From positions 4,511,748 through 4,575,747 of the forward strand of contig NZ_CP036266.1 in assembly GCF_007744075.1 (NCBI RefSeq): a stretch of 64,000 nucleotides of DNA, given 5' to 3'. This document shows positions 1 to 64,000 of this stretch, one piece after another. Below the pieces are notes generated by a model, which worked only from the letters and a program-made list of their open reading frames with translations, made no database searches and was not told the DNA's origin. The position numbers and the translations under genes were made by a program. This stretch comes from Gimesia chilikensis. GTDB taxonomy: Bacteria > Planctomycetota > Planctomycetia > Planctomycetales > Planctomycetaceae. Each line of letters begins with the position of its first letter. Positions within the stretch are counted from its first letter, which is position 1.

Positions 1-128
1 TCCGCCGGTTCCTCAGCGGAAAGCAGAACCGGATCTGCAATCGACTGGCAGCTGAGCAGACAGACCGTCCAGGTCATCAGCTGCAACAGACGGGAAGCTG
101 TATTTCGTCTAAAACGGAAATTGCTCAT
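1..128 (-). CDS. N-terminal fragment of a secreted protein (partial)
   Basis: An ATG at 126-128 opens a frame that runs off the left edge of the window, leaving 42 visible residues. They begin MSNFRFRRNTASRLLQ, an arginine-rich n-region, followed by a hydrophobic stretch (LMTWTVCLLSC) and a small-residue region, which is the shape of a Sec signal peptide. The start lies inside the end of the creatininase gene (20-base overlap), so the two are probably co-transcribed and translationally coupled. The mature part is missing, so no function can be assigned. A cysteine near the end of the hydrophobic stretch could make it a lipoprotein, but the lipobox is not convincing. Confidence 0.55.
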   Translation of the reverse strand, partial: MSNFRFRRNTASRLLQLMTWTVCLLSCQSIADPVLLSAEEPA

Positions 129-912
129 CCAGTTCCGCCTCGGAGAGTTCGACCAGAAACTCGGACAATCGCTCGACCAGAATCTGCATCAGCTTTTCCC
201 CTTTTTCAGCAGATGCCTGATGTGGATTTCCGGATCCCGTATTGGTGGTCAGCAGATGCCAGGGACGCGTAATGCTCACCCAGCCTGAATTGACGGCAGT
301 AAAGCGGGTCGGATTCGTGGCCCCTTCGTCTGCGAGCAGCGCTCCGGACTCAGGATTCCGGACAACCAGATGAGGGAAAAATGCCAGAGCGAGCGATGTT
401 TCCATCTCCCCGGCGTGATCATCGGGATTCTCAAAGATCTGTGGCTTCACGTCAGCGGTGGTCCCGCGAAACCAGTCAGCCAGAAAGATCTGGACCGGCG
501 TGGTGCCATGCAGTTCTCGCAACAATGGTTTGAAATCATTCCCCCCGTGGCTGTTCAAAATCAGCAGCTTCTCCACACCATGATTCGCGAGGGAATCGAC
601 CAGATCAGAAATGATCTGCCCCAGTGTGGAAGGATTCACATTCATGGATAACGGGAACGCACTCTGGTTGGTCTCGGTGCCATAAGGAATGGGGGGCAGC
701 ATCACGACCTTCGCACCCTGCTGCCAGGCCGCTTCACAGACACGTGAACCGATGGCTTCGGCTTCGAATGTATCGGTCCCGTAAGGCAGATGCAGATTAT
801 GTGGTTCAGTAGCCCCCATCGGCAGCACCGCTACTTCATAGGAACATTCTTTGACATGCGCATAGTTGGTTTCGGCTAAAATCCAGGGACGCATCGCAGG
901 TTCTGCAGACAC
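109..912 (-). CDS. Creatininase-family amidohydrolase
   Basis: A 267-aa protein of about the usual size for the creatininase / MftE family of metal-dependent amidohydrolases. Family landmarks are visible in order: GATEPHNLHLPYGTD near residue 33 (metal-binding Glu and His followed by the conserved TD), NSHGGN near 119 and HAGEMETS near 166, which supplies a metal-ligand Glu. There is no signal peptide, so it acts in the cytoplasm. The real substrate is unknown: family members cleave creatinine, formamide intermediates or short peptides, and nothing next door (only a truncated secreted protein) points to one. The start ATG is followed by AEPAMRPW; a second Met at residue 7 is possible. Confidence 0.88.
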   Translation of the reverse strand: MSAEPAMRPWILAETNYAHVKECSYEVAVLPMGATEPHNLHLPYGTDTFEAEAIGSRVCEAAWQQGAKVVMLPPIPYGTETNQSAFPLSMNVNPSTLGQIISDLVDSLANHGVEKLLILNSHGGNDFKPLLRELHGTTPVQIFLADWFRGTTADVKPQIFENPDDHAGEMETSLALAFFPHLVVRNPESGALLADEGATNPTRFTAVNSGWVSITRPWHLLTTNTGSGNPHQASAEKGEKLMQILVERLSEFLVELSEAELDEQFPF

Positions 913-1116
913 TCAGTTCTCTCCTTGTCTGGAGTTTTCCGGAAGCGGTTTGATATGTAAATGCATACTAACAGTTTCATGAGCAAACCTCATTCATGAT
1001 ACTTCTGTTATCTGGAACAAGATACAGACTTTTGACCTATCACACTGTACCCCACACGGTCACATGTGTATACTCAAGTATTTACTAAGAATTAATCTTG
1101 TCTAAGGAGCAGCCCC

Positions 1117-2064
1117 ATGGCCAACTGGTATGTCAAACGAGGATCAGAGACAGCTGGCCCCTTAACTCAAGACCGGATTAAAGAACTCGCCGCTCAGGGG
1201 AAAATAGAAGAAACGGACCTGATTCGAAAAGGGGATCAAGGCGATTTCTTTCCTGCAGGTCAGATTCCGGGATTATTACCTGATCCTGAGTCAGAGCGCC
1301 CTCCCACACCTCAGGCACCATCTTCCCCAGCGAATACACCTCCCGCCCGGAAGAAAAAACATTCCAGCCTGCCAATCCTTCTCTGCATCGGATTCTTAGC
1401 AGGGCTTTCTTTTTTATTCATTCTTTATGAAGCCTGGAACAGATCGCATCAGGCCGCGCTGCGTGAGACCTCTTATAATCGCTTGCGACAGATGGGGCTG
1501 GCAATCCATAACTATCACGATATATTCAGACATTTTCCTCCAGGAGGAACACTCAGGGATGATGGCACCCCCATGCATAGCTGGCAAACAGCAATATTAC
1601 CTGAACTTGGCCTGGAACAATCACGGTTATACGATCAGATTGATCAAGATCAACCATGGTCTTCTCCACAGAACCAGCAAGTATTTCGATACCAGGTTAG
1701 TCAGTACCTGAATCCTGCCATATCAGAAACAGCGACTCCAGACGGCCTGGGACTATCGCACTATGTTGGAAATGAACTGTTATTAAAGAAAAAGACTCCA
1801 CTCAGATTTCGTGATGTTACGGACAGTGCAGCCAACACCATCATGGCTCTGGAAGCTGGTGAAAACTTCAAAGCGTGGGGGGATCCAGGCAACATTGCTA
1901 AACCCCATGAGATACTGGGGCCCAGTCAGAAAAAATCTTTTAAGGGAGGCACCCATGTTCTCATGCTTGATGGAAGCGTGCGTTTCATTTCAGAAAATAC
2001 TGATCCTGAAATCTTACGAAGTTTAAGTACTCCCGATGGAAATGAACGGATCTGGGACTATTGA
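1117..2064 (+). CDS. GYF-domain / DUF1559 membrane protein (array member 1)
   Basis: 315 aa. Residues 1-55 form a GYF-type domain (WYVKRGSETAGPLT, then a conserved DLIRKGD segment). A Pro-rich linker (about 61-77) leads to one membrane segment (about 85-106) and then a DUF1559 domain with the hallmarks LRQMGLAIHNYHD, FPPGG, SHYVGN and a C-terminal GTHVLMLDGSVRFIS. DUF1559 proteins are abundant planctomycete relatives of type II pseudopilins, of unknown function. The usual prepilin leader (GFTLIE) is absent and GYF takes its place, so the protein should stay membrane-anchored with GYF probably cytoplasmic. A good ribosome-binding site, AAGGAG at 1104-1109, lies 7 bases before the ATG. First of six tandem genes. 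Confidence 0.85.
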   Translation: MANWYVKRGSETAGPLTQDRIKELAAQGKIEETDLIRKGDQGDFFPAGQIPGLLPDPESERPPTPQAPSSPANTPPARKKKHSSLPILLCIGFLAGLSFLFILYEAWNRSHQAALRETSYNRLRQMGLAIHNYHDIFRHFPPGGTLRDDGTPMHSWQTAILPELGLEQSRLYDQIDQDQPWSSPQNQQVFRYQVSQYLNPAISETATPDGLGLSHYVGNELLLKKKTPLRFRDVTDSAANTIMALEAGENFKAWGDPGNIAKPHEILGPSQKKSFKGGTHVLMLDGSVRFISENTDPEILRSLSTPDGNERIWDY

Positions 2065-2125
2065 ACCATCCTTTCCATTCCAGATCCATCTCTCCTGCTC
2101 CGAAACTCGGAAACTGTAGTGCCTC

Positions 2126-2485
2126 ATGTCTAACTTATACCTTGAACAAGCCTCTGAAATCACGGGCCCTTTCACGCGAGGTGCGCTGAAAGAACTCGCA
2201 TCGCAGGGAAAAATCTCTCCCCGGGACCAGATTCGCGAGGGAATGTCAGGCACGGGAATTCAGGCACGCGAGATCCCCGGACTGTTACCAACCCTCAAGA
2301 AGTCCAGTGTTCCGTCTCGTCCCCGAGGCAGGAAATCAAGAGAGCGGGTACACGATCTGGACCTCGAATCCAGCCCGCTACTGACGATCGAGCAGAAAGA
2401 ATGGATCGTCATTATCTGTGGTTCGATCTTTATGGGCAGCCTGTTGCTGATTCCCCTGATCCAGGCACTCGTGAACCTGTTATAA
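2126..2485 (+). CDS. Short GYF-domain membrane protein without DUF1559 (array member 2)
   Basis: 119 aa. Residues 1-55 are a GYF domain clearly paralogous to the array's other GYF domains (LYLEQASEITGPFT, LKELASQGKI, IPGLLP). A basic linker (RPRGRKSRER) leads to a membrane segment at about 93-117, after which the protein ends. It is the GYF-plus-anchor half of its neighbours with no extracytoplasmic DUF1559 part. The frame is intact and closes normally, so it may be a real minimal protein rather than debris; no DUF1559 remnant is visible downstream before the next start. The ribosome-binding site is weak. It lies 61 bases after member 1. Confidence 0.75.
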   Translation: MSNLYLEQASEITGPFTRGALKELASQGKISPRDQIREGMSGTGIQAREIPGLLPTLKKSSVPSRPRGRKSRERVHDLDLESSPLLTIEQKEWIVIICGSIFMGSLLLIPLIQALVNLL

Positions 2486-2605
2486 CCAACTGATCTTTCA
2501 ATCATGGTGAATGAGAATCTTAACCGCGGTGCTTATCAGTAGCTCGTAAGTTTTCAGCTAATATGATTTCGCCAGAACACAAAAAGTAGAGGCAGCGACC
2601 CCGTC

Positions 2606-3469
2606 ATGAATTCACAGCCCGACTCTGAAACACGTACTCTTGCAGCTTCAAACAATTTTACTCCCACAGCGTCGACGCTGGTTTTGATTCTGGCGGGCTG
2701 TCTGTTCTCCCTGATTCTGCTCCTCTTCCTGTTTCAGAACATTCTGCAGGGCAAATTCCATCAATCGTCTAACGGAACCCAAGCCGATAAAATCGATGCC
2801 CGGGTTGTCACCACACGAACGCAACCATCCGCCCCGAAAACGTCTCTGGGGCGGATCTTTCTGGCCACCGATCGTTCTAACTCAAAAAAACATCTGAATC
2901 AGATCGGTCTGGCAATGTATAATTATCACGGAACACACAGAGTGCTACCGCCAGGCAGGACTGAAACCAAATCAGGTCATCCCTATCACAGTTGGCAGAC
3001 CTACCTGCTCCCCTACCTCTATCGAGGTGATATTTATTACCAGCTCGATTTCAAGAAACCGTGGGACGATCCGAGAAATTACAAAGTGTTTCAACAGGAG
3101 GTGCCAGAGTACCTCAATCCCGTCATCAAAGAGAAGCTTGCCCCTGATGGAACAGCCCTGTCTCACTATGTGGGAAACATCCTGGTTTTGAAAGAAAATG
3201 AGAGTCTGCCATTTAATCAGATCACGGATGGAATGGACAATACAATCTTCGCCATAGGTCGAGGCAACAACTTTCATAATTGGGGGGATCCGACTTCGCT
3301 GGCGGATCCACAAACTCTGATTGGCCCCGATCGGGTATCTGCTTTCCCTGACGGAACCCAGGCTTTGATGTCGAGCGGTGCGGTACGCTTCATCTCAAAG
3401 AACATCGATCCTGCTATTCTCAAAGCACTGAGCACCCCGGACAGCAATGATTCGATTGGCGATTTTTAG
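2606..3469 (+). CDS. DUF1559 membrane protein lacking GYF (array member 3)
   Basis: 287 aa. A short polar N-terminus precedes one membrane segment (about 20-47). A full DUF1559 domain follows: KHLNQIGLAMYNYHG, PPGR, YHSWQTYLLPYL, SHYVGN, ITDGMDNTIFA and a C-terminal ALMSSGAVRFISKNIDP. It is closely parallel to members 1, 5 and 6 over the DUF1559 part but has no GYF domain and no GFTLIE prepilin leader. It is the reciprocal of member 2. The 120 bases before it are the longest gap between the first three genes, so it may have its own promoter, though none is convincing. Function unknown. Confidence 0.82.
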   Translation: MNSQPDSETRTLAASNNFTPTASTLVLILAGCLFSLILLLFLFQNILQGKFHQSSNGTQADKIDARVVTTRTQPSAPKTSLGRIFLATDRSNSKKHLNQIGLAMYNYHGTHRVLPPGRTETKSGHPYHSWQTYLLPYLYRGDIYYQLDFKKPWDDPRNYKVFQQEVPEYLNPVIKEKLAPDGTALSHYVGNILVLKENESLPFNQITDGMDNTIFAIGRGNNFHNWGDPTSLADPQTLIGPDRVSAFPDGTQALMSSGAVRFISKNIDPAILKALSTPDSNDSIGDF

Positions 3470-3516
3470 CCGACGTACTGTAAATCAACGAACTTACCTG
3501 CAGGAATTCTCTTTCA

Positions 3517-3795
3517 ATGTCAGACGAGCCAACTCCCCCAGAGCAAAAAATTAATCAGTCTCAGCCTGCAGAGCAGAAAAGTCAGATAGCCCCGTTCTTT
3601 CTCAAACTGATCATTGGAGGAATATCGGTGTATATCGTAATCATGCTGGGATTCATCATTCTGACAGGCACCCGGGAAGCACGCGATTCTATGCGTCGAA
3701 AGGAGATAAAACAAAATCTGACACAAATCGGCATTGCGTTAGAGCAGTATGCTGCCCAAGAGGAAAGCGACGAGTCTTCCCTGCCGTCCAAGTAA
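3517..3795 (+). CDS. Small membrane protein resembling a DUF1559 N-terminus (array member 4)
   Basis: 92 aa. A polar Pro/Gln-rich N-terminus (TPPEQKINQSQPAEQKSQ) precedes one membrane segment (about 27-50) and then TREARDSMRRKEIKQNLTQIGIALEQYAAQ. That last stretch matches the start of DUF1559 domains (compare KNNLKMIAIGIHNYHD in member 5), after which the protein stops in a Ser/Glu-rich tail. It is therefore either a truncated DUF1559 gene or a free-standing anchor-plus-helix protein. AGGAA lies upstream of the ATG, and the spacing to member 3 is 47 bases. Its position between full members and intact frame argue that it is expressed. Confidence 0.65.
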   Translation: MSDEPTPPEQKINQSQPAEQKSQIAPFFLKLIIGGISVYIVIMLGFIILTGTREARDSMRRKEIKQNLTQIGIALEQYAAQEESDESSLPSK

Positions 3796-3915
3796 TTCCC
3801 CTGGAGGTTCATCTCTTCTGTAAACACGCAAACTTCCACTACTCCTCTGTACCCCCACTCTGTCACCCGCTATGCTGGACGAATATCGACATCAATACCA
3901 CAAGGAATTCAGCAC

Positions 3916-4842
3916 ATGGCAAACTGGTACGTGAAACGAGGCTCTGAAATCGCTGGCCCTCTGACTCAGCAGCGTCTCAAGGAACTGGCTACAGAGGGAC
4001 GCATCAAGGACACAGACCTCATCCGCAAGGGAGAAGACGGCTCGTTCATCGAAGCACACCAGATTCCCGGTCTGTTACCGGACGAGGATTTTGAAACGGT
4101 TTCCTCCTCCCGCGAGCCAGCAACAAAAAATAATAAATCAATGCTGTTTATCATCGCCGTGCTGGGGGGAGGTGGAATTCTGGTTGTGCTCGTCCTGATG
4201 GCATTACTGCTGCCGGCCATCCTGTCGGCACGTGACGCCGCCCGCCGATCACACTCAAAAAATAACCTGAAGATGATCGCAATTGGCATCCACAATTACC
4301 ACGATACTCACAGTGTATTTCCACCTGGAGGAACAGCCCGCACCGATGGTACTCCCTACCACAGTTGGCAGACCTATATTCTGCCTTTCGTAGACAACGC
4401 ACCGCTCTACAATCGAGTCGATTTTAATGAGCCCTGGTCTGCCCCGCAAAATCAGACTCTGTTTCAGCTGCAGCTACCTGTCTACCTGAACCCACAGATC
4501 AAGGATAAATATACCCCCGCCGGTCTGGCATTGTCACATTATATGGCCAATGAGAAAGCATTAAACGAAAACAGCAATCTACGGATCCGGAACATCACAG
4601 ATGGTACTTCGAATACCATACTCGCATTTGAAGCGGGAGATAATTTCAAAGCCTGGGGAGATCCCACGAATTTTGGGAATCCCGTCGACTATATTGGCTC
4701 AGGTGCGAAATCCGCGTTCCGCGGCGGCAGCCACGTCATGCTGGGAGACGGCGCCGTGCGCTTCGTTTCAGAAAACATTGATCCCGGCGTTCTGGAAGCA
4801 TTAAGTACTCCCGCTGGCGGCGAAATCGTGGGAGAGTTCTAA
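3916..4842 (+). CDS. GYF-domain / DUF1559 membrane protein (array member 5)
   Basis: 308 aa. The GYF domain (1-55) is nearly identical to that of member 1 in its opening residues (MANWYVKRGSE, AGPLTQ), indicating recent duplication or conversion. A membrane segment at about 76-101 ends in LLLPAILSARDAARRS, the classic junction of DUF1559 pseudopilin-like proteins, followed by NNLKMIAIGIHNYHD, FPPGG, SHYMAN, ITDGTSNTILAFEAG and GGSHVMLGDGAVRFVS. This member keeps the most pilin-like junction of the set, yet the cleavable prepilin leader is missing and GYF sits there instead. An AAGGAA ribosome-binding site lies upstream. Role unknown. Confidence 0.85.
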   Translation: MANWYVKRGSEIAGPLTQQRLKELATEGRIKDTDLIRKGEDGSFIEAHQIPGLLPDEDFETVSSSREPATKNNKSMLFIIAVLGGGGILVVLVLMALLLPAILSARDAARRSHSKNNLKMIAIGIHNYHDTHSVFPPGGTARTDGTPYHSWQTYILPFVDNAPLYNRVDFNEPWSAPQNQTLFQLQLPVYLNPQIKDKYTPAGLALSHYMANEKALNENSNLRIRNITDGTSNTILAFEAGDNFKAWGDPTNFGNPVDYIGSGAKSAFRGGSHVMLGDGAVRFVSENIDPGVLEALSTPAGGEIVGEF

Positions 4843-4861
4843 TTCATACTGAAAGAGTTCC

Positions 4862-5767
4862 ATGGCTGACTGGTACCTGAAACGTAACGAGCAAATCACG
4901 GGACCGTATTCAGATCAGGAACTGGAAGATCTCCTGACAACAGGAAAAATCACAAAAACAGATCTGATCCGGCAGGGAACAGACCGGCAATTTCAGACTG
5001 CAGACAGTTTACCGGAACAGTTTTCTCGCCCCCATGAAAATGCATCATATCCGAAAACTCCCCGCCACAGATTTGATCCAGTCAATCTGGTTCTGGTTCT
5101 GTTAATCGCTGTTGCCATCCTGATCCCTCTGCTCGACATGCAGTTCTTCAGGTCCAGCGGTCGGCGGCGGTCTGTTACCAAGAATCATCTGAAGCAGATC
5201 GGTCTGGCACTACACATCTATCATGAGCAGAATACCACATTTCCTCCAGGCGCCCTCTCAGACAGCAAAGATCATCCCTTCCAGAGTTGGCAGGCTTTAA
5301 TTCTCCCCTATCTCGACCACGAGTCTGTTTTCAAACAAATTGACTTCCAGAAGTCGTGGGACGCTCCAGAAAACCGCCCCCCGTTCCAAGAGGAAATCTC
5401 CGTCTACCTGAGCCCAAACACCAGCCAGACCCGCTCCCGGGAAGGTTATGCACTCTCTCACTTTGCAGGCAACAAACTGGTTCTGAAACAGAATCAAGGC
5501 ATGAAAATACGGGAATCCATCACGGATGGATCGTCAAATACCATCATGGCCGTCGAACTCGGAGAAGGATTCAAACCCTGGGGAGACCCGAGCTCATTAA
5601 CAGTCCCCTCCACAGTCATTGGACCAGGGCAGAAATCGCTTTCCCGGGGAGGAAATCATGTGCTGTTCTGCGATGGTCGAGTAATGTTTGTCGATCGCAA
5701 TATCGATCCTGCCATTCTCAAAGCACTGAGCACACCCGACGGCGGTGAGACCATCATTGATTACTAA
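4862..5767 (+). CDS. GYF-domain / DUF1559 membrane protein (array member 6)
   Basis: 301 aa. GYF domain at 1-55 (DWYLKRNEQITGPYS, TDLIRQGTD), membrane segment about 74-92, then DUF1559 with NHLKQIGLALHIYHEQ, FPPGAL, FQSWQALILPYLDH, ITDGSSNTIMAVELG and GGNHVLFCDGRVMFVD. Only 19 bases separate it from member 5, so these two are almost certainly one transcript. Its stop overlaps by 4 bases the stop of the convergent nucleosidase gene at 5764. No direct partner is encoded nearby. By analogy GYF domains bind proline-rich peptides, but the cognate ligand is not evident. Confidence 0.85.
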   Translation: MADWYLKRNEQITGPYSDQELEDLLTTGKITKTDLIRQGTDRQFQTADSLPEQFSRPHENASYPKTPRHRFDPVNLVLVLLIAVAILIPLLDMQFFRSSGRRRSVTKNHLKQIGLALHIYHEQNTTFPPGALSDSKDHPFQSWQALILPYLDHESVFKQIDFQKSWDAPENRPPFQEEISVYLSPNTSQTRSREGYALSHFAGNKLVLKQNQGMKIRESITDGSSNTIMAVELGEGFKPWGDPSSLTVPSTVIGPGQKSLSRGGNHVLFCDGRVMFVDRNIDPAILKALSTPDGGETIIDY

Positions 5768-6522
5768 TGCCGGGCATCGTAGAGTTGCACAACCACGCCT
5801 TCCAGAAAACTGGCCAGGCGAGTGGCAGCACGAGACGCATCACCTCGCATCTTCCACATCTCTTTGATACTTTCCGGACGCTTGAAGACCGCTCCCAGTG
5901 CAGCGCCCGCACGAACAGCACCCGTCTCCCCTAGAATTGAGAGCACTTCTTTGGGCAAGTCCGTTGAGCAGTCATCGCTGATCACCCGGATCGCCATGAA
6001 TCCCCGTTGTTGTGCGTGACAGACCTGGGCCACCGCGAGGCTTTCCAGATCGACGGCCAGCGCATCATACTCCGCGGCCAGTTTCTGTTTCTCCTCGACG
6101 GTCCGGACGATTTCATCAGCATTGAGAATCCGGCCAACATAGAGCCCGTTCTCCGGATCTTCCGGAAAATGGACGTCGTTCGTCAGCTCCTGTCCGTGCA
6201 GATCACAGATCGACGTCGCGACCACGATATCCCCCACTCGCATCCCGGACTGCAGTGCCCCCGAGAAACCAATGGAAAGAACCCATGGTGGAGAGTGTGC
6301 GTCGATCAATGCCTGGGTTGCAGCCCGGGCGCGGGCAAAACCCACTCCCGTCTGCACCACAGCAACTTTGATTCGATCCAGGAAACCACCCCGAAACACA
6401 TACGAACCACCGGTGTACTTTTTAAGGTGCTCGCAGCGGTCCAGAAAAGGCTGGACCTCCATCGGCAGAGCACAGACCAGCCCTATATCCGCATGTGCTT
6501 TATCGTCCTGGGGTTGATTCAA
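5764..6522 (-). CDS. Phosphorylase-superfamily nucleosidase (MTA/SAH nucleosidase-like)
   Basis: 252 aa of the purine/uridine phosphorylase superfamily, closest in pattern to 5'-methylthioadenosine/S-adenosylhomocysteine nucleosidases. Visible landmarks are [16 protein letters not shown] at the start of the domain, [38 protein letters not shown] and, near residue 157, [14 protein letters not shown], matching the purine-contacting ME(T/S)AA region, followed by RVISDDCS, where the family catalytic Asp lies. Cytoplasmic. The start is taken as a TTG whose last bases form the serC stop (TTGA, 4-base overlap), since the next ATG would remove the conserved first strand. Coupling to serC suggests a one-carbon or methyl-cycle role, but hopanoid-type phosphorylases are an alternative. 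Confidence 0.75.
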
Positions 6523-7604
6523 GAGGCATGTTCCTGTTCGAACTGATTCATCGTTTCAATTAACTTATCGACGCCCGCTTCCGGGAATGCATTGTAAATG
6601 CTGGCACGCATGCCGCCGACACTGCGGTGTCCTTTCAGGCCATCCAGACCTGCTGCGGTCGCCTGTGCGATGAATTTCGCATCCAGGTCGGCATCGCCGG
6701 TTACGAAGGTAACGTTCATCAGCGAACGGTCTTTCTTTGCCGCAGTCGGCTTGAACAGATTGCTCTGATCCAGGTAATCATAGAGTTTACCGGCTTTCGC
6801 CTGGTTCTTCTCCTGCATGACCGATAGTCCGCCCTGGTCTTTCAGCCATTGCAGAACCTGCCCCAGAATATAAATCCCGAAAGTCGGCGGAGTATTATAC
6901 ATCGAACCAGCTTCAGAATGGGTCCGATACTGCAGCATAGTAGGAATGTCGCTGGGGCCCTGCTCGATCAGATCATCGCGAATGATCACAAGCGTCACAC
7001 CGCTGGGGCCCAGGTTTTTCTGAGCACCGGCATAGACGATTCCGTATTTGCTGATATCCAGCGGACGGGAAAAGATATCGCTGCTGGCATCGCAAATCAG
7101 CGGCACATCGCCGGGAACTTCAGGCTCACTGGCGAATTCGGTTCCGTAGATGGTGTTGTTCGAGGTGAAGTGCACATAAGCCGGCTTTTCACTGTAGTTG
7201 ACTTCTTCCGGGATGTAGGAGAAGTTCTGATCTTCACTGCTGCAGGCAACATTCACATTACCAAACATCTTGGCTTCTTTGACCGCTTTTTTCGACCAGG
7301 AACCGGTCACCAGGTAGTCTGCAGTCTGATCCTTGGAGAGCAGGTTCATGGGAATCGTGAAGAACTGGGTGGAAGCGCCCCCCTGGACAAACAGGACTTT
7401 ATAATTTTCGGGCACCCCTGCCAGTTCACGGCAAAGAGCTTCAGCAGCTTCATATACCGCCAGGAAGGCTTTGCTGCGATGGGAGTGTTCCAGAATTCCG
7501 ATACCAGTATCGCCCAGAGAGATCAAATCTTTCTGAGCCTGTTCGAGAACGGGTAACGGGAGCGCTGCAGGTCCCGCAGAAAAGTTGTAAATTCTTTCTG
7601 TCAT
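6519..7604 (-). CDS. serC: Phosphoserine aminotransferase
   Basis: SerC transfers the amino group from glutamate to 3-phosphohydroxypyruvate in serine biosynthesis and also acts in the B6 pathway. From the ATG at 7604 the protein is 361 aa, the normal family length, and opens with the signature [11 protein letters not shown]. The pyridoxal-phosphate lysine sits in [14 protein letters not shown] near residue 195, as in other SerC proteins. Further signatures are [13 protein letters not shown] and, at the C-terminus, [18 protein letters not shown] longer frame reaches back to a TTG at 7634, but the added residues are unconserved. The downstream nucleosidase overlaps its stop codon. It is divergent from prs. 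Confidence 0.95.
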
Positions 7605-7807
7605 TTTAGATATCTCAACATCGTTTGCGGGCAAAATTCGGAGGTTTCACCCTGAGTAACCAGTGTGGTGTCAATATTACCGACGAAACTCTCACTCTTG
7701 GAACCATCCTTGAGGATAATGGCAGGCGTTCGCTTGTTTTGCCATTCAGCATCGATATTATGGAGTCTGCATTTCTTCGTGAATGGAGCGAAGCCAAATA
7801 TTCAAGA

Positions 7808-7819
7808 ATTCCCGGGAAT
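7808..7819. promoter_or_regulatory. 12-bp perfect palindrome upstream of prs
   Basis: ATTCCCGGGAAT reads the same on both strands and lies about 50 bases before the prs ATG, in the 264-base divergent gap with serC. It could be an operator for either gene. No flanking promoter elements are convincing, so this is only a candidate. Confidence 0.25.
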
Positions 7820-7868
7820 AGTCGCGTTTCAGGCGAGTAATTGCCCCGTTTGATTGATCTATTATTTA

Positions 7869-8885
7869 ATGTCACAATCTCCCAACCCATTATCCAGAGG
7901 GCCCCGCGTCCAGTCTTTCCAACCTCCCCAGGGCGACCTGACCATCATGGCCGGTTCCGGCAACCCGCTGCTCGCAAAAGCAATCGCTGATGAGTTAGGC
8001 ATTCGGCTGACACCTTGTGAAGCGCACAAGTTCAGCGAGGGTAATATTTTTGTCCGGATCCTCGAGAATGTCCGGGGCCGCGATGCCTACATCATCCAGG
8101 GTGTCCATTCTCCAGTTAATGACAACTTCGTTGAACTTCTGTTCTGGATCGATGCCTTGAAGCGGGCCAGTGCCCAGCAGATAACTGCGGTCATCCCCTT
8201 CTTCAGTTATGCCAAGGGAGATAAGAAAGACGAACCCCGCGTATCCATCCGGGCGCGTGTCTGTGCAGACGCCATCGAAGTGGCGGGGGCCGACCGTGTT
8301 CTGACCATGGATCTGCACAGTCCCCAGATCCAGGGATTCTTCAGTGTCCCCGTCGATCATCTGTACGGGCGACATGTCATCAGCGATCACATTCGCAAAC
8401 TCAAAATTGAGGATCTGGTCGTCTGCAGTCCCGATGTTGGATTCGCCAAGGAAGCCTCTGATTTTGCGAAGCTGCTGGGAGCACCGGTGGTCATCGGTAA
8501 CAAGATGCGTAAAGATCACTCCGAAACCGTCGAAATGCTGGAAGTCATTGGTGAGGTAGCAGGGAAAAACGTCATCCTGGTCGACGACTTCACAATCACC
8601 GGACGCACCCTGATCAGCATGGCCGAACTGCTGAAAAACAAAGGTGCCAAAGACATCTATGCCGCAGTCACGCATGGGGTTTTATCCAGAGGGGCGGCCG
8701 AACGAATTGGCCAGAGTCCTTTGAAAAAGATGTTTATGACTAATACCATTGAGTCACAGATCGATCCCCTGCCGGATAACATTGAAATCATTTCAGTTGC
8801 CCATTCCTTTGCTGCCGCGATCCGGTCCATTCATGACCGAACCAGTGTCAGCACTCTTTTTCCGGAAAAGCGACTGAAAAAGTAA
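7869..8885 (+). CDS. prs: Ribose-phosphate pyrophosphokinase (PRPP synthase)
   Basis: Makes PRPP from ribose 5-phosphate and ATP, feeding purine, pyrimidine, histidine, tryptophan and NAD synthesis. 338 aa from the ATG at 7869; an in-frame TTG at 7854 is less likely. Family landmarks are MAGSGNPLLAKAIADELGI, FSEGNIFVRILENVRGRD, the loop VIPFFSYAKGDKKDEPR, the divalent-cation segment TMDLHSPQIQGFF, and the PRPP-binding VILVDDFTITGRTL near 235-248. The usual first residues of the family are replaced by a 25-residue polar extension (SQSPNPLSRGPRVQSFQ). Cytoplasmic. Followed after 42 bases by mutS on the same strand. Confidence 0.95.
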   Translation: MSQSPNPLSRGPRVQSFQPPQGDLTIMAGSGNPLLAKAIADELGIRLTPCEAHKFSEGNIFVRILENVRGRDAYIIQGVHSPVNDNFVELLFWIDALKRASAQQITAVIPFFSYAKGDKKDEPRVSIRARVCADAIEVAGADRVLTMDLHSPQIQGFFSVPVDHLYGRHVISDHIRKLKIEDLVVCSPDVGFAKEASDFAKLLGAPVVIGNKMRKDHSETVEMLEVIGEVAGKNVILVDDFTITGRTLISMAELLKNKGAKDIYAAVTHGVLSRGAAERIGQSPLKKMFMTNTIESQIDPLPDNIEIISVAHSFAAAIRSIHDRTSVSTLFPEKRLKK

Positions 8886-8927
8886 TTCCGAATTGTAATA
8901 GCTCTCTGTCAGAGAAAATCAGGACGC

Positions 8928-11528
8928 ATGGCAAAAACAGGCAAGAAGCTGACCCCGATGATGGAGCGGTATCTGGAAGTCAAACACCAGAATCCGGGAA
9001 CACTGTTATTGTTTCGGATGGGAGACTTCTATGAGCTGTTTTACGAAGACGCGGAAATCGCAGCCCGCATTCTGGGAATCACACTCACCAGTCGAGATAA
9101 AAATTCCAGCAACCCGATCCCCATGGCCGGGTTCCCTCATCACTCGCTGGACAGCTATCTCTACAAGCTGATTCATGCCGGCTACCGGGCCGCCATCTGC
9201 GATCAGGTAGAAGATCCCAAAAAAGCGAAAGGGATGGTCAAACGCGAAGTCACCCGGGTGATTACACCGGGAACTCTAACGGATGACGCCCTGCTCGACC
9301 CGCATGAAAACAACTTTCTGGCCAGTATCTATTTCGGAAAAAGTGATATCGGCCTGGCCTGGCTGGAACTTTCGACCGGGCGTTTCCTCACGTCCAATAC
9401 GACGGCAGAACATCTGGTCGATGAACTGGCGCGGATCCATCCTGCTGAGTGTATCTTTGCCGAGGGGAACACAGCACTTCAGAACGCCATCGGTCATCTG
9501 GATACGATGTTGACAGAACGCCCTTCCTGGACGTTTGCAGAAGATGAATGCGAAAAGCTCCTGCTCTCACATTTCGGTACCAAAACCCTCGAAGGCTTCA
9601 ACCTGGAACAGGGAACGCCCGCCATTACTGCTGCCGGTGCCCTGCTGGAATACGTTCAGGAAACTCAGCGAAGTGCCATTCCGCATATCAACCAGATCGA
9701 ACCTTACGAACGGGGCGATCGTCTGCTGATTGACGAAGCGACCCGCCGCAGCCTGGAACTGACCCGGACGATCCGCGAAGGGAAACGGGAAGGCAGTCTG
9801 ATTTCCGTCCTGGACGAAACCGTGACCTCCATGGGGGCCCGCCTGCTCAACGACTGGATCGCCAACCCGCTTACCAGCCTGGATGAAATCCAGAAACGCC
9901 ACGATTCTGTCGAAGAGATCTCACAAAATCCGGTGCTCTGCAACGATGTACGGGAACAACTTTCAAAAACATATGATCTGCAGCGTCTGACGGCACGAAT
10001 CGCCACGGGACGTGCCAGTGCCCGGGACCTCAGCTTCCTGGCACAAACCCTGGCATTATTACCGAAACTCAAGGCGAAGCTTTCCGGACGCAAAGCAGAA
10101 CTCCTGCAGTCCCTCGAAGCGGGAATCGATCTCTGTGCAGAAGTCCGCAATGAGATTGAAACCATGATCGTCGAAGATCCACCTCTGACACTCAATGAAG
10201 GTGGCGTCATCCGATCAGGCTTCAGCGATGAGTTGGACGAACTGCGTTCGCTCTCTAAAGGGGGCAAGGAATGGATCGCCAGTTATCGGAATGAAGAATC
10301 GGAGCGGGTCGGCATTCCCCATCTCAAAGTCGGCTATAACAAAGTCTTCGGCTATTACCTGGAAGTCTCAGCGGCCCACGCGGACAAAGTCCCCGAACAC
10401 TACATCCGCAAACAGACACTGAAAAATCAGGAACGCTATATCACTCCTGAACTCAAGGAGTACGAAGAAAAAGTACTCAAAGCAGAAGAACGGGCGATTG
10501 AACTCGAACAGACCATGTTCGACACGCTTAGGGAAAAGGTTGCGAAAGAAGCCACTCGTACCCAGCGAACAGCGGAAGTACTGGCCCAGATCGACGTCCT
10601 GTTCGGTCTCGCGCACCTGGCAACACACGCCGGTTACACGCGTCCCGAAATGACCACTGACCCGGTACTCGATATTCGCGAGAGTCGGCACCCCGTGCTG
10701 GATCGCCTGCAGCCCTCGGGTGAATTTGTTCCCAACGACGTCCTGCTGGGCGAACCTTACGGACGAGTCCAGATTATCACCGGACCGAACATGGCGGGTA
10801 AGAGTACTTATATCCGTCAGGCAGCCCTGTTGACACTCATGGCACAAATCGGCTCGTTCATCCCCGCCAGTGAAGCACGCATCGGAATTGCCGATCGTAT
10901 TTTTGCCCGCGTCGGTGCCAGTGATGAGTTGAGCAAGGGCCAGAGTACCTTCATGGTCGAAATGACAGAAGCCGCGCGCATTCTTAATTCCGCAAGCGAC
11001 CGAAGTCTGGTCATCCTGGATGAGATCGGGCGGGGGACGAGTACCTACGACGGGATTTCCCTGGCCTGGTCCATGACCGAATTTTTACACGACCAACTTA
11101 AAGCGAGAACCCTGTTCGCCACCCACTATCACGAACTGACCGAGCTGACACAGACACTGAAGCAGGCCAGTAACTGGAATGTGGCCGTTCATGAACAGGA
11201 TGGTGAGATTGTCTTCCTGCACAAAATTGTCGAAGGGTCAGCCAACAAGAGCTACGGGATCCACGTCGCCCGACTGGCAGGAATCCCCGATCAGGTCATT
11301 CAACGGGCCAACCAGATCCTGGCAACGCTGGAAAAAGACCACTTCGATGACAGTGGCCAGACTACAATCCCCCCCCGCAAACAGAAGAAATCGGTGCATC
11401 AGCAGCTCTCTCTGTTTGGAAATGCCCCCCATCCGGTACTGGATGAAATCAGGGATCTGAATGTAGATGAAATGACCCCTTTGGCGGCTCTGGAAGAGCT
11501 CTACCGCATCCGCGAGCAACTGAACTGA
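8928..11528 (+). CDS. mutS: DNA mismatch repair protein MutS
   Basis: Full-length MutS, 866 aa. The N-terminal mismatch-recognition domain carries the Phe-x-Glu element in [12 protein letters not shown] near residue 36. The clamp and lever region follows. The C-terminal ATPase has Walker [10 protein letters not shown] near residue 622, then QIGSFIPA, the composite-site segment [13 protein letters not shown] and Walker [27 protein letters not shown] closes the ATPase. The last 60 residues include the dimerising helix-turn-helix region ([20 protein letters not shown]). It recognises mispaired DNA and recruits MutL, which is not encoded in this window. Probably co-transcribed with prs (42-base gap). 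Confidence 0.97.
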
Positions 11529-11577
11529 TTATCAGTTTTTTCAGATTATCTCGGTTATAACAGTTGAACACAAAAAT

Positions 11578-11618
11578 CCACGTGTACACAATAATATACA
11601 CGTGGCCCCCATGGGGGC
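11578..11618. repeat. Two adjacent perfect inverted repeats between mutS and the LTxxQ-like gene
   Basis: First, CCACGTGTA at 11578-11586 pairs with TACACGTGG at 11597-11605 across a 10-base AT-rich loop. Immediately abutting it, GCCCCCATGGGGGC at 11605-11618 is a perfect 14-bp palindrome. Together they end about 40 bases before the ATG of the secreted protein gene. They could be operator sites or a structured 5' leader; there is no T-tract after either stem, so termination of mutS by them is unlikely. Confidence 0.5.
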
Positions 11619-11656
11619 GGTTTACAATTTCCAGTTGTTTAACGAGGGGGAAAGCC

Positions 11657-12055
11657 ATGTTGAAACAGCATGCTTTGAAAATGATTGCCATTTTGTCCAC
11701 AGTGATCGCATTCACCGTCTGTACGGCCGATTCTATTCCGGCTCAGCAAAAAGAGGGCGAGTCTGCTAAGCCCACCGCTAAAAAAACGGAAGGCACAAAG
11801 GCTCCTGCCAAACGGAAAGTCCGCTTACCCAATCACTATGGAAAGCTGAATCTCACGGATGACCAGCGCGAGAAGATTTATAAAATACAGAAGGACTATA
11901 AAGCCCAGATCGACAGCCTGAAGAAACAGCTCGCTGAAATCGATGCGAAAAAAGACGCCGAGTGTGCGGAAGTACTCTCAGCCTCACAGAAAACGATTCT
12001 GGGAGAAATCCTGGCTCAGATCGAAAAAAAGAAAGCCGCTAAAAAGAATAACTGA
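11657..12055 (+). CDS. Small secreted coiled-coil protein, LTxxQ-like
   Basis: 132 aa from the ATG at 11657, preceded by a GAGGGGGAAA ribosome-binding site; a longer frame to 11564 would run through the palindromes and lacks a site. A signal peptide (about 1-29, ending near SIPAQQ) precedes a Lys/Ala/Pro-rich linker and a charged helical region beginning LNLTDDQREKIYKIQKDY, then KKQLAEIDAKKDAECAEVL. The LT-x-x-Q helix resembles the Spy/CpxP periplasmic chaperone motif, but the family assignment is tentative because only one copy is clear. Likely periplasmic. It has its own strong terminator just downstream, so it is a single-gene unit. Confidence 0.7.
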   Translation: MLKQHALKMIAILSTVIAFTVCTADSIPAQQKEGESAKPTAKKTEGTKAPAKRKVRLPNHYGKLNLTDDQREKIYKIQKDYKAQIDSLKKQLAEIDAKKDAECAEVLSASQKTILGEILAQIEKKKAAKKNN

Positions 12056-12076
12056 GATCTGTCTCTGTTCCCTGAA

Positions 12077-12115
12077 AAAGGCGTGGTCTACTCGGAGATC
12101 ACGCCTTTCTTTTTT
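12077..12115 (+). terminator. Intrinsic terminator
   Basis: AAAGGCGTGGTC (12077-12088) pairs with GATCACGCCTTT (12097-12108), a 12-bp stem with one G-T pair and an 8-base loop, followed at once by CTTTTTT. It lies 22 bases after the stop of the LTxxQ-like gene. Textbook rho-independent form. Confidence 0.88.
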
Positions 12116-12211
12116 CCAATCGGCACAGCTATACTCTCTTTAAGGAATAGAAATCTATGATTTTCCTTTGAACTCGCAGCAGGTTCCAATCCGCAGAAAT
12201 CAATACGATTC

Positions 12212-14188
12212 ATGAATTCGAAACAGCAACCTTCCTCCCGGCCCAACTCGGGAGCGGATACAACGTCTACATCCCCCTCCCGCTGGATCCCGCTGATCCA
12301 TCTGTTGTTCCTGATCGGATTGCTCTCCTTACTGGCCCCCTATGAATGGAACCGGGTTGAATCCGAGAATCTGCAACTCCCCTGGCTGTCCCGCTTCTTT
12401 CTGTACGTGAATGTCGACACAACGCCGTATTTCATACTGCTCCTCTTCAGCCCACTCTGCTGGTGGCTGCCACTCCCCCTCCACTGGGGATTCTTCTCCC
12501 GGGCTCTGCGCCCCCGGCTCTCCCTGGCATGGGTCGAGAAAAAGCGAAGTGACAAACAATGGGACTGGTTCGCCATTTCGATCAGCCTGCTCCTGGCGTT
12601 GACGTCACTTTTTATCAGCGGCTGGACTGCAGATCATATTGTGGATACCGAACGAGAACTCACTCTCGGCGACCTTCCCCCTGCCTATCACGATGAATAT
12701 AGCTACCTTTTTCAGACCGAAACCTTACTGGCGGGACGGACTTCATTTCCCAGTCATCCGGAGGCACCGGAACTGTTCGATCAGGTCCACGTCCTCAACG
12801 AAGGGAACATGGCCAGCCGCTATTTCCCAGGAACGGGGCTCTGGCTCGCTCCGTTCCTTGCCTGGGGACATCCTTACTGGGGGTACTGGCTCGCGGGTGC
12901 GGTTACCACGTTCTTTTTCTTCTGGGCAGCACGAGAGCTCGGAGGGAATGGCGTCGGCTTACTGGGCGGCCTGATCATTGCGTTCTCACCAGGTATGGCG
13001 ATCTTCAGTAACCTGTTACTGGCCCATCATCCGACACTGGTCGGACTGTCCCTCTTTCTCTGGGCCTACCTGCGCATGCAGCGAACCAGTTCGTTTGGGG
13101 ACGCCTTACTGGCAGGGCTCGGACTCAGTTTCGCGATGCTGTGTCGCCCCATGACGGCGGCCGGCTTTGCCCTGCCGTTTGGAATCAGGCAGGCGGTTCA
13201 ACTGGTCCGCTGGTGTCTGCTAAAAATAAAGAAAACAGAAACTGAAAGCTCAACCCGGCAAATCTGGTTGCCTGTGGCGGGACTGGCGCTGCCTCTGGCG
13301 TGCGGGTTAATCTGTCTGTTTCTGTATAATCAGTCTATCACCGGTAGCGGCTGGAAGATGCCCTATCAGCTCTATACCGACATCTACACTCCTCGGCACG
13401 TGTATGGTTTCAATAATGTCATCCGGGGAGAGCAGAAACTGGGGCCCAAAGTCCTGGATAATTACGACAAGTGGGCCGAAAACCTGACGCCGGCTCTGGC
13501 TGTTCAGAATATACAGAACCGATTTCTGGCCAGCCTGCAGTGGACGCTGGGAATTATCCCCCTCTCCCTGGCTGCACTTGTCTTTTTACTGACCGAATGG
13601 AAACAGTGGTCCCGCTGGTGGCTGGTATTCGCTTCCATCATATCACTGCACGTTGTCCACATCCCCTACTGGTATGACGGCATCATGCACTGGCATTACG
13701 TCTTCGAAACCGGCCCGCTCTGGGCGCTGATTTTTGCCCGCGCCACGCAGACGCTGTTTCGGATCTGGCAACAAATCGACCGCCCCCTGATGAGCGTTCT
13801 CTGGCTGGCCATGATGCTGGCCGCCTTCCTGACTAACCTGACGGTCCTGCCCCCACTCTGGGGTGTCTCCAAACTGGAAATCATCGTGAGCAATGTCGCC
13901 TTCTCTCGTCTCAAACATTTTCAGTTTCAGCAGATGCTGAATCATCATCCGCAAATCAAACGTCCCGCGTTGATGCTCATCGCCCACGATCCGCACGACC
14001 GACACATCGACTACGTCATCAACTCGCCCGACCTCAAACAACAGGAGATCCTGACCGGTCGTTACCTTCCCGCTCAGTATCCCCCTGCCCGCGTGCAGCA
14101 AATCTTCCCGCAACGCACGCTCTATCTGTACGATGCAAAACAGAATCGGCTCAGCAGATGGAATGGTACCATCTGGGAGCCGATCTGA
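12212..14188 (+). CDS. Polytopic membrane protein, GT-C glycosyltransferase-like (PMT/ArnT type)
   Basis: 658 aa with about ten hydrophobic segments spread over the N-terminal 560 residues. The loop after the third segment carries AYHDEYSYLFQTETLL, an acidic Asp-Glu pair in the first large outer loop as in lipid-phosphate-sugar-dependent GT-C transferases. A large soluble C-terminal part (about 570-658) follows. The pattern fits the dolichyl/undecaprenyl-phosphate-sugar transferase superfamily, which glycosylates proteins or lipids on the outer face of the cytoplasmic membrane; the sugar and acceptor cannot be told. The ribosome-binding site is weak. The gene ends 6 bases from the convergent alpha-2-macroglobulin gene. 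Confidence 0.65.
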   Translation: MNSKQQPSSRPNSGADTTSTSPSRWIPLIHLLFLIGLLSLLAPYEWNRVESENLQLPWLSRFFLYVNVDTTPYFILLLFSPLCWWLPLPLHWGFFSRALRPRLSLAWVEKKRSDKQWDWFAISISLLLALTSLFISGWTADHIVDTERELTLGDLPPAYHDEYSYLFQTETLLAGRTSFPSHPEAPELFDQVHVLNEGNMASRYFPGTGLWLAPFLAWGHPYWGYWLAGAVTTFFFFWAARELGGNGVGLLGGLIIAFSPGMAIFSNLLLAHHPTLVGLSLFLWAYLRMQRTSSFGDALLAGLGLSFAMLCRPMTAAGFALPFGIRQAVQLVRWCLLKIKKTETESSTRQIWLPVAGLALPLACGLICLFLYNQSITGSGWKMPYQLYTDIYTPRHVYGFNNVIRGEQKLGPKVLDNYDKWAENLTPALAVQNIQNRFLASLQWTLGIIPLSLAALVFLLTEWKQWSRWWLVFASIISLHVVHIPYWYDGIMHWHYVFETGPLWALIFARATQTLFRIWQQIDRPLMSVLWLAMMLAAFLTNLTVLPPLWGVSKLEIIVSNVAFSRLKHFQFQQMLNHHPQIKRPALMLIAHDPHDRHIDYVINSPDLKQQEILTGRYLPAQYPPARVQQIFPQRTLYLYDAKQNRLSRWNGTIWEPI

Positions 14189-14194
14189 TCTCGA

Positions 14195-17100
14195 TTATTT
14201 ATCGATGATTTGCAGTTTCATTTCGTCGGAATTGGCTTTGAGTTCGGGAGCGTACATGCCCTCGCCCGTAGTCGGTAAGCCACTGAACTTCCCGGGTATT
14301 TCGGCTCGCAACCGGTAATTCAGACTATGTTTTCCGCGGGGCAGTTGTCGGATGTAAAAGACCACGCGGTCATCCCGAAATTCCTGATAGTTCCTCAGTC
14401 CGTTGTAGGAGTATCCACTGCGAAGTTCGACCGGTTCCAGACCAGCGGCGCGGAAATCTTCGAATACCAGATATTCATAGTCATTTTTGCTGTCGAAGAT
14501 CAATTCCACTTCCACGAGGTCGCCACTCTTGAGGGCAGTCTCACGTGTGATTTCCTGACGCTGGTATTTCTCCACGCGCTGGTCGACGACCTGACCTTCC
14601 GAGCCGGACGTTTTAATGTCTGCGTCTTCGGGAATCAGCTGGTAATACTTGCGCTCAACTTTGACTTCCAGACCTGTGGCTGTGATGAAGTCTTCCTTCG
14701 TGAAGTAAGTCACATAAGCATTATAGTATACCGGCCCCCGCCCCTGCTTCCGGATCTCCAGACGATGGGCCCCCCCAGTCAATGCATCCCCTTCCAGAAC
14801 AAACTTGTTGTCATAGGTAAACAGATCGGCGGCAGTAATTTTCACCTCTTTCTGTTTCTCACCGTCCAGGTAAACTTCGAGAGTCAGATCGGGTTGATCT
14901 TCTCCACTGGCTGTCCAGTATTCGGCCAGTGCTTCGACTGCGATCGCAGTGTCAGACACAGAACTCCAGTAGGTGCCGTGCTTGCGATTGTTAAGCAGAT
15001 ACTTGACCAGCTGAGCCGCTTTGGGGTTCTGCGGATCCACTTTCGACAACAGCTTGAGATAGTAGGCATTCGCTTCCACTTCATTACCGTACCAGTGCCA
15101 CCACCAGTTGTTTTCTGGCAGATTAAGATAGGCGGTCTGATTTTCAGGATCCTGTACCAGGTACTGGTCCATATTATCCATCAGCATCGCCAGCCGATCC
15201 TGTCGTTCCAGCTTATGAGACGCCAGTCCCAGCATCCCCAAGGCATAGACCGACAATTCAGTACGATCCCGATACAGGAAATCATACATCTGCTCATTGG
15301 TGACGCCCTGATTAACCAGAACCAGGAATACATAGGCATCCAGGTTGGACGCATATTCTTTATAGGGTTTCGTTTTAGCTGGCGCATTCAGAAGCTTCCG
15401 AACTTCCTGTTGCTGATAGTTCTTCAACCACTCGACGCCGCGTTCCAAAGTGCCAGGCACCAGCGCAACATCGCTCTGCTGAGCCAGGGCCAGCCCCTGT
15501 ACGACTCGGGCAGTGAAGAAGGGAGACGACCGTTCCTGCCAGCCAGAGAACCAGCCCCAGCCGCCGTCAGACAGCTGCATACTGGTCAAATCTGCGACGC
15601 CCTGCTTCACGATCAAATCCACCTCACCCTGATTGAAGATCGGATTCTGACCATAGCGTTTCCACTGTTCAGCCCGTTTCTGATCATCGCCAATTTCCTG
15701 GGCATTCAGATTGGTCCGTTTCCGCTCAATCTCCTTCAGATCCAGCCCCATTTGTTTCAGAATGTTCTGGGTCATCACGGTTGGCAGAAAACGATACAGG
15801 GTGCAGTCCGTCGTTTTATGGGGGTTGTAAATCAGATAAGGCAGTGCATCGACCATCGCTCCTGCCAGAGAGGGAGAATAACGAAGTTCCAGGCGACTGA
15901 GTTCTGTCGTCCGCTGGCCAGGAATCTGAAAACTGATCTGAGCCGAAGAATCGTCGGGACGAATACTGCCGGTAAAAGATTCTGTTTTCAAAATTCCGTG
16001 TACTTTGACCGGGAAAGTCATCTGCATCGCATCGGATTCCTCATCGGTCAGTGCTTTCATACGAATCACGGCAAAACCGGCACGCGAGGCTTTGACGCGC
16101 CAGTCAATCCGTTTCTCGCCATTCGCGTCAATCGTCACCGTCTGAGTCAGTTCATCCAGCGGTTCCAGCGCATCGCCGTCCAGTTCAAGCACTACCTTCA
16201 CATCCTTGGATGTCTTCAGATAGTTATGCACATTCGCACTCAGCACGACTTCATCAGTCTCTGTAAAGAACCGGGGAGCCTGGAGCCGGATAATCAGATT
16301 TTTACGAGTAACAACTTCACGCTGACCTTCACCGACCATGGTCCCTGTGCCCATTGACCAGCTGCGAATCTTCCAGCTGGTCAGATTCTCGGGCATCTTA
16401 AAGGAGACCTCAGCTAATCCATCCTGGTCCGTATTGATCGCGCCATTCCAAAAGGCGGTATCTGCGAAATTCTGACGAACGGCTGGTTCGACTACAGCTG
16501 AAGATCCTGCCGAAGCCACAGCAGCATCTGCCTGTAACTCACTTGCCTTTTCTTCGGCAGGGGCCATGCTGAGGGGGACTCCCGCCATGGGGGTTGCTCT
16601 GCCAGACTTCATAGCTGGTAAGACACCCGGCCCCGGGCCTTCCATGACTCCGAATTGATCCGATTTATCAGCATTCGCAGGCATCAGATTTCCAAAAGCC
16701 CCCAGCATCTGCATGCCGACTTCACCTTGCTTAAGCAGGTTATGAAAACTCCGACTGAGGCTACTGTAGGTCAAAGGGTGATGTGAGCGCTTCCATTTCC
16801 AGAAGAACGATTTGATGTCACTCACATTCGAACCGCCGCTGATGTACTCCACACTCTTGTCATAGACGCTCACCACCAGGGAACCCTCAACCGGATTTCC
16901 TTCCGCATCGGTCACCTTCAGCTTCACGGTCGCGTCCTGACCGGGCTTATATTCGGTTTCAGAAGATTCGACTTCCAGATTGACCACCCGTTTTTCTGGT
17001 GGAACGGCAATTTCACGTGCTTCGGTAAACACCTGCCCCTGGTGAATTGTTACAGCTTCCACAAACAGGTTCGGTAGATCTTTGCGCGTCAGTCCCAGCT

Positions 17101-20100
17101 CATAAGTAGTACTCTTTCCAGCCAGCTTGAGCACCTGTGGTTTCTGATAGACTCCATTCACAGGACGCAAGAACAACAAAACGGTGCTACCCGGCTGATT
17201 CGTATTGATCAATAGACGAACTTTTTCCACCGGCTGGTAATTCTTCTTTTCGACAATAATTTCCAGGTCATTGAAGCGATACTCCTTGCCGTCAAATCCT
17301 TCACCTCGGATCGTGAACAGGGAGCCCCCTTCAATCTGCTTTCCCTGCTTGTCAGTTACAACACAGGCAACTCGATATTGTCCGGATTGAGCCGCGGACA
17401 TCTTTTGAGTGATTGTGCCGTCCTCCTGGGGATTGACGTCCCATTCCTGGACCGCCGTTTCCTGTGGTTCTCCCTGTTGATTGTAGGTAATGCGGTATAA
17501 CACGATCTTCCCGGTTCCCTGGACCGGTTTTTGATCGAGAGTCTGTGCCTTGAAGCTGGCCGTCATCGAATCGCCAACCCGATAATACCCCCGATTCATC
17601 CAGGCAAACACTTTGAAAGGTTCACGGGCTACCAGCACCGATCCTTTTCCCACGATCGTACGCCGAGACTCGTCAACGACTTCCGCTGTAATTTCATATC
17701 GATGGTCTTCATCACCGTGAATGGCTTTCGCCAGTGCTGTATCGATCTCGATTTCAACCTCACCATTGCTGCCAATCGGAACCGTATTCGACATGACGAC
17801 TTCTGGTGGTGCAGAGCGACGATGGATCCACCACGGACCGGGGGCAATACATCCCCAGCGGCCCCATCCGGGATACCAGGGATGATCACCGGTAAACCAC
17901 CAGTAACCGGATCCGTACAACCAGTCCCAGGGATCATAGGGATACCAGTGCTGCTCGTAAGAGGTGCGCGTTACTTTGTATTTGACTTCCGCGTTGATCA
18001 CCGGACTGCCAAAATAGTACTTTGCCTTAATTTTGGCTTTAATAGTATCTCCCAGCGCCACGGGTTCATCAGGTGCCTCGACTGAGACTTCGTACTCCGG
18101 CTTCTTATATTCCTCAACGCGGAACGAGAACGACGAAGCAAATCTGCGATTTCGATTTTTCCCCGATGCAAAGTCATATTTGACTTCGACTACAAAACTA
18201 TAGGAGCCCAGAGCGGCATCTTTGGGAATCTCCCACTCCCCGTTTGCACCGCCGTATTCGTCGGTTGTCAGCGTTTTTTCAAAGATCTGTTTCTGATCTC
18301 GCCCGATCAGCTTTAATGTAACCTCACGTTGATCAAACAGGGCTTCTTCTGATCTTGAAAGATCATAACCCACGTTCCGGACCCAGAATTTATAATCGAC
18401 CTTCTGGCCGGGACGGTAGACGGGACGATCGGTGATCCCATAAATCTTGTTGACTTGATACTGTTCCTGGGGGGACGGCTGGTACCAGAATCGATCGAAC
18501 CCCTGGTAAGCAAATCGACCTGACTTCGTACGGGCGATGGCAATCCATTGAAACTCGCGTTTCAGCAGATTCTCTTCAGGAAATGCCTGACCGTTTTCAT
18601 CGGTCTGCTCTGCAAAACTGGCGGTCAGAGTCTGTCGCTGATTACGGGCGACGTATTTGTTCTGATATCCAAAAAACTCCAGATTCGCATTGGGCACCGC
18701 CTGCCCGCTGCGGGCATCAGCCACATAATAGAAGGTCCGGTCTGCCATCCGCTTGTGCACGATGACAGTATCATCCAGCCAGACGACAATCCGACTGGTA
18801 TTCCCGTCTTCCATTTTCGCGATCAGCAGATATGCTCCTGCATTCTGCAGCGGGGTGGCGACAGTCACACGACGGTCCCGGTGTCCTGCCAGAGGTTCCA
18901 GTTTCATATCCCAGCGAGAGACCAGTTCTCCCTGATATTTTTTCTGCTGTTCCTGAACCAGACGATATCCCAGGTTCGAAATATTGATTTTATTCCAGTC
19001 CAGGCGGTCCGGATGTGACTTGAGATAGTCTTTGACATCTTTCAACAATTCAGCAACGTTGATCTGATACGCTTCAAAATGGACCTGCTTACCGTTCCGG
19101 AAACGATAATCGACCTTAGCCCCCTGACCTGCGGCCTGTGTTTGAGTGGGCGCGAATTCTCCCCAGTTGCCAACAATCTGCTTCAGATGTTTCTGTTTAT
19201 TTTGCCCGGGATCACCATACTCTTGAATGTTCTGCTGCAGGTATTTAGCAGCTTCTGGATACTGTCTCCGGTTCTCAAAGACACTCGTCAATTGAGCCAG
19301 TGCGTTTTCGGCCTGGTTGCTTTTACCCAGTGAGATCACCTTCTGATACAGCAGAATATAATTCTGATCGGCGGGCAACTCGAAGCGTTGAATTCCCGTT
19401 GACAGACGTGCGAGGGTTTCGGATCCTTTCAGACTCTCCAGAGAATACGGATTAACCTGCTCTTCCTCTTTGGCATCGTCCATCGCGCGAGTCCGGTACA
19501 GCAGGGGAAAATATTGCTGCAGGGTCTGTACGCCAAACTGACTGCGGGTAAAATTCGCGACTTCCAGAAGCACACGCGCTTCCCGCATGGGCTCCTGTTT
19601 GACTGATTCCGCGAGCATCCAGCGCCAGCGTTCTCCATCATTAGCCGCTCCCTCCCAGGACTCGGGCACTCGATAGTAAACGGGCTTGCCATTCGCATCC
19701 ACGGGCGCCCCGTCCGGCCCTCCGCTGGGTTCACCCCGAAACCAGTTACCAGGTTCTGCCCCGACGCTCTGGTAGTCGGGGGTTGCCTCAAGATCAGTCA
19801 AAATCTGAAGCTTCCAGGCAGCGCGTCCCTGGCGGCCTGACATCAGGTATCTGGCATAGTCAGCATAAATCTGGGCTGCGAGCGCCGGGTCATTGGAAGT
19901 CTTCAATTCCTCAACCGCCTGACTCATCAGCTGTAAGGCCCGGAGACGGTCCTGTTCCCGTGTATTCACATATCGACTGCCACCCCGCTGGTGACCGCGG
20001 ATGAACTTACCATCGATGATATATCCGAAATATGGTCCCTGAATCAGTGTTTCTGCAAGACGGGAGAGAACCAGCGGTTCGTCGCTGTGTACTTTGAGAA

Positions 20101-20389
20101 TTGCTTCTCGAAACGCGTCGATTTCACTGACGCGATTCAAACGCTGCAGACACTGGATGCCTGCCTGCAGATCATGCACCACCTCTGTTGCTGAACTGTC
20201 CTGTCGGGTTGCCAGCTTCTGATACAGCTCCCAGGCATCCCGGTAGTTCCCCTGTTTCTGATAGGAATCTGCCAGCGAACGGGCTTCGGGCGGACTTTTT
20301 TCTGCCGCAAAGAGATAAACTCCCAGCGAGGTCAGGCTAACCAGCATGCATGACCAGAGAAGGTGTTTTTTTATGGATAACTTTAACAT
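14195..20389 (-). CDS. Giant alpha-2-macroglobulin-family protein without the thioester motif
   Basis: 2064 aa. A signal peptide (1-29, ending in LFAA) without lipobox is followed by a TPR-like N-terminal region (SYQKQGNYRDAWELYQKL). The MG2-type domain with TDRPVYRPGQKVDYKFWVR is near 650, a Trp/Tyr/Gly-rich insertion at about 810-853, a low-complexity bait-like stretch near 1220-1290 and the A2M segment WKIRSWSMGTGTMVGEG near 1340. A thioester-type toroid begins near 1510 and includes DGGWGWFSGW. The C-terminal domain ends with LPRGKHSLNYRLRAEIPGKF. Bacterial alpha-2-macroglobulins trap proteases in the periplasm, often using a CxEQ thioester. Here the equivalent position reads TTDC (1526-1529), so no covalent trapping is expected. 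No penicillin-binding-protein partner gene is adjacent. Confidence 0.9.
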   Translation of the reverse strand: MLKLSIKKHLLWSCMLVSLTSLGVYLFAAEKSPPEARSLADSYQKQGNYRDAWELYQKLATRQDSSATEVVHDLQAGIQCLQRLNRVSEIDAFREAILKVHSDEPLVLSRLAETLIQGPYFGYIIDGKFIRGHQRGGSRYVNTREQDRLRALQLMSQAVEELKTSNDPALAAQIYADYARYLMSGRQGRAAWKLQILTDLEATPDYQSVGAEPGNWFRGEPSGGPDGAPVDANGKPVYYRVPESWEGAANDGERWRWMLAESVKQEPMREARVLLEVANFTRSQFGVQTLQQYFPLLYRTRAMDDAKEEEQVNPYSLESLKGSETLARLSTGIQRFELPADQNYILLYQKVISLGKSNQAENALAQLTSVFENRRQYPEAAKYLQQNIQEYGDPGQNKQKHLKQIVGNWGEFAPTQTQAAGQGAKVDYRFRNGKQVHFEAYQINVAELLKDVKDYLKSHPDRLDWNKINISNLGYRLVQEQQKKYQGELVSRWDMKLEPLAGHRDRRVTVATPLQNAGAYLLIAKMEDGNTSRIVVWLDDTVIVHKRMADRTFYYVADARSGQAVPNANLEFFGYQNKYVARNQRQTLTASFAEQTDENGQAFPEENLLKREFQWIAIARTKSGRFAYQGFDRFWYQPSPQEQYQVNKIYGITDRPVYRPGQKVDYKFWVRNVGYDLSRSEEALFDQREVTLKLIGRDQKQIFEKTLTTDEYGGANGEWEIPKDAALGSYSFVVEVKYDFASGKNRNRRFASSFSFRVEEYKKPEYEVSVEAPDEPVALGDTIKAKIKAKYYFGSPVINAEVKYKVTRTSYEQHWYPYDPWDWLYGSGYWWFTGDHPWYPGWGRWGCIAPGPWWIHRRSAPPEVVMSNTVPIGSNGEVEIEIDTALAKAIHGDEDHRYEITAEVVDESRRTIVGKGSVLVAREPFKVFAWMNRGYYRVGDSMTASFKAQTLDQKPVQGTGKIVLYRITYNQQGEPQETAVQEWDVNPQEDGTITQKMSAAQSGQYRVACVVTDKQGKQIEGGSLFTIRGEGFDGKEYRFNDLEIIVEKKNYQPVEKVRLLINTNQPGSTVLLFLRPVNGVYQKPQVLKLAGKSTTYELGLTRKDLPNLFVEAVTIHQGQVFTEAREIAVPPEKRVVNLEVESSETEYKPGQDATVKLKVTDAEGNPVEGSLVVSVYDKSVEYISGGSNVSDIKSFFWKWKRSHHPLTYSSLSRSFHNLLKQGEVGMQMLGAFGNLMPANADKSDQFGVMEGPGPGVLPAMKSGRATPMAGVPLSMAPAEEKASELQADAAVASAGSSAVVEPAVRQNFADTAFWNGAINTDQDGLAEVSFKMPENLTSWKIRSWSMGTGTMVGEGQREVVTRKNLIIRLQAPRFFTETDEVVLSANVHNYLKTSKDVKVVLELDGDALEPLDELTQTVTIDANGEKRIDWRVKASRAGFAVIRMKALTDEESDAMQMTFPVKVHGILKTESFTGSIRPDDSSAQISFQIPGQRTTELSRLELRYSPSLAGAMVDALPYLIYNPHKTTDCTLYRFLPTVMTQNILKQMGLDLKEIERKRTNLNAQEIGDDQKRAEQWKRYGQNPIFNQGEVDLIVKQGVADLTSMQLSDGGWGWFSGWQERSSPFFTARVVQGLALAQQSDVALVPGTLERGVEWLKNYQQQEVRKLLNAPAKTKPYKEYASNLDAYVFLVLVNQGVTNEQMYDFLYRDRTELSVYALGMLGLASHKLERQDRLAMLMDNMDQYLVQDPENQTAYLNLPENNWWWHWYGNEVEANAYYLKLLSKVDPQNPKAAQLVKYLLNNRKHGTYWSSVSDTAIAVEALAEYWTASGEDQPDLTLEVYLDGEKQKEVKITAADLFTYDNKFVLEGDALTGGAHRLEIRKQGRGPVYYNAYVTYFTKEDFITATGLEVKVERKYYQLIPEDADIKTSGSEGQVVDQRVEKYQRQEITRETALKSGDLVEVELIFDSKNDYEYLVFEDFRAAGLEPVELRSGYSYNGLRNYQEFRDDRVVFYIRQLPRGKHSLNYRLRAEIPGKFSGLPTTGEGMYAPELKANSDEMKLQIIDK

Positions 20390-20617
20390 TGCAGGACCTG
20401 TATCAAGATGTGTTTAATTTTGAAGTGCTTCAGACGGGAATCATAATATTTCGCGTTGGTTTGACGAACGGAATTCCCGCCGAGTTCCCGAAATTCTCAT
20501 AATTTTCAAGCCATACAGAAAAACAAGGTAGGAGAAACCAGTGGATTACTGCATAATCCTGAATCAAATTGATCTTCCTGCATGTATTATGCTTCCTGGC
20601 GCTCGAGAGACTCTTCG

Positions 20618-22048
20618 ATGGACTGGATTACAGCGACAATCTCACTTACCGGTTACCTGATTACACTGGCGCTGATTCCCCACATCCTGCTGCAGAAGAA
20701 ACGACACCCCGTCTCCACGGTTTCCTGGATTCTAAGTATTCTGCTGCTCCCCGGTCTAGGTGGTATCATTTATCTCTTCTTCGGAATCAACCGCGTTCAA
20801 CGACGTTCCAGATCGAAAGAGCGGGCCAATCAGTCGCTGGCTCCCAAACTCCCCCAGATCATCCAAAACCAGCTGCTCTCCAATGATGAGTACCTGGTCC
20901 TGAATCAGAATCTGATGCGGCTGGCACAGAACATCGCCCATACTGTGCCCACCTATGGCAACAGTATCGAACTGTTGACAGATACCAACCGCACACTGGG
21001 ACTGATTAAACAGGCAATTCTGAACGCCCAACATTCCCTGCACCTGGAATACTATATCTGGCAACCCGATCAATCAGGCACCATGTTGCGCGACCTGCTG
21101 ATAGAAAAAGCAAAAGCAGGCGTTGAAGTTCGCTTTCTCTACGACGGTTTCGGGTCAATGAATCTCAGGAACCACTTTTTCAAGCCGATGATTGCCGCAG
21201 GAATACAGGTCGCCCCCTTCCTGCCAGGTGCCTCAATTCGCGAACGCTGGTCGATCAATCTTCGTAACCATCGTAAAATTGTGATTGTCGACGGGAACGT
21301 GGCATTCACCGGTGGTATGAACATCGGAGATGAATATCTGGGGCAGCATCAGAATCTTGGATTCTGGCGCGATACTCATCTCAAAATCGAAGGCCCGGAA
21401 ACACTGCAGCTGCAACAGGTGTTTGCAGAAGACTGGTTCTTCGCCACCGGAGAAGCATTGACTCATTCGCAGTATTTTCCCCATCCGGAAACCGATGGGA
21501 ACGTCACAGCACAGACGCTCTGTTCCGGGCCGGAAAAAAATGCAGATGTTTTCCTGACCCTGATGTTTGCCGCCATCAATGAAGCCCGCGAGAGTCTGTT
21601 ACTGACGACGTCTTATTTCGTCCCGCCAGAATCATTAACAACCGCGCTCGAATCAGCAGCGCGGCGGGGAGTTCATGTGAGACTGCTGGTTTCCGGTAAG
21701 TCAGCAAATCCCTCGACCGTACATGCCGGCCGCTCCTATTATGATTCGCTGCTCGATGCCGGTGTGGAAATCTATGAGTACAACAAGGGAATCCTGCACT
21801 CCAAAACACTCACGATCGATGGCTGCTGGTCCCTCGTGGGGACCGCCAACTTTGATTCCCGCAGCCTGATTCTCAATTTCGAAGTCGGACTGGCAATCTA
21901 TGACCGCAAGTTTGCCCAGCGGCTGAGAGAAACCTGTGAACAGGACCTGCTGGATGCGACCAAAATCACTGAAGCTGAATGGGATCAACGCAGCAGACTG
22001 GTGATATTAAAACAGAATATCTATCGCCTGTTTGCGCCCGTCATGTAA
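20618..22048 (+). CDS. cls: Cardiolipin synthase (phospholipase D family)
   Basis: 476 aa from the ATG at 20618, chosen because GAGAGA lies 7 bases upstream and the protein then opens with the usual two-helix anchor (DWITATISLTGYLITLALIP, then VSWILSILLLPGLGGIIYLFF). An ATG at 20582 would add 12 unconserved residues and lacks a ribosome-binding site. Both phospholipase D HKD motifs are present: HRKIVIVDGNVAFTGGMN near 217 and HSKTLTIDGCWSLVGTANFD near 395. The enzyme condenses two phosphatidylglycerols, or a similar pair, into cardiolipin at the cytoplasmic membrane. It is divergent from the alpha-2-macroglobulin gene and convergent with the haem-binding protein gene. Confidence 0.92.
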   Translation: MDWITATISLTGYLITLALIPHILLQKKRHPVSTVSWILSILLLPGLGGIIYLFFGINRVQRRSRSKERANQSLAPKLPQIIQNQLLSNDEYLVLNQNLMRLAQNIAHTVPTYGNSIELLTDTNRTLGLIKQAILNAQHSLHLEYYIWQPDQSGTMLRDLLIEKAKAGVEVRFLYDGFGSMNLRNHFFKPMIAAGIQVAPFLPGASIRERWSINLRNHRKIVIVDGNVAFTGGMNIGDEYLGQHQNLGFWRDTHLKIEGPETLQLQQVFAEDWFFATGEALTHSQYFPHPETDGNVTAQTLCSGPEKNADVFLTLMFAAINEARESLLLTTSYFVPPESLTTALESAARRGVHVRLLVSGKSANPSTVHAGRSYYDSLLDAGVEIYEYNKGILHSKTLTIDGCWSLVGTANFDSRSLILNFEVGLAIYDRKFAQRLRETCEQDLLDATKITEAEWDQRSRLVILKQNIYRLFAPVM

Positions 22049-22054
22049 CGGCAC

Positions 22055-22080
22055 GCCTATCGCGTTGTATGCCGATAGGC
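22055..22080. terminator. Hairpin between convergent genes
   Basis: GCCTATCG (22055-22062) pairs perfectly with CGATAGGC (22073-22080) across a 10-base loop. It sits 7 bases after the cls stop and overlaps the last codons of the opposing gene. There is no proper T-tract on either side, so a termination role is plausible but unproven. Confidence 0.4.
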
Positions 22081-23298
22081 TTCTGACGCCCCCTCAGGCA
22101 GTCGGGACAAATAGCGAATCAGCTGAACGGCCTCGGCTTTCGTCAGTAAATTCAGCAGCCCATCCGGCATCGACGATTTCTTGACGGGAATGATCTCATC
22201 CACGTCCTTCTTTTTAATCAGCTGCCGCTTCCCTTCACTGGTCAGCAACATGATCTCATCGGGTCCCGCTGCGCCCATCATGCCGGTATGAGACTTACCG
22301 GCACTGGTAATGATGGTAAACGTGGGATATTCTTCGGAAACGAAATGGGAAGGAAAGATGGTCGCCTGCAGGATCTCCTTCTGCTGGAAACGCCTGCTGA
22401 CATGAGTCAGATCAGGTCCGATTTTCTCACCTGTTTTTCCAAAGAGATGACATTTGACACAGGTCGCTTTTACAAACGCCTCAGCTCCCAGCTTCAGATT
22501 AGCCGGTTTAGTCGACTCGTTCTTCAATTCTTTCAACAGGCCGGCATATTTCCAGCGGCTGTCCTCTGATTCCACAGGAAGTTCCGCGGGAAGTTCGTCT
22601 GGATATTTTAGAGCAAACCATTTCTGCCAGGCCACGAGCGGAGATGAAGCAGCTTCTCCCGACTGTTCGGGATGTTGTCCAGTCCAGTGCTCCAGCAGTT
22701 TCACTGCAATCGCCTGTCCCTCAGGATTCTGCTGCAGCCCGACCAGAATCACCTGCCGAATCCATTGTGCTTTGTTGGATCGCCTGTGAAAGCGAGTCAA
22801 TGCCTGCATCACGGCCCGGGCCTGTTTTCCTTCGACGATATTTAACGACCGAACGAGAATTCGCCAGTCGGCGTCCCGGCGCTGATTTTCCTGTGAATAC
22901 CAGCTGATCGCCTCAGCCACATCATTTCGTCGCTCGGGATAGGATTCGAAAAGTTCATGCAGGTAGATCAGAGTCGGTTCGTCCGCAATGCGTCCCATGG
23001 CAATCAACAGCGCATTGAGCTGTTGCGCTGCCCGAGGATCTTTCTGCTTCTGTTTCTGTAACTTGATCTCCAGATCGCGTAAAGCAGGTAGCTCTGCCCC
23101 GGTAATGCGTTTCAGAGGTTCTCCTTCCACCAGAATCTGATAGTCACCATCCGCGACTTCATACAACCAGGTGTTTTCCAATCGCTCAATTTGTACGGAG
23201 ATCTCTGGTGAACCGGCTCGGAGAGGTGAGCGAAGATCCGCTAACAGCGAGAGACTCAATACCGTGCAGATCAGAAACGTTTTGCCAGGGAGATTCAT
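22057..23298 (-). CDS. Secreted haem-binding-domain protein (planctomycete CxxCH type)
   Basis: 413 aa from the ATG at 23298; a TTG at 23328 is in frame but would put ten polar residues before the signal peptide (FLICTVLSLSLLADL). The middle (about 100-240) is helical and HEAT-like. The C-terminal 130 residues are the planctomycete putative haem-binding domain: ATCVKCHLFG with one CxxCH haem site near 287, IGPDLTHVSRRF, the motif ILQATIFPS and a Lys-rich VDEIIPVKKSSMPDGLLN. Such domains are usually fused to membrane dehydrogenases or propellers in this phylum; here the domain follows a repeat region only. It probably carries c-type haem in the periplasm and may serve as an electron acceptor. 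Partner unknown. Confidence 0.85.
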   Translation of the reverse strand: MNLPGKTFLICTVLSLSLLADLRSPLRAGSPEISVQIERLENTWLYEVADGDYQILVEGEPLKRITGAELPALRDLEIKLQKQKQKDPRAAQQLNALLIAMGRIADEPTLIYLHELFESYPERRNDVAEAISWYSQENQRRDADWRILVRSLNIVEGKQARAVMQALTRFHRRSNKAQWIRQVILVGLQQNPEGQAIAVKLLEHWTGQHPEQSGEAASSPLVAWQKWFALKYPDELPAELPVESEDSRWKYAGLLKELKNESTKPANLKLGAEAFVKATCVKCHLFGKTGEKIGPDLTHVSRRFQQKEILQATIFPSHFVSEEYPTFTIITSAGKSHTGMMGAAGPDEIMLLTSEGKRQLIKKKDVDEIIPVKKSSMPDGLLNLLTKAEAVQLIRYLSRLPEGASEAYRHTTR

Positions 23299-23447
23299 AA
23301 AGGGACTCGGATTAAAAAGACATTTCAATAATTATTGGACTCTTTAATCTTACTGAAGGAAACCCGCTTCACACTATGCTCCTTTTCCGTTTTTGTTTAA
23401 AATTCGAACAGGTATATCCGATTAATTACACTTTTCAGGGACGAACC

Positions 23448-24113
23448 ATGATCCTTACAAAACTGATACACAACCTTCGTCAGCAAAGTCTGTTTCGCGC
23501 CGCTTTTGTTTGCAGCCTGCTGCTACTCACATTCAGCTGCTCGTCACAAGAAAGCCAGGAAACGACAAAAACTGAGCCGCAGCCCGAAGCTGCTCCCTCC
23601 GAGACAGCAACTCCCGAAGCCAAACCTGCTCCCGAAGCCAAACCTGCTAAGACAGAAGATATCACACTGACCTTAAGCGATGCTGCCGGTTTTGAAGAGA
23701 TCCTCAAGCAACAGCAGGGTAAAGTCGTTCTGGTTGACTTCTGGGCAACCTGGTGTATTCCCTGTGTCAAGAATTTCCACCATACGGTGGAATGGAATCA
23801 GAAACTCGCCGATCAGGGGTTGAGTGTCATCTCGGTCAGCATGGATGAATCAGACGAGGCAACTCAGAAAGCCGTTCGCGAATTTCTCGAAAAGCAGAAA
23901 GCGCAATTCACTAACGTCCTGGCGACCGCAGCTGATGACAAGGATCCGATGGAGACCTTTGGAATCGATGACGGCGCGCTCCCGCACTACCGTATCTACG
24001 ACCGCAGTGGGAAACTGGTTAAGAAATTCTCTTTTGCAGACCCCAGCCAGGAAATCACGCAGGCAGATATTGAAGCAGCAATCGAAGCAGCCCTCAAACA
24101 GAAACCGGAATAA
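23448..24113 (+). CDS. TlpA-like thioredoxin-fold lipoprotein
   Basis: 221 aa from the ATG at 23448, which follows CAGGGA; the frame extends to 23376 but the added residues are unlike a leader. A signal peptide ends in LLLTFSC, a plausible lipobox. A low-complexity Glu/Pro/Ala/Lys linker (about 35-68) carries a perfect 18-base tandem repeat at DNA level. The thioredoxin domain follows, with VVLVDFWATWCIPCVKNF, whose WCIPC is the redox-active CxxC, and a conserved cis-proline-type segment ALPHYRIYD. It is expected to be a membrane-anchored thiol-disulphide reductase, for example in cytochrome c maturation. It lies next to a c-type haem protein gene on the opposite strand. 26 bases precede the hydrolase gene. 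Confidence 0.88.
   Translation: MILTKLIHNLRQQSLFRAAFVCSLLLLTFSCSSQESQETTKTEPQPEAAPSETATPEAKPAPEAKPAKTEDITLTLSDAAGFEEILKQQQGKVVLVDFWATWCIPCVKNFHHTVEWNQKLADQGLSVISVSMDESDEATQKAVREFLEKQKAQFTNVLATAADDKDPMETFGIDDGALPHYRIYDRSGKLVKKFSFADPSQEITQADIEAAIEAALKQKPE
23613..23648 (+). repeat. 18-bp tandem repeat x2 in the lipoprotein linker
   Basis: CCCGAAGCCAAACCTGCT is repeated exactly twice, at 23613-23630 and 23631-23648, encoding PEAKPA twice. It is in frame, so copy-number change would only lengthen or shorten the flexible linker. Confidence 0.9.
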
Positions 24114-24139
24114 GACATTCCCCAGTCCGAGTTTATTGC

Positions 24140-25168
24140 ATGTTTCAAAAGCTCTGGTCGACTTGCCTGGATGAGGTTGTTGGTTTCTATCTCCTGCATC
24201 GGTTCTTCTACTACCAAAAGCAACCGCTGGTGGTCTCGAGTGCGCGTGAAACCACGCCGGAACTCCAGAGTGGTGAGTTAGACCAGTTTTTTTCTCCGAA
24301 ACCGGATCCAGCCCAGTTGGAGTATCAGTCCGAGTTACGTCCGGTCTCCAAGACTACATTCCCCTCTGCGGAAGTAAAAGACTTCAGGTTTCAGTCCAGC
24401 GTCGCCAGCGGATTTCCTGAAAATGACCGCGTCAAAGGTCGCCACTGGAAATCGACCGTTCAATCCACGCAGAGTAACAACCCGGAACGCCTGACCGTTG
24501 TCGCCGTTGATGGAATTGTGCAGTTGGGGGTCCGCAGCTTTAACAGGCTGGCGGAACGATTAACGCCACACGGGATCGATGTGGTCATGCTGGACAGCCC
24601 TTTCAATTTCCGACGCACTCCTCCGGGATACCGACCTGGCCAGTTAATCGCAGGGGGAAATATCGACCACCAGTTGATGGTCGCCCGGCAGGGAGTTCTC
24701 GATCTCTGGAGTCTGATTCTGACACTCCAGTCTCAGGGACATCGTATCGGTCTGATGGGCATCAGTCACGGGGCCTGGTTAACGCTGATAGCGACTCTGC
24801 TGGTGGAAAACCTTGAATTCGCGCATGCGATTACGCCTCCTGTCGATCTCTTGCGAATCCTTGATGAAGGGGGCACTGTAGTAAATGCAATCCGCCGTGG
24901 CGCCAGTCATGATCCGCCTGAGGAAGCTCAACTGGAAACGCTTTGTAAACCACTACGATTGAATCAGTGGCAACCATTGTTATCTCCAGATCAGATTCGT
25001 CTGCATATCGCCGACTTTGATCGCTTTGTCCCCTCACTGCGGATCGCTGAGCTGGCAGATCAGTGGGGCACCAGGGTCTCGCATCACAAACTGGGACACA
25101 TTGAAGCGACCACGGGGCCGAAAGTCGTCTATCAGGTCGCAGAAGAGATTCTCAAGCGCTATCAGTAA
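24140..25168 (+). CDS. Alpha/beta-hydrolase-fold protein
   Basis: 342 aa. After about 110 residues of unrecognised N-terminus, an alpha/beta-hydrolase core is readable: the strand VVMLDSPFNFRRTPPGYRPG, the nucleophile elbow GISHGAWL with Ser in G-x-S-x-G near residue 213, a late acidic residue in IADFDRFVP and the terminal His in KLGHIEATTG. All three catalytic residues are therefore in place. No signal peptide; the first 25 residues include a short hydrophobic stretch (VVGFYLLHRFFYY) that might associate with the membrane. The substrate is unknown. It lies 26 bases after the TlpA-like gene, so the two are probably co-transcribed. Confidence 0.78.
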   Translation: MFQKLWSTCLDEVVGFYLLHRFFYYQKQPLVVSSARETTPELQSGELDQFFSPKPDPAQLEYQSELRPVSKTTFPSAEVKDFRFQSSVASGFPENDRVKGRHWKSTVQSTQSNNPERLTVVAVDGIVQLGVRSFNRLAERLTPHGIDVVMLDSPFNFRRTPPGYRPGQLIAGGNIDHQLMVARQGVLDLWSLILTLQSQGHRIGLMGISHGAWLTLIATLLVENLEFAHAITPPVDLLRILDEGGTVVNAIRRGASHDPPEEAQLETLCKPLRLNQWQPLLSPDQIRLHIADFDRFVPSLRIAELADQWGTRVSHHKLGHIEATTGPKVVYQVAEEILKRYQ

Positions 25169-25502
25169 AAGCAGTGACGCGGTCAGTAATATGCTCTCTA
25201 ACTGAAAGCTCATTCAGTTCAAAGATCTTCTCGATACAACCTGTACAACCCGCATGGTTTTCGCACAGTTCCCCGCTTTTCGAGAGAATGTGTTGAGAAA
25301 ATGCATCATGTTGTTTCCTGGCAACCTATCTTTGATTGAAAGGCTGGTTGAAGACTATTGCTCTTTTAGCTGTGGACTTGAACCACTTTTCAGTGGGCCT
25401 GTAATTTTCAATCTCCCCTGTGAGATAAACCGATTTCATCCGTCCCTATTGTAGAAACCGTTTTGAAACCATTCAAAACAGGTCATTGCCAAGGAAGAAA
25501 CA
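25169..25502. other. Gene-free stretch of 334 bases
   Basis: Between the hydrolase and CBS genes no credible coding sequence is seen: a 66-codon open frame at 25254-25454 lacks a ribosome-binding site and has no recognisable motif. The only structure found is the inverted repeat at 25460-25479. The rest is presumably promoter and leader. Confidence 0.6.
25460..25479. repeat. 8-bp perfect inverted repeat upstream of the CBS gene
   Basis: GTTTTGAA (25460-25467) and TTCAAAAC (25472-25479) flank a 4-base centre, 24 bases before the CBS-protein ATG and just before its ribosome-binding site. It is a candidate operator or leader hairpin. Confidence 0.45.
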
Positions 25503-26027
25503 ATGCAGGTACGAGTTCGTGATCTGATGACCCAGAGTCCGGTCAGTGTGCCACTGGGAACAACTCTTCAGCAAGCCGCCCGGCGCATGATCGAAGCAGA
25601 ATCGCCTGAAGTCTACGTGACCGACCATCAAATGCGACTGGTCGGCGTTGTCCCCGAGTACAACTTTCTGAAACAGAAATTGCAGCTCGCTGACATGAAT
25701 GCTCCGGTTGAATCCATCATGCATGTTCAGTTGGAAACCCTCTCACCGGACGACGATGCCTTGCTGCAGGCTCCGCTGTTCCGTGATCGTCGCAACAGCT
25801 GTATGCCTGTGACAGACGAGGGACTGCTGATCGGAAAACTGACCTGCCGCGACCTGTTCCGCCTGATGCTGACATTAGATGAAGTCGACTGCGACACAGA
25901 GCAGGAAGTGAAAGTGTCTTCCACGACGGAAATTCACTCCTCAACGCACGACATCAATCCGCCACACCTGAATCGAGTCAATTCTCATCGCCAGTTGCTG
26001 CAGTTGCATGGTCTGATTGACGACTAG
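25503..26027 (+). CDS. CBS-domain-pair protein
   Basis: 174 aa. Two CBS motifs are visible: VRDLMTQSPVSVPLGTTLQQAARRMIEAESPEVYV starting at residue 5, shown here as the joined segments VRDLMTQSPV and LQQAARRMIE, and VESIMHVQLETLSPDDD near 76, each ending in the typical strand-helix (RLVGVVPEYNF; GLLIGKLTCRDLFRLML). The C-terminal 45 residues are polar and His/Ser-rich. Such stand-alone CBS pairs usually bind adenine nucleotides and regulate partners; none is evident here. A strong AAGGAAGAAACA precedes the ATG. It is cytoplasmic, and convergent with the uracil-DNA glycosylase gene. Confidence 0.85.
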   Translation: MQVRVRDLMTQSPVSVPLGTTLQQAARRMIEAESPEVYVTDHQMRLVGVVPEYNFLKQKLQLADMNAPVESIMHVQLETLSPDDDALLQAPLFRDRRNSCMPVTDEGLLIGKLTCRDLFRLMLTLDEVDCDTEQEVKVSSTTEIHSSTHDINPPHLNRVNSHRQLLQLHGLIDD

Positions 26028-26030
26028 CCG

Positions 26031-26071
26031 AAAAGACCTCACAGCTCCTAATTTTGAGTTGTCTTGAGGTC
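26031..26071 (-). terminator. Likely intrinsic terminator of the glycosylase gene
   Basis: Read on the minus strand, GACCTC-AAG-ACAACTC pairs through a 3-base bulge with GAGCTGT-GAGGTC (13 pairs, one G-T, 8-base loop) and is followed by TTTT. It spans the last codons and stop of the glycosylase gene. Confidence 0.55.
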
Positions 26072-26950
26072 GATGCCCATATCTTTGAACAGTAAGATCA
26101 TGTCTTCCCAGACGTTCTTCTTGGCGGATGGGTTTCTCAGCAGGTAGGACGGATGGTAGGTACACACGACTCTGGCCCGACCATATTCGTAAAACTGCCC
26201 GCGCATCTTGCCAATCGGAAGCTCTGAGTGCAGCAGATTCTTTGCAGCCACTGACCCCCAACAGACGATGTAATCCGGATCGACAATCTCGATCTGAGCA
26301 TCGAGAAAGCCTCGACAGTTTGCCGCTTCCTGATCAGACGGATTCCGGTTTCCAGGAGGCCGACACCTGAGAATATTCGCGATATAGATCTCGCTGCGTT
26401 TCATCTGGCAGGCTTCGATAATTTTATCCAGCAGCTTCCCTGCCCGTCCCACGAAGGGCTCTCCCTGTTTGTCTTCATCCGCCCCGGGTGCCTCACCGAT
26501 AAACATGATTTTTGCACTTGGATTCCCGACTCCAAATACGGTCTGAGTGCGTGTCTCAGCCAGTTCCGGGCACTGACGACATTGAGAGACTTCCCCAGCC
26601 ACAATATCCAGTTGTGCCTGGCGATCTGCCTTGGAAAGTCTCGATTTCGTTGTTCGGGGCACGCTCATTTCCTTTCGCGGGTCTGCGGTCTCAACAACCG
26701 GTTCAACAACATGTTCTACTGCTGGCTCTGGCGGGGAGACCGGTGTGCGTTCGGGTGGAGTCTCAGGCTCAGCGGGACGTATTCGCAGCGGCGTTTTCGA
26801 TTCAGGGACAGCAGGTGGAACAACTTCTACAGGCGCAGAAACCACGGGCGCCGGCTCGATATGTTTGATATGCGTCAGCCCGGAACGCTGCCAGCTTTGC
26901 ATAAACTGACGAACGGCCCGTTGTGCCCGCTGTTGTTCCTGATCAGACAT
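26048..26950 (-). CDS. Family-4-type uracil-DNA glycosylase with N-terminal extension
   Basis: 300 aa. The catalytic domain (about 105-295) has the family-4 hallmarks: [11 protein letters not shown] with two Cys, [35 protein letters not shown] with a third Cys, [10 protein letters not shown] with a fourth, and [12 protein letters not shown] carrying the catalytic-site His. The four cysteines match the [4Fe-4S] ligands of this family. It excises uracil from DNA to start base-excision repair. Residues about 20-90 are a Pro/Val/Glu-rich, low-complexity extension not needed for catalysis, perhaps a tether to a partner. It lies 18 bases after the LRR lipoprotein gene on the same strand. Confidence 0.92.
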
Positions 26951-26968
26951 CGGCTCTCTACCAATCCT

Positions 26969-28297
26969 TTAATGCTTGACCTTGCAACCGGGAACCGCTT
27001 CCTTGAACTTCTTGATCCCGTCATCTGTCACCTGGGTGAAGCTGACCTGCACTTCCTTGAGATTCTTCAAGGCTGTGAGTTTCTGTAATCCTTCATCACC
27101 GATTTCCGTTTTGCTCAGGTTCAGATATTCGAGTTTTTTGAGGGGCAGGAGATGCTCCAGACCAGAATTGGTAATCTGGGTACCTTCCAGATTCAGCCGA
27201 TTCAGATCGGTAAATCCGGAGACCACCTTCAAACCTTCATCAGTAGTTTCGGTACCCCAGAGGCCGAGACGGGTCAGTTTTTTCAAATCTTTGAGCTGCT
27301 CCAGCCCTTCGTCCCCGATCATCGATTCATCCAGATCGAGATAGGTCAGCTCCGTCAGTCCCGATAGATTCTTCATCCCTTCATTAGTGACCACAGTATC
27401 ACGCAGATGCAGTGTCTGCAGTTTCTTCATATCTTTGATATTTTCGATGCCGGCATCCGTCACAAAGTCGCGACGGAGATGCAGGGCTTCCATATTGGTC
27501 ATCCCCTTAAGATGCTGCAGTCCTTCATCAGAAATTTCTGTATCATCCAGTTCCAGTGATACCAGGTTCTTATCCTTGAGCAGAGCCAACGTCTTATCTG
27601 AGATGTTGCGTCCCCAGGTATTCAGTCGCTGCAGATTTGGTAGTTGAGCGACATCTTTCATGCCGTCATCGGTCACCTGAGTTGCCTGGACCTTCAACAC
27701 TCTCAGGTTTTTCATATCTTTGATCAGCGGCATTCCTTCGTCGTTGATTTCCTTATTGAAACGCAGATCAAGGTCTTTCAGCTTGGGAAACTGTGCGACT
27801 GTCTTCAGTGCATCGTTGGTAATATTGGTCGCCCGCAATGAGAGTACCTGCAGATCCTGCAGGTCGGCAAGATTTTTGACCCCTGCATCTCCAATGGCCG
27901 TGCTTTCCAGACTGACAAACCAGAGCCCCTTCTTTTTACCGATCTCTTTGGTCGCTGCATCGGTAAAATTTGGCCCCCAGATAATCAGCCGTTCCAGGGA
28001 AGGCAAACCAGCCAGATGCTTCAGGTCTTCGTCCTTGGCGTTGGTCCCTTTCAAATCGAGAATGAGCACCCGCCCATCGTCGGAGGTTACCATTTTCGCA
28101 TCCAGAGCTTTGAAGGCTTTGACCGCTTCAGGATCATCGGGTTTTACCGTCGCTTCTTTCTCTGGTGCGGTTTTCTGTTCTTTACCTTCTGTCGGCTGTT
28201 CCTGTTTCTGCTGTCCCTGATCAGACGGAGGATTGTTAGCGGGGCAGCCGCTAAACAGACACAAACCTGCCAGAGAAAGTAATATCTTATTCTTCAT
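26969..28297 (-). CDS. Leucine-rich-repeat lipoprotein
   Basis: 442 aa from the ATG at 28297, chosen because it gives a clean lipoprotein signal peptide (KNKILLSLAGLCLFSGC, lipobox FSGC). A Gln/Glu/Lys-rich linker (about 22-60) is followed by about thirteen LRRs of roughly 24 residues, for example LVSLELDDTEISDEGLQHLK and LTRLGLWGTETTDEGLKVVS. The repeats are of the cysteine-containing/RNI-like type common in planctomycete surface proteins. Expected to be lipid-anchored and to bind a protein or glycan ligand. No catalytic domain. It is divergent from the PQQ-propeller gene, so shared regulation is possible. Confidence 0.9.
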   Translation of the reverse strand: MKNKILLSLAGLCLFSGCPANNPPSDQGQQKQEQPTEGKEQKTAPEKEATVKPDDPEAVKAFKALDAKMVTSDDGRVLILDLKGTNAKDEDLKHLAGLPSLERLIIWGPNFTDAATKEIGKKKGLWFVSLESTAIGDAGVKNLADLQDLQVLSLRATNITNDALKTVAQFPKLKDLDLRFNKEINDEGMPLIKDMKNLRVLKVQATQVTDDGMKDVAQLPNLQRLNTWGRNISDKTLALLKDKNLVSLELDDTEISDEGLQHLKGMTNMEALHLRRDFVTDAGIENIKDMKKLQTLHLRDTVVTNEGMKNLSGLTELTYLDLDESMIGDEGLEQLKDLKKLTRLGLWGTETTDEGLKVVSGFTDLNRLNLEGTQITNSGLEHLLPLKKLEYLNLSKTEIGDEGLQKLTALKNLKEVQVSFTQVTDDGIKKFKEAVPGCKVKH

Positions 28298-28618
28298 CCT
28301 GAGATCCCTCATAGATTTCAATTGGACACGCACTTCAGGTACCGATTTTTTGATAAATCGTGAGCTGATTGCGAGTGTCAGGCCAGCGTTCCCTGACTCA
28401 AAATCAAAGATTCACCAAACGCACTCACAAAACTAACAATGATCCCCAAAATAGAGCCCTGCCAGAAACATTGCAATTCAAAGCGTCTGTTTTCTGCAAC
28501 TACTTGCGATTCCACGACCAGCCCCGGTATACTCGATGGCATCAATATCCATCGATATGTTAGCTTGGTTATTACCCGCCCCCTCAAACAGGCGGCTCGG
28601 AATGATCTCCGCCAGATT
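28298..28618. other. Divergent intergenic region of 321 bases
   Basis: This stretch separates the LRR lipoprotein (-) and the PQQ protein (+). It contains one convincing promoter candidate for the plus-strand gene (28504-28533). Although an open frame continues upstream from the PQQ gene to 28439, its residues do not resemble a leader and are treated as non-coding. No other structure was noticed. Confidence 0.55.
28504..28533 (+). promoter_or_regulatory. Candidate housekeeping promoter for the PQQ gene
   Basis: TTGCGA (28504-28509), an 18-base spacer, then TATACT (28528-28533). The first matches TTGACA at four of six positions and the second TATAAT at five of six. It lies about 85 bases before the ATG at 28619. 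Confidence 0.45.
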
Positions 28619-31600
28619 ATGAAGGATCAATCAGTGAAACAGCGACTCCCCCTCCTCACCCTCTGTCTGCTTACCCTCGTCTCTGTTTTAACTCAGCCCG
28701 GGCATGAGCTGTCAGCGAAAGACTGGCCGACTTATCTCATGGATCGGGAGCGTGCTGGTGCCACTACGGACAGCGTTCAGACTCCCCTGGTCCCTGTCTG
28801 GCAATACTCTGCTCCAAGTGCACCTCAGACTGGCCAGACCGACCCCGGCGAACGGGTCATCGAAGGCCACGATCTGGAATCGCGGGTCGATTTTGACGAT
28901 GCCTTTCAGGTCGCGATCTCAGCAGGAAAGGTCTATTTCGGATCCTCGGTCGATCATCAGTTGCGTTGTGTTGATCTGAAAAGTGGACAGGTAGTCTGGC
29001 GTTTCTTTACCGGCGGCCCGATTCGTCTCTCCCCTACCGTCCATCAGGCAAAAGTCTATTTTGGCTCCGATGATGGATTCGTGTATTGCCTTGACGCAGC
29101 GACTGGAAAAGAGATCTGGAAACTGCGGGCAGGGCTGAACGAAGAAATGATTATCGCCCGTGGAGAAATGGTCTCCCGCTGGCCCGTCCGCACAAACGTA
29201 CTGATCGACGAGGGAATCGCTTACTTCGGTGCCGGCATTTTTCCCCATGAAAATATTTACCTGTACGCCGTTGATGCCAATTCCGGAAAAGTAATCTGGA
29301 AAATCGATAATCTGAGTCAGACCAGCGCTGGTCGAAATGAACTCTCTCCCCAAGGCTATATTCTGGCCAATGACGAATTCCTGTTTTTCCCCTCTGGTCG
29401 TTCTCTTCCCGCTGCCTTCAATAAAAAGACAGGGGAACAGGAACACAATCGATCTTACAGTTGGCGCAGCACCGCGGGTGGTGTTGTCGGCGGGACTCAG
29501 GCACTGTTAGCTGATGGTCAGATCTATTCGATGGGTGCTCACCACATTCTTGCCCTGACTCAGGATGAAGGCGACGTGGGCTTTGCCTGGATCAACGGAC
29601 AACAGATGGTTGTCAAAGATGAATACGCTTACCTGGCTACAGATACGAGCCTGTTGAAAGTCAATCGACTTGAGCATGCAAAAGGTTCTCAGAAGGCCCA
29701 CGCTAATGAAATGACCATCAACGGTTTGTTCCGTAAACTTCGCAGCCTCAAAGGCGACAAAGCCACAGCGGCCCGGGATCAGATCAAGAAATTACAGGAA
29801 GAAAATAAACAATACACTCAAGCAGGAGTCATCTGGGAGAAGCCAATCGTTGCCCGTGACTCACTGATCGTGGCGGGAGATAAAGTCATCGCCGGCGGTC
29901 AGGAGCAGGTGCTGATTCTCGAAGCCGATTCCGGCAAGGTCCTGCAGACATTGAAAGTCACAGGGAAAGCTCGAGGCCTGGCTGTTTCTGATGGTCAGCT
30001 GGTTGTCAGCACATCCGCTGGCGACATCATCGGTTTTGGTTCCTCAAGTACTCCGACTGAAAAGCTGACGGAACTCGATACAGTCTCAACAGAAAACCCA
30101 TATGCGAAAAATACAACATCAGTCCGTTACCAGCAGGCTGCTCAGGACATCCTGAAGCATACGGGAGTCCAGAACGGCTTCTGCCTGGTTCTGGGTGCTG
30201 AAGAAGGACAGCTGGCTTACGAACTGGCCCGCAACTCAAAGTTGAAAATCTACTGTATCGAACCCGATGCGGCCAAAGTTGCTGCGGCCCGGGAAAAACT
30301 GAGTCAGGCAGGCTACTACGGACATCGGATCACATTCCATCAGACCGAACTCTCGCCGCTACCTTATTCACACTACTTTGCAAATCTGATTGTCTCAGAC
30401 ACACTGCTCAAAACAGGAAAAGTCCCCGGGATTCCCCAGGATGTCGCCACGCATGTCAAACCGCTGGGAGGCACTATCTGTCTGGGAACCCCCGCCGACC
30501 CGAAATCAGCAACAACAGATTCAGCCAGTCTGACAGGCTGGCTCAAAGATACCGGCCTTACCGAAACCGCAGAGATTAAGACTCAGGATGGCTACGCCCT
30601 GCTCATCCGAAGAGCCCTTCCAGGAGCCGGCAGCTGGTCACATCAGTATGCTGATCCGGGAAATACCGCCAGCAGCAAGGATCAACTCGTCAGAGGTGGT
30701 CTGGGTGTGCTCTGGTTTGGCGACCCCGGTGAAAAGAAAATGGTAAACCGCCATGAAGGGGCAGTAGGTCCTCTGGCAATCAACGGCCGCCTGTTCATTC
30801 AGGGTGAAAGCACCATCATGGCCTTCGATGCCTATAACGGACTGTTTCTCTGGGAACGTGAAAACCCCCAGGCCATCCGTACCGGTGTCTTTCAGAACCA
30901 GAACCCCGGAAACCTGGTCGCCAGTGAAGACAGCCTGTTCTTCATGATGAAAGAATATTGTTATCAACTGGATGCTGCCACGGGAAAAACGGTCACTAAG
31001 ATCCCCCTGCCCGAGCAGTTCAATGATGGCAAGCACGAATGGGGATACCTCGCCTACCAGGACGGCTTGTTGTTCGGTACCGCGACGACTCGCCAGGAAC
31101 TCGCTGCCCGGCAGATCCGCCGCGGTCGCAGAACTGAAGATTCAACGGACGCCGTTTTTGCAATCGACGTCAAAACAGGTAAACCTGCCTGGACCTATCA
31201 GGGCAAAAGCATCGCGCATCACACCATCGCCATAGGTCCGGAAGCCGCATATTTCATCGACAGCTCCATTTCCAGCGAGCAGCGGGCAGAGATTCTCCGT
31301 CAGGACAAATCGCACCTGAAAGATTTGACCGGGAAAGAACGGGAAATCGCAGAAGACCGCTTGAAAAAACAGGACCTGCGTTTAGCAGTCGCCCTCGACG
31401 TCAAATCGGGCAAAAAACTCTGGTCCACCCCAGTCGATGTGACTGACTGTAGCGAAATTGGCATCGGGGGCGGAAAACTTACGTTGCTCTATCAGAACAA
31501 CGTTCTGCTGCTCTGTGGCGCCAATGCCAACGGTCATTACTGGAAACAGTTTATCGCTGGCGATTTCTCGCGACGTCGACTCGTTGCTCTGAATGCAAAC

Positions 31601-32596
31601 GATGGTGCCCTTCTCTGGAAGAAGGACGCCAACTACCGCCATCGTCCCATCATCGTGGGTGACAAGGTGATTGCCGAACCCTGGTCCTACGACCTCTACA
31701 CCGGCCTACAGCACATGCGGAAACACCCGCTGACCGGCAAAGAAGTTCCCTGGAGTATCATGCGGGAAGGACATCATTGCGGCATGCTGGCCGCTTCCGA
31801 AAACCTGTTGATGTTCCGTTCCGGCTTCACCGGCTTTTATGACCTGGAAAAAGATGCAGGTACCCGTCACTTCGCGGGCCATCGTACGGGTTGCTGGATC
31901 AACGCGATCCCAGCCAACGGTCTGGTCATGATCCCGGAATCGAGTGCCGGCTGTGTCTGTCTGTTTTCAATCTCTTCCACCATTGTGCTCGAACCGCGCG
32001 AAGAACGAAAACACTGGACTATTTTCAGCTCGGTCGGACCGAAAACACCAGTCGATCATATGGCACTTAACATGGGAGCCCCTGGCGACCGACGGGATGC
32101 CCGCGGAACTGTCTGGATGGCATATCCGCGTCCGACCCCGAGTCGTGAAACAGGGCTCGACTTCAAATTTGATATCAGCCCGAAATTCAATAGTGGCGGT
32201 GGGTACAACAGCCTGAATGAAATTACTCATCCCGTAAAAGAAGCAGAACCTCCCTGGGTCTATACATCTTGGGCACGGGGATTGAAAGAATGTACGATTC
32301 CGCTGCTGGGTAAAGATGATGCACCTGCCAACTATGCGGTGCAGCTCTCGTTCTCGGAACTGGAACCCGTCTCTGTGAATGACTCTCAGGCTGCCCCCCT
32401 GTTTACGATTAAACTGCAGGGTAAAGTGGTACAGAAAGATTTTAACCCACACGGAAAACAGGGCATCCAGGTTCGGAAATTCGAAGGTATTCCAGTCAAA
32501 GACAATCTACATCTTGAACTGGTCCCGCAAAACGAAGCGGCAGAGCAGATGCCGGCCGCGTTAAGTGGAATTGAAATTATCCGCACAGATTCATAG
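28619..32596 (+). CDS. Secreted PQQ-propeller protein with an internal methyltransferase-like domain
   Basis: 1325 aa from the ATG at 28619, which yields a signal peptide (RLPLLTLCLLTLVSVL). The N-terminal beta-propeller (about 30-460) has PQQ-like repeats such as VYFGSSVDHQLRCVDLKSG and VYCLDAATGKEIWKL. A segment at about 495-660 looks like a class I S-adenosylmethionine methyltransferase fold: CLVLGAEEGQLAYELA as motif I, then IYCIEPDAAKVAAAREKL. A second propeller occupies about 670-1190 (FIQGESTIMAFDAYNGLFLW, VFAIDVKTGKPAWTYQGKS) and a beta-rich tail follows. PQQ-type propellers act as dehydrogenases or scaffolds; no c-type haem motif is present. A methyltransferase in a protein exported to a SAM-free compartment is odd. 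Confidence 0.82.
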   Translation: MKDQSVKQRLPLLTLCLLTLVSVLTQPGHELSAKDWPTYLMDRERAGATTDSVQTPLVPVWQYSAPSAPQTGQTDPGERVIEGHDLESRVDFDDAFQVAISAGKVYFGSSVDHQLRCVDLKSGQVVWRFFTGGPIRLSPTVHQAKVYFGSDDGFVYCLDAATGKEIWKLRAGLNEEMIIARGEMVSRWPVRTNVLIDEGIAYFGAGIFPHENIYLYAVDANSGKVIWKIDNLSQTSAGRNELSPQGYILANDEFLFFPSGRSLPAAFNKKTGEQEHNRSYSWRSTAGGVVGGTQALLADGQIYSMGAHHILALTQDEGDVGFAWINGQQMVVKDEYAYLATDTSLLKVNRLEHAKGSQKAHANEMTINGLFRKLRSLKGDKATAARDQIKKLQEENKQYTQAGVIWEKPIVARDSLIVAGDKVIAGGQEQVLILEADSGKVLQTLKVTGKARGLAVSDGQLVVSTSAGDIIGFGSSSTPTEKLTELDTVSTENPYAKNTTSVRYQQAAQDILKHTGVQNGFCLVLGAEEGQLAYELARNSKLKIYCIEPDAAKVAAAREKLSQAGYYGHRITFHQTELSPLPYSHYFANLIVSDTLLKTGKVPGIPQDVATHVKPLGGTICLGTPADPKSATTDSASLTGWLKDTGLTETAEIKTQDGYALLIRRALPGAGSWSHQYADPGNTASSKDQLVRGGLGVLWFGDPGEKKMVNRHEGAVGPLAINGRLFIQGESTIMAFDAYNGLFLWERENPQAIRTGVFQNQNPGNLVASEDSLFFMMKEYCYQLDAATGKTVTKIPLPEQFNDGKHEWGYLAYQDGLLFGTATTRQELAARQIRRGRRTEDSTDAVFAIDVKTGKPAWTYQGKSIAHHTIAIGPEAAYFIDSSISSEQRAEILRQDKSHLKDLTGKEREIAEDRLKKQDLRLAVALDVKSGKKLWSTPVDVTDCSEIGIGGGKLTLLYQNNVLLLCGANANGHYWKQFIAGDFSRRRLVALNANDGALLWKKDANYRHRPIIVGDKVIAEPWSYDLYTGLQHMRKHPLTGKEVPWSIMREGHHCGMLAASENLLMFRSGFTGFYDLEKDAGTRHFAGHRTGCWINAIPANGLVMIPESSAGCVCLFSISSTIVLEPREERKHWTIFSSVGPKTPVDHMALNMGAPGDRRDARGTVWMAYPRPTPSRETGLDFKFDISPKFNSGGGYNSLNEITHPVKEAEPPWVYTSWARGLKECTIPLLGKDDAPANYAVQLSFSELEPVSVNDSQAAPLFTIKLQGKVVQKDFNPHGKQGIQVRKFEGIPVKDNLHLELVPQNEAAEQMPAALSGIEIIRTDS

Positions 32597-32648
32597 ACTG
32601 AATTCAGTTCAATCACTGAAGTCAGTTCTCTGAATCAAGCGAGATTAC

Positions 32649-33449
32649 GTGAAATCCCAACACAAGTATCAATACCTCGTCGTCTTTCTGACGCTGACTG
32701 TAATCGGTTTCAGCAGGCTGAGTTCAGTTCATGCCCTGGAATTAACGCTCGAACCGCCGGGAGATCGTGAATTCGTTCGCGATCTGGCCGGCATGATCGA
32801 TGAACCGACCAAGAAACAGATCCAGGAGATCTGCGATAAGCTGCTTACCGATAAGGCGACGCCGATCATTGTTGTCACCATCGATTCGATGGCCAAGTAC
32901 GGCGGCGCTGATATGCGGATCGAAACGTTTGCTACGATCCTTTTCAACCAGTGGCAGATCGGACACGCTAAACTGAATGATCAGGACTGGAACACCGGCA
33001 TTCTGTTACTGGTGTCTAAAGATGATCGCAAGGCACGCATTGAGCTGGGAGCCGGCTGGGGGCGGGAAGACGATGCCAAGTGCCGTGAAATCATGGACGA
33101 CTATATTATCCCCCATTTCAAACAGGGACAGTTTTCACAGGGAATTCTGGCGGGCGTCGAAGCCCTTGATAAAATGGCGCGCAAGCTGGCAATGCCTGCC
33201 AAGCCACAATCTGCCTGGAGCTACGTCATCATCGCAGTTGTGATTGGGCTGGCCATTTTTACCATCGTCTCTTTAATCCGCCGCGGATCCAGTGGCTGGG
33301 CCTGGCTATTCTGGGGCGTTATCTTTGCGGTGATCGGCACGATTCTCTACCAGATGCTCACCAACCGGGGAGGTGGAGGAGGCGGTTTCAGTGGCGGCTC
33401 ATTCGGAGGTGGCTTCTCCGGTGGTGGCGGTGCCACCGGCTCGTGGTAA
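32649..33449 (+). CDS. TPM-domain membrane protein with Gly-rich tail
   Basis: 266 aa starting at GTG, 52 bases after the PQQ gene. A signal peptide (about 1-29, ending in VHALEL) leads to a TPM domain at about 37-185: FVRDLAGMIDEPTKKQIQEI, IIVVTIDSM, GILLLVSKDDRKARIELGAG, IIPHFKQGQFSQGI. Two membrane segments follow (about 190-212 and 218-236), then a Gly/Ser/Phe-rich tail (GGGGGGFSGGSFGGGFSGG). This is the YgcG-type layout. TPM domains have been linked to photosystem repair and phosphatase activity in plants, but their role in bacteria is unclear. The next TPM gene starts 43 bases on. Confidence 0.88.
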   Translation: MKSQHKYQYLVVFLTLTVIGFSRLSSVHALELTLEPPGDREFVRDLAGMIDEPTKKQIQEICDKLLTDKATPIIVVTIDSMAKYGGADMRIETFATILFNQWQIGHAKLNDQDWNTGILLLVSKDDRKARIELGAGWGREDDAKCREIMDDYIIPHFKQGQFSQGILAGVEALDKMARKLAMPAKPQSAWSYVIIAVVIGLAIFTIVSLIRRGSSGWAWLFWGVIFAVIGTILYQMLTNRGGGGGGFSGGSFGGGFSGGGGATGSW

Positions 33450-33492
33450 CCAGATCGTTATTCCCCAGTTTCCAGATCGAAAGCTCATTTCC

Positions 33493-34170
33493 ATGCAGAG
33501 CGCATTTAACTTTTTAACCGGAGAACAACAGAAGCAGGTTGAGCAGGCCGTTGTTGATGCCGAGGGTAAAACATCCTGTGAGATTGTCCCCGTACTGGCA
33601 ACCACGTCAGGTCGCTACGATCGTCCGGAGGACGTTGTGGGGCTCTGGTTGACCGTTATCACAGCACTGGGCTTCTGGTATTACTTTCCCCGGGTTCAGG
33701 GACCGGCAGGTGACTGGGGTGGTTTACCCGTCGTTGTCGAACTGATTCTGGCAGCCCTCGCGATGGTCATCGCGTTTATTCTGGGAGCGATTGCCGGAAG
33801 CCGCATCGGCTGGCTTCGTCGTCTGTTTACACCCCGCCAACAGATGCAGGATGAAGTCGCCGCTCGTGCCCGGGAGATCTTTTTCGATAAGCGCGTACAT
33901 CATACCGAAGGGGGGACCGGAATACTCATCTACATCTCCCTGTTTGAACATGTGGCAGTAGCACTGGCTGACCAGGCGGTCATCGACAAACTGGGGCAGA
34001 CTTTCATTGATCAGATCTGCCAAAAACTGACAGCAGGTCTCCACTCAGGGAAGGCAGCTGAAACGATCTGTGAAGTCATTCGAGAAATTGGCGACGAGGC
34101 AGCGACGCCCCTGCCTCGTGCCTCAGACGATAAAAACGAACTGCAGGATACCCTGGTTCTGATTGACTGA
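33493..34170 (+). CDS. Second TPM-domain membrane protein
   Basis: 225 aa. The start is the ATG at 33493, because translation from an upstream frame (33373) would overlap the Gly-rich tail of the previous gene out of frame. The domain opens FNFLTGEQQKQVEQAVVDAEGK with TSCEIVPVLATTSGRYDR, but two membrane segments (about 58-74 and 86-108) are then inserted before EIFFDKRVHHTEGGTGILIYISLFEHVAVALAD, where the TPM fold resumes. It is thus a split version of the domain beside the simpler paralogue. No signal peptide. It probably forms a complex or functional pair with its neighbour. Function unknown. Confidence 0.8.
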   Translation: MQSAFNFLTGEQQKQVEQAVVDAEGKTSCEIVPVLATTSGRYDRPEDVVGLWLTVITALGFWYYFPRVQGPAGDWGGLPVVVELILAALAMVIAFILGAIAGSRIGWLRRLFTPRQQMQDEVAARAREIFFDKRVHHTEGGTGILIYISLFEHVAVALADQAVIDKLGQTFIDQICQKLTAGLHSGKAAETICEVIREIGDEAATPLPRASDDKNELQDTLVLID

Positions 34171-34256
34171 CAAAGCCCCAAGGTAGACAACTGATGTAAG
34201 CCATTAAATATTCGTCAGTTGCAACTTAACGGCTGTCGACTTCCTCGGAAAACTGG

Positions 34257-34262
34257 TATAAT
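34257..34262 (+). promoter_or_regulatory. Extended -10 promoter of the small coiled-coil gene
   Basis: A perfect TATAAT preceded by TGG (TGn) gives an extended -10 element, with TCGACT at 34236-34241 as a weak -35 at a short spacing. The start site would fall near 34269, about 80 bases before the ATG. Confidence 0.6.
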
Positions 34263-34348
34263 GTCAGTAGTGAGCTGTTAAAACTAAGCAAGAATCAATC
34301 TGACCCATTGATCTTTGTTTTCAAGATAATGATCCAAAGTAAGGAACC

Positions 34349-34615
34349 ATGACCATGACTAACCGCAATCGCATGGAAGAACTGATTGGTGCTCTGCAAC
34401 AGCAACGCGATGAGCTGGCCCTGAAAATTCATCTGGGAAAGAAGGAAGCACAGGACGAGTGGGAGCAGGTCACCGGTCGGTTTGATAAACTGAAAGACGA
34501 TTATAAACCGATGAAAGATGCCGTCTCGGAATCAGCGGGCGGAGTAGCAGATGCGCTGTGGAATGTCGGCAAAGAGATCCAGGAAAGCTTCCAGCGAATT
34601 CGTAAGTCACTCTGA
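34349..34615 (+). CDS. Small soluble coiled-coil protein of unknown function
   Basis: 88 aa, charged and almost entirely helical (MEELIGALQQQRDELALKIH, EQVTGRFDKLKDDYKPMKDA), ending in a C-terminal amphipathic helix (GGVADALWNVGKEIQESF). No signal peptide, membrane segment or recognised domain. It has its own promoter with a perfect extended -10 at 34257-34262 and an AAGGAACC ribosome-binding site, so it is probably well expressed. An ATG one codon pair downstream (TNRNRM) is also possible. The pattern recalls small helical stress or apolipoprotein-like proteins, but I do not recognise the family. It ends 7 bases from the convergent sulfatase gene. Confidence 0.72.
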   Translation: MTMTNRNRMEELIGALQQQRDELALKIHLGKKEAQDEWEQVTGRFDKLKDDYKPMKDAVSESAGGVADALWNVGKEIQESFQRIRKSL

Positions 34616-34622
34616 TCCTGAT

Positions 34623-36410
34623 TTATTCAGGTAATGCTTTGAGCCAGATTGAATTCAGTCGCAGTCCCTGAATCCCCTCAGGGGCGGCGGCACGAATTGT
34701 AAGCTTCTGTTTTCCCTGAGACAGATCCAGTGTCCCAGCTATGTTTTTCATGAAGACATTCTGACTGGTCGTCATGGGGAGCTTACAACTCAGACTCTGA
34801 TCCCCCGCTGTCAGAAGCAGAGTTCCGCTTGTCGCGGGTTCTGAACGATACCCATAGCTGAGTTCGACCTCATAACGGCCTGGCTTTAGTACGTCCAGCT
34901 GCCAATGAGCGGTAGTCTTGTTGGATTTCCAGCCATCTAGGGTATCCCAGTCATACCCGTCGAACGAATACTCGAGTCCGTCACCATCAATGATGGCCCA
35001 GCTCGGCTGTAACTCGACGACAGTTTCCGTAGGATCTCCCACAGGTATCGCAGCCGGCTGATATTCCTGCCCCCGGGTCACATCATCGAACCAGCGGTGA
35101 AACTCATTTCGCAGGCGGGAAGCCTCTTCGGGGTATTTCCGGGAGACGTCCTTGGTCTCACCTGGATCTGCTGTGAGGTCATACAACTGACCAGCCGGCT
35201 CCTGCTGTTTCTTTTTGCCTTGAGGATCGTGTCCTACCAGCTTGAACCGTGGACCATGAATCGACCAGCGATGCCAGGGGTTCGGTGTGTAACGGTCCCA
35301 GGTGTGATACAGGTACTCGTGAGGCGACTCACCTCCCCCCTGCTGCATGAGAGAGAGGATGGATTTTCCATCAAGGTCAACACCTTCGGGAATACTGACT
35401 CCCGCCAGTTCGCAGAACGTGGGAAACAGATCAATCTGAGCCACCAGCGCGTCGGTCTGTTTTCCTGCTGGAATCTGACCGGGCCAGCGGACGACGAAAG
35501 GCACTCGAGTCCCCCCTTCATAGGCACTCGCCTTGCTCCCTTTCAGGCCCGCCTTGAACGCCTTACTGACGCCTCCATTATCGCTGGTATAAATCACCAG
35601 CGTCTCTTCATCCAGTCCCTGTTCCTTCAGCATTTTGAACAATCTATCGAGATTTTGATCGATGCGTTCCACCATTCCGTAGATGCGTGCTTCTCGGAGA
35701 GGAAGCCCCTTGGCGAGGTATTTCTCAATCAGCTTGTCCCCCTCGGGTTGACCGAAGTGAGTTGTATCCAGGAGAAAGGGGGAGTGTGGTGCATTGAAGG
35801 CCAGAAAACAGAAAAAGGGTTGCTGCTGGTCGCGTTTAATAAAATCGATCGCCGCTTCGGTAAACAGATCCGTAACATAGCCGCGCGTTTCGACCGGTTG
35901 CCCGTTTACCACCACCTGATCGGGGTTGGAATAGCGTTCGATATGACCATGGTAATGACCGAAGAAATGATCGAAACCCCGCCGGTGCGGCTGATATTGA
36001 GAATAACGTCCGAGATGCCATTTTCCGAACAGCGCCGTTCGATAGCCGGCTGATTTCAGAACCTGTGCGATCGTCGTTTCATTCCGCCCCAGCGTATCAC
36101 CACCAAAGCGGGTGTTATAAAGTCCGGTCCGCAGATAATGTCGCCCTGTCATCAATCCGGCGCGTGTGGGAGCACAAACCATGTTTGCATGGAAGTGTGT
36201 GAACGTGACCCCTTCCGCCGCCATCTGTTTTAAAGCAGGCGTTTCAATGTGAGGGTTACCAGCAACTTCCGTGTCCCAGTATCCCTGGTCGTCGGCCATA
36301 ATCAGCAGGATATTGGGGCGCTTGGTTGGTTCCTGTGCCTGGGCATCATTCAGAGACATCAGACAGCTCAGACCCAAAACCGCAGTCAGGAGGAAACGTC
36401 GTATTTTCAT
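34623..36410 (-). CDS. Secreted arylsulfatase-family enzyme with C-terminal beta domain
   Basis: 595 aa. The signal peptide (RRFLLTAVLGLSCLMSL, ending QAQ) precedes an S1-type sulfatase domain (about 30-440). RPNILLIMADDQGYWDTEV provides the metal-binding Asp pair, and CAPTRAGLMTGRH near 83 has the C-x-P-x-R motif, whose Cys is converted to formylglycine. Then GKWHLG and YTSDNGG follow, the latter with Asp/Asn metal ligands. Residues about 470-595 are a beta-rich module (GRYEVELSYGYRSEP), perhaps for substrate binding. It hydrolyses sulfate esters outside the cytoplasm; a maturation enzyme must be encoded elsewhere. Last gene of the operon that begins with the DJ-1/PfpI gene. Confidence 0.94.
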   Translation of the reverse strand: MKIRRFLLTAVLGLSCLMSLNDAQAQEPTKRPNILLIMADDQGYWDTEVAGNPHIETPALKQMAAEGVTFTHFHANMVCAPTRAGLMTGRHYLRTGLYNTRFGGDTLGRNETTIAQVLKSAGYRTALFGKWHLGRYSQYQPHRRGFDHFFGHYHGHIERYSNPDQVVVNGQPVETRGYVTDLFTEAAIDFIKRDQQQPFFCFLAFNAPHSPFLLDTTHFGQPEGDKLIEKYLAKGLPLREARIYGMVERIDQNLDRLFKMLKEQGLDEETLVIYTSDNGGVSKAFKAGLKGSKASAYEGGTRVPFVVRWPGQIPAGKQTDALVAQIDLFPTFCELAGVSIPEGVDLDGKSILSLMQQGGGESPHEYLYHTWDRYTPNPWHRWSIHGPRFKLVGHDPQGKKKQQEPAGQLYDLTADPGETKDVSRKYPEEASRLRNEFHRWFDDVTRGQEYQPAAIPVGDPTETVVELQPSWAIIDGDGLEYSFDGYDWDTLDGWKSNKTTAHWQLDVLKPGRYEVELSYGYRSEPATSGTLLLTAGDQSLSCKLPMTTSQNVFMKNIAGTLDLSQGKQKLTIRAAAPEGIQGLRLNSIWLKALPE

Positions 36411-36450
36411 GAAAACAGCCTCAGTCTTGGTGTTGAGTCGCGATTGCGGT

Positions 36451-37392
36451 TCATGTCTGTTTCAGACAGTTCTCCAGATAGGCGCGAGAGCGGTTGATCT
36501 CAGCCGTCACCTGTTCCGCGGTAGGCAGAATCGGAATTCCGCGGGGTACGGGATGCATGAAGATTTCGGTTCGTCCCTGGTAGTTGATCTTTTTGAGCGC
36601 TGCGAGAACGGGAACAAAATTCAGATCACCGCGACCGGGCAGTTGCAGTAGTTCCTGTTCCTTGGGCAGTTTCTTAATACAGCCCATGCCGTGTTGCCAG
36701 GCCTGGAAGTGCACGAGCCGTTCATTCAGATCTTGAATCAGCCGGGCCATCATCTCCGGATCCTGTTCCAGATGATAGGGAGCCAGCGCGATACCGAAGT
36801 TTTTCGCTGGCAGCATTTCCATCAGCCAGAGTTGTGTATCCGGATCATTGATTAATCCACCGCCATGATTCTCCAGGCCGACAATGACGCCCTTCTCGGC
36901 AGCAGCATCGACATGCGGTTTCAGCTTTTCGGCAAACTTTTTAATCGCTGCTTTGAGTTCGGCTCCTTTCAGACCTTTGGGGCCACCGCTGTTACAGATC
37001 ACCATATCACCGCCCAACTGCTTGACCAGGTCCATTTCGCCCTGCATGTTGAACAAGCCGTACTTGAAACAGGTAAAACTGCCCAACTTAATGTTGTATT
37101 GATCAAACAGCTGCTTTGTCTTTTCGACGCCCAACTCGTCAATCTGTTCGCGCTGGTTCCCGTGCCGTTTCGCCCAGATCTCGAGATATTGCGCTCCGGT
37201 TTTAGGAGTTTCCTGCAGAATCGTTTCCAGGGGGAGTGTCCCATACATGCAGGAGGCAACGATGTAGTTCAGTTGAAACGGCTTTGGCGTTTTTTTCGTC
37301 CCCGCAGCCAGAGTGTTGCCAGCCAAAGTAGCTGCACAAGCTGTTCCCAGCAGTTGTTTATTAAAAACGCGACGAGTGATCTGTTCGTGCAT
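36451..37392 (-). CDS. Tat-exported sugar phosphate isomerase/epimerase-like protein
   Basis: 313 aa. A twin-arginine leader (ITRRVFNKQLLGTACAATLA) is followed by a xylose-isomerase-type TIM barrel: LPLETILQETPKTGAQYLEIW, GDMVICNSGG, VIVGLENHGGG with metal-ligand Glu, and FQAWQHGMG. A barrel strand near the end contains GRTEIFMHP. Such Tat-exported barrels are frequent in planctomycete carbohydrate operons; they probably isomerise or epimerise a sugar acid or lactone in the periplasm. 40 bases upstream of the sulfatase gene and 36 after the dioxygenase gene, on the same strand. Confidence 0.85.
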   Translation of the reverse strand: MHEQITRRVFNKQLLGTACAATLAGNTLAAGTKKTPKPFQLNYIVASCMYGTLPLETILQETPKTGAQYLEIWAKRHGNQREQIDELGVEKTKQLFDQYNIKLGSFTCFKYGLFNMQGEMDLVKQLGGDMVICNSGGPKGLKGAELKAAIKKFAEKLKPHVDAAAEKGVIVGLENHGGGLINDPDTQLWLMEMLPAKNFGIALAPYHLEQDPEMMARLIQDLNERLVHFQAWQHGMGCIKKLPKEQELLQLPGRGDLNFVPVLAALKKINYQGRTEIFMHPVPRGIPILPTAEQVTAEINRSRAYLENCLKQT

Positions 37393-37428
37393 CGGTCTGT
37401 CTTTCTAAAGTTCTATTTCACCAATTGA

Positions 37429-38187
37429 TCAGGATACCACGCGGTCCCCACCTTTAAGGAACGGTACCGCCAGATGCTTGGGCTGACCGGTTTCCGGATC
37501 AAAAATTGGTTCCGGTGAATATTGGGTGACGTACGCCCGACGCATTTTATCGGTCGTATTCGCGCCACTGCGATGGAAGGTGAGAGAACTGAACACAGCC
37601 AGGCTCCCTGCGGGAACGACTGCAGTGACTCCCGGTTCCTTACCGAAGTAGCCGGTTTTGTCCCCGGTTTCAGGATCCCGAATGTGCTCCACTAAGGAAC
37701 GGATACCAACCTTCGAAAAGGGTAACACATCAACGGTTCCGTTTTCCACGGTCATATCATCTACGGCCGCCCAGACCGTCACATAGGGACGATGATTGAA
37801 CCCCAGGTAGCCAGAATCCTGGTGCCAGGAAAACTTGATCCCCTTCTCCGCCGCTTTGACAACGTACTGATCGTAAAACAGATACGCTGTGTCTCCGATG
37901 GTGGCCTTACAGATTTCCGCCATCAGATCGCCAAACACATACTCAGTCAGACGTGGCGCCTGATCGTATTTTTTCGCGATGTGGTAACGTTTGCCTCGAT
38001 GGCTGATATGAATATGGTCTGTTCCCAACCGATCCATTTCCTGATGCATCAGATCGATCAGATGAGCACAGGAATCCCGAATGATCTGCAGATCCTCTTC
38101 GGGGATGACCTTTTCCAGAATAAAATATCCCTCTTCCTCAAACTGCCGTTTATGCTCTTCCGTGATGATCCCTGTGGAAACCGACAT
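37429..38187 (-). CDS. Phytanoyl-CoA dioxygenase-family oxygenase
   Basis: 252 aa, a 2-oxoglutarate/Fe(II)-dependent dioxygenase of the PhyH family. The iron site is readable as H-x-D in [12 protein letters not shown] near 121-123, and a distal His in [16 protein letters not shown] near 206, with Arg shortly after in [10 protein letters not shown] as the 2-oxoglutarate contact. No signal peptide, so it works in the cytoplasm. PhyH enzymes hydroxylate lipids, sugars, quaternary amines and small metabolites. In this operon a sugar-derived or osmolyte substrate is most plausible, though unproven. A good AGGAG precedes the ATG at 38187. Confidence 0.9.
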
Positions 38188-38251
38188 GATTGCTCCTGGT
38201 CGTAGAAAAACGGGACAGGCGAAACTTGTTTAACGCTCAACTGACTACGGT

Positions 38252-39580
38252 TCAGGAATCAGTGATTTCGTAACCTTTTCTCTGCTCACGTTTGAGCCAC
38301 GTGTTGGCTTCGTCATCTCCCACAAACAGTTCCTGTTCGGGATCCCAGGTCAGCTTACGCCCCAGGCGTTGAGAGATATTGCCGATATGACAGACTGAAA
38401 CCGAACGGTGCTGATTCTGCACACTCGAGATCGGAGTTTCGCGAGATTCGATACAGTCGAAGAAATTGCCCATGTGATTGACAATCGCATCCAGTTTGCC
38501 CATCCGGGGAGGTCGGGAAAGATTGTCGTGAGCATAGACATTAAACTTTTCGCGGGGCAGCGGATTCTGCTTCAGATCCTCGACGGGTTTACCGGCGATC
38601 GTCCCGCGGTTTACAAACATTCGTCCCTCGTCACCTTCAAACATGACGCCGGTTCGTCCGGTGTCATTGACTTCCAGAATCACCCCGTTGGCATAGCGGG
38701 CCTTCAAATGGTAGTCGAGTGCAACATTATAACCGTTTTCGACATTCGGAAATGTAGCGGTCCCTTCGATATCCACAGGACCAGTATCCTGCATCCCGGC
38801 TCCCCACTGGGCGATATCAATGTGATGCGCGCCCCAGTCGGTCATCTGGCCCCCCGAATACTCATACCACCAGCGGAACGTATAGTGACAACGTTCCTTG
38901 ATGTAAGGCACATCGGGAGTCTGCCCCTGCCAGAGATCCCAGTTTAAGACTGAAGGGACAGGCTCCGGTTTGAAGGGACCACCCGTTTTGTTTTTACTGA
39001 GCGTGACGGTCACCTTCTTCAGGTTGCCGATGCGTCCGTCATGTACCATTTCGACAGCCTGACGGAAACGATGATCGCTTCGCTGCCAGGTTCCGACCTG
39101 TACGACTGCGTTGGTATCTTTGACAACCCGGTTCAGGATCTTACCTTCATCTACGGTCAGTGTGAGTGGCTTTTCACAATAGACGTCTTTCCCGGCCCGG
39201 CAGGCATCGATCAGCATTTTAGTATGCCAGTGATCGGGTGCGCCGATCGTCACGACATCAATGTCGGCCTTTTCGAGCATCTCACGGTAATCTTCAAACA
39301 AAATCGCTTTCCCGCCAAACTGCTTGCGGGCCTTCTGCGCGATCTCTCGATCCACGTCGGCTATCGCCACGATATCGCCATATTCCTGAGCCTTATCTGC
39401 GATAACCGATCCCTGGTAACGCATACCAATGGAACCAATCTTTAAACGCTCATTCGGGTTCCGCGACTTTTGAGCAGAGCGTGCCGTATTTACGAATACG
39501 CCCGGTGCCAGACAGGCGAGTGGCAGACCGGCTGCAGAGGTTTTCAGAAATGATCGACGTGTCAGTTTCCGTGAAGTCAT
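38252..39580 (-). CDS. Tat-exported Gfo/Idh/MocA-family oxidoreductase
   Basis: 442 aa from the ATG at 39580, which follows a strong AGGAGAG. A twin-arginine leader (KLTRRSFLKTSAAGLPLACL) leads to a Rossmann domain beginning LKIGSIGMRYQGSV, then the family signature CEKPLTLTVDEGKILN near 137 with its catalytic Lys, and a C-terminal alpha/beta domain with the conserved WGAHHIDIAQW. It oxidises or reduces sugar-like substrates with a tightly bound NAD(P) carried through the Tat pathway. A TTG 24 bases upstream is in frame but less likely. Fifth-from-last in the operon order: after DJ-1/PfpI and before PhyH. Confidence 0.92.
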   Translation of the reverse strand: MTSRKLTRRSFLKTSAAGLPLACLAPGVFVNTARSAQKSRNPNERLKIGSIGMRYQGSVIADKAQEYGDIVAIADVDREIAQKARKQFGGKAILFEDYREMLEKADIDVVTIGAPDHWHTKMLIDACRAGKDVYCEKPLTLTVDEGKILNRVVKDTNAVVQVGTWQRSDHRFRQAVEMVHDGRIGNLKKVTVTLSKNKTGGPFKPEPVPSVLNWDLWQGQTPDVPYIKERCHYTFRWWYEYSGGQMTDWGAHHIDIAQWGAGMQDTGPVDIEGTATFPNVENGYNVALDYHLKARYANGVILEVNDTGRTGVMFEGDEGRMFVNRGTIAGKPVEDLKQNPLPREKFNVYAHDNLSRPPRMGKLDAIVNHMGNFFDCIESRETPISSVQNQHRSVSVCHIGNISQRLGRKLTWDPEQELFVGDDEANTWLKREQRKGYEITDS

Positions 39581-39624
39581 TACACTCTCCTGTTGCGCTG
39601 GCAAGATTGGTTATTGAATTCAAA

Positions 39625-40188
39625 TCAGAACTGGCTCTGGGCTTCATCCAGCATTTTCATCCAGGGCCCCATATAGTGTCCGTGGTCATGGTAGGTACGA
39701 CCGCTGACAAGATTCCCGTCAATCACACAGGGCTCATTAACGAAAATGCCGCCACAGACTTCCAGATCAAACTGGCACTTAGGCACAGTGGCCATCCGAC
39801 GTCCTTTGACACACCCGGCCCGCGCTGGAATTTCTACTCCATGACAGACGGAAGCGATCGGCTTTCCGGTTTCGAAGAAGTGCTGGGTGATGCGGATCAG
39901 ATCCTCGTCGTCGCGAATGTACTCCGGCGCACGTCCACCACTGAAGAAGATACCCAGGTATTCTTCTTCTTTGATATCTTTGAAGGCAATATCTGCTTCG
40001 ATCGAATACCCTTCCCATTCTTTGGTGATGGTCCAGCCCGGTTTGACTTCATGCAATACCATCTGGTACCGCCGTTTTTCGGGAGCTGCGACGACAGGTT
40101 CATAGCCTCCCTCAATCAGGCGATAGTAGGGATACAGCGTATCGACAGTTTCTGTGGCATCACCAACGATGATCAGCACTTTGTTCAT
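39625..40188 (-). CDS. DJ-1/PfpI-family protein
   Basis: 187 aa, a single DJ-1/PfpI domain. VLIIVGDATETVDTLYPYY opens the fold, GIFFSGGRAPEYIRDDEDLI gives the conserved Gly-rich turn and acidic pair, and ASVCHGVEIPAR near 115 has the nucleophile-elbow Cys in C-H-G. The family includes glyoxalases, deglycases, amidases and proteases. In a carbohydrate operon a glyoxalase-like or deglycase role is attractive but not established. AAAGGAAAG precedes the ATG at 40188. First gene downstream of the XylR-like regulator (165-base gap holding two palindromes), so it likely leads the operon. Confidence 0.9.
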   Translation of the reverse strand: MNKVLIIVGDATETVDTLYPYYRLIEGGYEPVVAAPEKRRYQMVLHEVKPGWTITKEWEGYSIEADIAFKDIKEEEYLGIFFSGGRAPEYIRDDEDLIRITQHFFETGKPIASVCHGVEIPARAGCVKGRRMATVPKCQFDLEVCGGIFVNEPCVIDGNLVSGRTYHDHGHYMGPWMKMLDEAQSQF

Positions 40189-40200
40189 TCAAGTCTTTCC

Positions 40201-40212
40201 TTTTACGTAAAA
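40201..40212. promoter_or_regulatory. Palindrome near the operon's first start codon
   Basis: TTTTACGTAAAA is perfectly self-complementary and lies 13-24 bases before the DJ-1/PfpI ATG. It overlaps the region immediately upstream of the ribosome-binding site and may be an operator. Not matched to any known regulator. Confidence 0.4.
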
Positions 40213-40283
40213 TATGATCTTCGAACGGGAATTAATTTTACGAGGGATCCCCTCCCCGTCATTACGGATTCCCATAAACATTA

Positions 40284-40319
40284 TCAGGTTTTGCGTATCA
40301 ATTCACAATTGTGACCTGA
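40284..40319. promoter_or_regulatory. Nested inverted repeat between regulator and operon
   Basis: TCAGGT (40284-40289) and ACCTGA (40314-40319) flank a central perfect palindrome, TCACAATTGTGA at 40303-40314. The region is about 95-130 bases before the DJ-1/PfpI start and after the XylR-like stop, suitable for an activator site. Candidate only. Confidence 0.45.
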
Positions 40320-40353
40320 AAATGTTCCGGAATCCTGTCAGTAAAGCGTTATT

Positions 40354-41511
40354 TCAGTGCATTTTAGAACGATAGGAGCCCGGCGTTTCCCCCAGTTTCT
40401 CCTTGAATATCGTGCTGAAATGCTGCGCGTGACGAAATCCGACGCGTTCTGAGATCTGTGCCAGAGACAATTCGGTCGATACGAGCAGCTCTTTGGCCCG
40501 TTCCAGCTGATTGCGGAGAATCTCTGCTTTGGGAGAACGTCCAATGGCCGCTTTCATCTGTCGTTCCAAAGCGGTTCGAGACAGCGGAACCTGTTTGAGA
40601 ATATCCCCCACCTGAATTCCACGACAGGCATTTTCGCGTATAAACCGCAGCGCCATGGCCAGTTCCGGATCATCCACGGCGACGACATCAGAAGACTGAC
40701 GTGTCACAATTCCCAGGGGATCAATCATGAACGGTTCTTCCGGGACTGGCTCCCCCTGCATCAATCTGCTCAACAACGCTGCCGCCTCGTAACCAATCCG
40801 GGCTGAGTTGAAGGCCACACTCGAAAGTGGCGGCCGGGCCATCATGCAGAGGATCTCGTCATTTTCGACGCCCACCACGGCCACCTCATCGGGAACCGAG
40901 ATTCCCGCCCGGTCACAGGCATCCAGCAGCCAGAAACCGAGTTGATCGGTACATGCCATGATCCCCACCGGCTTGGGGAGACCACGTACCCAGTTTGCCA
41001 TCTGTTCCTGGTGCTTCTCCCATTCGCGAGGGGCCTCCGAATCTTCTGCCGCGGAAAACACACTCACTTCGTAACCCGCCTGCTGGATCGTTTGAATGTA
41101 ATTGTCCCTGCGTTCTTCAAAATAGACTTCGATACCGATTTCATAGACACCGAAGTGACGAATCCCGCGCTCGAGAAAATGCTCAGCAACCAGACGTCCC
41201 ATGGCCCGGTTATCGATCCCCAGAAACGGAAAGGCATGCTTAAGCTTCGTCGACCGCAGTTCAACGGTGGGAATCCCGGAAGCGGTGATCGCGTCGGCCA
41301 TTTCCTGGCTGGTCGTTCGACTGAGAATTCCATCCCCTTTCCAGCGGGAGAGCCAGTCCGGAATCTGAGAATCCAGGGAACGGGGCATCAGAAACACAGA
41401 CCACTCTTCATTCTCAGCGATAAACTGCCGAATGCCGTTCAACAGCCCGCGCCCATGGGAGCGGGAGGTTTCAATCAGCAGTGCTACGTGGGGAATAGAT
41501 GAGGAAGTCAT
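40354..41511 (-). CDS. XylR-like AraC-family transcriptional regulator
   Basis: 385 aa. The N-terminal two-thirds is a LacI/periplasmic-binding-protein-like sensor (HVALLIETSRSHGRGLLNGI, PFLGIDNRAMGRLVAEHFLERG, GIMACTDQLGFWLLDA, VAVVGVENDEILC). The C-terminal 100 residues are an AraC DNA-binding domain with two helix-turn-helices (VGDILKQVPLSRTALERQMK and LSLAQISERVGFRHAQHFST). This is the E. coli XylR architecture, which senses a free sugar and activates its operon. It sits directly upstream of and on the same strand as the five-gene sulfatase/oxidoreductase cluster, which it most likely controls. Inducer unknown. Confidence 0.92.
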   Translation of the reverse strand: MTSSSIPHVALLIETSRSHGRGLLNGIRQFIAENEEWSVFLMPRSLDSQIPDWLSRWKGDGILSRTTSQEMADAITASGIPTVELRSTKLKHAFPFLGIDNRAMGRLVAEHFLERGIRHFGVYEIGIEVYFEERRDNYIQTIQQAGYEVSVFSAAEDSEAPREWEKHQEQMANWVRGLPKPVGIMACTDQLGFWLLDACDRAGISVPDEVAVVGVENDEILCMMARPPLSSVAFNSARIGYEAAALLSRLMQGEPVPEEPFMIDPLGIVTRQSSDVVAVDDPELAMALRFIRENACRGIQVGDILKQVPLSRTALERQMKAAIGRSPKAEILRNQLERAKELLVSTELSLAQISERVGFRHAQHFSTIFKEKLGETPGSYRSKMH

Positions 41512-41696
41512 GTGATCAGCAAGCAGATGTTGTCAGCGGAATATTTCAAGAAGGAGTCAAAAGACACTTAATCTTTTACCGGAACGCCGAAATCTATTCA
41601 ATCAAGATCGAAACAGTTCAGATGAGATCGTACAATAGGCTTCAGTATCTCAGCCCCGGATTCTCTGAAGAAAAGCGACAATGAAAGGCTTTTGGA

Positions 41697-42155
41697 TTGT
41701 ATAAGATTAAACTGGCTCAACCGGGTCATTTTCTGGATGTAGCAGCCTTGGACCGTATCGCCTGGCCCGACGAGCCGGACACCTACATTCCCGATGGTGA
41801 GCATGCCTGGCGACTCTGGTGTGAGTATGCAACGGTTCTGATTGCCGTGGAGTCGCAATCAGATCAAAGAGAACTCGTGACAGGGACGCTCTTAATGTTT
41901 CCTACTAATACCAGTGAGATTTTTCTTCACAAAATCATGGTCCACCCCGATTATCGCAGCAAGGGAATCGGCTCGGCCCTGATGCAGCAGGCACTGCAAG
42001 ACGCACAAGACGTCGTTCTGCTGACCGTGAATCCGGAAAACACCCCCGCAGTCAAACTCTACGAAAGCTTCGGATTCAATGTTCGTACCCGGGTAGAGGG
42101 CTACTATCGCCCACATGAGCATCGTCTGATCATGGAATTCCAACCGACCACTTAA
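41697..42155 (+). CDS. GNAT-family N-acetyltransferase
   Basis: 152 aa. The acetyl-CoA-binding motif A is clear: IFLHKIMVHPDYRSKGIGSALMQQALQDAQ appears as the pieces IMVHPDYRSKGIGSALM near 80 with R-x-x-G-x-G. It is followed by VVLLTVNPENTPAVKLYESFGF, the motif B element. The start is a TTG at 41697 preceded by AAAGG; a stop codon (TGA) closes the frame just upstream at 41682-41684, so no ATG can serve. The substrate (protein, amine or metabolite) is unknown. Only 22 bases separate it from glpD. Its 5' region holds a short overlapping frame, not annotated. Confidence 0.87.
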   Translation: MYKIKLAQPGHFLDVAALDRIAWPDEPDTYIPDGEHAWRLWCEYATVLIAVESQSDQRELVTGTLLMFPTNTSEIFLHKIMVHPDYRSKGIGSALMQQALQDAQDVVLLTVNPENTPAVKLYESFGFNVRTRVEGYYRPHEHRLIMEFQPTT

Positions 42156-42177
42156 ACTTCAGGCAGGAACAACCTCA

Positions 42178-43881
42178 ATGAATCAATCAGAGCGGGCACT
42201 CATCCTCGGAGCCGGCATCAATGGCGTTGCGATCGCCAGGGAACTGCTACTCAACGATATGCCGGTGACGATAGTCGATCAGGGAGATCTCTCACAGGGG
42301 GCGACTTCCAAATCATCTCGCTTGATTCATGGTGGACTCAGGTATCTGGAATACGGCGATTTTTCACTCGTAAGTGAATCGGTTCACGAACGGGGCATCC
42401 TACTGAACCTGGCTCCCCACCTGGTTAAGCCCCTGCGTTTTGCAATTCCCCTGTCTCATCGGGCATCGGGAATTCCCTCTTCCGGGCTGCGGTTTCTGAG
42501 TGGCTTCCGTGTGCCGGGTGTCCCCTGGCTGACCTCGCATTTGAATTTCTCTTCAGAACGCGGACTGTACCTGGTCAACATCGGACTGACCCTCTACGAC
42601 TGGTTCGCATCAAAGGGAAATCTCCCCCGTCATTCCGTTCATAATGTCGGGGAAACGGGACTTCCTCAAATTAATGCGTCCAAATTCCGCTGGATGGCCT
42701 GCTATTCTGATGCACAAATGCGATTTCCCGAACGCTTCGTCGTCGCGCTGCTGCATGATTGTCAGCGTATTGCCCGTGAGAAAGGCATCGAATTCGAACT
42801 GCTGACCTACCACCAGGTCAGACTGAAAGAGCGGACCGCGGTGATACGAAATCTGCATGCGGACGGGCAACCTGAGAGGGAATTCGTTCCAACCGTTATC
42901 GTCAACGCATCGGGTGCCTGTGGTGATCTGACGCTGGAACAGATTGATGTACCGTCCCCCCGTCTGATGGGGGGAACAAAGGGCAGCCATATTGTTTCGT
43001 TTCACCCTGGGTTGCGTGAGGCGCTAGGCACACAAGCCGTCTATTCCGAAGCCAGCGATGGTCGACTGGTTTTCATTCTTCCCTTTGGTGATTCCACTTT
43101 GATTGGCACGACCGATGTTCGCGTGGAGGGTAATCCGCTGGATGTTACCGCGAGTCCGGAGGAACTGAAATATCTGGTTGAGATGGTCAACATGGTTTTC
43201 CCCAAGGTTGAACTGACCCTTGATGATATCAACCTGCATTACAGCGGTGTGCGTCCTTTGCCTTATCAGCCACAAGGGAAAGCCGCCTCGATCTCTCGGG
43301 ATCATTCACTGAAAGATTACGAAGGTCCCTTTGGCTGGATTGTCACGCTGGTCGGAGGCAAATTGACCTCCTGGCGGGCCTTTGCCGAAAAAGTTTCTGA
43401 TCGGATCCTGCGCAAACTGGGAAAAAGTTATTTCTCACAATCCAAAACCCGCCTGGTTCCTGGAGCAGAAGGCTACCCGCAGACAGAATCCATTTTCAAC
43501 GCGGAGCTGGATCGACTTGCGGAAAAATACTCGTTGCCCAGAGACAGCATTCAAGCTCTCTGGACGCTGCAGGGAACCTATCTGGAGGAGATTCTCGATT
43601 CTCTCCCCGATTTTTCCCCGGAACTGATCCGGGGGACTTCGCTGCCACGCCAGTATGTCGCCTGGACCATTGAGCATGAATGGGCAGAAACTTTAGGTGA
43701 CCTTGTCGAACGGCGTTTAATGCTGGTCTTCTCCGAAACACTCAAGGAAGAGACGTTACAGGATCTCGCAGAATGCCTGGTTTCAGCCGGTAAAGTGTTA
43801 CCCGAGCAGGCACCTGATCTGATACAATCTTACAAAACGCACCTTGATCAATTTTACGGTAAAGCGGTTGTTACAACGTAA
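42178..43881 (+). CDS. glpD: Glycerol-3-phosphate dehydrogenase, FAD-dependent
   Basis: 567 aa. It oxidises sn-glycerol 3-phosphate to dihydroxyacetone phosphate at the membrane, passing electrons to the quinone pool. The FAD-binding N-terminus is readable (ALILGAGINGVAIARELL, then QGATSKSSRLIHGGLRYLE), with the GlpD signature ESVHERGILLNLAPHLVKPL. VNASGACGDLTLEQIDV and a mid-protein LPFGDSTLIGTTDVRVEG follow. The C-terminal helical domain (about 400-560) is present, giving a full-length family member. There is no glpK or glpF nearby, so glycerol uptake is encoded elsewhere. Operon: GNAT, glpD, nitrilase on the plus strand with gaps of 22 and 17 bases. Confidence 0.94.
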   Translation: MNQSERALILGAGINGVAIARELLLNDMPVTIVDQGDLSQGATSKSSRLIHGGLRYLEYGDFSLVSESVHERGILLNLAPHLVKPLRFAIPLSHRASGIPSSGLRFLSGFRVPGVPWLTSHLNFSSERGLYLVNIGLTLYDWFASKGNLPRHSVHNVGETGLPQINASKFRWMACYSDAQMRFPERFVVALLHDCQRIAREKGIEFELLTYHQVRLKERTAVIRNLHADGQPEREFVPTVIVNASGACGDLTLEQIDVPSPRLMGGTKGSHIVSFHPGLREALGTQAVYSEASDGRLVFILPFGDSTLIGTTDVRVEGNPLDVTASPEELKYLVEMVNMVFPKVELTLDDINLHYSGVRPLPYQPQGKAASISRDHSLKDYEGPFGWIVTLVGGKLTSWRAFAEKVSDRILRKLGKSYFSQSKTRLVPGAEGYPQTESIFNAELDRLAEKYSLPRDSIQALWTLQGTYLEEILDSLPDFSPELIRGTSLPRQYVAWTIEHEWAETLGDLVERRLMLVFSETLKEETLQDLAECLVSAGKVLPEQAPDLIQSYKTHLDQFYGKAVVTT

Positions 43882-43898
43882 AACCGAAAGGTCCTCTC

Positions 43899-45266
43899 AT
43901 GAATTCTTCCCTTAAGTCACCGTCTGTCTCCTTTGTGTTTGGAATTCTGCTGACTCTATTGCTGCAGATTACTTCAATATCAGCAGGTGAGCCCGTCCCT
44001 GAGGGCTGGCAACAGATTGCAATGCGCAAACCGGTCAAGCCGGAGTTCAGCTATCTCCCCCAGGGTTCCTTCGATGGTAAAGGGGCGCTGGCAATCTCTG
44101 CTGCTCCTGACCAGACAGAATCGCATGGAGCGTGGGTAAAATCATTCCCGATCAAGGGAGGACAGGGATATCGCTTTCATGTCTGGAGAAAAACCGAAGG
44201 ACTCGCTGTTCCGCGTCGAAATGCAGTCGTCAAAATCACATGGCTCGATGAAAAAGGAAATCTGATTCCTTCGCGCGTCCAGGGGGCCGATGACAGAGTG
44301 AGACCCGTTTTCCCCGCAGATGGAAATACCAACAAAGCAGGCTGGACAGAAGTAACTGACGTGTATCCTGTCCCGACAGAGGCGACGCAAGCCAAAGTAG
44401 AACTGCATCTCCGCTGGGCCGGTCAGGGACGCGTTCTGTGGAGTCTGCCGGAATTGAATCCTGAAGCTGCTCCCGCGCAGCGAATCATCCGACTGGCATC
44501 CGCTCATTTGCGTCCCCGCAATGGAAAGTCAGCGATGGAGAACTGCCAACAGTTCGCTCCACTGATCGCAGAAGCCGGTAAGAAACAGGCTGACCTGATC
44601 TGTCTTCCGGAGTGTCTCACCATGTGCGGTACAGGCCTGGATTACGCAGATGTGGCTGAACCGGTCCCCGGCCCTTCAACCGAATATTTCGGCAAACTCG
44701 CGAAGGAATTTAATCTGTATATTGTGGCAGGCCTGCTGGAACAATCGGGAGACCTCGTTTATAACACAGCGGCTTTGATCGGCCCTGATGGGAAGCTGGT
44801 GGGTAAATATCGGAAAGTCTGTCTTCCCCGCGAGGAAATTGAGCACGGAATCTCGCCAGGAAAAGAATATCCGGTTTTTGACACCCGCTTTGGGAAACTG
44901 GGAATGATGATCTGCTGGGATGTTCATTTCCCTGAAGTGGCCCGGAACCTGGCCAATAATGGCGCTGAAGTCATTGCCATGCCGATCTGGGGCGGCAATC
45001 CGACACTCGCCAAGGCACGCGCCATCGAAAATCAGGTCTTTCTCGTCACCAGCACCTATACCGATCCCGACCGAGACTGGATGAAAACAACGATCATCGA
45101 CAAGGAAGGCAAGATGCTCTCGATCGGCAAAGACTGGGGCACACTTGTGATGGCAGAGGTAAATCTATCACAGCCGAAGCTCTGGCGTTTCCTGGGGAAC
45201 TTCCGCGAGCGGATCTACCGTGAGCGTCCCGTGGAAGGTTTTGTTGAGCCGACGGAAACACGCTAG
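43899..45266 (+). CDS. Secreted carbon-nitrogen hydrolase (nitrilase superfamily)
   Basis: 455 aa. A signal peptide (about 1-28, ending in SISAGE) and a beta-rich module of about 150 residues (GQGYRFHVWRKTEG) precede a nitrilase-fold domain from about 195 on. The catalytic triad is visible: Glu in LICLPECLTMC near 238, Lys in GKYRKVCLPREEIEHG near 306 and Cys in MICWDVHFPE near 338. The enzymes cleave amides or nitriles; the export signal and carbohydrate-binding-like N-terminus suggest a peptidoglycan, amino-sugar or environmental amide substrate. It lies 17 bases after glpD on the same strand and is convergent with the kinase gene. Confidence 0.9.
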   Translation: MNSSLKSPSVSFVFGILLTLLLQITSISAGEPVPEGWQQIAMRKPVKPEFSYLPQGSFDGKGALAISAAPDQTESHGAWVKSFPIKGGQGYRFHVWRKTEGLAVPRRNAVVKITWLDEKGNLIPSRVQGADDRVRPVFPADGNTNKAGWTEVTDVYPVPTEATQAKVELHLRWAGQGRVLWSLPELNPEAAPAQRIIRLASAHLRPRNGKSAMENCQQFAPLIAEAGKKQADLICLPECLTMCGTGLDYADVAEPVPGPSTEYFGKLAKEFNLYIVAGLLEQSGDLVYNTAALIGPDGKLVGKYRKVCLPREEIEHGISPGKEYPVFDTRFGKLGMMICWDVHFPEVARNLANNGAEVIAMPIWGGNPTLAKARAIENQVFLVTSTYTDPDRDWMKTTIIDKEGKMLSIGKDWGTLVMAEVNLSQPKLWRFLGNFRERIYRERPVEGFVEPTETR

Positions 45267-45275
45267 TTAAAACCG

Positions 45276-47834
45276 TTAGTCAACGGGGATTTCCCGGACC
45301 ACTCTGAATGCACCGCGCGAAGGTGTCTCTGGTGGTCCATGACCGCGAATATAGGAAGTCATCTGGCCAGCGGGTTGTTGAAAGCCGCCCCCACGACGTA
45401 CCCGTTCGCTGCCTTCTGCGGGACCGGTTGGGTTTTCGGAGGGAGAGTTGCGGTAATAGTCGGCGGCATAGAAGTCCTGGCACCACTCCCACTCATTTCC
45501 GTAGATGTCGTAAAGCCCGAATGCGTTGGGCTGCTTCTGTTTTGCAGGATATACTTTGCCCTCAGAATTCCCCTGGAACCACGCATACTGTGCCATATCC
45601 TCAGGGCTATCCCCAAAAAACCAGGGGGTTTGTGTTCCCGCCCGGCAGGCATACTCCCATTCCGCCTCAGTGGGAAGCCGATAGATAGTCCCCGTCTTTC
45701 GAGAAAGCCATTCACAAAACGTGACAGCATCATTCCAGCTGATATTGACGGCCGGCGCTGTTTTCTGCACAGGTAGCTCACCGAGATTCTTCCAGTAATA
45801 ATTTCCCGACCGATTCCAGCTGCCACCAGCCATTCCGTACCCGCCAGCCCGTTCTGCATCGGTGCGATAGCCGGTTTCATCAACGAAACTCTGGAACAAC
45901 TGATTAGACACTTCAGTCGTCCCGATATAAAAAGGGCGTGTCAGTTTCACAGGATGTGTTGGCGCGTCATAGGCAACGGGATCTGTCTCTTCCGTTCCCA
46001 TGATGAACTCACCGGGAGGAATTAAAGTCAGGTCGAGCATCACCGGCTCAGGACCATCAGAGATTTTCTCACTGGCCTGAGCAGGCAGTTGAACCTGTTT
46101 TGCATACTCTGCCTGAATCGTTCCGGCATCGAGCTGACCCGACTGACCTGGAGTCGTCTCCAGAGGACCAGCAGTCGAGTCTTCTGTCAACTGACGTTGC
46201 GGATTCCTGAACAGGAACATAAGCAGTACTGCTGCTGCGACCGCAGCGCCCCCCCAGATCAAGCCACGCCGTCTGCCTGCAGGAAGTGACTGGTGTTGCA
46301 CAGTGGTTCCTGCCATCACCGTGTAATCGGATACCGCAGGGTAATCGGATACCGCAGGCTGCTCCCTTGTCGTCTGACTGGCCCAGGCTTCTGCTGCAGT
46401 CGTTGCCTCTGTCTGGAAATCAGCAGACTCAGCAGCAGGGAGCATAACTGTCTGCTCTGCATCGTAGCTGAGATTGAAATTTTGCAGATCCTGCAATAAA
46501 TCGCTCACGCTCGAATAACGCTCGTCAGGTTCCTTGGCCAGCATCTTTGAAAAAATCGCATCAAAGTCAGTTGGCACCTGGTTGCAGACGCTCGACAAGC
46601 GAGGAATCGGCTGTTCCTTGTGCGCGAGTATCCGCTCGACTGTCGTCTCCCCGGAGTAAACGGGTTTCCCCGTCAGCAGGAAATAGAATGTGCAACCCAG
46701 GCTGTAAATATCAGAGCGATGATCGGCTAGCCTGGTATTCCGTGCCTGTTCGGGGGCCATGTAATCAATAGTCCCCATGAATATCTGACTGGAGGTGAGT
46801 TCGGTCTGTTCTCCGTTAGTGAGAATGTCCGCTGATGATTCCTGCAGGCGGGCCAGCCCCATATCCAGGATTTTCAGATCTCCCTGATCATCGACTAAAA
46901 TATTCGCCGGCTTTATATCCCGATGAATCACCCCCTGGGAATGGGCATAATCCAAGCCTTCCGCGATCTGTTGCAGACAATGCAACGCGTCTGCAAAATC
47001 AAGTGGTCCCGAATCCCGTACCAGTTGAGTAAGACTTTCACCATCGATGTATTCGCAGATCAGATAATGGATTCCCTGTGATTCCCCGGCATCGTAAGCG
47101 GTTACAATATGGGGATGAGAGAGGCGAGCGGCGGTCTGCACTTCTCGCTCGAATCGCTTCAGCCGTTCCGGATTCTGATCCAGGTCGGCGCGAATGACTT
47201 TCAGGGCTACAAGCCGTTTCATCCGCCGATGAATGGCTTTATAAACCGTCCCCATGCCCCCTGAACCGATCGGTTCCTGGATCAAATATTCGCCAATCAA
47301 CAACGGACGGCATTCCGGTTCAAGCAGCACCTGACTCTGATAAGTCGTCAGTCGACCGGACTGAGTCAGCAACTCCGCCATTTCATCTGCAGACGAAGGT
47401 AATTCAACCATTTCGAGAATTTCGGTCAGTTCAGAGGCAGCCAGGACCCCGGACTGAATAATCCGCTCCCTGTAGGACTCTATGGAATTTCCCTGAGAGC
47501 CTGATGACAGATCGTTCGCTTTTGCAGGTTTGAGTTCAGCTCTGGCCGTTCCAATCGTTTCCAATAACCAGTCCTGGTCCAGCAGGGGAAACGGCTGCAG
47601 ATAGTCGCTGACCTGCGGAATGTCACCAGTCTGAATCCGGTGCTCGATTTCCAGCGGTATCAGTTCTTTTAGAATTACTTCGCGATATTCGACGGCAACA
47701 TGATCCAGCCAATCTGTAATTGACGGTAGATCTCCCTGCCTGAGCTCTATTTCAAACTGATCACACAACTGATTGATTTTGAGCATCAGATCTGAAGGGA
47801 GCTGTTCGAAATCTGTTCCATTTCGCGACTTCAC
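45276..47834 (-). CDS. Receptor-like Ser/Thr protein kinase with C-terminal FGE-like domain
   Basis: 852 aa from the GTG at 47834, which shares GTGA with the stop of the sigma factor gene. Longer TTG-start readings up to 47855 are possible. A helical N-terminus (about 1-170) is followed by a kinase domain (about 190-460): IGSGGMGTVYKAIHRRMKRL, LVALKVI, HRDIKPANILVDDQGDLKIL and DYMAPEQARNTR. A tandem repeat (PAVSDY twice) precedes a membrane segment near 545. Residues about 620-850 are an FGE-sulfatase/SUMF1-type domain: PPGEFIMGTEET and AEWEYACRAG. Its C-terminal region (RVRRGGGFQQPAGQMTS) lacks the catalytic cysteines. Hence the kinase probably signals across the membrane with a binding, not oxidising, FGE-like sensor. 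Confidence 0.88.
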   Translation of the reverse strand: MKSRNGTDFEQLPSDLMLKINQLCDQFEIELRQGDLPSITDWLDHVAVEYREVILKELIPLEIEHRIQTGDIPQVSDYLQPFPLLDQDWLLETIGTARAELKPAKANDLSSGSQGNSIESYRERIIQSGVLAASELTEILEMVELPSSADEMAELLTQSGRLTTYQSQVLLEPECRPLLIGEYLIQEPIGSGGMGTVYKAIHRRMKRLVALKVIRADLDQNPERLKRFEREVQTAARLSHPHIVTAYDAGESQGIHYLICEYIDGESLTQLVRDSGPLDFADALHCLQQIAEGLDYAHSQGVIHRDIKPANILVDDQGDLKILDMGLARLQESSADILTNGEQTELTSSQIFMGTIDYMAPEQARNTRLADHRSDIYSLGCTFYFLLTGKPVYSGETTVERILAHKEQPIPRLSSVCNQVPTDFDAIFSKMLAKEPDERYSSVSDLLQDLQNFNLSYDAEQTVMLPAAESADFQTEATTAAEAWASQTTREQPAVSDYPAVSDYTVMAGTTVQHQSLPAGRRRGLIWGGAAVAAAVLLMFLFRNPQRQLTEDSTAGPLETTPGQSGQLDAGTIQAEYAKQVQLPAQASEKISDGPEPVMLDLTLIPPGEFIMGTEETDPVAYDAPTHPVKLTRPFYIGTTEVSNQLFQSFVDETGYRTDAERAGGYGMAGGSWNRSGNYYWKNLGELPVQKTAPAVNISWNDAVTFCEWLSRKTGTIYRLPTEAEWEYACRAGTQTPWFFGDSPEDMAQYAWFQGNSEGKVYPAKQKQPNAFGLYDIYGNEWEWCQDFYAADYYRNSPSENPTGPAEGSERVRRGGGFQQPAGQMTSYIRGHGPPETPSRGAFRVVREIPVD
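46323..46358 (-). repeat. 18-bp tandem repeat x2 in the kinase linker
   Basis: GTAATCGGATACCGCAGG occurs twice in direct succession (46323-46340 and 46341-46358, plus-strand reading) and encodes the PAVSDY duplication in the juxtamembrane linker. It is in frame, so slippage would leave the protein intact. Confidence 0.9.
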
Positions 47835-48448
47835 AAATTGCAATCCTCTTGCCAAAGACGGGTAATCAGCTGAAGCTTCCGTTCAATCGTACGACGGGCA
47901 CAACCCAGCTGTTCGGCAATTTCAGTTGTAGTTTCCCCTTCCATTTTGGCTAACGCAACCTGTCTTAAGGTCGAATCGCCGGTTTTGTCCAATAAATCGA
48001 GCAGGCGTTCCAGTTCCTCGGCCAGTTGGACAGTGAATTCAGGGGAAGGTTGACTCTGAATAATCTGCTCAAAATCAACGGGTGTACTTTGTTTGTTGCG
48101 TTCCGACTCTGTGCCGCTGGCACCACTGCCTCCCCGTTTTTTCCGATTCTCATGGCGTATCAGGTCAACGGACTTATGCGAGGTAATTGCCACCAGGAGC
48201 GGCCACAGGTTTTCTCGATCGGTGACCTGAGAAAAGCGGCCATTCTGCGCTCCCAGACAAAAACTTTTAAAAGCACTGAGCGCGACATCTTCTTCATCAG
48301 CCACGGCGCGTGGTGCCCCCTGCAGCTTTCTGCGGGCCACTTCCACCATTTCCAGAAAGTAGGATTCCCACAGCCGCTGCGCAGCGCGCGCATCGCCCGT
48401 TTTTAACTGATCGATCCACTGTGTGACAGTCTCTTCGATTAAAGACAT
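47831..48448 (-). CDS. ECF-type RNA polymerase sigma factor
   Basis: 205 aa from the ATG at 48448; the frame extends 24 codons further but the family-like start is MSLIEETVTQWIDQL. Region 2 is readable at ARAAQRLWESYFLEMVEVAR with ENLWPLLVAITSHKSVDLIR, and region 4 at LAKMEGETTTEIAEQLGCARRTIERKLQL, which is the helix-turn-helix. This resembles the planctomycete-specific ECF group that is genetically linked to Ser/Thr kinases. Its stop overlaps the kinase start (GTGA), so the pair is translated together. It is likely controlled by the kinase rather than by a classical anti-sigma factor, of which none is seen. The target regulon is unknown. Confidence 0.9.
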   Translation of the reverse strand: MSLIEETVTQWIDQLKTGDARAAQRLWESYFLEMVEVARRKLQGAPRAVADEEDVALSAFKSFCLGAQNGRFSQVTDRENLWPLLVAITSHKSVDLIRHENRKKRGGSGASGTESERNKQSTPVDFEQIIQSQPSPEFTVQLAEELERLLDLLDKTGDSTLRQVALAKMEGETTTEIAEQLGCARRTIERKLQLITRLWQEDCNL

Positions 48449-48493
48449 TCGCGACTGTTTTCCTGAAAATGAAACTCTGTCCTGGAACACTGA

Positions 48494-48520
48494 ATTATAT
48501 CGTATGCTGAGACGGTGCAA
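48494..48520 (-). promoter_or_regulatory. Candidate promoter for the sigma factor/kinase pair
   Basis: On the minus strand, TTGCAC (complement of 48515-48520) and a perfect TATAAT (complement of 48494-48499) are separated by 15 bases. The spacing is short for a housekeeping promoter. It lies about 46 bases upstream of the sigma factor ATG. Confidence 0.4.
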
Positions 48521-48682
48521 CAGCTTAGACCGCTTTTCCGTGAAACAGAATTATTTTCACAAATTTTGTCGCAACTTCATATTTGCTGTCGAATCTCCTG
48601 CAGAGACTTGAACGATAAAGCGAGAACAAAGAGAAGTTTTCAGAGTCGGTATATCGTGTCCCCTTCGATAGAGAGAATCAAC

Positions 48683-49612
48683 ATGCGAAAATCGCAAACT
48701 GGAAGTGCCCGACTACTTTACTGGATGCTCATCATCCTCCTGATGGCAACGAAGTTCATTACCAACACTCAGGCCCAGTCCCGAAACAACACGAAAGATG
48801 ATCTGCAGTCGCTCAGCGATGACTTTGATGATCCTTCCACTCTCAAAAACTGGATGCGCATCTTTGAAACCGAACAGACAAACGCCGATCAACTGGAACG
48901 GTTTGATATTTCGCAAACCCGTAAGGGCTGGATGGTCATGATGCCTTACAGTAGTACCTGGTATATGGATTACCGGGGAATCCTAGTCTACAAACAGATC
49001 AAGGGAGACTTTGTCGTCACATCTCAGATTCGCGTCGCCCGGCGGGGGGGAGATGGTGCACCGCGCAGCAATTATTCGCTGGCAGGACTTATGATTCGGA
49101 CCCCGCGACAGGTCACTCCGCAAACATGGAAACCGGGTGGGGAAAACTACATCTTTCTTTCACTAGGTGCAGCCAATCGTCCAGGAAGCTATCAGTTCGA
49201 AGTCAAGACGACTGTCAACAGTCGCTCGAAACTCGCTGTCACAAACGCAGGCACGCCGATGGCTCAGATTCAGATTGCCCGAATCGGCGATGATTTCATA
49301 CTGCTGAAAAAGACTCCTGATGGAAACTGGAACATCCATCAGCGGTATCGTCGAACTGACATGCCCGCAGAACTTCAGGTAGGACTGACGGTCTACACCG
49401 ATTACAGTACCGCATCCCGCTTACAGCCATTACAGCAAAATACGCAGGTCATTAAGAACGGTCGCCCCGATCTGGTCGCGGGTTTTGACTATGTCCAGTT
49501 TCAACGCCCTCAAATTCCTGAAGAACTCAACGGAAAAACACTCAGCGATCCCCGCGCTGTTTCTGATGCAGAACTCCTGCAGTTTCTGGGAGAACAGGCC
49601 CTTAATAAATAA
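48683..49612 (+). CDS. Secreted DUF1349/concanavalin-like beta-sandwich protein
   Basis: 309 aa from the ATG at 48683, preceded by GAGAGA and giving a proper signal peptide (SARLLYWMLIILLMATKF, ending near TQAQ). The mature protein starts with LSDDFDDPSTLKNWMRIFET, the usual opening of DUF1349-like jelly-roll domains, then GILVYKQIKGDFVVTSQIRV, SLAGLMIRTP and LQVGLTVYTDYST. No catalytic motif is apparent. These domains usually bind carbohydrate or support enzyme function outside the cell. Divergent from the sigma/kinase operon by 234 bases, which makes it a plausible direct target of that sigma factor. Confidence 0.75.
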   Translation: MRKSQTGSARLLYWMLIILLMATKFITNTQAQSRNNTKDDLQSLSDDFDDPSTLKNWMRIFETEQTNADQLERFDISQTRKGWMVMMPYSSTWYMDYRGILVYKQIKGDFVVTSQIRVARRGGDGAPRSNYSLAGLMIRTPRQVTPQTWKPGGENYIFLSLGAANRPGSYQFEVKTTVNSRSKLAVTNAGTPMAQIQIARIGDDFILLKKTPDGNWNIHQRYRRTDMPAELQVGLTVYTDYSTASRLQPLQQNTQVIKNGRPDLVAGFDYVQFQRPQIPEELNGKTLSDPRAVSDAELLQFLGEQALNK

Positions 49613-49772
49613 GGTTATGTAACATTCTGGCACCTAAATTCGCTATACTGTCGGTTTGCAATTGATTCCGTCTGGGGCTTATAATCTGCTTTGGTCTATC
49701 AATTTACGGAGTTTGTCCGTTCACATAGCTCTGAGCAAGCCCTCAGTGAATTTACGACAGGAGTCAGGCAGT

Positions 49773-52070
49773 ATGCGCTTATTACCTCAATCACTTCTGG
49801 TCCTCACCGGTTTAGCAATCACATTGCTTCCCGCCATCAGTCGTGCCGAAACGAAACCCACCAATGGCGTGCTGGTAGAAGCAGAGAGTTTTAACCAGCA
49901 TGGCGGCTGGAAACTCGATACGCAATTCATTCACATCATGGGGTCCCCTTATCTGCTCGCTCACGGGTTAGGACAGCCCGTTGCTGATGCAGAAACCACG
50001 GTGAAATTTCCGGAAACGGGAACATACCGGGTTCTGGTCAGAACCAAAGACTGGGTCGCTCCCTGGAAAGCGCCTGGATCTCCTGGCCGATTCCAGTTGA
50101 AAATTGATGGACAGCCTCTCAAAGAAACATTCGGTACGAAAGGCGCCAAATGGTTCTGGCACGATGGCGGGACCGTTGAGATCACAAAACCGGAAGTCAA
50201 ACTCACCTTACATGATCTGACCGGTTTTGAGGGACGCTGCGATGCAATTCTGTTTACACGAGATCTGAATTACCAGCCCCCCAATGATCTTTCTCCCATG
50301 GATCAGTGGCGTAAAAGCATGCTGGGACTGCCTGCGGAACCTGAAGTGACCGAGCCTTACGACCTGGTCGTTGTCGGTGGGGGATACTCTGGGATGGGCG
50401 CTGCCATCTCCGCCGCGCGCATGGGTTGTAAAGTCGCCTTGATTCAGAATCGTCCGGTTCTGGGAGGTAATGGAAGCTCTGAAGTACGTGTCTGGGCACA
50501 GGGACTGGTGCGTCGTGGTAAATATCCACATATTGGTGAAATCATCGCCGAATTCGCTGATTCCGCCGCCGCCTCTCCCGGGACCTATGAAGAGTATGGA
50601 GACAAGAAAAAAGAAGCCATCGTGCGGGCCGAGAAAAATATTGACCTCTTCCTGAACACGCATGCTTTCGCAGTCAAAAAAGAGGGAGACGCCATCCAGA
50701 GCGTTACTGCTTTCAATACCAAAACCAGTAAACGGACTGAGTTCCGCGGCAAACTGTTTGCTGACTGCACCGGTCATGCGGAAATCGGTTATCTCGCAGG
50801 CGCAGATTATTATACGCACGATAAAGGCCACATGGGAATGAGTAACATGTGGACCTGGAAAGAAGCAGAACAGCCTCAGTCCTTCCCTGACCTGGAATGG
50901 GCACTCAATCTGAATATGGACGATTTCCCCTACCCGAAACGCTTTCATGGCGAGTGGTTCTGGGAAAGTGGTTTTGACAAAGACCCCATTCAGGATCTGG
51001 AATCAATGCGGGACTGGAATTTTCGTGCCGTCTATGGTGCCTGGAACGCGATGAAGAATAAAGGGGGCAAGGACAAGCATGAGAATGCCGTGATGACCTG
51101 GATGGCCTATATTGGGGGTCCTCGTGAATCCCGTATGCTTCGGGGAGATGTTATTCTGCGTCGGAAAGATATCGTCGCAAAAGTTGATTTTCCCGATGGA
51201 TGCGTTCCCAGCACCTGGTCTATCGATCTGCATTACCCCAAGAAGCAGTACATGCAGAAGTATCCAGAAGATCCTTTCATCTCACAGGCCGTCTTCGATC
51301 GCAGCGTCGATCGTAAGCGAGGCTATCCGATTCCTTACCGCTGTTTCTACTCACGGAACGTACCGAACCTGTTCATGGCGGGACGCTGCATCAGCGTAAC
51401 GCATGAAGCGCTGGGTACAGTACGTGTGATGAAGACTGGTGGAATGATGGGAGAAGTCGTCGGGAAAGCAGCTGCTGTCTGTGTTGAGAAAGACTGTCAG
51501 CCGCGTGCTGTTTACACTGACTATTACAAAGACCTGGAAAAACTAATGGCCCGCAAGGGTATCGAACGGCGTGACACAGTCGACGGTAAGTTTTACACAC
51601 CTGAAAACTCTCAGGAATTACCGCCAGTAATTGACCCCTACATCGATCCGGCAACGCTCCCCGGGATGGTCATCGACGATGAAAACGAAAACGTTCAGTT
51701 CGTTGGCAAGTGGACTAAAGGTGAAGGTCTCAAGGGTTATATCGGCAACCACTATGTTTATCATGGGAAGGGTAAAAAAGCGGAAATCCACTTCAAATTT
51801 GAGGTCGCTAAAACCGGAAAATACGAAGTCCGCCTCGCTTATGGCCACCATGAAAACCGGGCGACGAACACACCTGTGACAGTTCGCTCAGCCGATGAAA
51901 CCAAGACCGTAAAGATTAATCAGCGGATCAAGCCTCCCCTGCCTCATGGTTTTATCTCACTGGGTACCTTCGAGTTTAAACAGGGGCAACCTGTCGAAGT
52001 TATCATGTCGAATACGGGTGTCGATGGTAATGTGCATGCTGATGCGATTCAGGTCCTTCCGGTAGACTGA
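49773..52070 (+). CDS. Secreted FAD-dependent oxidoreductase with sugar-binding-like ends
   Basis: 765 aa from the ATG at 49773, preceded by CAGGAG; the frame extends to 49656 without leader-like sequence. Signal peptide SLLVLTGLAITLLPAISRA. Residues about 25-160 are beta-rich (GVLVEAESFNQHGGWKLD, TGTYRVLVRT). The FAD-binding domain starts DLVVVGGGYSGMGAAIS near 197, continues with LGGNGSSEVRVWAQG, and resembles the FAD_oxidored family. MAGRCISVTHEALGTVRVM is near 535. A golvesin-like domain (about 635-765; KTGKYEVRLAYGHHENR, VHADAIQVLPVD) ends it. It probably oxidises an exported carbohydrate. The NosR-like gene that follows could deliver or accept electrons. Confidence 0.82.
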   Translation: MRLLPQSLLVLTGLAITLLPAISRAETKPTNGVLVEAESFNQHGGWKLDTQFIHIMGSPYLLAHGLGQPVADAETTVKFPETGTYRVLVRTKDWVAPWKAPGSPGRFQLKIDGQPLKETFGTKGAKWFWHDGGTVEITKPEVKLTLHDLTGFEGRCDAILFTRDLNYQPPNDLSPMDQWRKSMLGLPAEPEVTEPYDLVVVGGGYSGMGAAISAARMGCKVALIQNRPVLGGNGSSEVRVWAQGLVRRGKYPHIGEIIAEFADSAAASPGTYEEYGDKKKEAIVRAEKNIDLFLNTHAFAVKKEGDAIQSVTAFNTKTSKRTEFRGKLFADCTGHAEIGYLAGADYYTHDKGHMGMSNMWTWKEAEQPQSFPDLEWALNLNMDDFPYPKRFHGEWFWESGFDKDPIQDLESMRDWNFRAVYGAWNAMKNKGGKDKHENAVMTWMAYIGGPRESRMLRGDVILRRKDIVAKVDFPDGCVPSTWSIDLHYPKKQYMQKYPEDPFISQAVFDRSVDRKRGYPIPYRCFYSRNVPNLFMAGRCISVTHEALGTVRVMKTGGMMGEVVGKAAAVCVEKDCQPRAVYTDYYKDLEKLMARKGIERRDTVDGKFYTPENSQELPPVIDPYIDPATLPGMVIDDENENVQFVGKWTKGEGLKGYIGNHYVYHGKGKKAEIHFKFEVAKTGKYEVRLAYGHHENRATNTPVTVRSADETKTVKINQRIKPPLPHGFISLGTFEFKQGQPVEVIMSNTGVDGNVHADAIQVLPVD

Positions 52071-52134
52071 TTCACTCTGACTTTGCACAATCTGGGCACA
52101 CAGAAGCCGCTTTACGCAACATCAACAGAAAAGT

Positions 52135-52165
52135 GAATCCCACCAGTGTCTGACTGGTGGGATTC
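52135..52165. repeat. Perfect 13-bp hairpin immediately before the NosR-like gene's ribosome-binding site
   Basis: GAATCCCACCAGT (52135-52147) pairs exactly with ACTGGTGGGATTC (52153-52165) around a 5-base GTCTG loop. The ribosome-binding site (AGAGAGAAGG) begins 3 bases later and the ATG is at 52178. On the plus strand there is no T-tract, so it is more like a leader, attenuator or mRNA-processing element than a terminator. Confidence 0.85.
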
Positions 52166-52177
52166 TAAGAGAGAAGG

Positions 52178-53497
52178 ATGACCGAGTTACCTCTAGTCTC
52201 TCAGCCTGCGCCACGCCCCCGGCCAGCCAGTCGTCTCAGATCTTTCTCGTTGAAACTCTATCGTCTTACGGTTCTGATTCTGATTGTCTGGCTGATTCGC
52301 GATTACTACATCCGGATTCGTGTTCAAGGTAAGGCTCCCGTAGAACTGCATGAAGTGAAAGCTATCCTGCCCGGGGCAGAATCGCTGAGTGTCGATCATT
52401 CAGACCGCATGGGGCTCTTTGTCCTGGATGAAAATAACCAAACCATCGGCTACGCCATCCGCACTTCACCTGTTTCTGATGAGATCATTGGTTATTGTGG
52501 GCCCTCCGATACCCTGGTCGTCTTTGAACAGAAAACGGGGAAAGTAGCAGGGCTGGCGATTCGCTCAAGTGGTGATACGACCTCGCATGTCAATGATGTT
52601 CGCGCAAACCAGTACTTCATGGACCGCTGGAAAGAATATGCCTGGGACCAGATCGCGGGGCTCGATCTGGAACGAGGTGAAATTGAAGGGGTATCTGGAG
52701 CAACGATGACCAGCATGGGACTGGCATATGCCATCCGAAATCGCATCCGATACTCGAAGCAGCAGGAGCAGTCTGTCACTCCCTTTCGTTTTGCAGCGAA
52801 AGACGCATTTCTCATCTCATTTACTGTAGGGGCCTGCCTGCTGACGTTCACACGACTGAAGCGATTTCACTGGCTGCGAAAACTGTTCAAAATTGCTGCG
52901 TTCATTTACCTGGGATTCGTCACAGGAGATCTGCTGGCGGAATCTCTATTCGCCGGCTGGGCCAAGTATTCCGTACCGTGGCGACAACTTTCTGGTCTGG
53001 TCTTACTGGCCGGAGCTGCGATATTGGTCCCCTGGAGTTCCCGGCGGAATATTTACTGCCAGACTTTATGCCCACATGGCACAGCCCAGGAATTCCTGGG
53101 AAAAATTGTCCCTCATCAAAAGAAGTTAAAAATCAGACCTGATGTGAAACGGGCCTTGCGCTGGATTCCTGGTTTGCTGCTTGGCCTGATCCTGGTCATC
53201 ATCTTTCTCAAACTCCCCGTCGATCTGGCAGAACTGGAGGCTTTCGACGCTTATCTGCTGACGTCCGCGGGAATCGCTTCGATTGCCATCGCTGTATCTG
53301 GACTGGTGGCGTCGATCTTTGTTCCACAGGCCTACTGCCATTATGGATGTCCCACGGGGACAATTTTTGAATTTGTCCGCTCACATGGCCGCGCCGATCA
53401 TTTCGGAAAGAGTGATTTCGTAGCAGGTCTCTTTTTAATGTTGGCGCTGACCCTCAATCAGTATGCCGAACAGTTCCAGCAACTGTTACTGCAATAG
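52178..53497 (+). CDS. NosR/RnfG-like FMN-binding, [4Fe-4S]-type membrane electron-transfer protein
   Basis: 439 aa. The first membrane segment (about 25-45) leads to an extracytoplasmic FMN_bind domain. Here IEGVSGATMTSMG near 168-180 includes the S-G-A-T site whose Thr can take FMN covalently. Five further membrane segments follow with two C-x3-C-P motifs, YCQTLCPHG near 292 and YCHYGCPTG near 389, as in NosR/NapH-type proteins; each provides Cys for an electron-carrying site. Such proteins transfer electrons across the membrane. No nitrous-oxide reductase gene is present, so the partner differs from NosR's; the secreted FAD oxidoreductase upstream is the obvious candidate. Confidence 0.85.
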   Translation: MTELPLVSQPAPRPRPASRLRSFSLKLYRLTVLILIVWLIRDYYIRIRVQGKAPVELHEVKAILPGAESLSVDHSDRMGLFVLDENNQTIGYAIRTSPVSDEIIGYCGPSDTLVVFEQKTGKVAGLAIRSSGDTTSHVNDVRANQYFMDRWKEYAWDQIAGLDLERGEIEGVSGATMTSMGLAYAIRNRIRYSKQQEQSVTPFRFAAKDAFLISFTVGACLLTFTRLKRFHWLRKLFKIAAFIYLGFVTGDLLAESLFAGWAKYSVPWRQLSGLVLLAGAAILVPWSSRRNIYCQTLCPHGTAQEFLGKIVPHQKKLKIRPDVKRALRWIPGLLLGLILVIIFLKLPVDLAELEAFDAYLLTSAGIASIAIAVSGLVASIFVPQAYCHYGCPTGTIFEFVRSHGRADHFGKSDFVAGLFLMLALTLNQYAEQFQQLLLQ

Positions 53498-53506
53498 ACT
53501 CAGTCA

Positions 53507-56500
53507 CTAATACTTTCCGGTGGCATCATCTTTAATCTGATGTCGCAGAAGCGCTTTACTCACGATATTGACCAGTTTCTGTGGCTTGTATGGCTTCTTG
53601 AGGAAATGCACGATCTCAGAGCCTTCCATCTGGTCTGAGATGTCGTTTTCACTGAGACCACTCGTCAGGATGACGGGAATATTGATCTGGAGTTCCTGGA
53701 GCTGCCTGAGAGTTTCGACGCCACTCATTCCGGGCATGGTCATATCCAGTAAGACCACGCTGATGGAGTCACGATTGCGCTCGTAAACCTCGAGCCCCTG
53801 TGCGCCTGAGTTGGCAAGCAGTACGGAAAACCCAAAGCGCTTGAGCACATTTGTCACCACATTACAGACCGCTTTATCATCGTCAATCACCAGGACATAA
53901 CCCACATCGGCAGGCACTACAGGGTCGATACTACTATCCGTGTTGACTTCCTCTTCCGCTTCAATCGAAACGGGAAGAATCACTCTGAAACAGGAACCAC
54001 TCTCGACTGCAGATTGAACAAACAGTCCCCCATGGTGACCACGAATGATTCCGGATACCCCCGCCAGACCGAGCCCCCTGCCGGTGAATTTGGTAGTAAA
54101 AAATGGATCGAACATTTTCGACTGACAGTCTGCATCCATTCCACTTCCATTATCCTCGATTTCGAAGAAGACGAATCGTCCAGGGGTTACATTCTCGCAG
54201 AAATAATAGTCAGCAAAGTCATCCTGCCGCAGTTCGAGTAATCCCGTCCGAACGTTGATTTTCCCGGCATCTTTCTGATTCTGAATGGCTTCGGAAGCAT
54301 TTGTCAGCAGATTTAAAACGACTTGTTCTATCTGACCGGTATCACCGTGAATCAGCAGAGAGTCTTTTGACAGGTTCAGATCGATATGAGCATTGGGAGA
54401 AATGATTGTTTTCAGAATCTCTACCGTTTCCCGAATGATCTGATTCAGGTTAAATGTTGTCGTTACAAATGTACGACGGCCAGAATAAGCCAGCAGCCGT
54501 TCGCAGATTTTGGTTGCATGTCTGGCTGCGATTTCAATGTTCTTCACATTCTGGCTGATGGGAGAAGTTTCCTGCAGTTCCATGAGCGCGAGATTGGTAT
54601 TCCCGAGAATCGCCAGCAGCAGATTATTGAAATCATGTGCCACCCCTCCAGCAAGGACCCCCAGGCTTTCCAGTTTTTGTGCATGCAGCATCTGGGCATG
54701 CAACTGGTCTTTCTCCTCTTCCATCTGAATCCGGTCAGTGATATCACGAATCACCTGAATATATCCGGTGATTTGATTATCTGAGCGGCGCAGGGGAGTG
54801 ATGATTGTCTCCCCTTGAAATGAAGTGTCATCGGTTCTCAGGTATTCCAGAATAAAAGGTTTCAGCACGTGTGAATTGGGATAAGAAACCCGGTTGAACT
54901 GAGCCTGGTAGTCGGCCTCTGACTTGACGAGTTCCCTGATCGGTCTTCCCAGCAGATCCGCCTCTTTGCACCGAAAATGCAGCTGAATTGATTCATTGCA
55001 CATGACGATATTATGACTGCGATCAGTAACAATCATCACATCGGTGACTGAGTGAAAAATAGTCTGCAGCAGAATCCGTTGTCGATTTAACTGCTCGATC
55101 GTCTTCTTGCGGACGGTAACATCAATCGCCAGCCCGATACAGCCAATGATGTCCTCATGTGAGTTTCGCAAGGGCTCGATATGGATATCCAGAATCGTGT
55201 TCTGCAACTTTTGTTCAAAACGAACGGACTCTCCTTTCAGAGTTCGCTCATGCATGGCCGTCATGTAATGGGACACTTCTTCCGATTCATGAAATTCATA
55301 AATCGGTTTTCCAACTGCTTCATCCGGCTGCAGCCCTAACTGAGTCAATCCTGCGCCGACAATTGAGGTATAATGATTCTCCTTGTCTGTGGTCCACAGA
55401 ATCGCAGGGATCTGCTCCATGATGATCCGCAGACGTGCTTCATTCTGCAAACGAATCTGCTGGGAACGTTTCAAGTCATCGATATCAATATGGGTTCCAA
55501 TGACCTGAACCGGCTTCTGATGCGGGCTGTAAGCTGCTATTTTTCCGCGGGTCAGGATCCATTTCCAAGCTCCCGCTTTCGTCTTCATGCGGATTTCTGC
55601 TTCGTAGGAAGGGCTCTTTCCATCCAGATAATCTTTCAGTAGCCGAAGCGTTGGTGGTAAATCCTCCGGATGCACCAGGGATTGCCAGGCGGCAAAGCTG
55701 GCAGCAAATTCCCCTGGTGTGTAGCCGAGCATGGTAAACCATTTATCATCAAACCGGGCCTGTTTAGTGATCACATCATAATCCCAGAGGCCGATTTCCG
55801 AGCCACGGGCCGCCATGGTGATTCGCAGCTCACTCTCTTTCAGTTTGCGTTCTGCGTACTCACGACTCAGTTCTGCTGCCGCCCGATAGGTGTAACTTTT
55901 AATGGCCGGGATTTCACAGAGGTCTTCGTAGATAGGACGGTCGCCCAACATCACGAGATGCCCCTGCACTGCACCATGTTTGTCGACCATCGGCAGGCTG
56001 AAATAGGATTCGATTTCATATTCCTGCAGGAACATATCTTCCGGATAATGCCGTGCTACATTTTGACAGACACTGTAAGGTTCCGTACCGATCGCATCGG
56101 CACAGGGAGTCCCTTTGACCTCATACTCAAAATCGGGAACCAGTTCCCCGTCGAAACAAGCCCCCACTGTCTGACACTTGCCTATTCGCTGGTTTCCTGG
56201 TTCAAAATGAAATGTCTGATGTTTGACCAGCAGCACACATTTCAGTTTCAAAGCTTCTGCGAGAGTTGTCACGAGACGTTTGAAGAACTCGTCCCCGGTT
56301 ACATCACTGGTTGCGCTGGTCAGCAGATGATGCAGTCGCTCGTTCTGACGTCTGGATGTAATTTCATCGATCAACCAGAGACTGGATTCTTCTTGAGCAG
56401 GTAAAGTTACTTCACACAAACACTGATTGCCGTCATGACAACTGGACCAGAACTCTACCTGAGCGGGGTGTACCGCAGATTCAGGTAATGGATTGGGCTT

Positions 56501-56767
56501 CAGCGTGAGTAACCGTGTAACGTTTTCCTCGAAGACTTCCGGGTGATCTTCGGAGCTCCCTAATAAGGCATTGGCACGTTCATTGAAATACAGACTGCCA
56601 GTCTGTAATAAGACTGCGCCGGAAGGAATACTTTCGAGTATTGATTTAATACAGGTCGTTTCACTCTCGGCAGTGTATGCATCTTTTCGCGGTTCAAGTG
56701 TATTCTGAGTCGAATCGATACGGAACTGATTTAGTTTCACTTTGCCGGAACCAAACTTGAACTTCAT
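53507..56767 (-). CDS. Soluble multi-PAS hybrid histidine kinase with receiver
   Basis: 1086 aa with no membrane segment. In order: a PAS-like N-terminus (SIPSGAVLLQTGSLYFN), a GAF-like domain (about 155-310; includes GKCQTVGACFDGELVP) and then three PAS domains near 325, 450 and 575 (for example WDYDVITKQARFDDKWFTML). A DHp domain with HDFNN near 710 and ATPase motifs NLLTNASEAI and DNGSGMDA (about 810-930) follow, ending in a receiver domain whose phosphoacceptor Asp is in VVLLDMTMPGMSG near 1004. The phosphate may pass to an unlinked output. Several Cys residues in the GAF region could bind a cofactor or sense redox. No regulator gene is adjacent. Confidence 0.92.
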   Translation of the reverse strand: MKFKFGSGKVKLNQFRIDSTQNTLEPRKDAYTAESETTCIKSILESIPSGAVLLQTGSLYFNERANALLGSSEDHPEVFEENVTRLLTLKPNPLPESAVHPAQVEFWSSCHDGNQCLCEVTLPAQEESSLWLIDEITSRRQNERLHHLLTSATSDVTGDEFFKRLVTTLAEALKLKCVLLVKHQTFHFEPGNQRIGKCQTVGACFDGELVPDFEYEVKGTPCADAIGTEPYSVCQNVARHYPEDMFLQEYEIESYFSLPMVDKHGAVQGHLVMLGDRPIYEDLCEIPAIKSYTYRAAAELSREYAERKLKESELRITMAARGSEIGLWDYDVITKQARFDDKWFTMLGYTPGEFAASFAAWQSLVHPEDLPPTLRLLKDYLDGKSPSYEAEIRMKTKAGAWKWILTRGKIAAYSPHQKPVQVIGTHIDIDDLKRSQQIRLQNEARLRIIMEQIPAILWTTDKENHYTSIVGAGLTQLGLQPDEAVGKPIYEFHESEEVSHYMTAMHERTLKGESVRFEQKLQNTILDIHIEPLRNSHEDIIGCIGLAIDVTVRKKTIEQLNRQRILLQTIFHSVTDVMIVTDRSHNIVMCNESIQLHFRCKEADLLGRPIRELVKSEADYQAQFNRVSYPNSHVLKPFILEYLRTDDTSFQGETIITPLRRSDNQITGYIQVIRDITDRIQMEEEKDQLHAQMLHAQKLESLGVLAGGVAHDFNNLLLAILGNTNLALMELQETSPISQNVKNIEIAARHATKICERLLAYSGRRTFVTTTFNLNQIIRETVEILKTIISPNAHIDLNLSKDSLLIHGDTGQIEQVVLNLLTNASEAIQNQKDAGKINVRTGLLELRQDDFADYYFCENVTPGRFVFFEIEDNGSGMDADCQSKMFDPFFTTKFTGRGLGLAGVSGIIRGHHGGLFVQSAVESGSCFRVILPVSIEAEEEVNTDSSIDPVVPADVGYVLVIDDDKAVCNVVTNVLKRFGFSVLLANSGAQGLEVYERNRDSISVVLLDMTMPGMSGVETLRQLQELQINIPVILTSGLSENDISDQMEGSEIVHFLKKPYKPQKLVNIVSKALLRHQIKDDATGKY

Positions 56768-57130
56768 CCATACTACTCCCGGGTATCCTACTGATGCTCA
56801 AACTGCCAGCCTGCATTATACAACTCGTTTGCTCTATTTAACATAGGTATGCGTATGCTACAAAATCGGGATTCGGTCCGATATCCCAAAATTCGATTCG
56901 CGATCGATTTGAATCATAAAAAACACCTGGTGCTCAAAGGTTCCGATTTGTGGCTGTCAAAGAGACCAGAGTTATAGAGACATCTCGATTTATATTAGAG
57001 CGAGTGGCGAATCCAGGTGGCTAAGACGCCTGTCTGGCAGAGATTCAGAAATAGCAGGCGAATGCAGTGTGAAACCGACTTCACACTGTTTGAAAGGAAG
57101 GACTAGAGTACCATCCCTGGCTGCTCTTCA
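56768..57130. other. Gene-free stretch of 363 bases
   Basis: Lies between the histidine kinase start (to the left, minus strand) and the stop of the next minus-strand gene. No credible coding sequence, RNA gene or repeat array was seen. The one structure found is the inverted repeat at 57065-57088. The remainder should include the kinase promoter, which was not pinned down. Confidence 0.6.
57065..57088. repeat. 9-bp perfect inverted repeat downstream of 57131-58402
   Basis: CAGTGTGAA (57065-57073) and TTCACACTG (57080-57088) flank 6 bases. It lies 43 bases beyond the stop of the minus-strand gene. Without a T-tract it is a weak terminator candidate; it could also be a protein-binding site. 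Confidence 0.4.
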
Positions 57131-58402
57131 CTATAAGGTCGGTTTGGGAGCGACAAGCGGTGCGTTGTCGGCTTTCTGCTCTGGTACATAGGGATGCGTT
57201 TTCTGCCACTCTTTCCAGAATGGGGCGGCATGCGTATTTCGCCAGAGCGCCAGGGCGTTGCCCACATGGCTGTAGAAGGTGTATTTCTGCAGAATTTCCT
57301 CTTCTGAATGTGATGTGGTATTCTGAATGATCCACTTGGCGGCTTTCACAATCTGTTCATGAGGCGGATGCAGTTCTTTGGGGGCGATCGCCAGCCACTC
57401 CAAATGATGTCCGGTGGCAATCACGTTTTTATACTCAGGAATCTCTTCGGGATGCGTGAGAGCCGTTTTGCCTTCCATCCAGTTCGCGGGCCAGTGTCCA
57501 TCCTCAAACTGGCAGACGCTGATCAGATCACGTACTTTTTCCAGGTAAGCATAACCTTCCGCGCGAACCGAGTCCGAAAGAATATCATACTCGTCATCCA
57601 GGCGAATCAGTAACATTACGGAGTACACGCGATGTGTACCGACGCAGACACCAAATCGCTTATCGCCGCGAATCAGTCGCTGGACAATCTGGTCAAACGA
57701 AATCGTGCGGCCATCACTTGTTTTCCACTGTTTTACTGGCGGAATCCAGAGACCAAAGGCCATCGCTGACCACTCTACTTCGGGCTCATCCAGATGAAAA
57801 TCACGTAATGACTGCTGAATGACATCGTTGACGGTCATATCACGCTGTGCCGGTGCAAACACGTGCTCGTCACGATGAATGCCCGCTTCGGTCAAGGATG
57901 CCAGCCAGTGATCGTGATGTACCGAACCGCCGATCTCTGTTCCCCAGCGAATCGAAATGCCCGCAGGTTGATCTACGAGCAGGGGATCAGCTTCGTCTCC
58001 CCAGGATGCAAGGAAACGGGCATGATCGATCAGGAAGTCCCGCATTTCAACTCCCGAGACTATACTTGGATCTTCAAAAGTCGATTTAATACTCCAGGTG
58101 CGCAGGGCATGTTCCACATGATTGGGTTTCATATGCTTGCGTGGAAATTTTGGGCGTACCTGCTTCAATACCGCCGCCAGTTCCTCGTCTGTCACCACTG
58201 TCGGATCGTTGTAGAAGGGTTTTACCCGAAGTGGCAGTTCGCGTTCAATTTTCACTTCCGGATAGAAGGTTTCCTGCAGAAACACCTCATCGAATGACTG
58301 ACGTGACTCGCGTGATCCCAGGGAGTATGCAGCACCAAAGGCGATGACAACCACAACCTGAACGGCAATCAGAGTTTTTGAGGACAACTTGCGTGACTTC
58401 AT
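57131..58402 (-). CDS. Membrane-anchored protein of unknown function
   Basis: 423 aa from the ATG at 58402, with GAGATC upstream; a TTG at 58414 is in frame. One N-terminal membrane segment (about 10-27; TLIAVQVVVVIAFGAAY) anchors a large helical extracytoplasmic domain. Repeated motifs such as HHDHWLASLTEAG, FGVCVGTHRVYSVML, DGHWPANWMEG and GNALALWRNTHAAPFW recall alpha/alpha-toroid proteins (prenyltransferase/squalene-cyclase-like), but the match is too loose to name a family. No catalytic motif recognised. Followed (upstream on the minus strand) by a polytopic membrane protein gene 64 bases away, so a two-gene unit is likely. Confidence 0.7.
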   Translation of the reverse strand: MKSRKLSSKTLIAVQVVVVIAFGAAYSLGSRESRQSFDEVFLQETFYPEVKIERELPLRVKPFYNDPTVVTDEELAAVLKQVRPKFPRKHMKPNHVEHALRTWSIKSTFEDPSIVSGVEMRDFLIDHARFLASWGDEADPLLVDQPAGISIRWGTEIGGSVHHDHWLASLTEAGIHRDEHVFAPAQRDMTVNDVIQQSLRDFHLDEPEVEWSAMAFGLWIPPVKQWKTSDGRTISFDQIVQRLIRGDKRFGVCVGTHRVYSVMLLIRLDDEYDILSDSVRAEGYAYLEKVRDLISVCQFEDGHWPANWMEGKTALTHPEEIPEYKNVIATGHHLEWLAIAPKELHPPHEQIVKAAKWIIQNTTSHSEEEILQKYTFYSHVGNALALWRNTHAAPFWKEWQKTHPYVPEQKADNAPLVAPKPTL

Positions 58403-58466
58403 GATAGATCTCAAAATAGATGATTAAACTACGGAATAATTTCTGAAACGGATCGGTAATCGAATG

Positions 58467-60059
58467 CTATTTAATGGGGTCTGCTCTTAATAAAACCACC
58501 GACCGACCATCTTTATACCCCACGCGCCAGACGCCTTCTTTAGTCAGACTCTTCATCAGCGATTCTCGACGTGGCAGGTCCAGCACGATTGTGTTCACAC
58601 CGTAACGATCCAGCAGTTCTTCTGTATCGCCTGCGCGATTACTGATCCGCAGGTAATGATTCCAGACTTCACGGGGCAGCAGATGCACGTGTGAATTGGC
58701 AAATATGTTTAGATTCTCGGGGCCCGCCCAGAGCAGATAGTCTCCCAGTTCCATGGAATTAAAGAGCTGTCCCTGAATCTGCTTTTCTTTCAGATATTCG
58801 ACCGCCCCAATCGGGGTATATTCGGAGACACTCCGCTTGAAATCAACCAGTTTCCCATGCAGCATGAAAGAGCCCATGGGAGTGATCGCAAAACAGATCC
58901 AGACCATACCGATCGACACAATCGTCCATTTCCCTGCACAGAAGACTTTGCCCCCCGAGGGATCAGCGAGTCGTTTTAATTTCCACCTGCAGATGGCAGC
59001 GCCGTGAATCGCCAGGTAATAAGCGGCGATGGGAGCCCACCAGATAATCATCCGGGAACTCCACATGGCGGAGACACCCAGTCCAACCAGGAGCAGCACT
59101 TCAGTTGTAGAAATACGCCGAGGTGTAAAGCGGCTGGCGATAACAAGAAGTAAAGCAATGAGCGCCGCAGTCTTGCCCTGATACATCCGCAACGTCAGCG
59201 GATTCCATTCGATCAGGTCGGCCAGATTCGGATTCGATGAGAACGAAAAGACTTCACTGTATAACTGCAATCCATAGGGGTTGAGCAGTACCGCGACAGC
59301 AGACAGTTCCAGCAAAATCAGGTAGCGCCGAGTCACATTGTCGCCCAGCATTGCCTTCCAGTTCCGCGCTTTCCAACTGACATCGACAGCACGCCCGACC
59401 AGAAAACAGCCGATCAGTCCCAGACCAACGGGAAACGAGCCATGCAGATTTGCCCAGAAAACAAACAGCAACGGGATCAGAACCCAGTTCGCCTTTTTCC
59501 AGGTTCGCGAGGTCATGCAGAAAAACAACGTCACAAAGCAGAGCAATCCGGCCAGTTGAGGGCGGACAATCCCGAGTTGTTTCCAGTCGCATAACAGAAA
59601 TCCTGCGACACAGAGCATACTCCAGACAAAGCTTCCGGTTCGTTGCTGAACACGGTACAGCAGGAGCGTCATACAAGCCGTAATGGCGGCTGCGTACAGA
59701 AACTTAATTCCCGCGACTCCCGCTATGTCGAACATTTTAAAAGCAGTAATCTGGCTGAGCCAGGCGGTATCGATGAATGACATTCCCGACGCCAGAGGCA
59801 TAAAGGGTGCGAAATCCGGGATACTCCCCGTCTCCCAAATCAGTCTGCCATAGGCCAGGTGTCCCCAGATATCGGTATGCCACAGCGGCATCGAACTGAA
59901 CAAGACAAAGGCCAGCGAAAGTACACAGACCGAGAAGAACGTGAACCGGGAAACGCGGACTGCTTCCGGAAAGCGATCGACGAGGACGGCATCCTCTTCG
60001 AGTTCTTCAGGGGTATTCTCGTTGGTGGACTCGTTTTGATTTTTCAAAGCAGTGGCCAT
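58467..60059 (-). CDS. Polytopic membrane protein, GT-C-like
   Basis: 530 aa from the ATG at 60059; a TTG at 60065 is in frame. A polar acidic N-terminus (about 1-38) is followed by ten or more membrane segments across about 40-400. An early outer loop has SSMPLWHTDIWGHLAYGRLIWE, seen here as WHTDIWGHLAYGRLIWE, with Asp and His typical of membrane glycosyltransferase-like families, then SFIDTAWLSQI and VRPQLAGLLCFV. A C-terminal soluble domain (about 430-530) ends the protein. It probably transfers or flips a lipid-linked sugar at the cytoplasmic membrane, but the specific family is not certain. It probably shares a transcript with 57131-58402. Confidence 0.68.
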   Translation of the reverse strand: MATALKNQNESTNENTPEELEEDAVLVDRFPEAVRVSRFTFFSVCVLSLAFVLFSSMPLWHTDIWGHLAYGRLIWETGSIPDFAPFMPLASGMSFIDTAWLSQITAFKMFDIAGVAGIKFLYAAAITACMTLLLYRVQQRTGSFVWSMLCVAGFLLCDWKQLGIVRPQLAGLLCFVTLFFCMTSRTWKKANWVLIPLLFVFWANLHGSFPVGLGLIGCFLVGRAVDVSWKARNWKAMLGDNVTRRYLILLELSAVAVLLNPYGLQLYSEVFSFSSNPNLADLIEWNPLTLRMYQGKTAALIALLLVIASRFTPRRISTTEVLLLVGLGVSAMWSSRMIIWWAPIAAYYLAIHGAAICRWKLKRLADPSGGKVFCAGKWTIVSIGMVWICFAITPMGSFMLHGKLVDFKRSVSEYTPIGAVEYLKEKQIQGQLFNSMELGDYLLWAGPENLNIFANSHVHLLPREVWNHYLRISNRAGDTEELLDRYGVNTIVLDLPRRESLMKSLTKEGVWRVGYKDGRSVVLLRADPIK

Positions 60060-60351
60060 AATCAATTGATCGTGATACGAGGTTTCTATTTACATCATAA
60101 GCGGTACCGGTTCAGCAGACGAGGTCGTTCCGTTAATTGCCTGATTCATCTAAAACCAGTGCGGGGGACGCCTTATCAGAACCTGTAGCGCAGCATGACA
60201 GGAATTATGTGTACTGATAGCCTAGTTCAAACAGTCCCACCACGGAAAAACCAGTTTGGCGAATCGAGACCGTCGCGAAAAATCAACATGTGTTGCTGTC
60301 GATTCTGATGTTTCTGTGCAATATATCGATTTTGACGATTTCAGCACTGAC

Positions 60352-61620
60352 TCAAAGCGTGACGCCTTCGACGGCACTCTGGGGAGAACCGGGATCCACT
60401 GGTGGCGCGGTCAAGTCCTGGGGCTTAAGAGTTCCGGTTTGAGGTCCCTGCTCTTTCAAGAACAGCAGTTCCTCCGCGGGACCTTTACCACCTCGCTCGG
60501 GAGCGAGATCGGTCTGCACCATTTCCACCTGCGCCAGTTGCAGACGATCTGACCAGGCCTCAGACTCATCGCCAAAGATCTCGTCCACCATGGCCCGTGC
60601 CTGTGCTTTCTGGTCTTCGGAATGGAACTGTTTCCAGATCAGCCTCGCCAGCTCTACACCTTTCTCATAGCTTCGATTCCGCTTGAGAGACTTGAGAATG
60701 GTCTCCCAGGAACCAAAGGGGACTGACTCGGTACGATACAGGCTCAGCGCGAGTTCTGCACCAATTTTTGGTTCGCCTGGTGACAGATCGACCCCTTTTT
60801 GTAAATAGGTAATCCGCTGCCCCAGGTCCTCGGTATGACGCGCCAGGTACCAGTAATACTTTCCATTCCAGTAAGGATGACAGACCAGCCAGGTCGCCGG
60901 GATTAAAGCCAGATGTAACGCGACAAACGCAAACCGGAACAGGCTCTTCCAACGCGAGTGATTGACCACCACCACTCCCGCCAGAAGTCCATACAGGAAC
61001 CCGGTCACATGGGCGGCATTCGCGATATTCAGGATTCCCAGATAGGTCAGTACAAAGCAGAGTAAGAGCCAGCCCAGGCCCCAGTGGATTTCTCGATCGG
61101 TAAACACTTCAGCAATGTGCTCATCGGTCTTACGTAACAGAATCAGCATGCCAAACATCGCAAACGCGGCTCCCGACAACCCCACGGCATAGTGCTCCCA
61201 GTAGTACTCAGGCAGCAGGGATACGAATGTCGCGACAATCAGAAACAGCGCGTAAATCCAGTTACGCATCACCGGTTCGATCAGATGACCCAGAAAGCCG
61301 ATTGCGAGGCAGTTCATCACCAGATGCAGCAAATCTCCATGATGAAAACCGCTGATCAGAATCCGCCACCATTCTCCCGCCCAAAGATCGAAGGGTCCCC
61401 CCGTTGGATAATCCTTCTCTTCAATCAACGGATGGTCGTGTACAAAGACCAGTGGCTGAACGGCTCCCAGTTTCCAGAGCGCATCATCAAAATCACTTTG
61501 ACCAGCTGAATTGTGGTTGATGCGATAAACCTGAACGGCGATGAATAACCCGACTGCAATCGCGATAAAGGCTGCAGTGACAGGAAAGCGGGAACAGAAA
61601 CTTCTGATAGAATGCAACAT
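60352..61620 (-). CDS. Rhomboid-family intramembrane serine protease with TPR-like tail
   Basis: 422 aa. The rhomboid core (about 1-230) has six predicted membrane segments. Its catalytic Ser lies in AVGLSGAAFAMFG near residue 150 and its His in ANAAHVTGFLYGLL near residue 201; WWRILISGFHHGDLLHLVMN gives the L1 and TM2 region. The remaining 190 residues are soluble and helical (ITYLQKGVDLSPGEPKIGAE, EGMARGMVD-like segments), perhaps TPR-type. It cleaves single-pass membrane proteins within the membrane. The target is not known. Divergent from the RodA/FtsW gene; the shared 189-base region contains no recognisable promoter. Confidence 0.92.
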   Translation of the reverse strand: MLHSIRSFCSRFPVTAAFIAIAVGLFIAVQVYRINHNSAGQSDFDDALWKLGAVQPLVFVHDHPLIEEKDYPTGGPFDLWAGEWWRILISGFHHGDLLHLVMNCLAIGFLGHLIEPVMRNWIYALFLIVATFVSLLPEYYWEHYAVGLSGAAFAMFGMLILLRKTDEHIAEVFTDREIHWGLGWLLLCFVLTYLGILNIANAAHVTGFLYGLLAGVVVVNHSRWKSLFRFAFVALHLALIPATWLVCHPYWNGKYYWYLARHTEDLGQRITYLQKGVDLSPGEPKIGAELALSLYRTESVPFGSWETILKSLKRNRSYEKGVELARLIWKQFHSEDQKAQARAMVDEIFGDESEAWSDRLQLAQVEMVQTDLAPERGGKGPAEELLFLKEQGPQTGTLKPQDLTAPPVDPGSPQSAVEGVTL

Positions 61621-61809
61621 TGACTCTTAATAAATAATCCGACAGGGACTTGGTTCACTCCAGCTCAAGAATAGCTGATTTTCGCGGATTTGACACCTGA
61701 AAAGAAATCTCAGCCCGGGAACTTCATAAAAAAGATCGCTCTTCCCCCAATTCTCGATTTCCGCTACAAAATGCCACCCTAATCAAGAGATTTTTTGATC
61801 CTGAAGAAC

Positions 61810-62928
61810 ATGCATTACTCCGGCTTAAATCGCATTCCCTGGTCCCTGCTCTGCTGCATCCTGATTCTGATGGGTTGTGGTCTGGCAGGAATTGCGCGCG
61901 GCGATGAACTGGCTGGACAGGGACATTATTTCCAGAAACAGTGTGTCTGGATCCTGATCTCACTTGCGGCACTGATCGGCACAATCCTGTTTCCCTACCG
62001 TAATCTGCGGAGCATCAGCTATCCCCTGTTTCTAATGACGTTGATCCTGCTGATTGCCGTCTTTTTTATTCCTGCCGTGAACGGTTCCCGACGCTGGATT
62101 CCGCTCGGCTTCTTTAAATTTCAACCCTCGGAACTGGCGAAGATCACGTACATCCTGGCTCTGGCCCATTATCTGATGTACCGCAAGAATTACCGACGGA
62201 TCCCGGGTTTGATTGTCCCGTTCATACTGACCTGTGTCCCCGTCATCCTGATTCTACGTGAACCAGACCTGGGAACCTCCCTGCTGTTCTTCCCGATTCT
62301 CTTCGCCATGCTGTTTTCCGCAGGAGCCCGCCCACGGCATCTGATCACCATCGTGTTCCTGGGAATCTGCATGCTGCCACTCCTCTGGCTCCAGATGAAT
62401 CCCGAGCAGAAATCTCGTATCGTGGCACTGTTCACGCAGCGTGATGGAGGCGAGATGCCGCGTGGAGACGGCTACCACCTCTACCAGTCAAAGCAGATGC
62501 TGGCACTGGGGGGCGTCTGGGGAAGCGAGATTGCCGGCATGCCCGTCGATGATCCTGCGGCCTACCACCTGCCTGCGGGTCGTACCGACTTCATTTTCTG
62601 TCTGGTTGGCGAACGGTTTGGCATCATGGGCTGCCTGTTTGCGCTGGCGGTCTTCAGCTTTCTCTTTATCCGGGGATTGCAGATCGCGACAGCAACCCGC
62701 GAGCCCTTTGGTCGACTGGTCGCAGTGGGGATAGTCACGCTGCTCGCGTCGCAGACAATCATCAATACGGGAATGACCGTCGGCCTCATGCCCATCACCG
62801 GGATGACGCTTCCTCTGATGAGTTACGGCGGGACCAGTATGCTCAGCACCTGCCTGGCTCTGGGATTGTTGATCAATATCTGTATAAGGCCCGGCTATGA
62901 AATTCACGCTGAACCATTCCGGTTCTAA
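61810..62928 (+). CDS. rodA: RodA/FtsW-type SEDS peptidoglycan polymerase
   Basis: 372 aa from the ATG at 61810, the first ATG after a TTG at 61795. About ten membrane segments. Family signatures are visible: GSRRWIPLGFFKFQPSELAK near 100, REPDLGTSLLFFP near 150, GRTDFIFCLVGERFG near 262, which contains the Asp that is essential in SEDS transglycosylases, and TLPLMSYGGTSML near 335. SEDS proteins polymerise glycan strands from lipid II together with a class B penicillin-binding protein. No penicillin-binding protein, mreBCD or division gene is adjacent. RodA is the closer match by pattern, but FtsW cannot be excluded by eye. It is notable because planctomycetes lack canonical FtsZ-based division. 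Confidence 0.9.
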   Translation: MHYSGLNRIPWSLLCCILILMGCGLAGIARGDELAGQGHYFQKQCVWILISLAALIGTILFPYRNLRSISYPLFLMTLILLIAVFFIPAVNGSRRWIPLGFFKFQPSELAKITYILALAHYLMYRKNYRRIPGLIVPFILTCVPVILILREPDLGTSLLFFPILFAMLFSAGARPRHLITIVFLGICMLPLLWLQMNPEQKSRIVALFTQRDGGEMPRGDGYHLYQSKQMLALGGVWGSEIAGMPVDDPAAYHLPAGRTDFIFCLVGERFGIMGCLFALAVFSFLFIRGLQIATATREPFGRLVAVGIVTLLASQTIINTGMTVGLMPITGMTLPLMSYGGTSMLSTCLALGLLINICIRPGYEIHAEPFRF

Positions 62929-63052
62929 GCCTCTCCCATTCCCCGGAGGTGTTCTCAAATCAGTATCCGCTGCCTTGAGATTTCAAAATCACGCATTTTG
63001 TCCAGCCGTACACATTTCCGGTCATTTCAGTTTGGATACAATAGAGAATTAG

Positions 63053-63074
63053 CTCAACACATAAGCCTGTTGAG
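63053..63074 (+). repeat. Hairpin masking the ribosome-binding region of the decarboxylase gene
   Basis: CTCAACA (63053-63059) pairs perfectly with TGTTGAG (63068-63074) across an 8-base loop. The 3' arm directly precedes AA-ATG at 63077 and contains its only GAG element. If that ATG is used, the stem would hide the ribosome-binding site. Confidence 0.45.
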
Positions 63075-63076
63075 AA

Positions 63077-64000
63077 ATGCTTTCAGCGCCTGATAAAGTT
63101 GCAACCAGAATGACCGAAGACCAAGAACTCAATTCTGCGCGATCCCGAATTGAAGCTGCCTTTGATCCGGAATTACTCTCCGCCGCCAGCCAGACATTAG
63201 CGGAACTACTGACGACACATGCCCGTTCTCTGACTGAACCGGACACACCAGTGTTAAACTGGCAGTCTCCAGCAGAAAATCTGAAACAGGCACTGGAGCA
63301 ATTGTTACAGGCGCCGACTGAAGAGAGTGTCGACTCCGATATTACAAATCGGATTCAGAATTTCCGCCTGCTGGCTAAGACGATGCTGGATCGGGGACAC
63401 AATCTGCAAAACCCCCGCTATATTGGTCACCAGGTACCGGCTTCCGTCCCACTGGCCGGCCTGTTTGATGCGATCACAGCTGTGACGAATCAGGTCATGG
63501 CGGTCTACGAAATGGGCCCCTGGGCTACCGCCGTCGAACTGGCCCTGATTGAGATGATTGGCACCGAAATTGGATTCACACCTGGTGAATTTACCGGACT
63601 GGTAACACATGGTGGCTCACTGGCCAACCTCACAGGCCTCCTGGCAGCCCGCAATCAGAGTTGCCCGGAAATCGGAACTCTGGGCCCTCAGGCACAACTA
63701 GATGCTGCTCCCGTCCTGCTTGTTTCCGCGGATGCCCACTACAGTGTGACCCGCTCAGCGAATATCCTGGGGATCGGAACCGAGCAGATTCTCAAGATTC
63801 CCCTTGATGAACAACGTCGAATCCAGCCTCAGGCTCTGGAAGAATTGATTCTGCAATGCAGATCGGAACAGCGGACGATCATCGCTGTGGTAGCCTGTGC
63901 CTGTGCGACTCCTATAGGAGCTTTCGATCCACTGGAACAGATCGCTGACCTGTGTGAAAAGTACAAGGTCTGGCTGCACGTCGATGCTGCCCATGGGGGC
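63077..64000 (+). CDS. Pyridoxal-phosphate-dependent decarboxylase (partial, C-terminus missing)
   Basis: 308 residues are visible before the right edge. A stop in frame at 63071 fixes the earliest start at ATG 63077; ATG 63110 is an alternative. The fold type I / group II decarboxylase signatures are in order: NPRYIGHQVPASVPL, the Gly-rich VTHGGSLANLTGLLAARNQ, SADAHYSVTRSANILGIG with the cofactor-stacking His, then VVACACATPIGAFDPL and HVDAAHGG, whose Asp contacts the pyridine nitrogen. The Schiff-base Lys lies beyond the edge. Family members decarboxylate aromatic amino acids, glutamate, diaminobutyrate or cysteine sulfinate. The substrate cannot be told from this part. Confidence 0.88.
   Translation, partial: MLSAPDKVATRMTEDQELNSARSRIEAAFDPELLSAASQTLAELLTTHARSLTEPDTPVLNWQSPAENLKQALEQLLQAPTEESVDSDITNRIQNFRLLAKTMLDRGHNLQNPRYIGHQVPASVPLAGLFDAITAVTNQVMAVYEMGPWATAVELALIEMIGTEIGFTPGEFTGLVTHGGSLANLTGLLAARNQSCPEIGTLGPQAQLDAAPVLLVSADAHYSVTRSANILGIGTEQILKIPLDEQRRIQPQALEELILQCRSEQRTIIAVVACACATPIGAFDPLEQIADLCEKYKVWLHVDAAHGG

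Follow-up and report, generated by a model that had tools for sequence, protein, structure and literature searches.

Six genes on one strand of the genome of the marine planctomycete Gimesia chilikensis probably serve to strip sulfate from a sugar and to oxidise the sugar outside the cytoplasm. They lie in a 64,000-nucleotide stretch of DNA (GCF_007744075.1, contig NZ_CP036266.1, positions 4,511,748–4,575,747 of the forward strand), which is referred to here in its full length as the window. The gene set, its order and recurrence, the conserved catalytic and export motifs of the enzymes, and a conserved block in the leader are direct observations. Judged from sequence, the run may be a dedicated sugar-utilisation operon controlled by a XylR-type regulator, with the core REG-DJ1-GFO-ISO, in which GFO would act before ISO, possibly via a 3-keto sugar; the probability of this reading is approximately 0.45. 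To our knowledge, nearly all planctomycete sulfatase and Gfo/Idh/MocA genes are without an assigned substrate. The genome of G. chilikensis contains 109 matches to PF00884, some of which are pieces of one gene, corresponding to about a hundred sulfatases, and 52 Gfo/Idh/MocA candidates were found at first look among the matches listed. The small recurrent set ties one sulfatase, one dehydrogenase, a TIM-barrel enzyme, a PhyH protein, and a DJ-1 protein to their own regulator. It provides a tractable entry point, with five enzymes for purification and a regulator whose inducer would name the sugar.

Gene run, regulator and leader

The open reading frames form a same-strand run in the order REG-DJ1-GFO-PHYH-ISO-SULF, from window position 41511 to 34623 on the minus strand. 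The original prediction of a regulator followed by five enzymes on one strand is thus confirmed, and the Pfam domains agree with the gene names. The features are:

REG, 40354..41511, minus strand: XylR-type regulator, 385 aa; PF13377 (Peripla_BP_3), PF12833, PF00165
DJ1, 39625..40188, minus strand: DJ-1/PfpI-family protein, cytoplasmic, 187 aa; PF01965
GFO, 38252..39604, minus strand: Gfo/Idh/MocA dehydrogenase with a Tat-like signal, 450 aa; PF01408, PF19051
PHYH, 37429..38187, minus strand: Fe(II)/2-oxoglutarate dioxygenase of the PhyH family, cytoplasmic, 252 aa; PF05721
ISO, 36451..37392, minus strand: xylose-isomerase-like TIM-barrel enzyme with a Tat-like signal, 313 aa; PF01261
SULF, 34623..36410, minus strand: secreted S1-type sulfatase with a C-terminal extension, 595 aa; PF00884
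Leader block, 40258..40297, minus strand: conserved 40 bases between REG and DJ1; probable operator or promoter
Second block, 41571..41640, minus strand: conserved stretch ahead of REG; may be the promoter of REG or an autoregulatory site

The gap between REG and DJ1 is 165 bases. It is followed by gaps of 20 bases between DJ1 and GFO (44 if GFO begins not at its TTG start but at the in-frame ATG eight codons downstream), 64 bases between GFO and PHYH, 36 between PHYH and ISO, and 40 between ISO and SULF, which fit the predicted 165-base leader and subsequent gaps of 36–64 bases. The six-gene run contains no transporter gene. The neighbouring genes for a GNAT protein and glycerol-3-phosphate dehydrogenase were rejected as operon members because they are on the opposite strand. 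A DUF1080-type hydratase was rejected as a fixed partner, since it is absent from the run in the window; look-alikes of this type were seen by eye among the neighbours in loci L069, L093, and L110. A search of window positions 34000–42000 against Rfam gave zero matches at gathering scores. Consensus promoters and terminators occur in numbers similar to those in shuffled sequences; the single terminator-like site on the minus strand of the scanned stretch is inside SULF, and the total of such sites does not exceed that in shuffles.

REG has a periplasmic-binding-protein-like sensor fused to an AraC-type helix-turn-helix domain, and the combination of PF13377 with PF12833 identifies it as a XylR-type AraC regulator. 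The model PBP1_XylR (PF22177) was matched below its cut-off (23.7 versus 27 bits), and therefore REG is not claimed to be a xylose regulator. The conservation of the leader block suggests that REG would sense the pathway sugar and act at this site. The block is kept across 12 leaders from the genus, including that of the window, whereas its flanks are variable; L043 and L046, in which the gap spans 1.6 kb, were omitted from the alignment for that reason. A sigma-70-like match at positions 40308–40280 extends into the block. A 20-base part of it has one match with up to three mismatches in the 8.29-Mb genome, compared to two for the reversed-pattern control. Further regulon members in the genome were rejected on this basis, although a more degenerate operator would escape such a search. 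The motif TGAYAANATA, picked after the leaders had been viewed, is present in 9 of 14 leaders (with L095, L051, and one stretch upstream of REG left out), against an average of 0.06 in random stretches; four of the nine (L099, L101, L103, and L104) come from two genera. The motif is absent from the leader of the window itself, even with one mismatch allowed. The extent of the second block, in the same-genus upstream alignment, was judged by eye, and the upstream sequence of L054 is too short to tell.

Recurrence of the core beyond the genus

The six-gene order is kept in all 16 other loci from the genus, with REG lying beyond the contig end in L036, L041, and L045. However, synteny throughout the genus extends to the flanking genes (GNAT, glycerol-3-phosphate dehydrogenase, and TPM-domain), and conservation at this level therefore adds little; a meaningful test has to come from beyond the genus. 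Inherited synteny with no shared function is consistent with the syntenic flanking genes, but is extremely improbable for the run, as clusters with permuted gene orders are found in six families, and the flanking genes of the window, searched for around the out-of-genus clusters, are absent among the matches listed.

The sample of the class comprised 198 genomes, 188 of which are from outside the genus. Orthologues were accepted down to E-values of 1.3e-150 for GFO (57 rows from 56 genomes among the matches listed) and 5.3e-122 for REG (among the matches listed, with the limit chosen after viewing the list), and at identities of at least 69% for DJ1 and 55% for SULF, limits likewise chosen after the lists had been viewed. 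Genes on either strand were considered clustered if neighbours were less than 4 kb apart, which permits intervening genes; the distance between REG and GFO is 1.6 kb in genomes G066 and G084. Gene positions for the co-occurrence and cluster counts were transcribed by hand. At least two of the six orthologues are clustered in 28 of the 188 out-of-genus genomes among the matches listed. The 30 clusters in these genomes have orders that include REG-DJ1-GFO, divergent REG with GFO-DJ1, and ISO-DJ1. Relatives of REG with 48–59% identity accompany GFO, ISO, or DJ1 in other families (among the matches listed), and DJ1 orthologues in other genera are 69–86% identical to that of the window. All four of REG, GFO, ISO, and DJ1 are found together in eight out-of-genus genomes from two genera, among the matches listed. 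Within the same limits, GFO occurs in 46 and ISO in 42 of the 188 genomes, with both in 31 (odds ratio 24.6, p = 2.6e-15, uncorrected for kinship); the two genes are adjacent in 18 out-of-genus genomes among the matches listed.

Orthologues of PHYH are present in 14 of the 198 genomes, ten of which are the genus itself; ISO accompanies PHYH in all 14 genomes and GFO in 13, counting GFO among the matches listed. PHYH was also followed in a set of 47 loci, from which L096 (21% identity) and the same-genus L050–L055 were set aside, leaving 40 out-of-genus loci; L095, with a partial PHYH and with GFO and ISO nearby, was omitted from the count of 39. L059 and L081 are from one metagenome-assembled genome. 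Neighbourhood reading frames were chosen longest-first, and consequently some shadow frames replace real genes. PHYH lies beside GFO, ISO, or both in 25 of the 39 loci and has neither nearby in 14.

A SULF orthologue is present in 13 of the 198 genomes, including the distant genome G164, where GFO-DJ1 is followed by a SULF orthologue of 55% identity, but most out-of-genus clusters are without one. The sulfatase slot is filled in six loci by SULF-B, a non-orthologous subfamily with 44–82% mutual identity and 25–28% identity to the SULF of the window. SULF-B adjoins PHYH in L056, L069, L074, and L078, and is located between PHYH and ISO in L076 and between GFO and ISO in L112. The recurrent core is REG-GFO-ISO-DJ1, whereas PHYH and the sulfatase recur as accessory genes.

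A run headed by a regulator and combining exported with cytoplasmic enzymes had been predicted, and this held. The core is co-inherited outside the genus, and therefore the objection that the genes might be scattered among relatives fails for the core; it is partly true of the accessory genes, such as PHYH in loci devoid of GFO and ISO. The notion of six genes as one indivisible set had to be abandoned.

Enzymes and candidate pathway

SULF has the sulfatase domain PF00884 (226.3 bits) and the CxPxR formylglycine motif of S1 sulfatases, in the form CAPTR at residue 79, which is the same in six orthologues aligned alongside; its signal peptide was called by eye. GFO is assigned to the Gfo/Idh/MocA family by PF01408 and PF19051, both over cut-off, and by its EKP motif. 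The twin arginines R16R17 are invariant in all 25 aligned sequences, as are E144-K145-P146 and a D..HH motif. The solved chains nearest to GFO are 8tdf and 8tdh. Its top NCBIfam model is BT_2158 glycoside 3-dehydrogenase (NF058561), but the score of 143.2 bits is far from the curated cut-off of 750. Four other planctomycete Gfo paralogues, used as a control, have the same top match with 118–325 bits; the signal is therefore generic, and the similarity to BT_2158 was rejected as specific evidence on GFO.

The twin arginines R7R8 of ISO are invariant in 26 of 26 aligned sequences, as are residues E174, N175, H176, H207, and E276 in the alignment, with H234 conserved in at least 90%. In the AlphaFold2 model (pLDDT 89), E174-N175-H176 is positioned at the end of the strand 170–174. 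Foldseek ranked sugar 3-epimerases best and the hydratase 8ro4 49th, and profile searches of the PDB gave weak matches, all epimerase-type. Xylose-isomerase-like sugar epimerases have a Glu-Asp-His-Glu metal tetrad. According to weak profile alignments to TM_0416, MJ1311, IolI, and D-tagatose 3-epimerase, ISO lacks this tetrad, with Ala204 in place of the strand-6 Asp and, at the position of the strand-7 His, Tyr or Gln as residue 230. This argues against a plain epimerase. Going by published descriptions, 3-keto-glycoside beta-eliminases of the AtOGE, CGE, and LgdB type have a ligand-x-His on strand 5, to which E174-N175-H176 of ISO may correspond, and further metal ligands on strands 6, 7, and 8; in ISO, the positions of the strand-6 Asp and strand-7 His are replaced.

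PHYH has the HxD...H triad (HQD at 122–124 and H205), invariant over 28 sequences. Its model (pLDDT 87) matches PhyH-type folds, the closest solved ones being MysH, SnoN/SnoK, and EvdO2, some of which tailor glycosides or mycosporines. DJ1 belongs to the wider family PF01965 and misses the PfpI/YhbO deglycase model TIGR01382 (122.6 bits versus a cut-off of 139.05). No signal sequence was recognised by eye in PHYH or DJ1.

In the putative operon, the sulfatase, judging from its family and motif, would remove sulfate outside the cytoplasm. GFO, exported by the Tat system with its nicotinamide cofactor, would oxidise a ring hydroxyl, by analogy that at C3, and ISO, also exported, would convert the keto sugar at a metal site, through elimination, hydration, or epimerisation. 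The product would enter the cell and may there undergo oxidation by PHYH, dependent on Fe(II) and 2-oxoglutarate, while DJ1 may handle or detoxify reactive dicarbonyl intermediates. Points against this reading are the generic BT_2158 signal of GFO, the fold of ISO being closest to sugar 3-epimerases, the PHYH loci devoid of GFO and ISO, the out-of-genus clusters without a sulfatase orthologue, the lack of TGAYAANATA in the leader of the window, and the absence of a transporter gene. The original prediction proposed a sulfated, methylated, or hydroxylated sugar or lactone as a substrate. A sulfated substrate is backed by the two sulfatase subfamilies in the slot. It is unlikely that the genes constitute a new route, common among planctomycetes, for salvaging sulfated, perhaps O-methylated, glycosides without glycoside hydrolases, in which desulfation, Tat-exported C3 oxidation, periplasmic metal-dependent elimination, cytoplasmic PhyH oxidation, and clearing of dicarbonyls by DJ-1 would all be under one XylR-type regulator.

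Oxidative catabolism of L-fucose and rhamnose runs via lactones, and a lactone substrate is backed by an L-fuconolactonase-family amidohydrolase immediately upstream of GFO in four loci forming one cluster (L058, L059, L067, and L073). GFO might accordingly turn an aldose into a lactone by oxidation at C1; the lactonase would open this lactone, with ISO isomerising or epimerising the sugar or sugar acid. The L059 amidohydrolase scores 248 bits against the L-fucono-1,5-lactonase model, below the cut-off of 400, and in L094, from a Gemmatimonadetes metagenome-assembled genome, a PHYH relative (52–55% identity) is near genes for an SSF symporter, Gfo, amidohydrolase, and enolase-superfamily proteins. 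However, the window and the other clusters inspected contain no such amidohydrolase, the four loci all have the same type of neighbourhood and might represent a single lineage, and residues 204 and 230 of ISO argue against a plain epimerase, which makes this route rather unlikely.

Epimerisation of a rare sugar, in which GFO would form a 3-keto glycoside, ISO would epimerise it, and a second dehydrogenase would reduce it, follows the roles of YcjS, YcjR, and YcjQ given in the available text of PMC11543891. The ISO profile matches the 3-keto-D-glucoside 4-epimerase 6wn6, but with an E-value of 0.062, which is not significant, and D-tagatose 3-epimerases score higher; the second dehydrogenase is absent from the run, and this scheme is distinctly improbable.

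Neighbourhood hints for a methylated substrate are weak. PHYH could act on methylated, sulfated sugars by oxidative O-demethylation, releasing formaldehyde to the H4MPT C1 pathway and leaving the demethylated sugar to GFO and ISO, a role reminiscent of the tailoring enzymes among its fold neighbours. A gene for formylmethanofuran dehydrogenase subunit B is divergent from PHYH-SULF-B in L069, L074, and L078, and the copies in L069 and L074 exceed the TIGR03129 cut-off. Nevertheless, these loci are relatives (SULF-B 71–82% identical), and matches to the C1 gene family are present in at least 159 of the 198 class genomes (E 1e-60), at least 106 of them over cut-off, with the genus below it. The co-occurrence therefore says nothing about demethylation and was discarded as support; a central role of PHYH is very doubtful.

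Comparison with known systems

A sulfatase accompanied by PhyH and DJ-1 had been called an unfamiliar combination in the original prediction, and no description of it was found in the open-licence literature searched. The solved chain best matching SULF is the S1_16 kappa-carrageenan sulfatase 9fo1, which shares the domain family and CxPxR motif. A pathway with a BT_2158-type glycoside 3-dehydrogenase in B. thetaiotaomicron was reportedly described by Nasseri et al. in Nature in 2024; GFO shares the top NCBIfam model with it, yet this likeness is common to planctomycete Gfo proteins. LgdA and YcjS, from the systems compared below, are Gfo-family enzymes.

The ycjQRS genes of E. coli pair a dehydrogenase with an epimerase/isomerase acting on 3-keto-glucosides, resembling GFO and ISO; as described in the available text of PMC11543891, the ycj cluster also has an ABC transporter, phosphorylases, a second dehydrogenase, and a LacI-type repressor, whereas the six-gene run has none of these. 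The Agrobacterium phlorizin pathway includes the Mn-dependent TIM-barrel eliminase AtOGE, in which the strand-5 metal ligand His132 (Glu in the counterpart CGE) is two residues ahead of the catalytic His134, similar to E174-N175-H176 of ISO, and the putative hydratase AtHYD of the same fold group. By contrast, its first oxidation is performed by the flavoenzyme GlycDH rather than a Gfo enzyme, the strand-6 and strand-7 ligands of ISO differ, and a sulfatase and PhyH are absent from the pathway as presented in the available sections of PMC10628242.

The levoglucosan pathway LgdA-LgdB1-LgdB2-LgdC of Bacillus smithii, according to the portion of PMC7676230 available, begins like the favoured reading of the run, with C3 oxidation by LgdA followed by elimination by LgdB1 and hydration by LgdB2, both annotated as sugar phosphate isomerases. 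Relative to that account, the dehydrogenase and TIM-barrel enzyme of the run have Tat-like signals, there is one TIM-barrel enzyme instead of two, and the reductase is missing, whereas the run additionally contains PhyH, DJ-1, a sulfatase, and a XylR-type regulator.

Organization and conservation of the six-gene run

The gene families named in the original prediction are matched by six minus-strand open reading frames (ORF calling, Pfam and NCBIfam), and the six-gene operon that they form is real. The features of the window are:

41511 to 34623, minus strand: six-gene run, in the order XylR-type regulator (REG), DJ-1/PfpI protein (DJ1), Gfo/Idh/MocA dehydrogenase (GFO), PhyH dioxygenase (PHYH), xylose-isomerase-like TIM-barrel enzyme (ISO) and S1-type sulfatase (SULF)
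40258-40297: 40-base block in the leader, the gap between REG and DJ1
32649-34170: two overlapping ORFs convergent to SULF, the second with a TPM domain, present in 12 of 16 same-genus loci

The gaps are 165 bases for REG-DJ1, 20 (TTG start) or 44 (in-frame ATG start) for DJ1-GFO, 64 for GFO-PHYH, 36 for PHYH-ISO and 40 for ISO-SULF. Twin arginines close to the N-terminus are invariant in alignments of 25 GFO and 26 ISO sequences. The formylglycine motif of SULF reads CAPTR, and PHYH has the HxD...H triad.

A comparison of gene order in other planctomycetes, as suggested with the original prediction, showed that the run is kept in all 16 other genomes of the genus; outside it, several clusters have permuted orders. 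DJ1, GFO, PHYH, ISO and SULF are present in 16/16 same-genus loci, some copies being cut at contig ends. REG is present in 13; the other three loci (L036, L041 and L045) are on short contigs that end before REG. The mean identity of full-length copies from the genus to those of the window is 94.0% for DJ1, 92.7% for GFO, 92.5% for PHYH, 90.6% for REG and 88.2% for ISO. It is lower for SULF (80.5%), as it is for flanking genes, those of a GNAT protein (80.6%) and of glycerol-3-phosphate dehydrogenase (82.5%). Therefore, SULF diverges about as fast as its surroundings, whereas the other five genes are more constrained. The flanking genes are also syntenic in the genus, and therefore genus-level conservation by itself proves little.

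Several same-genus loci contain extra DNA: 526-609 bases between ISO and SULF (L036, L038, L041, L043 and L044), 403-444 bases between GFO and PHYH (L037, L043 and L046), and 1627 bases between REG and DJ1 (L043 and L046). A gene between REG and DJ1 (L043:12872-14020 and L046:13406-14554) encodes 382 residues with the metalloprotease-like motif HEFGHALGLPH; no NCBIfam model matched the copy of L043.

Recurrence of the core and its accessories

REG, GFO, ISO and DJ1 make up the core, a functionally unassigned sugar module that recurs in planctomycetes, and PHYH and desulfation are its repeated accessories. Literature searches, which covered an open-licence library with few subscription papers, gave no description of this gene set. 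Orthologues were searched for in 198 genomes of the class, 188 of them from outside the genus. Among the latter, DJ1 occurs in 51, ISO in 42, PHYH in four and SULF in three, and, among the matches listed, GFO in 46 and REG in 15. Thirty clusters of at least two of the six genes (neighbours less than 4 kb apart, on either strand) are spread over 28 out-of-genus genomes from six families. The complete core occurs in eight genomes, which represent only two genera, and in two of them other genes intervene. GFO and ISO co-occur in 31 of the 188 genomes (odds ratio 24.6, p 2.6e-15, not corrected for relatedness) and are adjacent in 18. Against this, only 21/51 of the out-of-genus genomes with DJ1 have it in a cluster, and the fractions are 24/46 for GFO and 22/42 for ISO.

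Table. Arrangements outside the genus (G, genome; L, locus)
REG, GFO, ISO and DJ1 together: G040, G049, G057, G066, G080, G084, G103, G116
REG-DJ1-GFO: G099
Divergent REG with GFO-DJ1: G090, G147
GFO-ISO-DJ1: G129, G171, G191
ISO-DJ1: G019, G147, G151
Divergent REG with DJ1: G173
SULF orthologue directly after GFO and DJ1: G164
SULF orthologue unlinked to the set: G097, G135
SULF-B adjoining PHYH: L056, L069, L074, L078
SULF-B between PHYH and ISO: L076
SULF-B between GFO and ISO: L112
Other-type sulfatases near the module: L083, L090, L114
One amidohydrolase cluster upstream of GFO: L058, L059, L067, L073
One PhoD-like phosphatase cluster downstream of ISO or DJ1: L058, L067 (copy scanned), L071, L073, L076
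Formylmethanofuran dehydrogenase subunit B gene divergent from PHYH: L069, L074, L078

The 14 genomes of the class sample with PHYH, ten of which belong to the genus, all contain ISO, and 13 contain GFO; in G097 and G175 PHYH is adjacent to neither. A PHYH-anchored scan of a species-level genome collection yielded 47 loci: six from the genus, 40 from elsewhere and one distant paralogue. In 25 of the 39 usable out-of-genus loci, GFO and/or ISO are encoded on the strand of PHYH at a distance of at most 3 kb (both in 12); the other 14 loci have neither. Therefore, PHYH is linked to the core, yet it is also encountered by itself or among different neighbours. Its conservation is high, with 65-80% identity to that of the window in out-of-genus planctomycetes. 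In a Gemmatimonadetes metagenome-assembled genome (L094), the neighbourhood of a relative with 52-55% identity includes genes for a sodium:solute symporter, a Gfo protein, an amidohydrolase and an enolase-superfamily member. In G133, the gene that follows a GFO orthologue (66% identity) is of the PhyH family but distinct from PHYH (L116:7738-8610). Because this gene is only 23% identical to PHYH of the window, PhyH may have been recruited twice.

The genome contains 109 PF00884 matches, and therefore a neighbouring sulfatase alone is weak evidence. The SULF orthologue linked to GFO and DJ1 in G164, and the placement of SULF-B beside PHYH, GFO or ISO, carry more weight. The SULF orthologues in three out-of-genus genomes are 55-58% identical to that of the window, and such an orthologue is part of only one of the 30 out-of-genus clusters, which speaks against a general rule. 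Members of a non-orthologous sulfatase subfamily, SULF-B, share 44-82% identity with each other and 25-28% with SULF of the window.

The amidohydrolase of L059 has an L-fucono-1,5-lactonase as its nearest model, and L121 contains a gene that, judged by eye, resembles the PhoD-like phosphatase. The family of formylmethanofuran dehydrogenase subunit B is matched in at least 159 of the 198 class genomes, which reduces the weight of this gene as a neighbour of PHYH. Among the matches listed, 37 contain exactly one in-frame TGA and match over nearly the full length (for example, G083:C267:48773-50023 and G198:C4:28947-30203). The single TGA looks like a selenocysteine codon in planctomycete C1 enzymes.

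The leader

The 40-base block is conserved in 12 leaders of the genus, including that of the window, and its flanks are variable. A 20-base part of it has one match in the 8.29 Mb, single-contig genome at up to three mismatches, and the reversed-pattern control has two. The simplest reading is that REG would have one main target. The motif TGAYAANATA, which was picked after the leaders had been viewed, occurs in 9/14 leaders of other families, several of which are from close relatives, compared with an average of 0.06 in random stretches. The leader of the window contains only TGATAATGTT in its place. Genome G171 has GFO-ISO-DJ1 (L106, contig C71) with no REG alongside, yet the shared leader motif is kept; its REG is on another contig, together with a second ISO-DJ1 pair.

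Putative chemistry of GFO and ISO

The mechanism for the operon is put forward as a proposal. The solved chains nearest to GFO in a profile search are 8tdf (118.7 bits) and 8tdh (116.4 bits). Its top NCBIfam model, BT_2158 glycoside 3-dehydrogenase, scores 143 bits against a cut-off of 750; as a control, the same model also tops four other planctomycete Gfo proteins, one with 325 bits, so that this similarity is generic. The predicted structure of ISO (pLDDT 89) best matches sugar 3-epimerases, and the 2-hydroxy-3-keto-glucal hydratase AtHYD (8ro4) ranks 49th among its matches. In ISO, E174-N175-H176 is invariant, alanine replaces the strand-6 aspartate of the epimerases, and tyrosine or glutamine replaces their strand-7 histidine. 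The strand-5 ligand of AtOGE is His132, with the catalytic His134 two residues on, and the matching ligand of CGE is a glutamate (PMC10628242). At the level of motifs only, elimination or hydration is attractive for ISO, which would then be an eliminase or hydratase, and a plain epimerase is less so. The combination of a sugar dehydrogenase with a TIM-barrel enzyme acting on 3-keto sugars is known chemistry, as described in reports on the levoglucosan pathway (PMC7676230) and on the ycj cluster of E. coli (PMC11543891).
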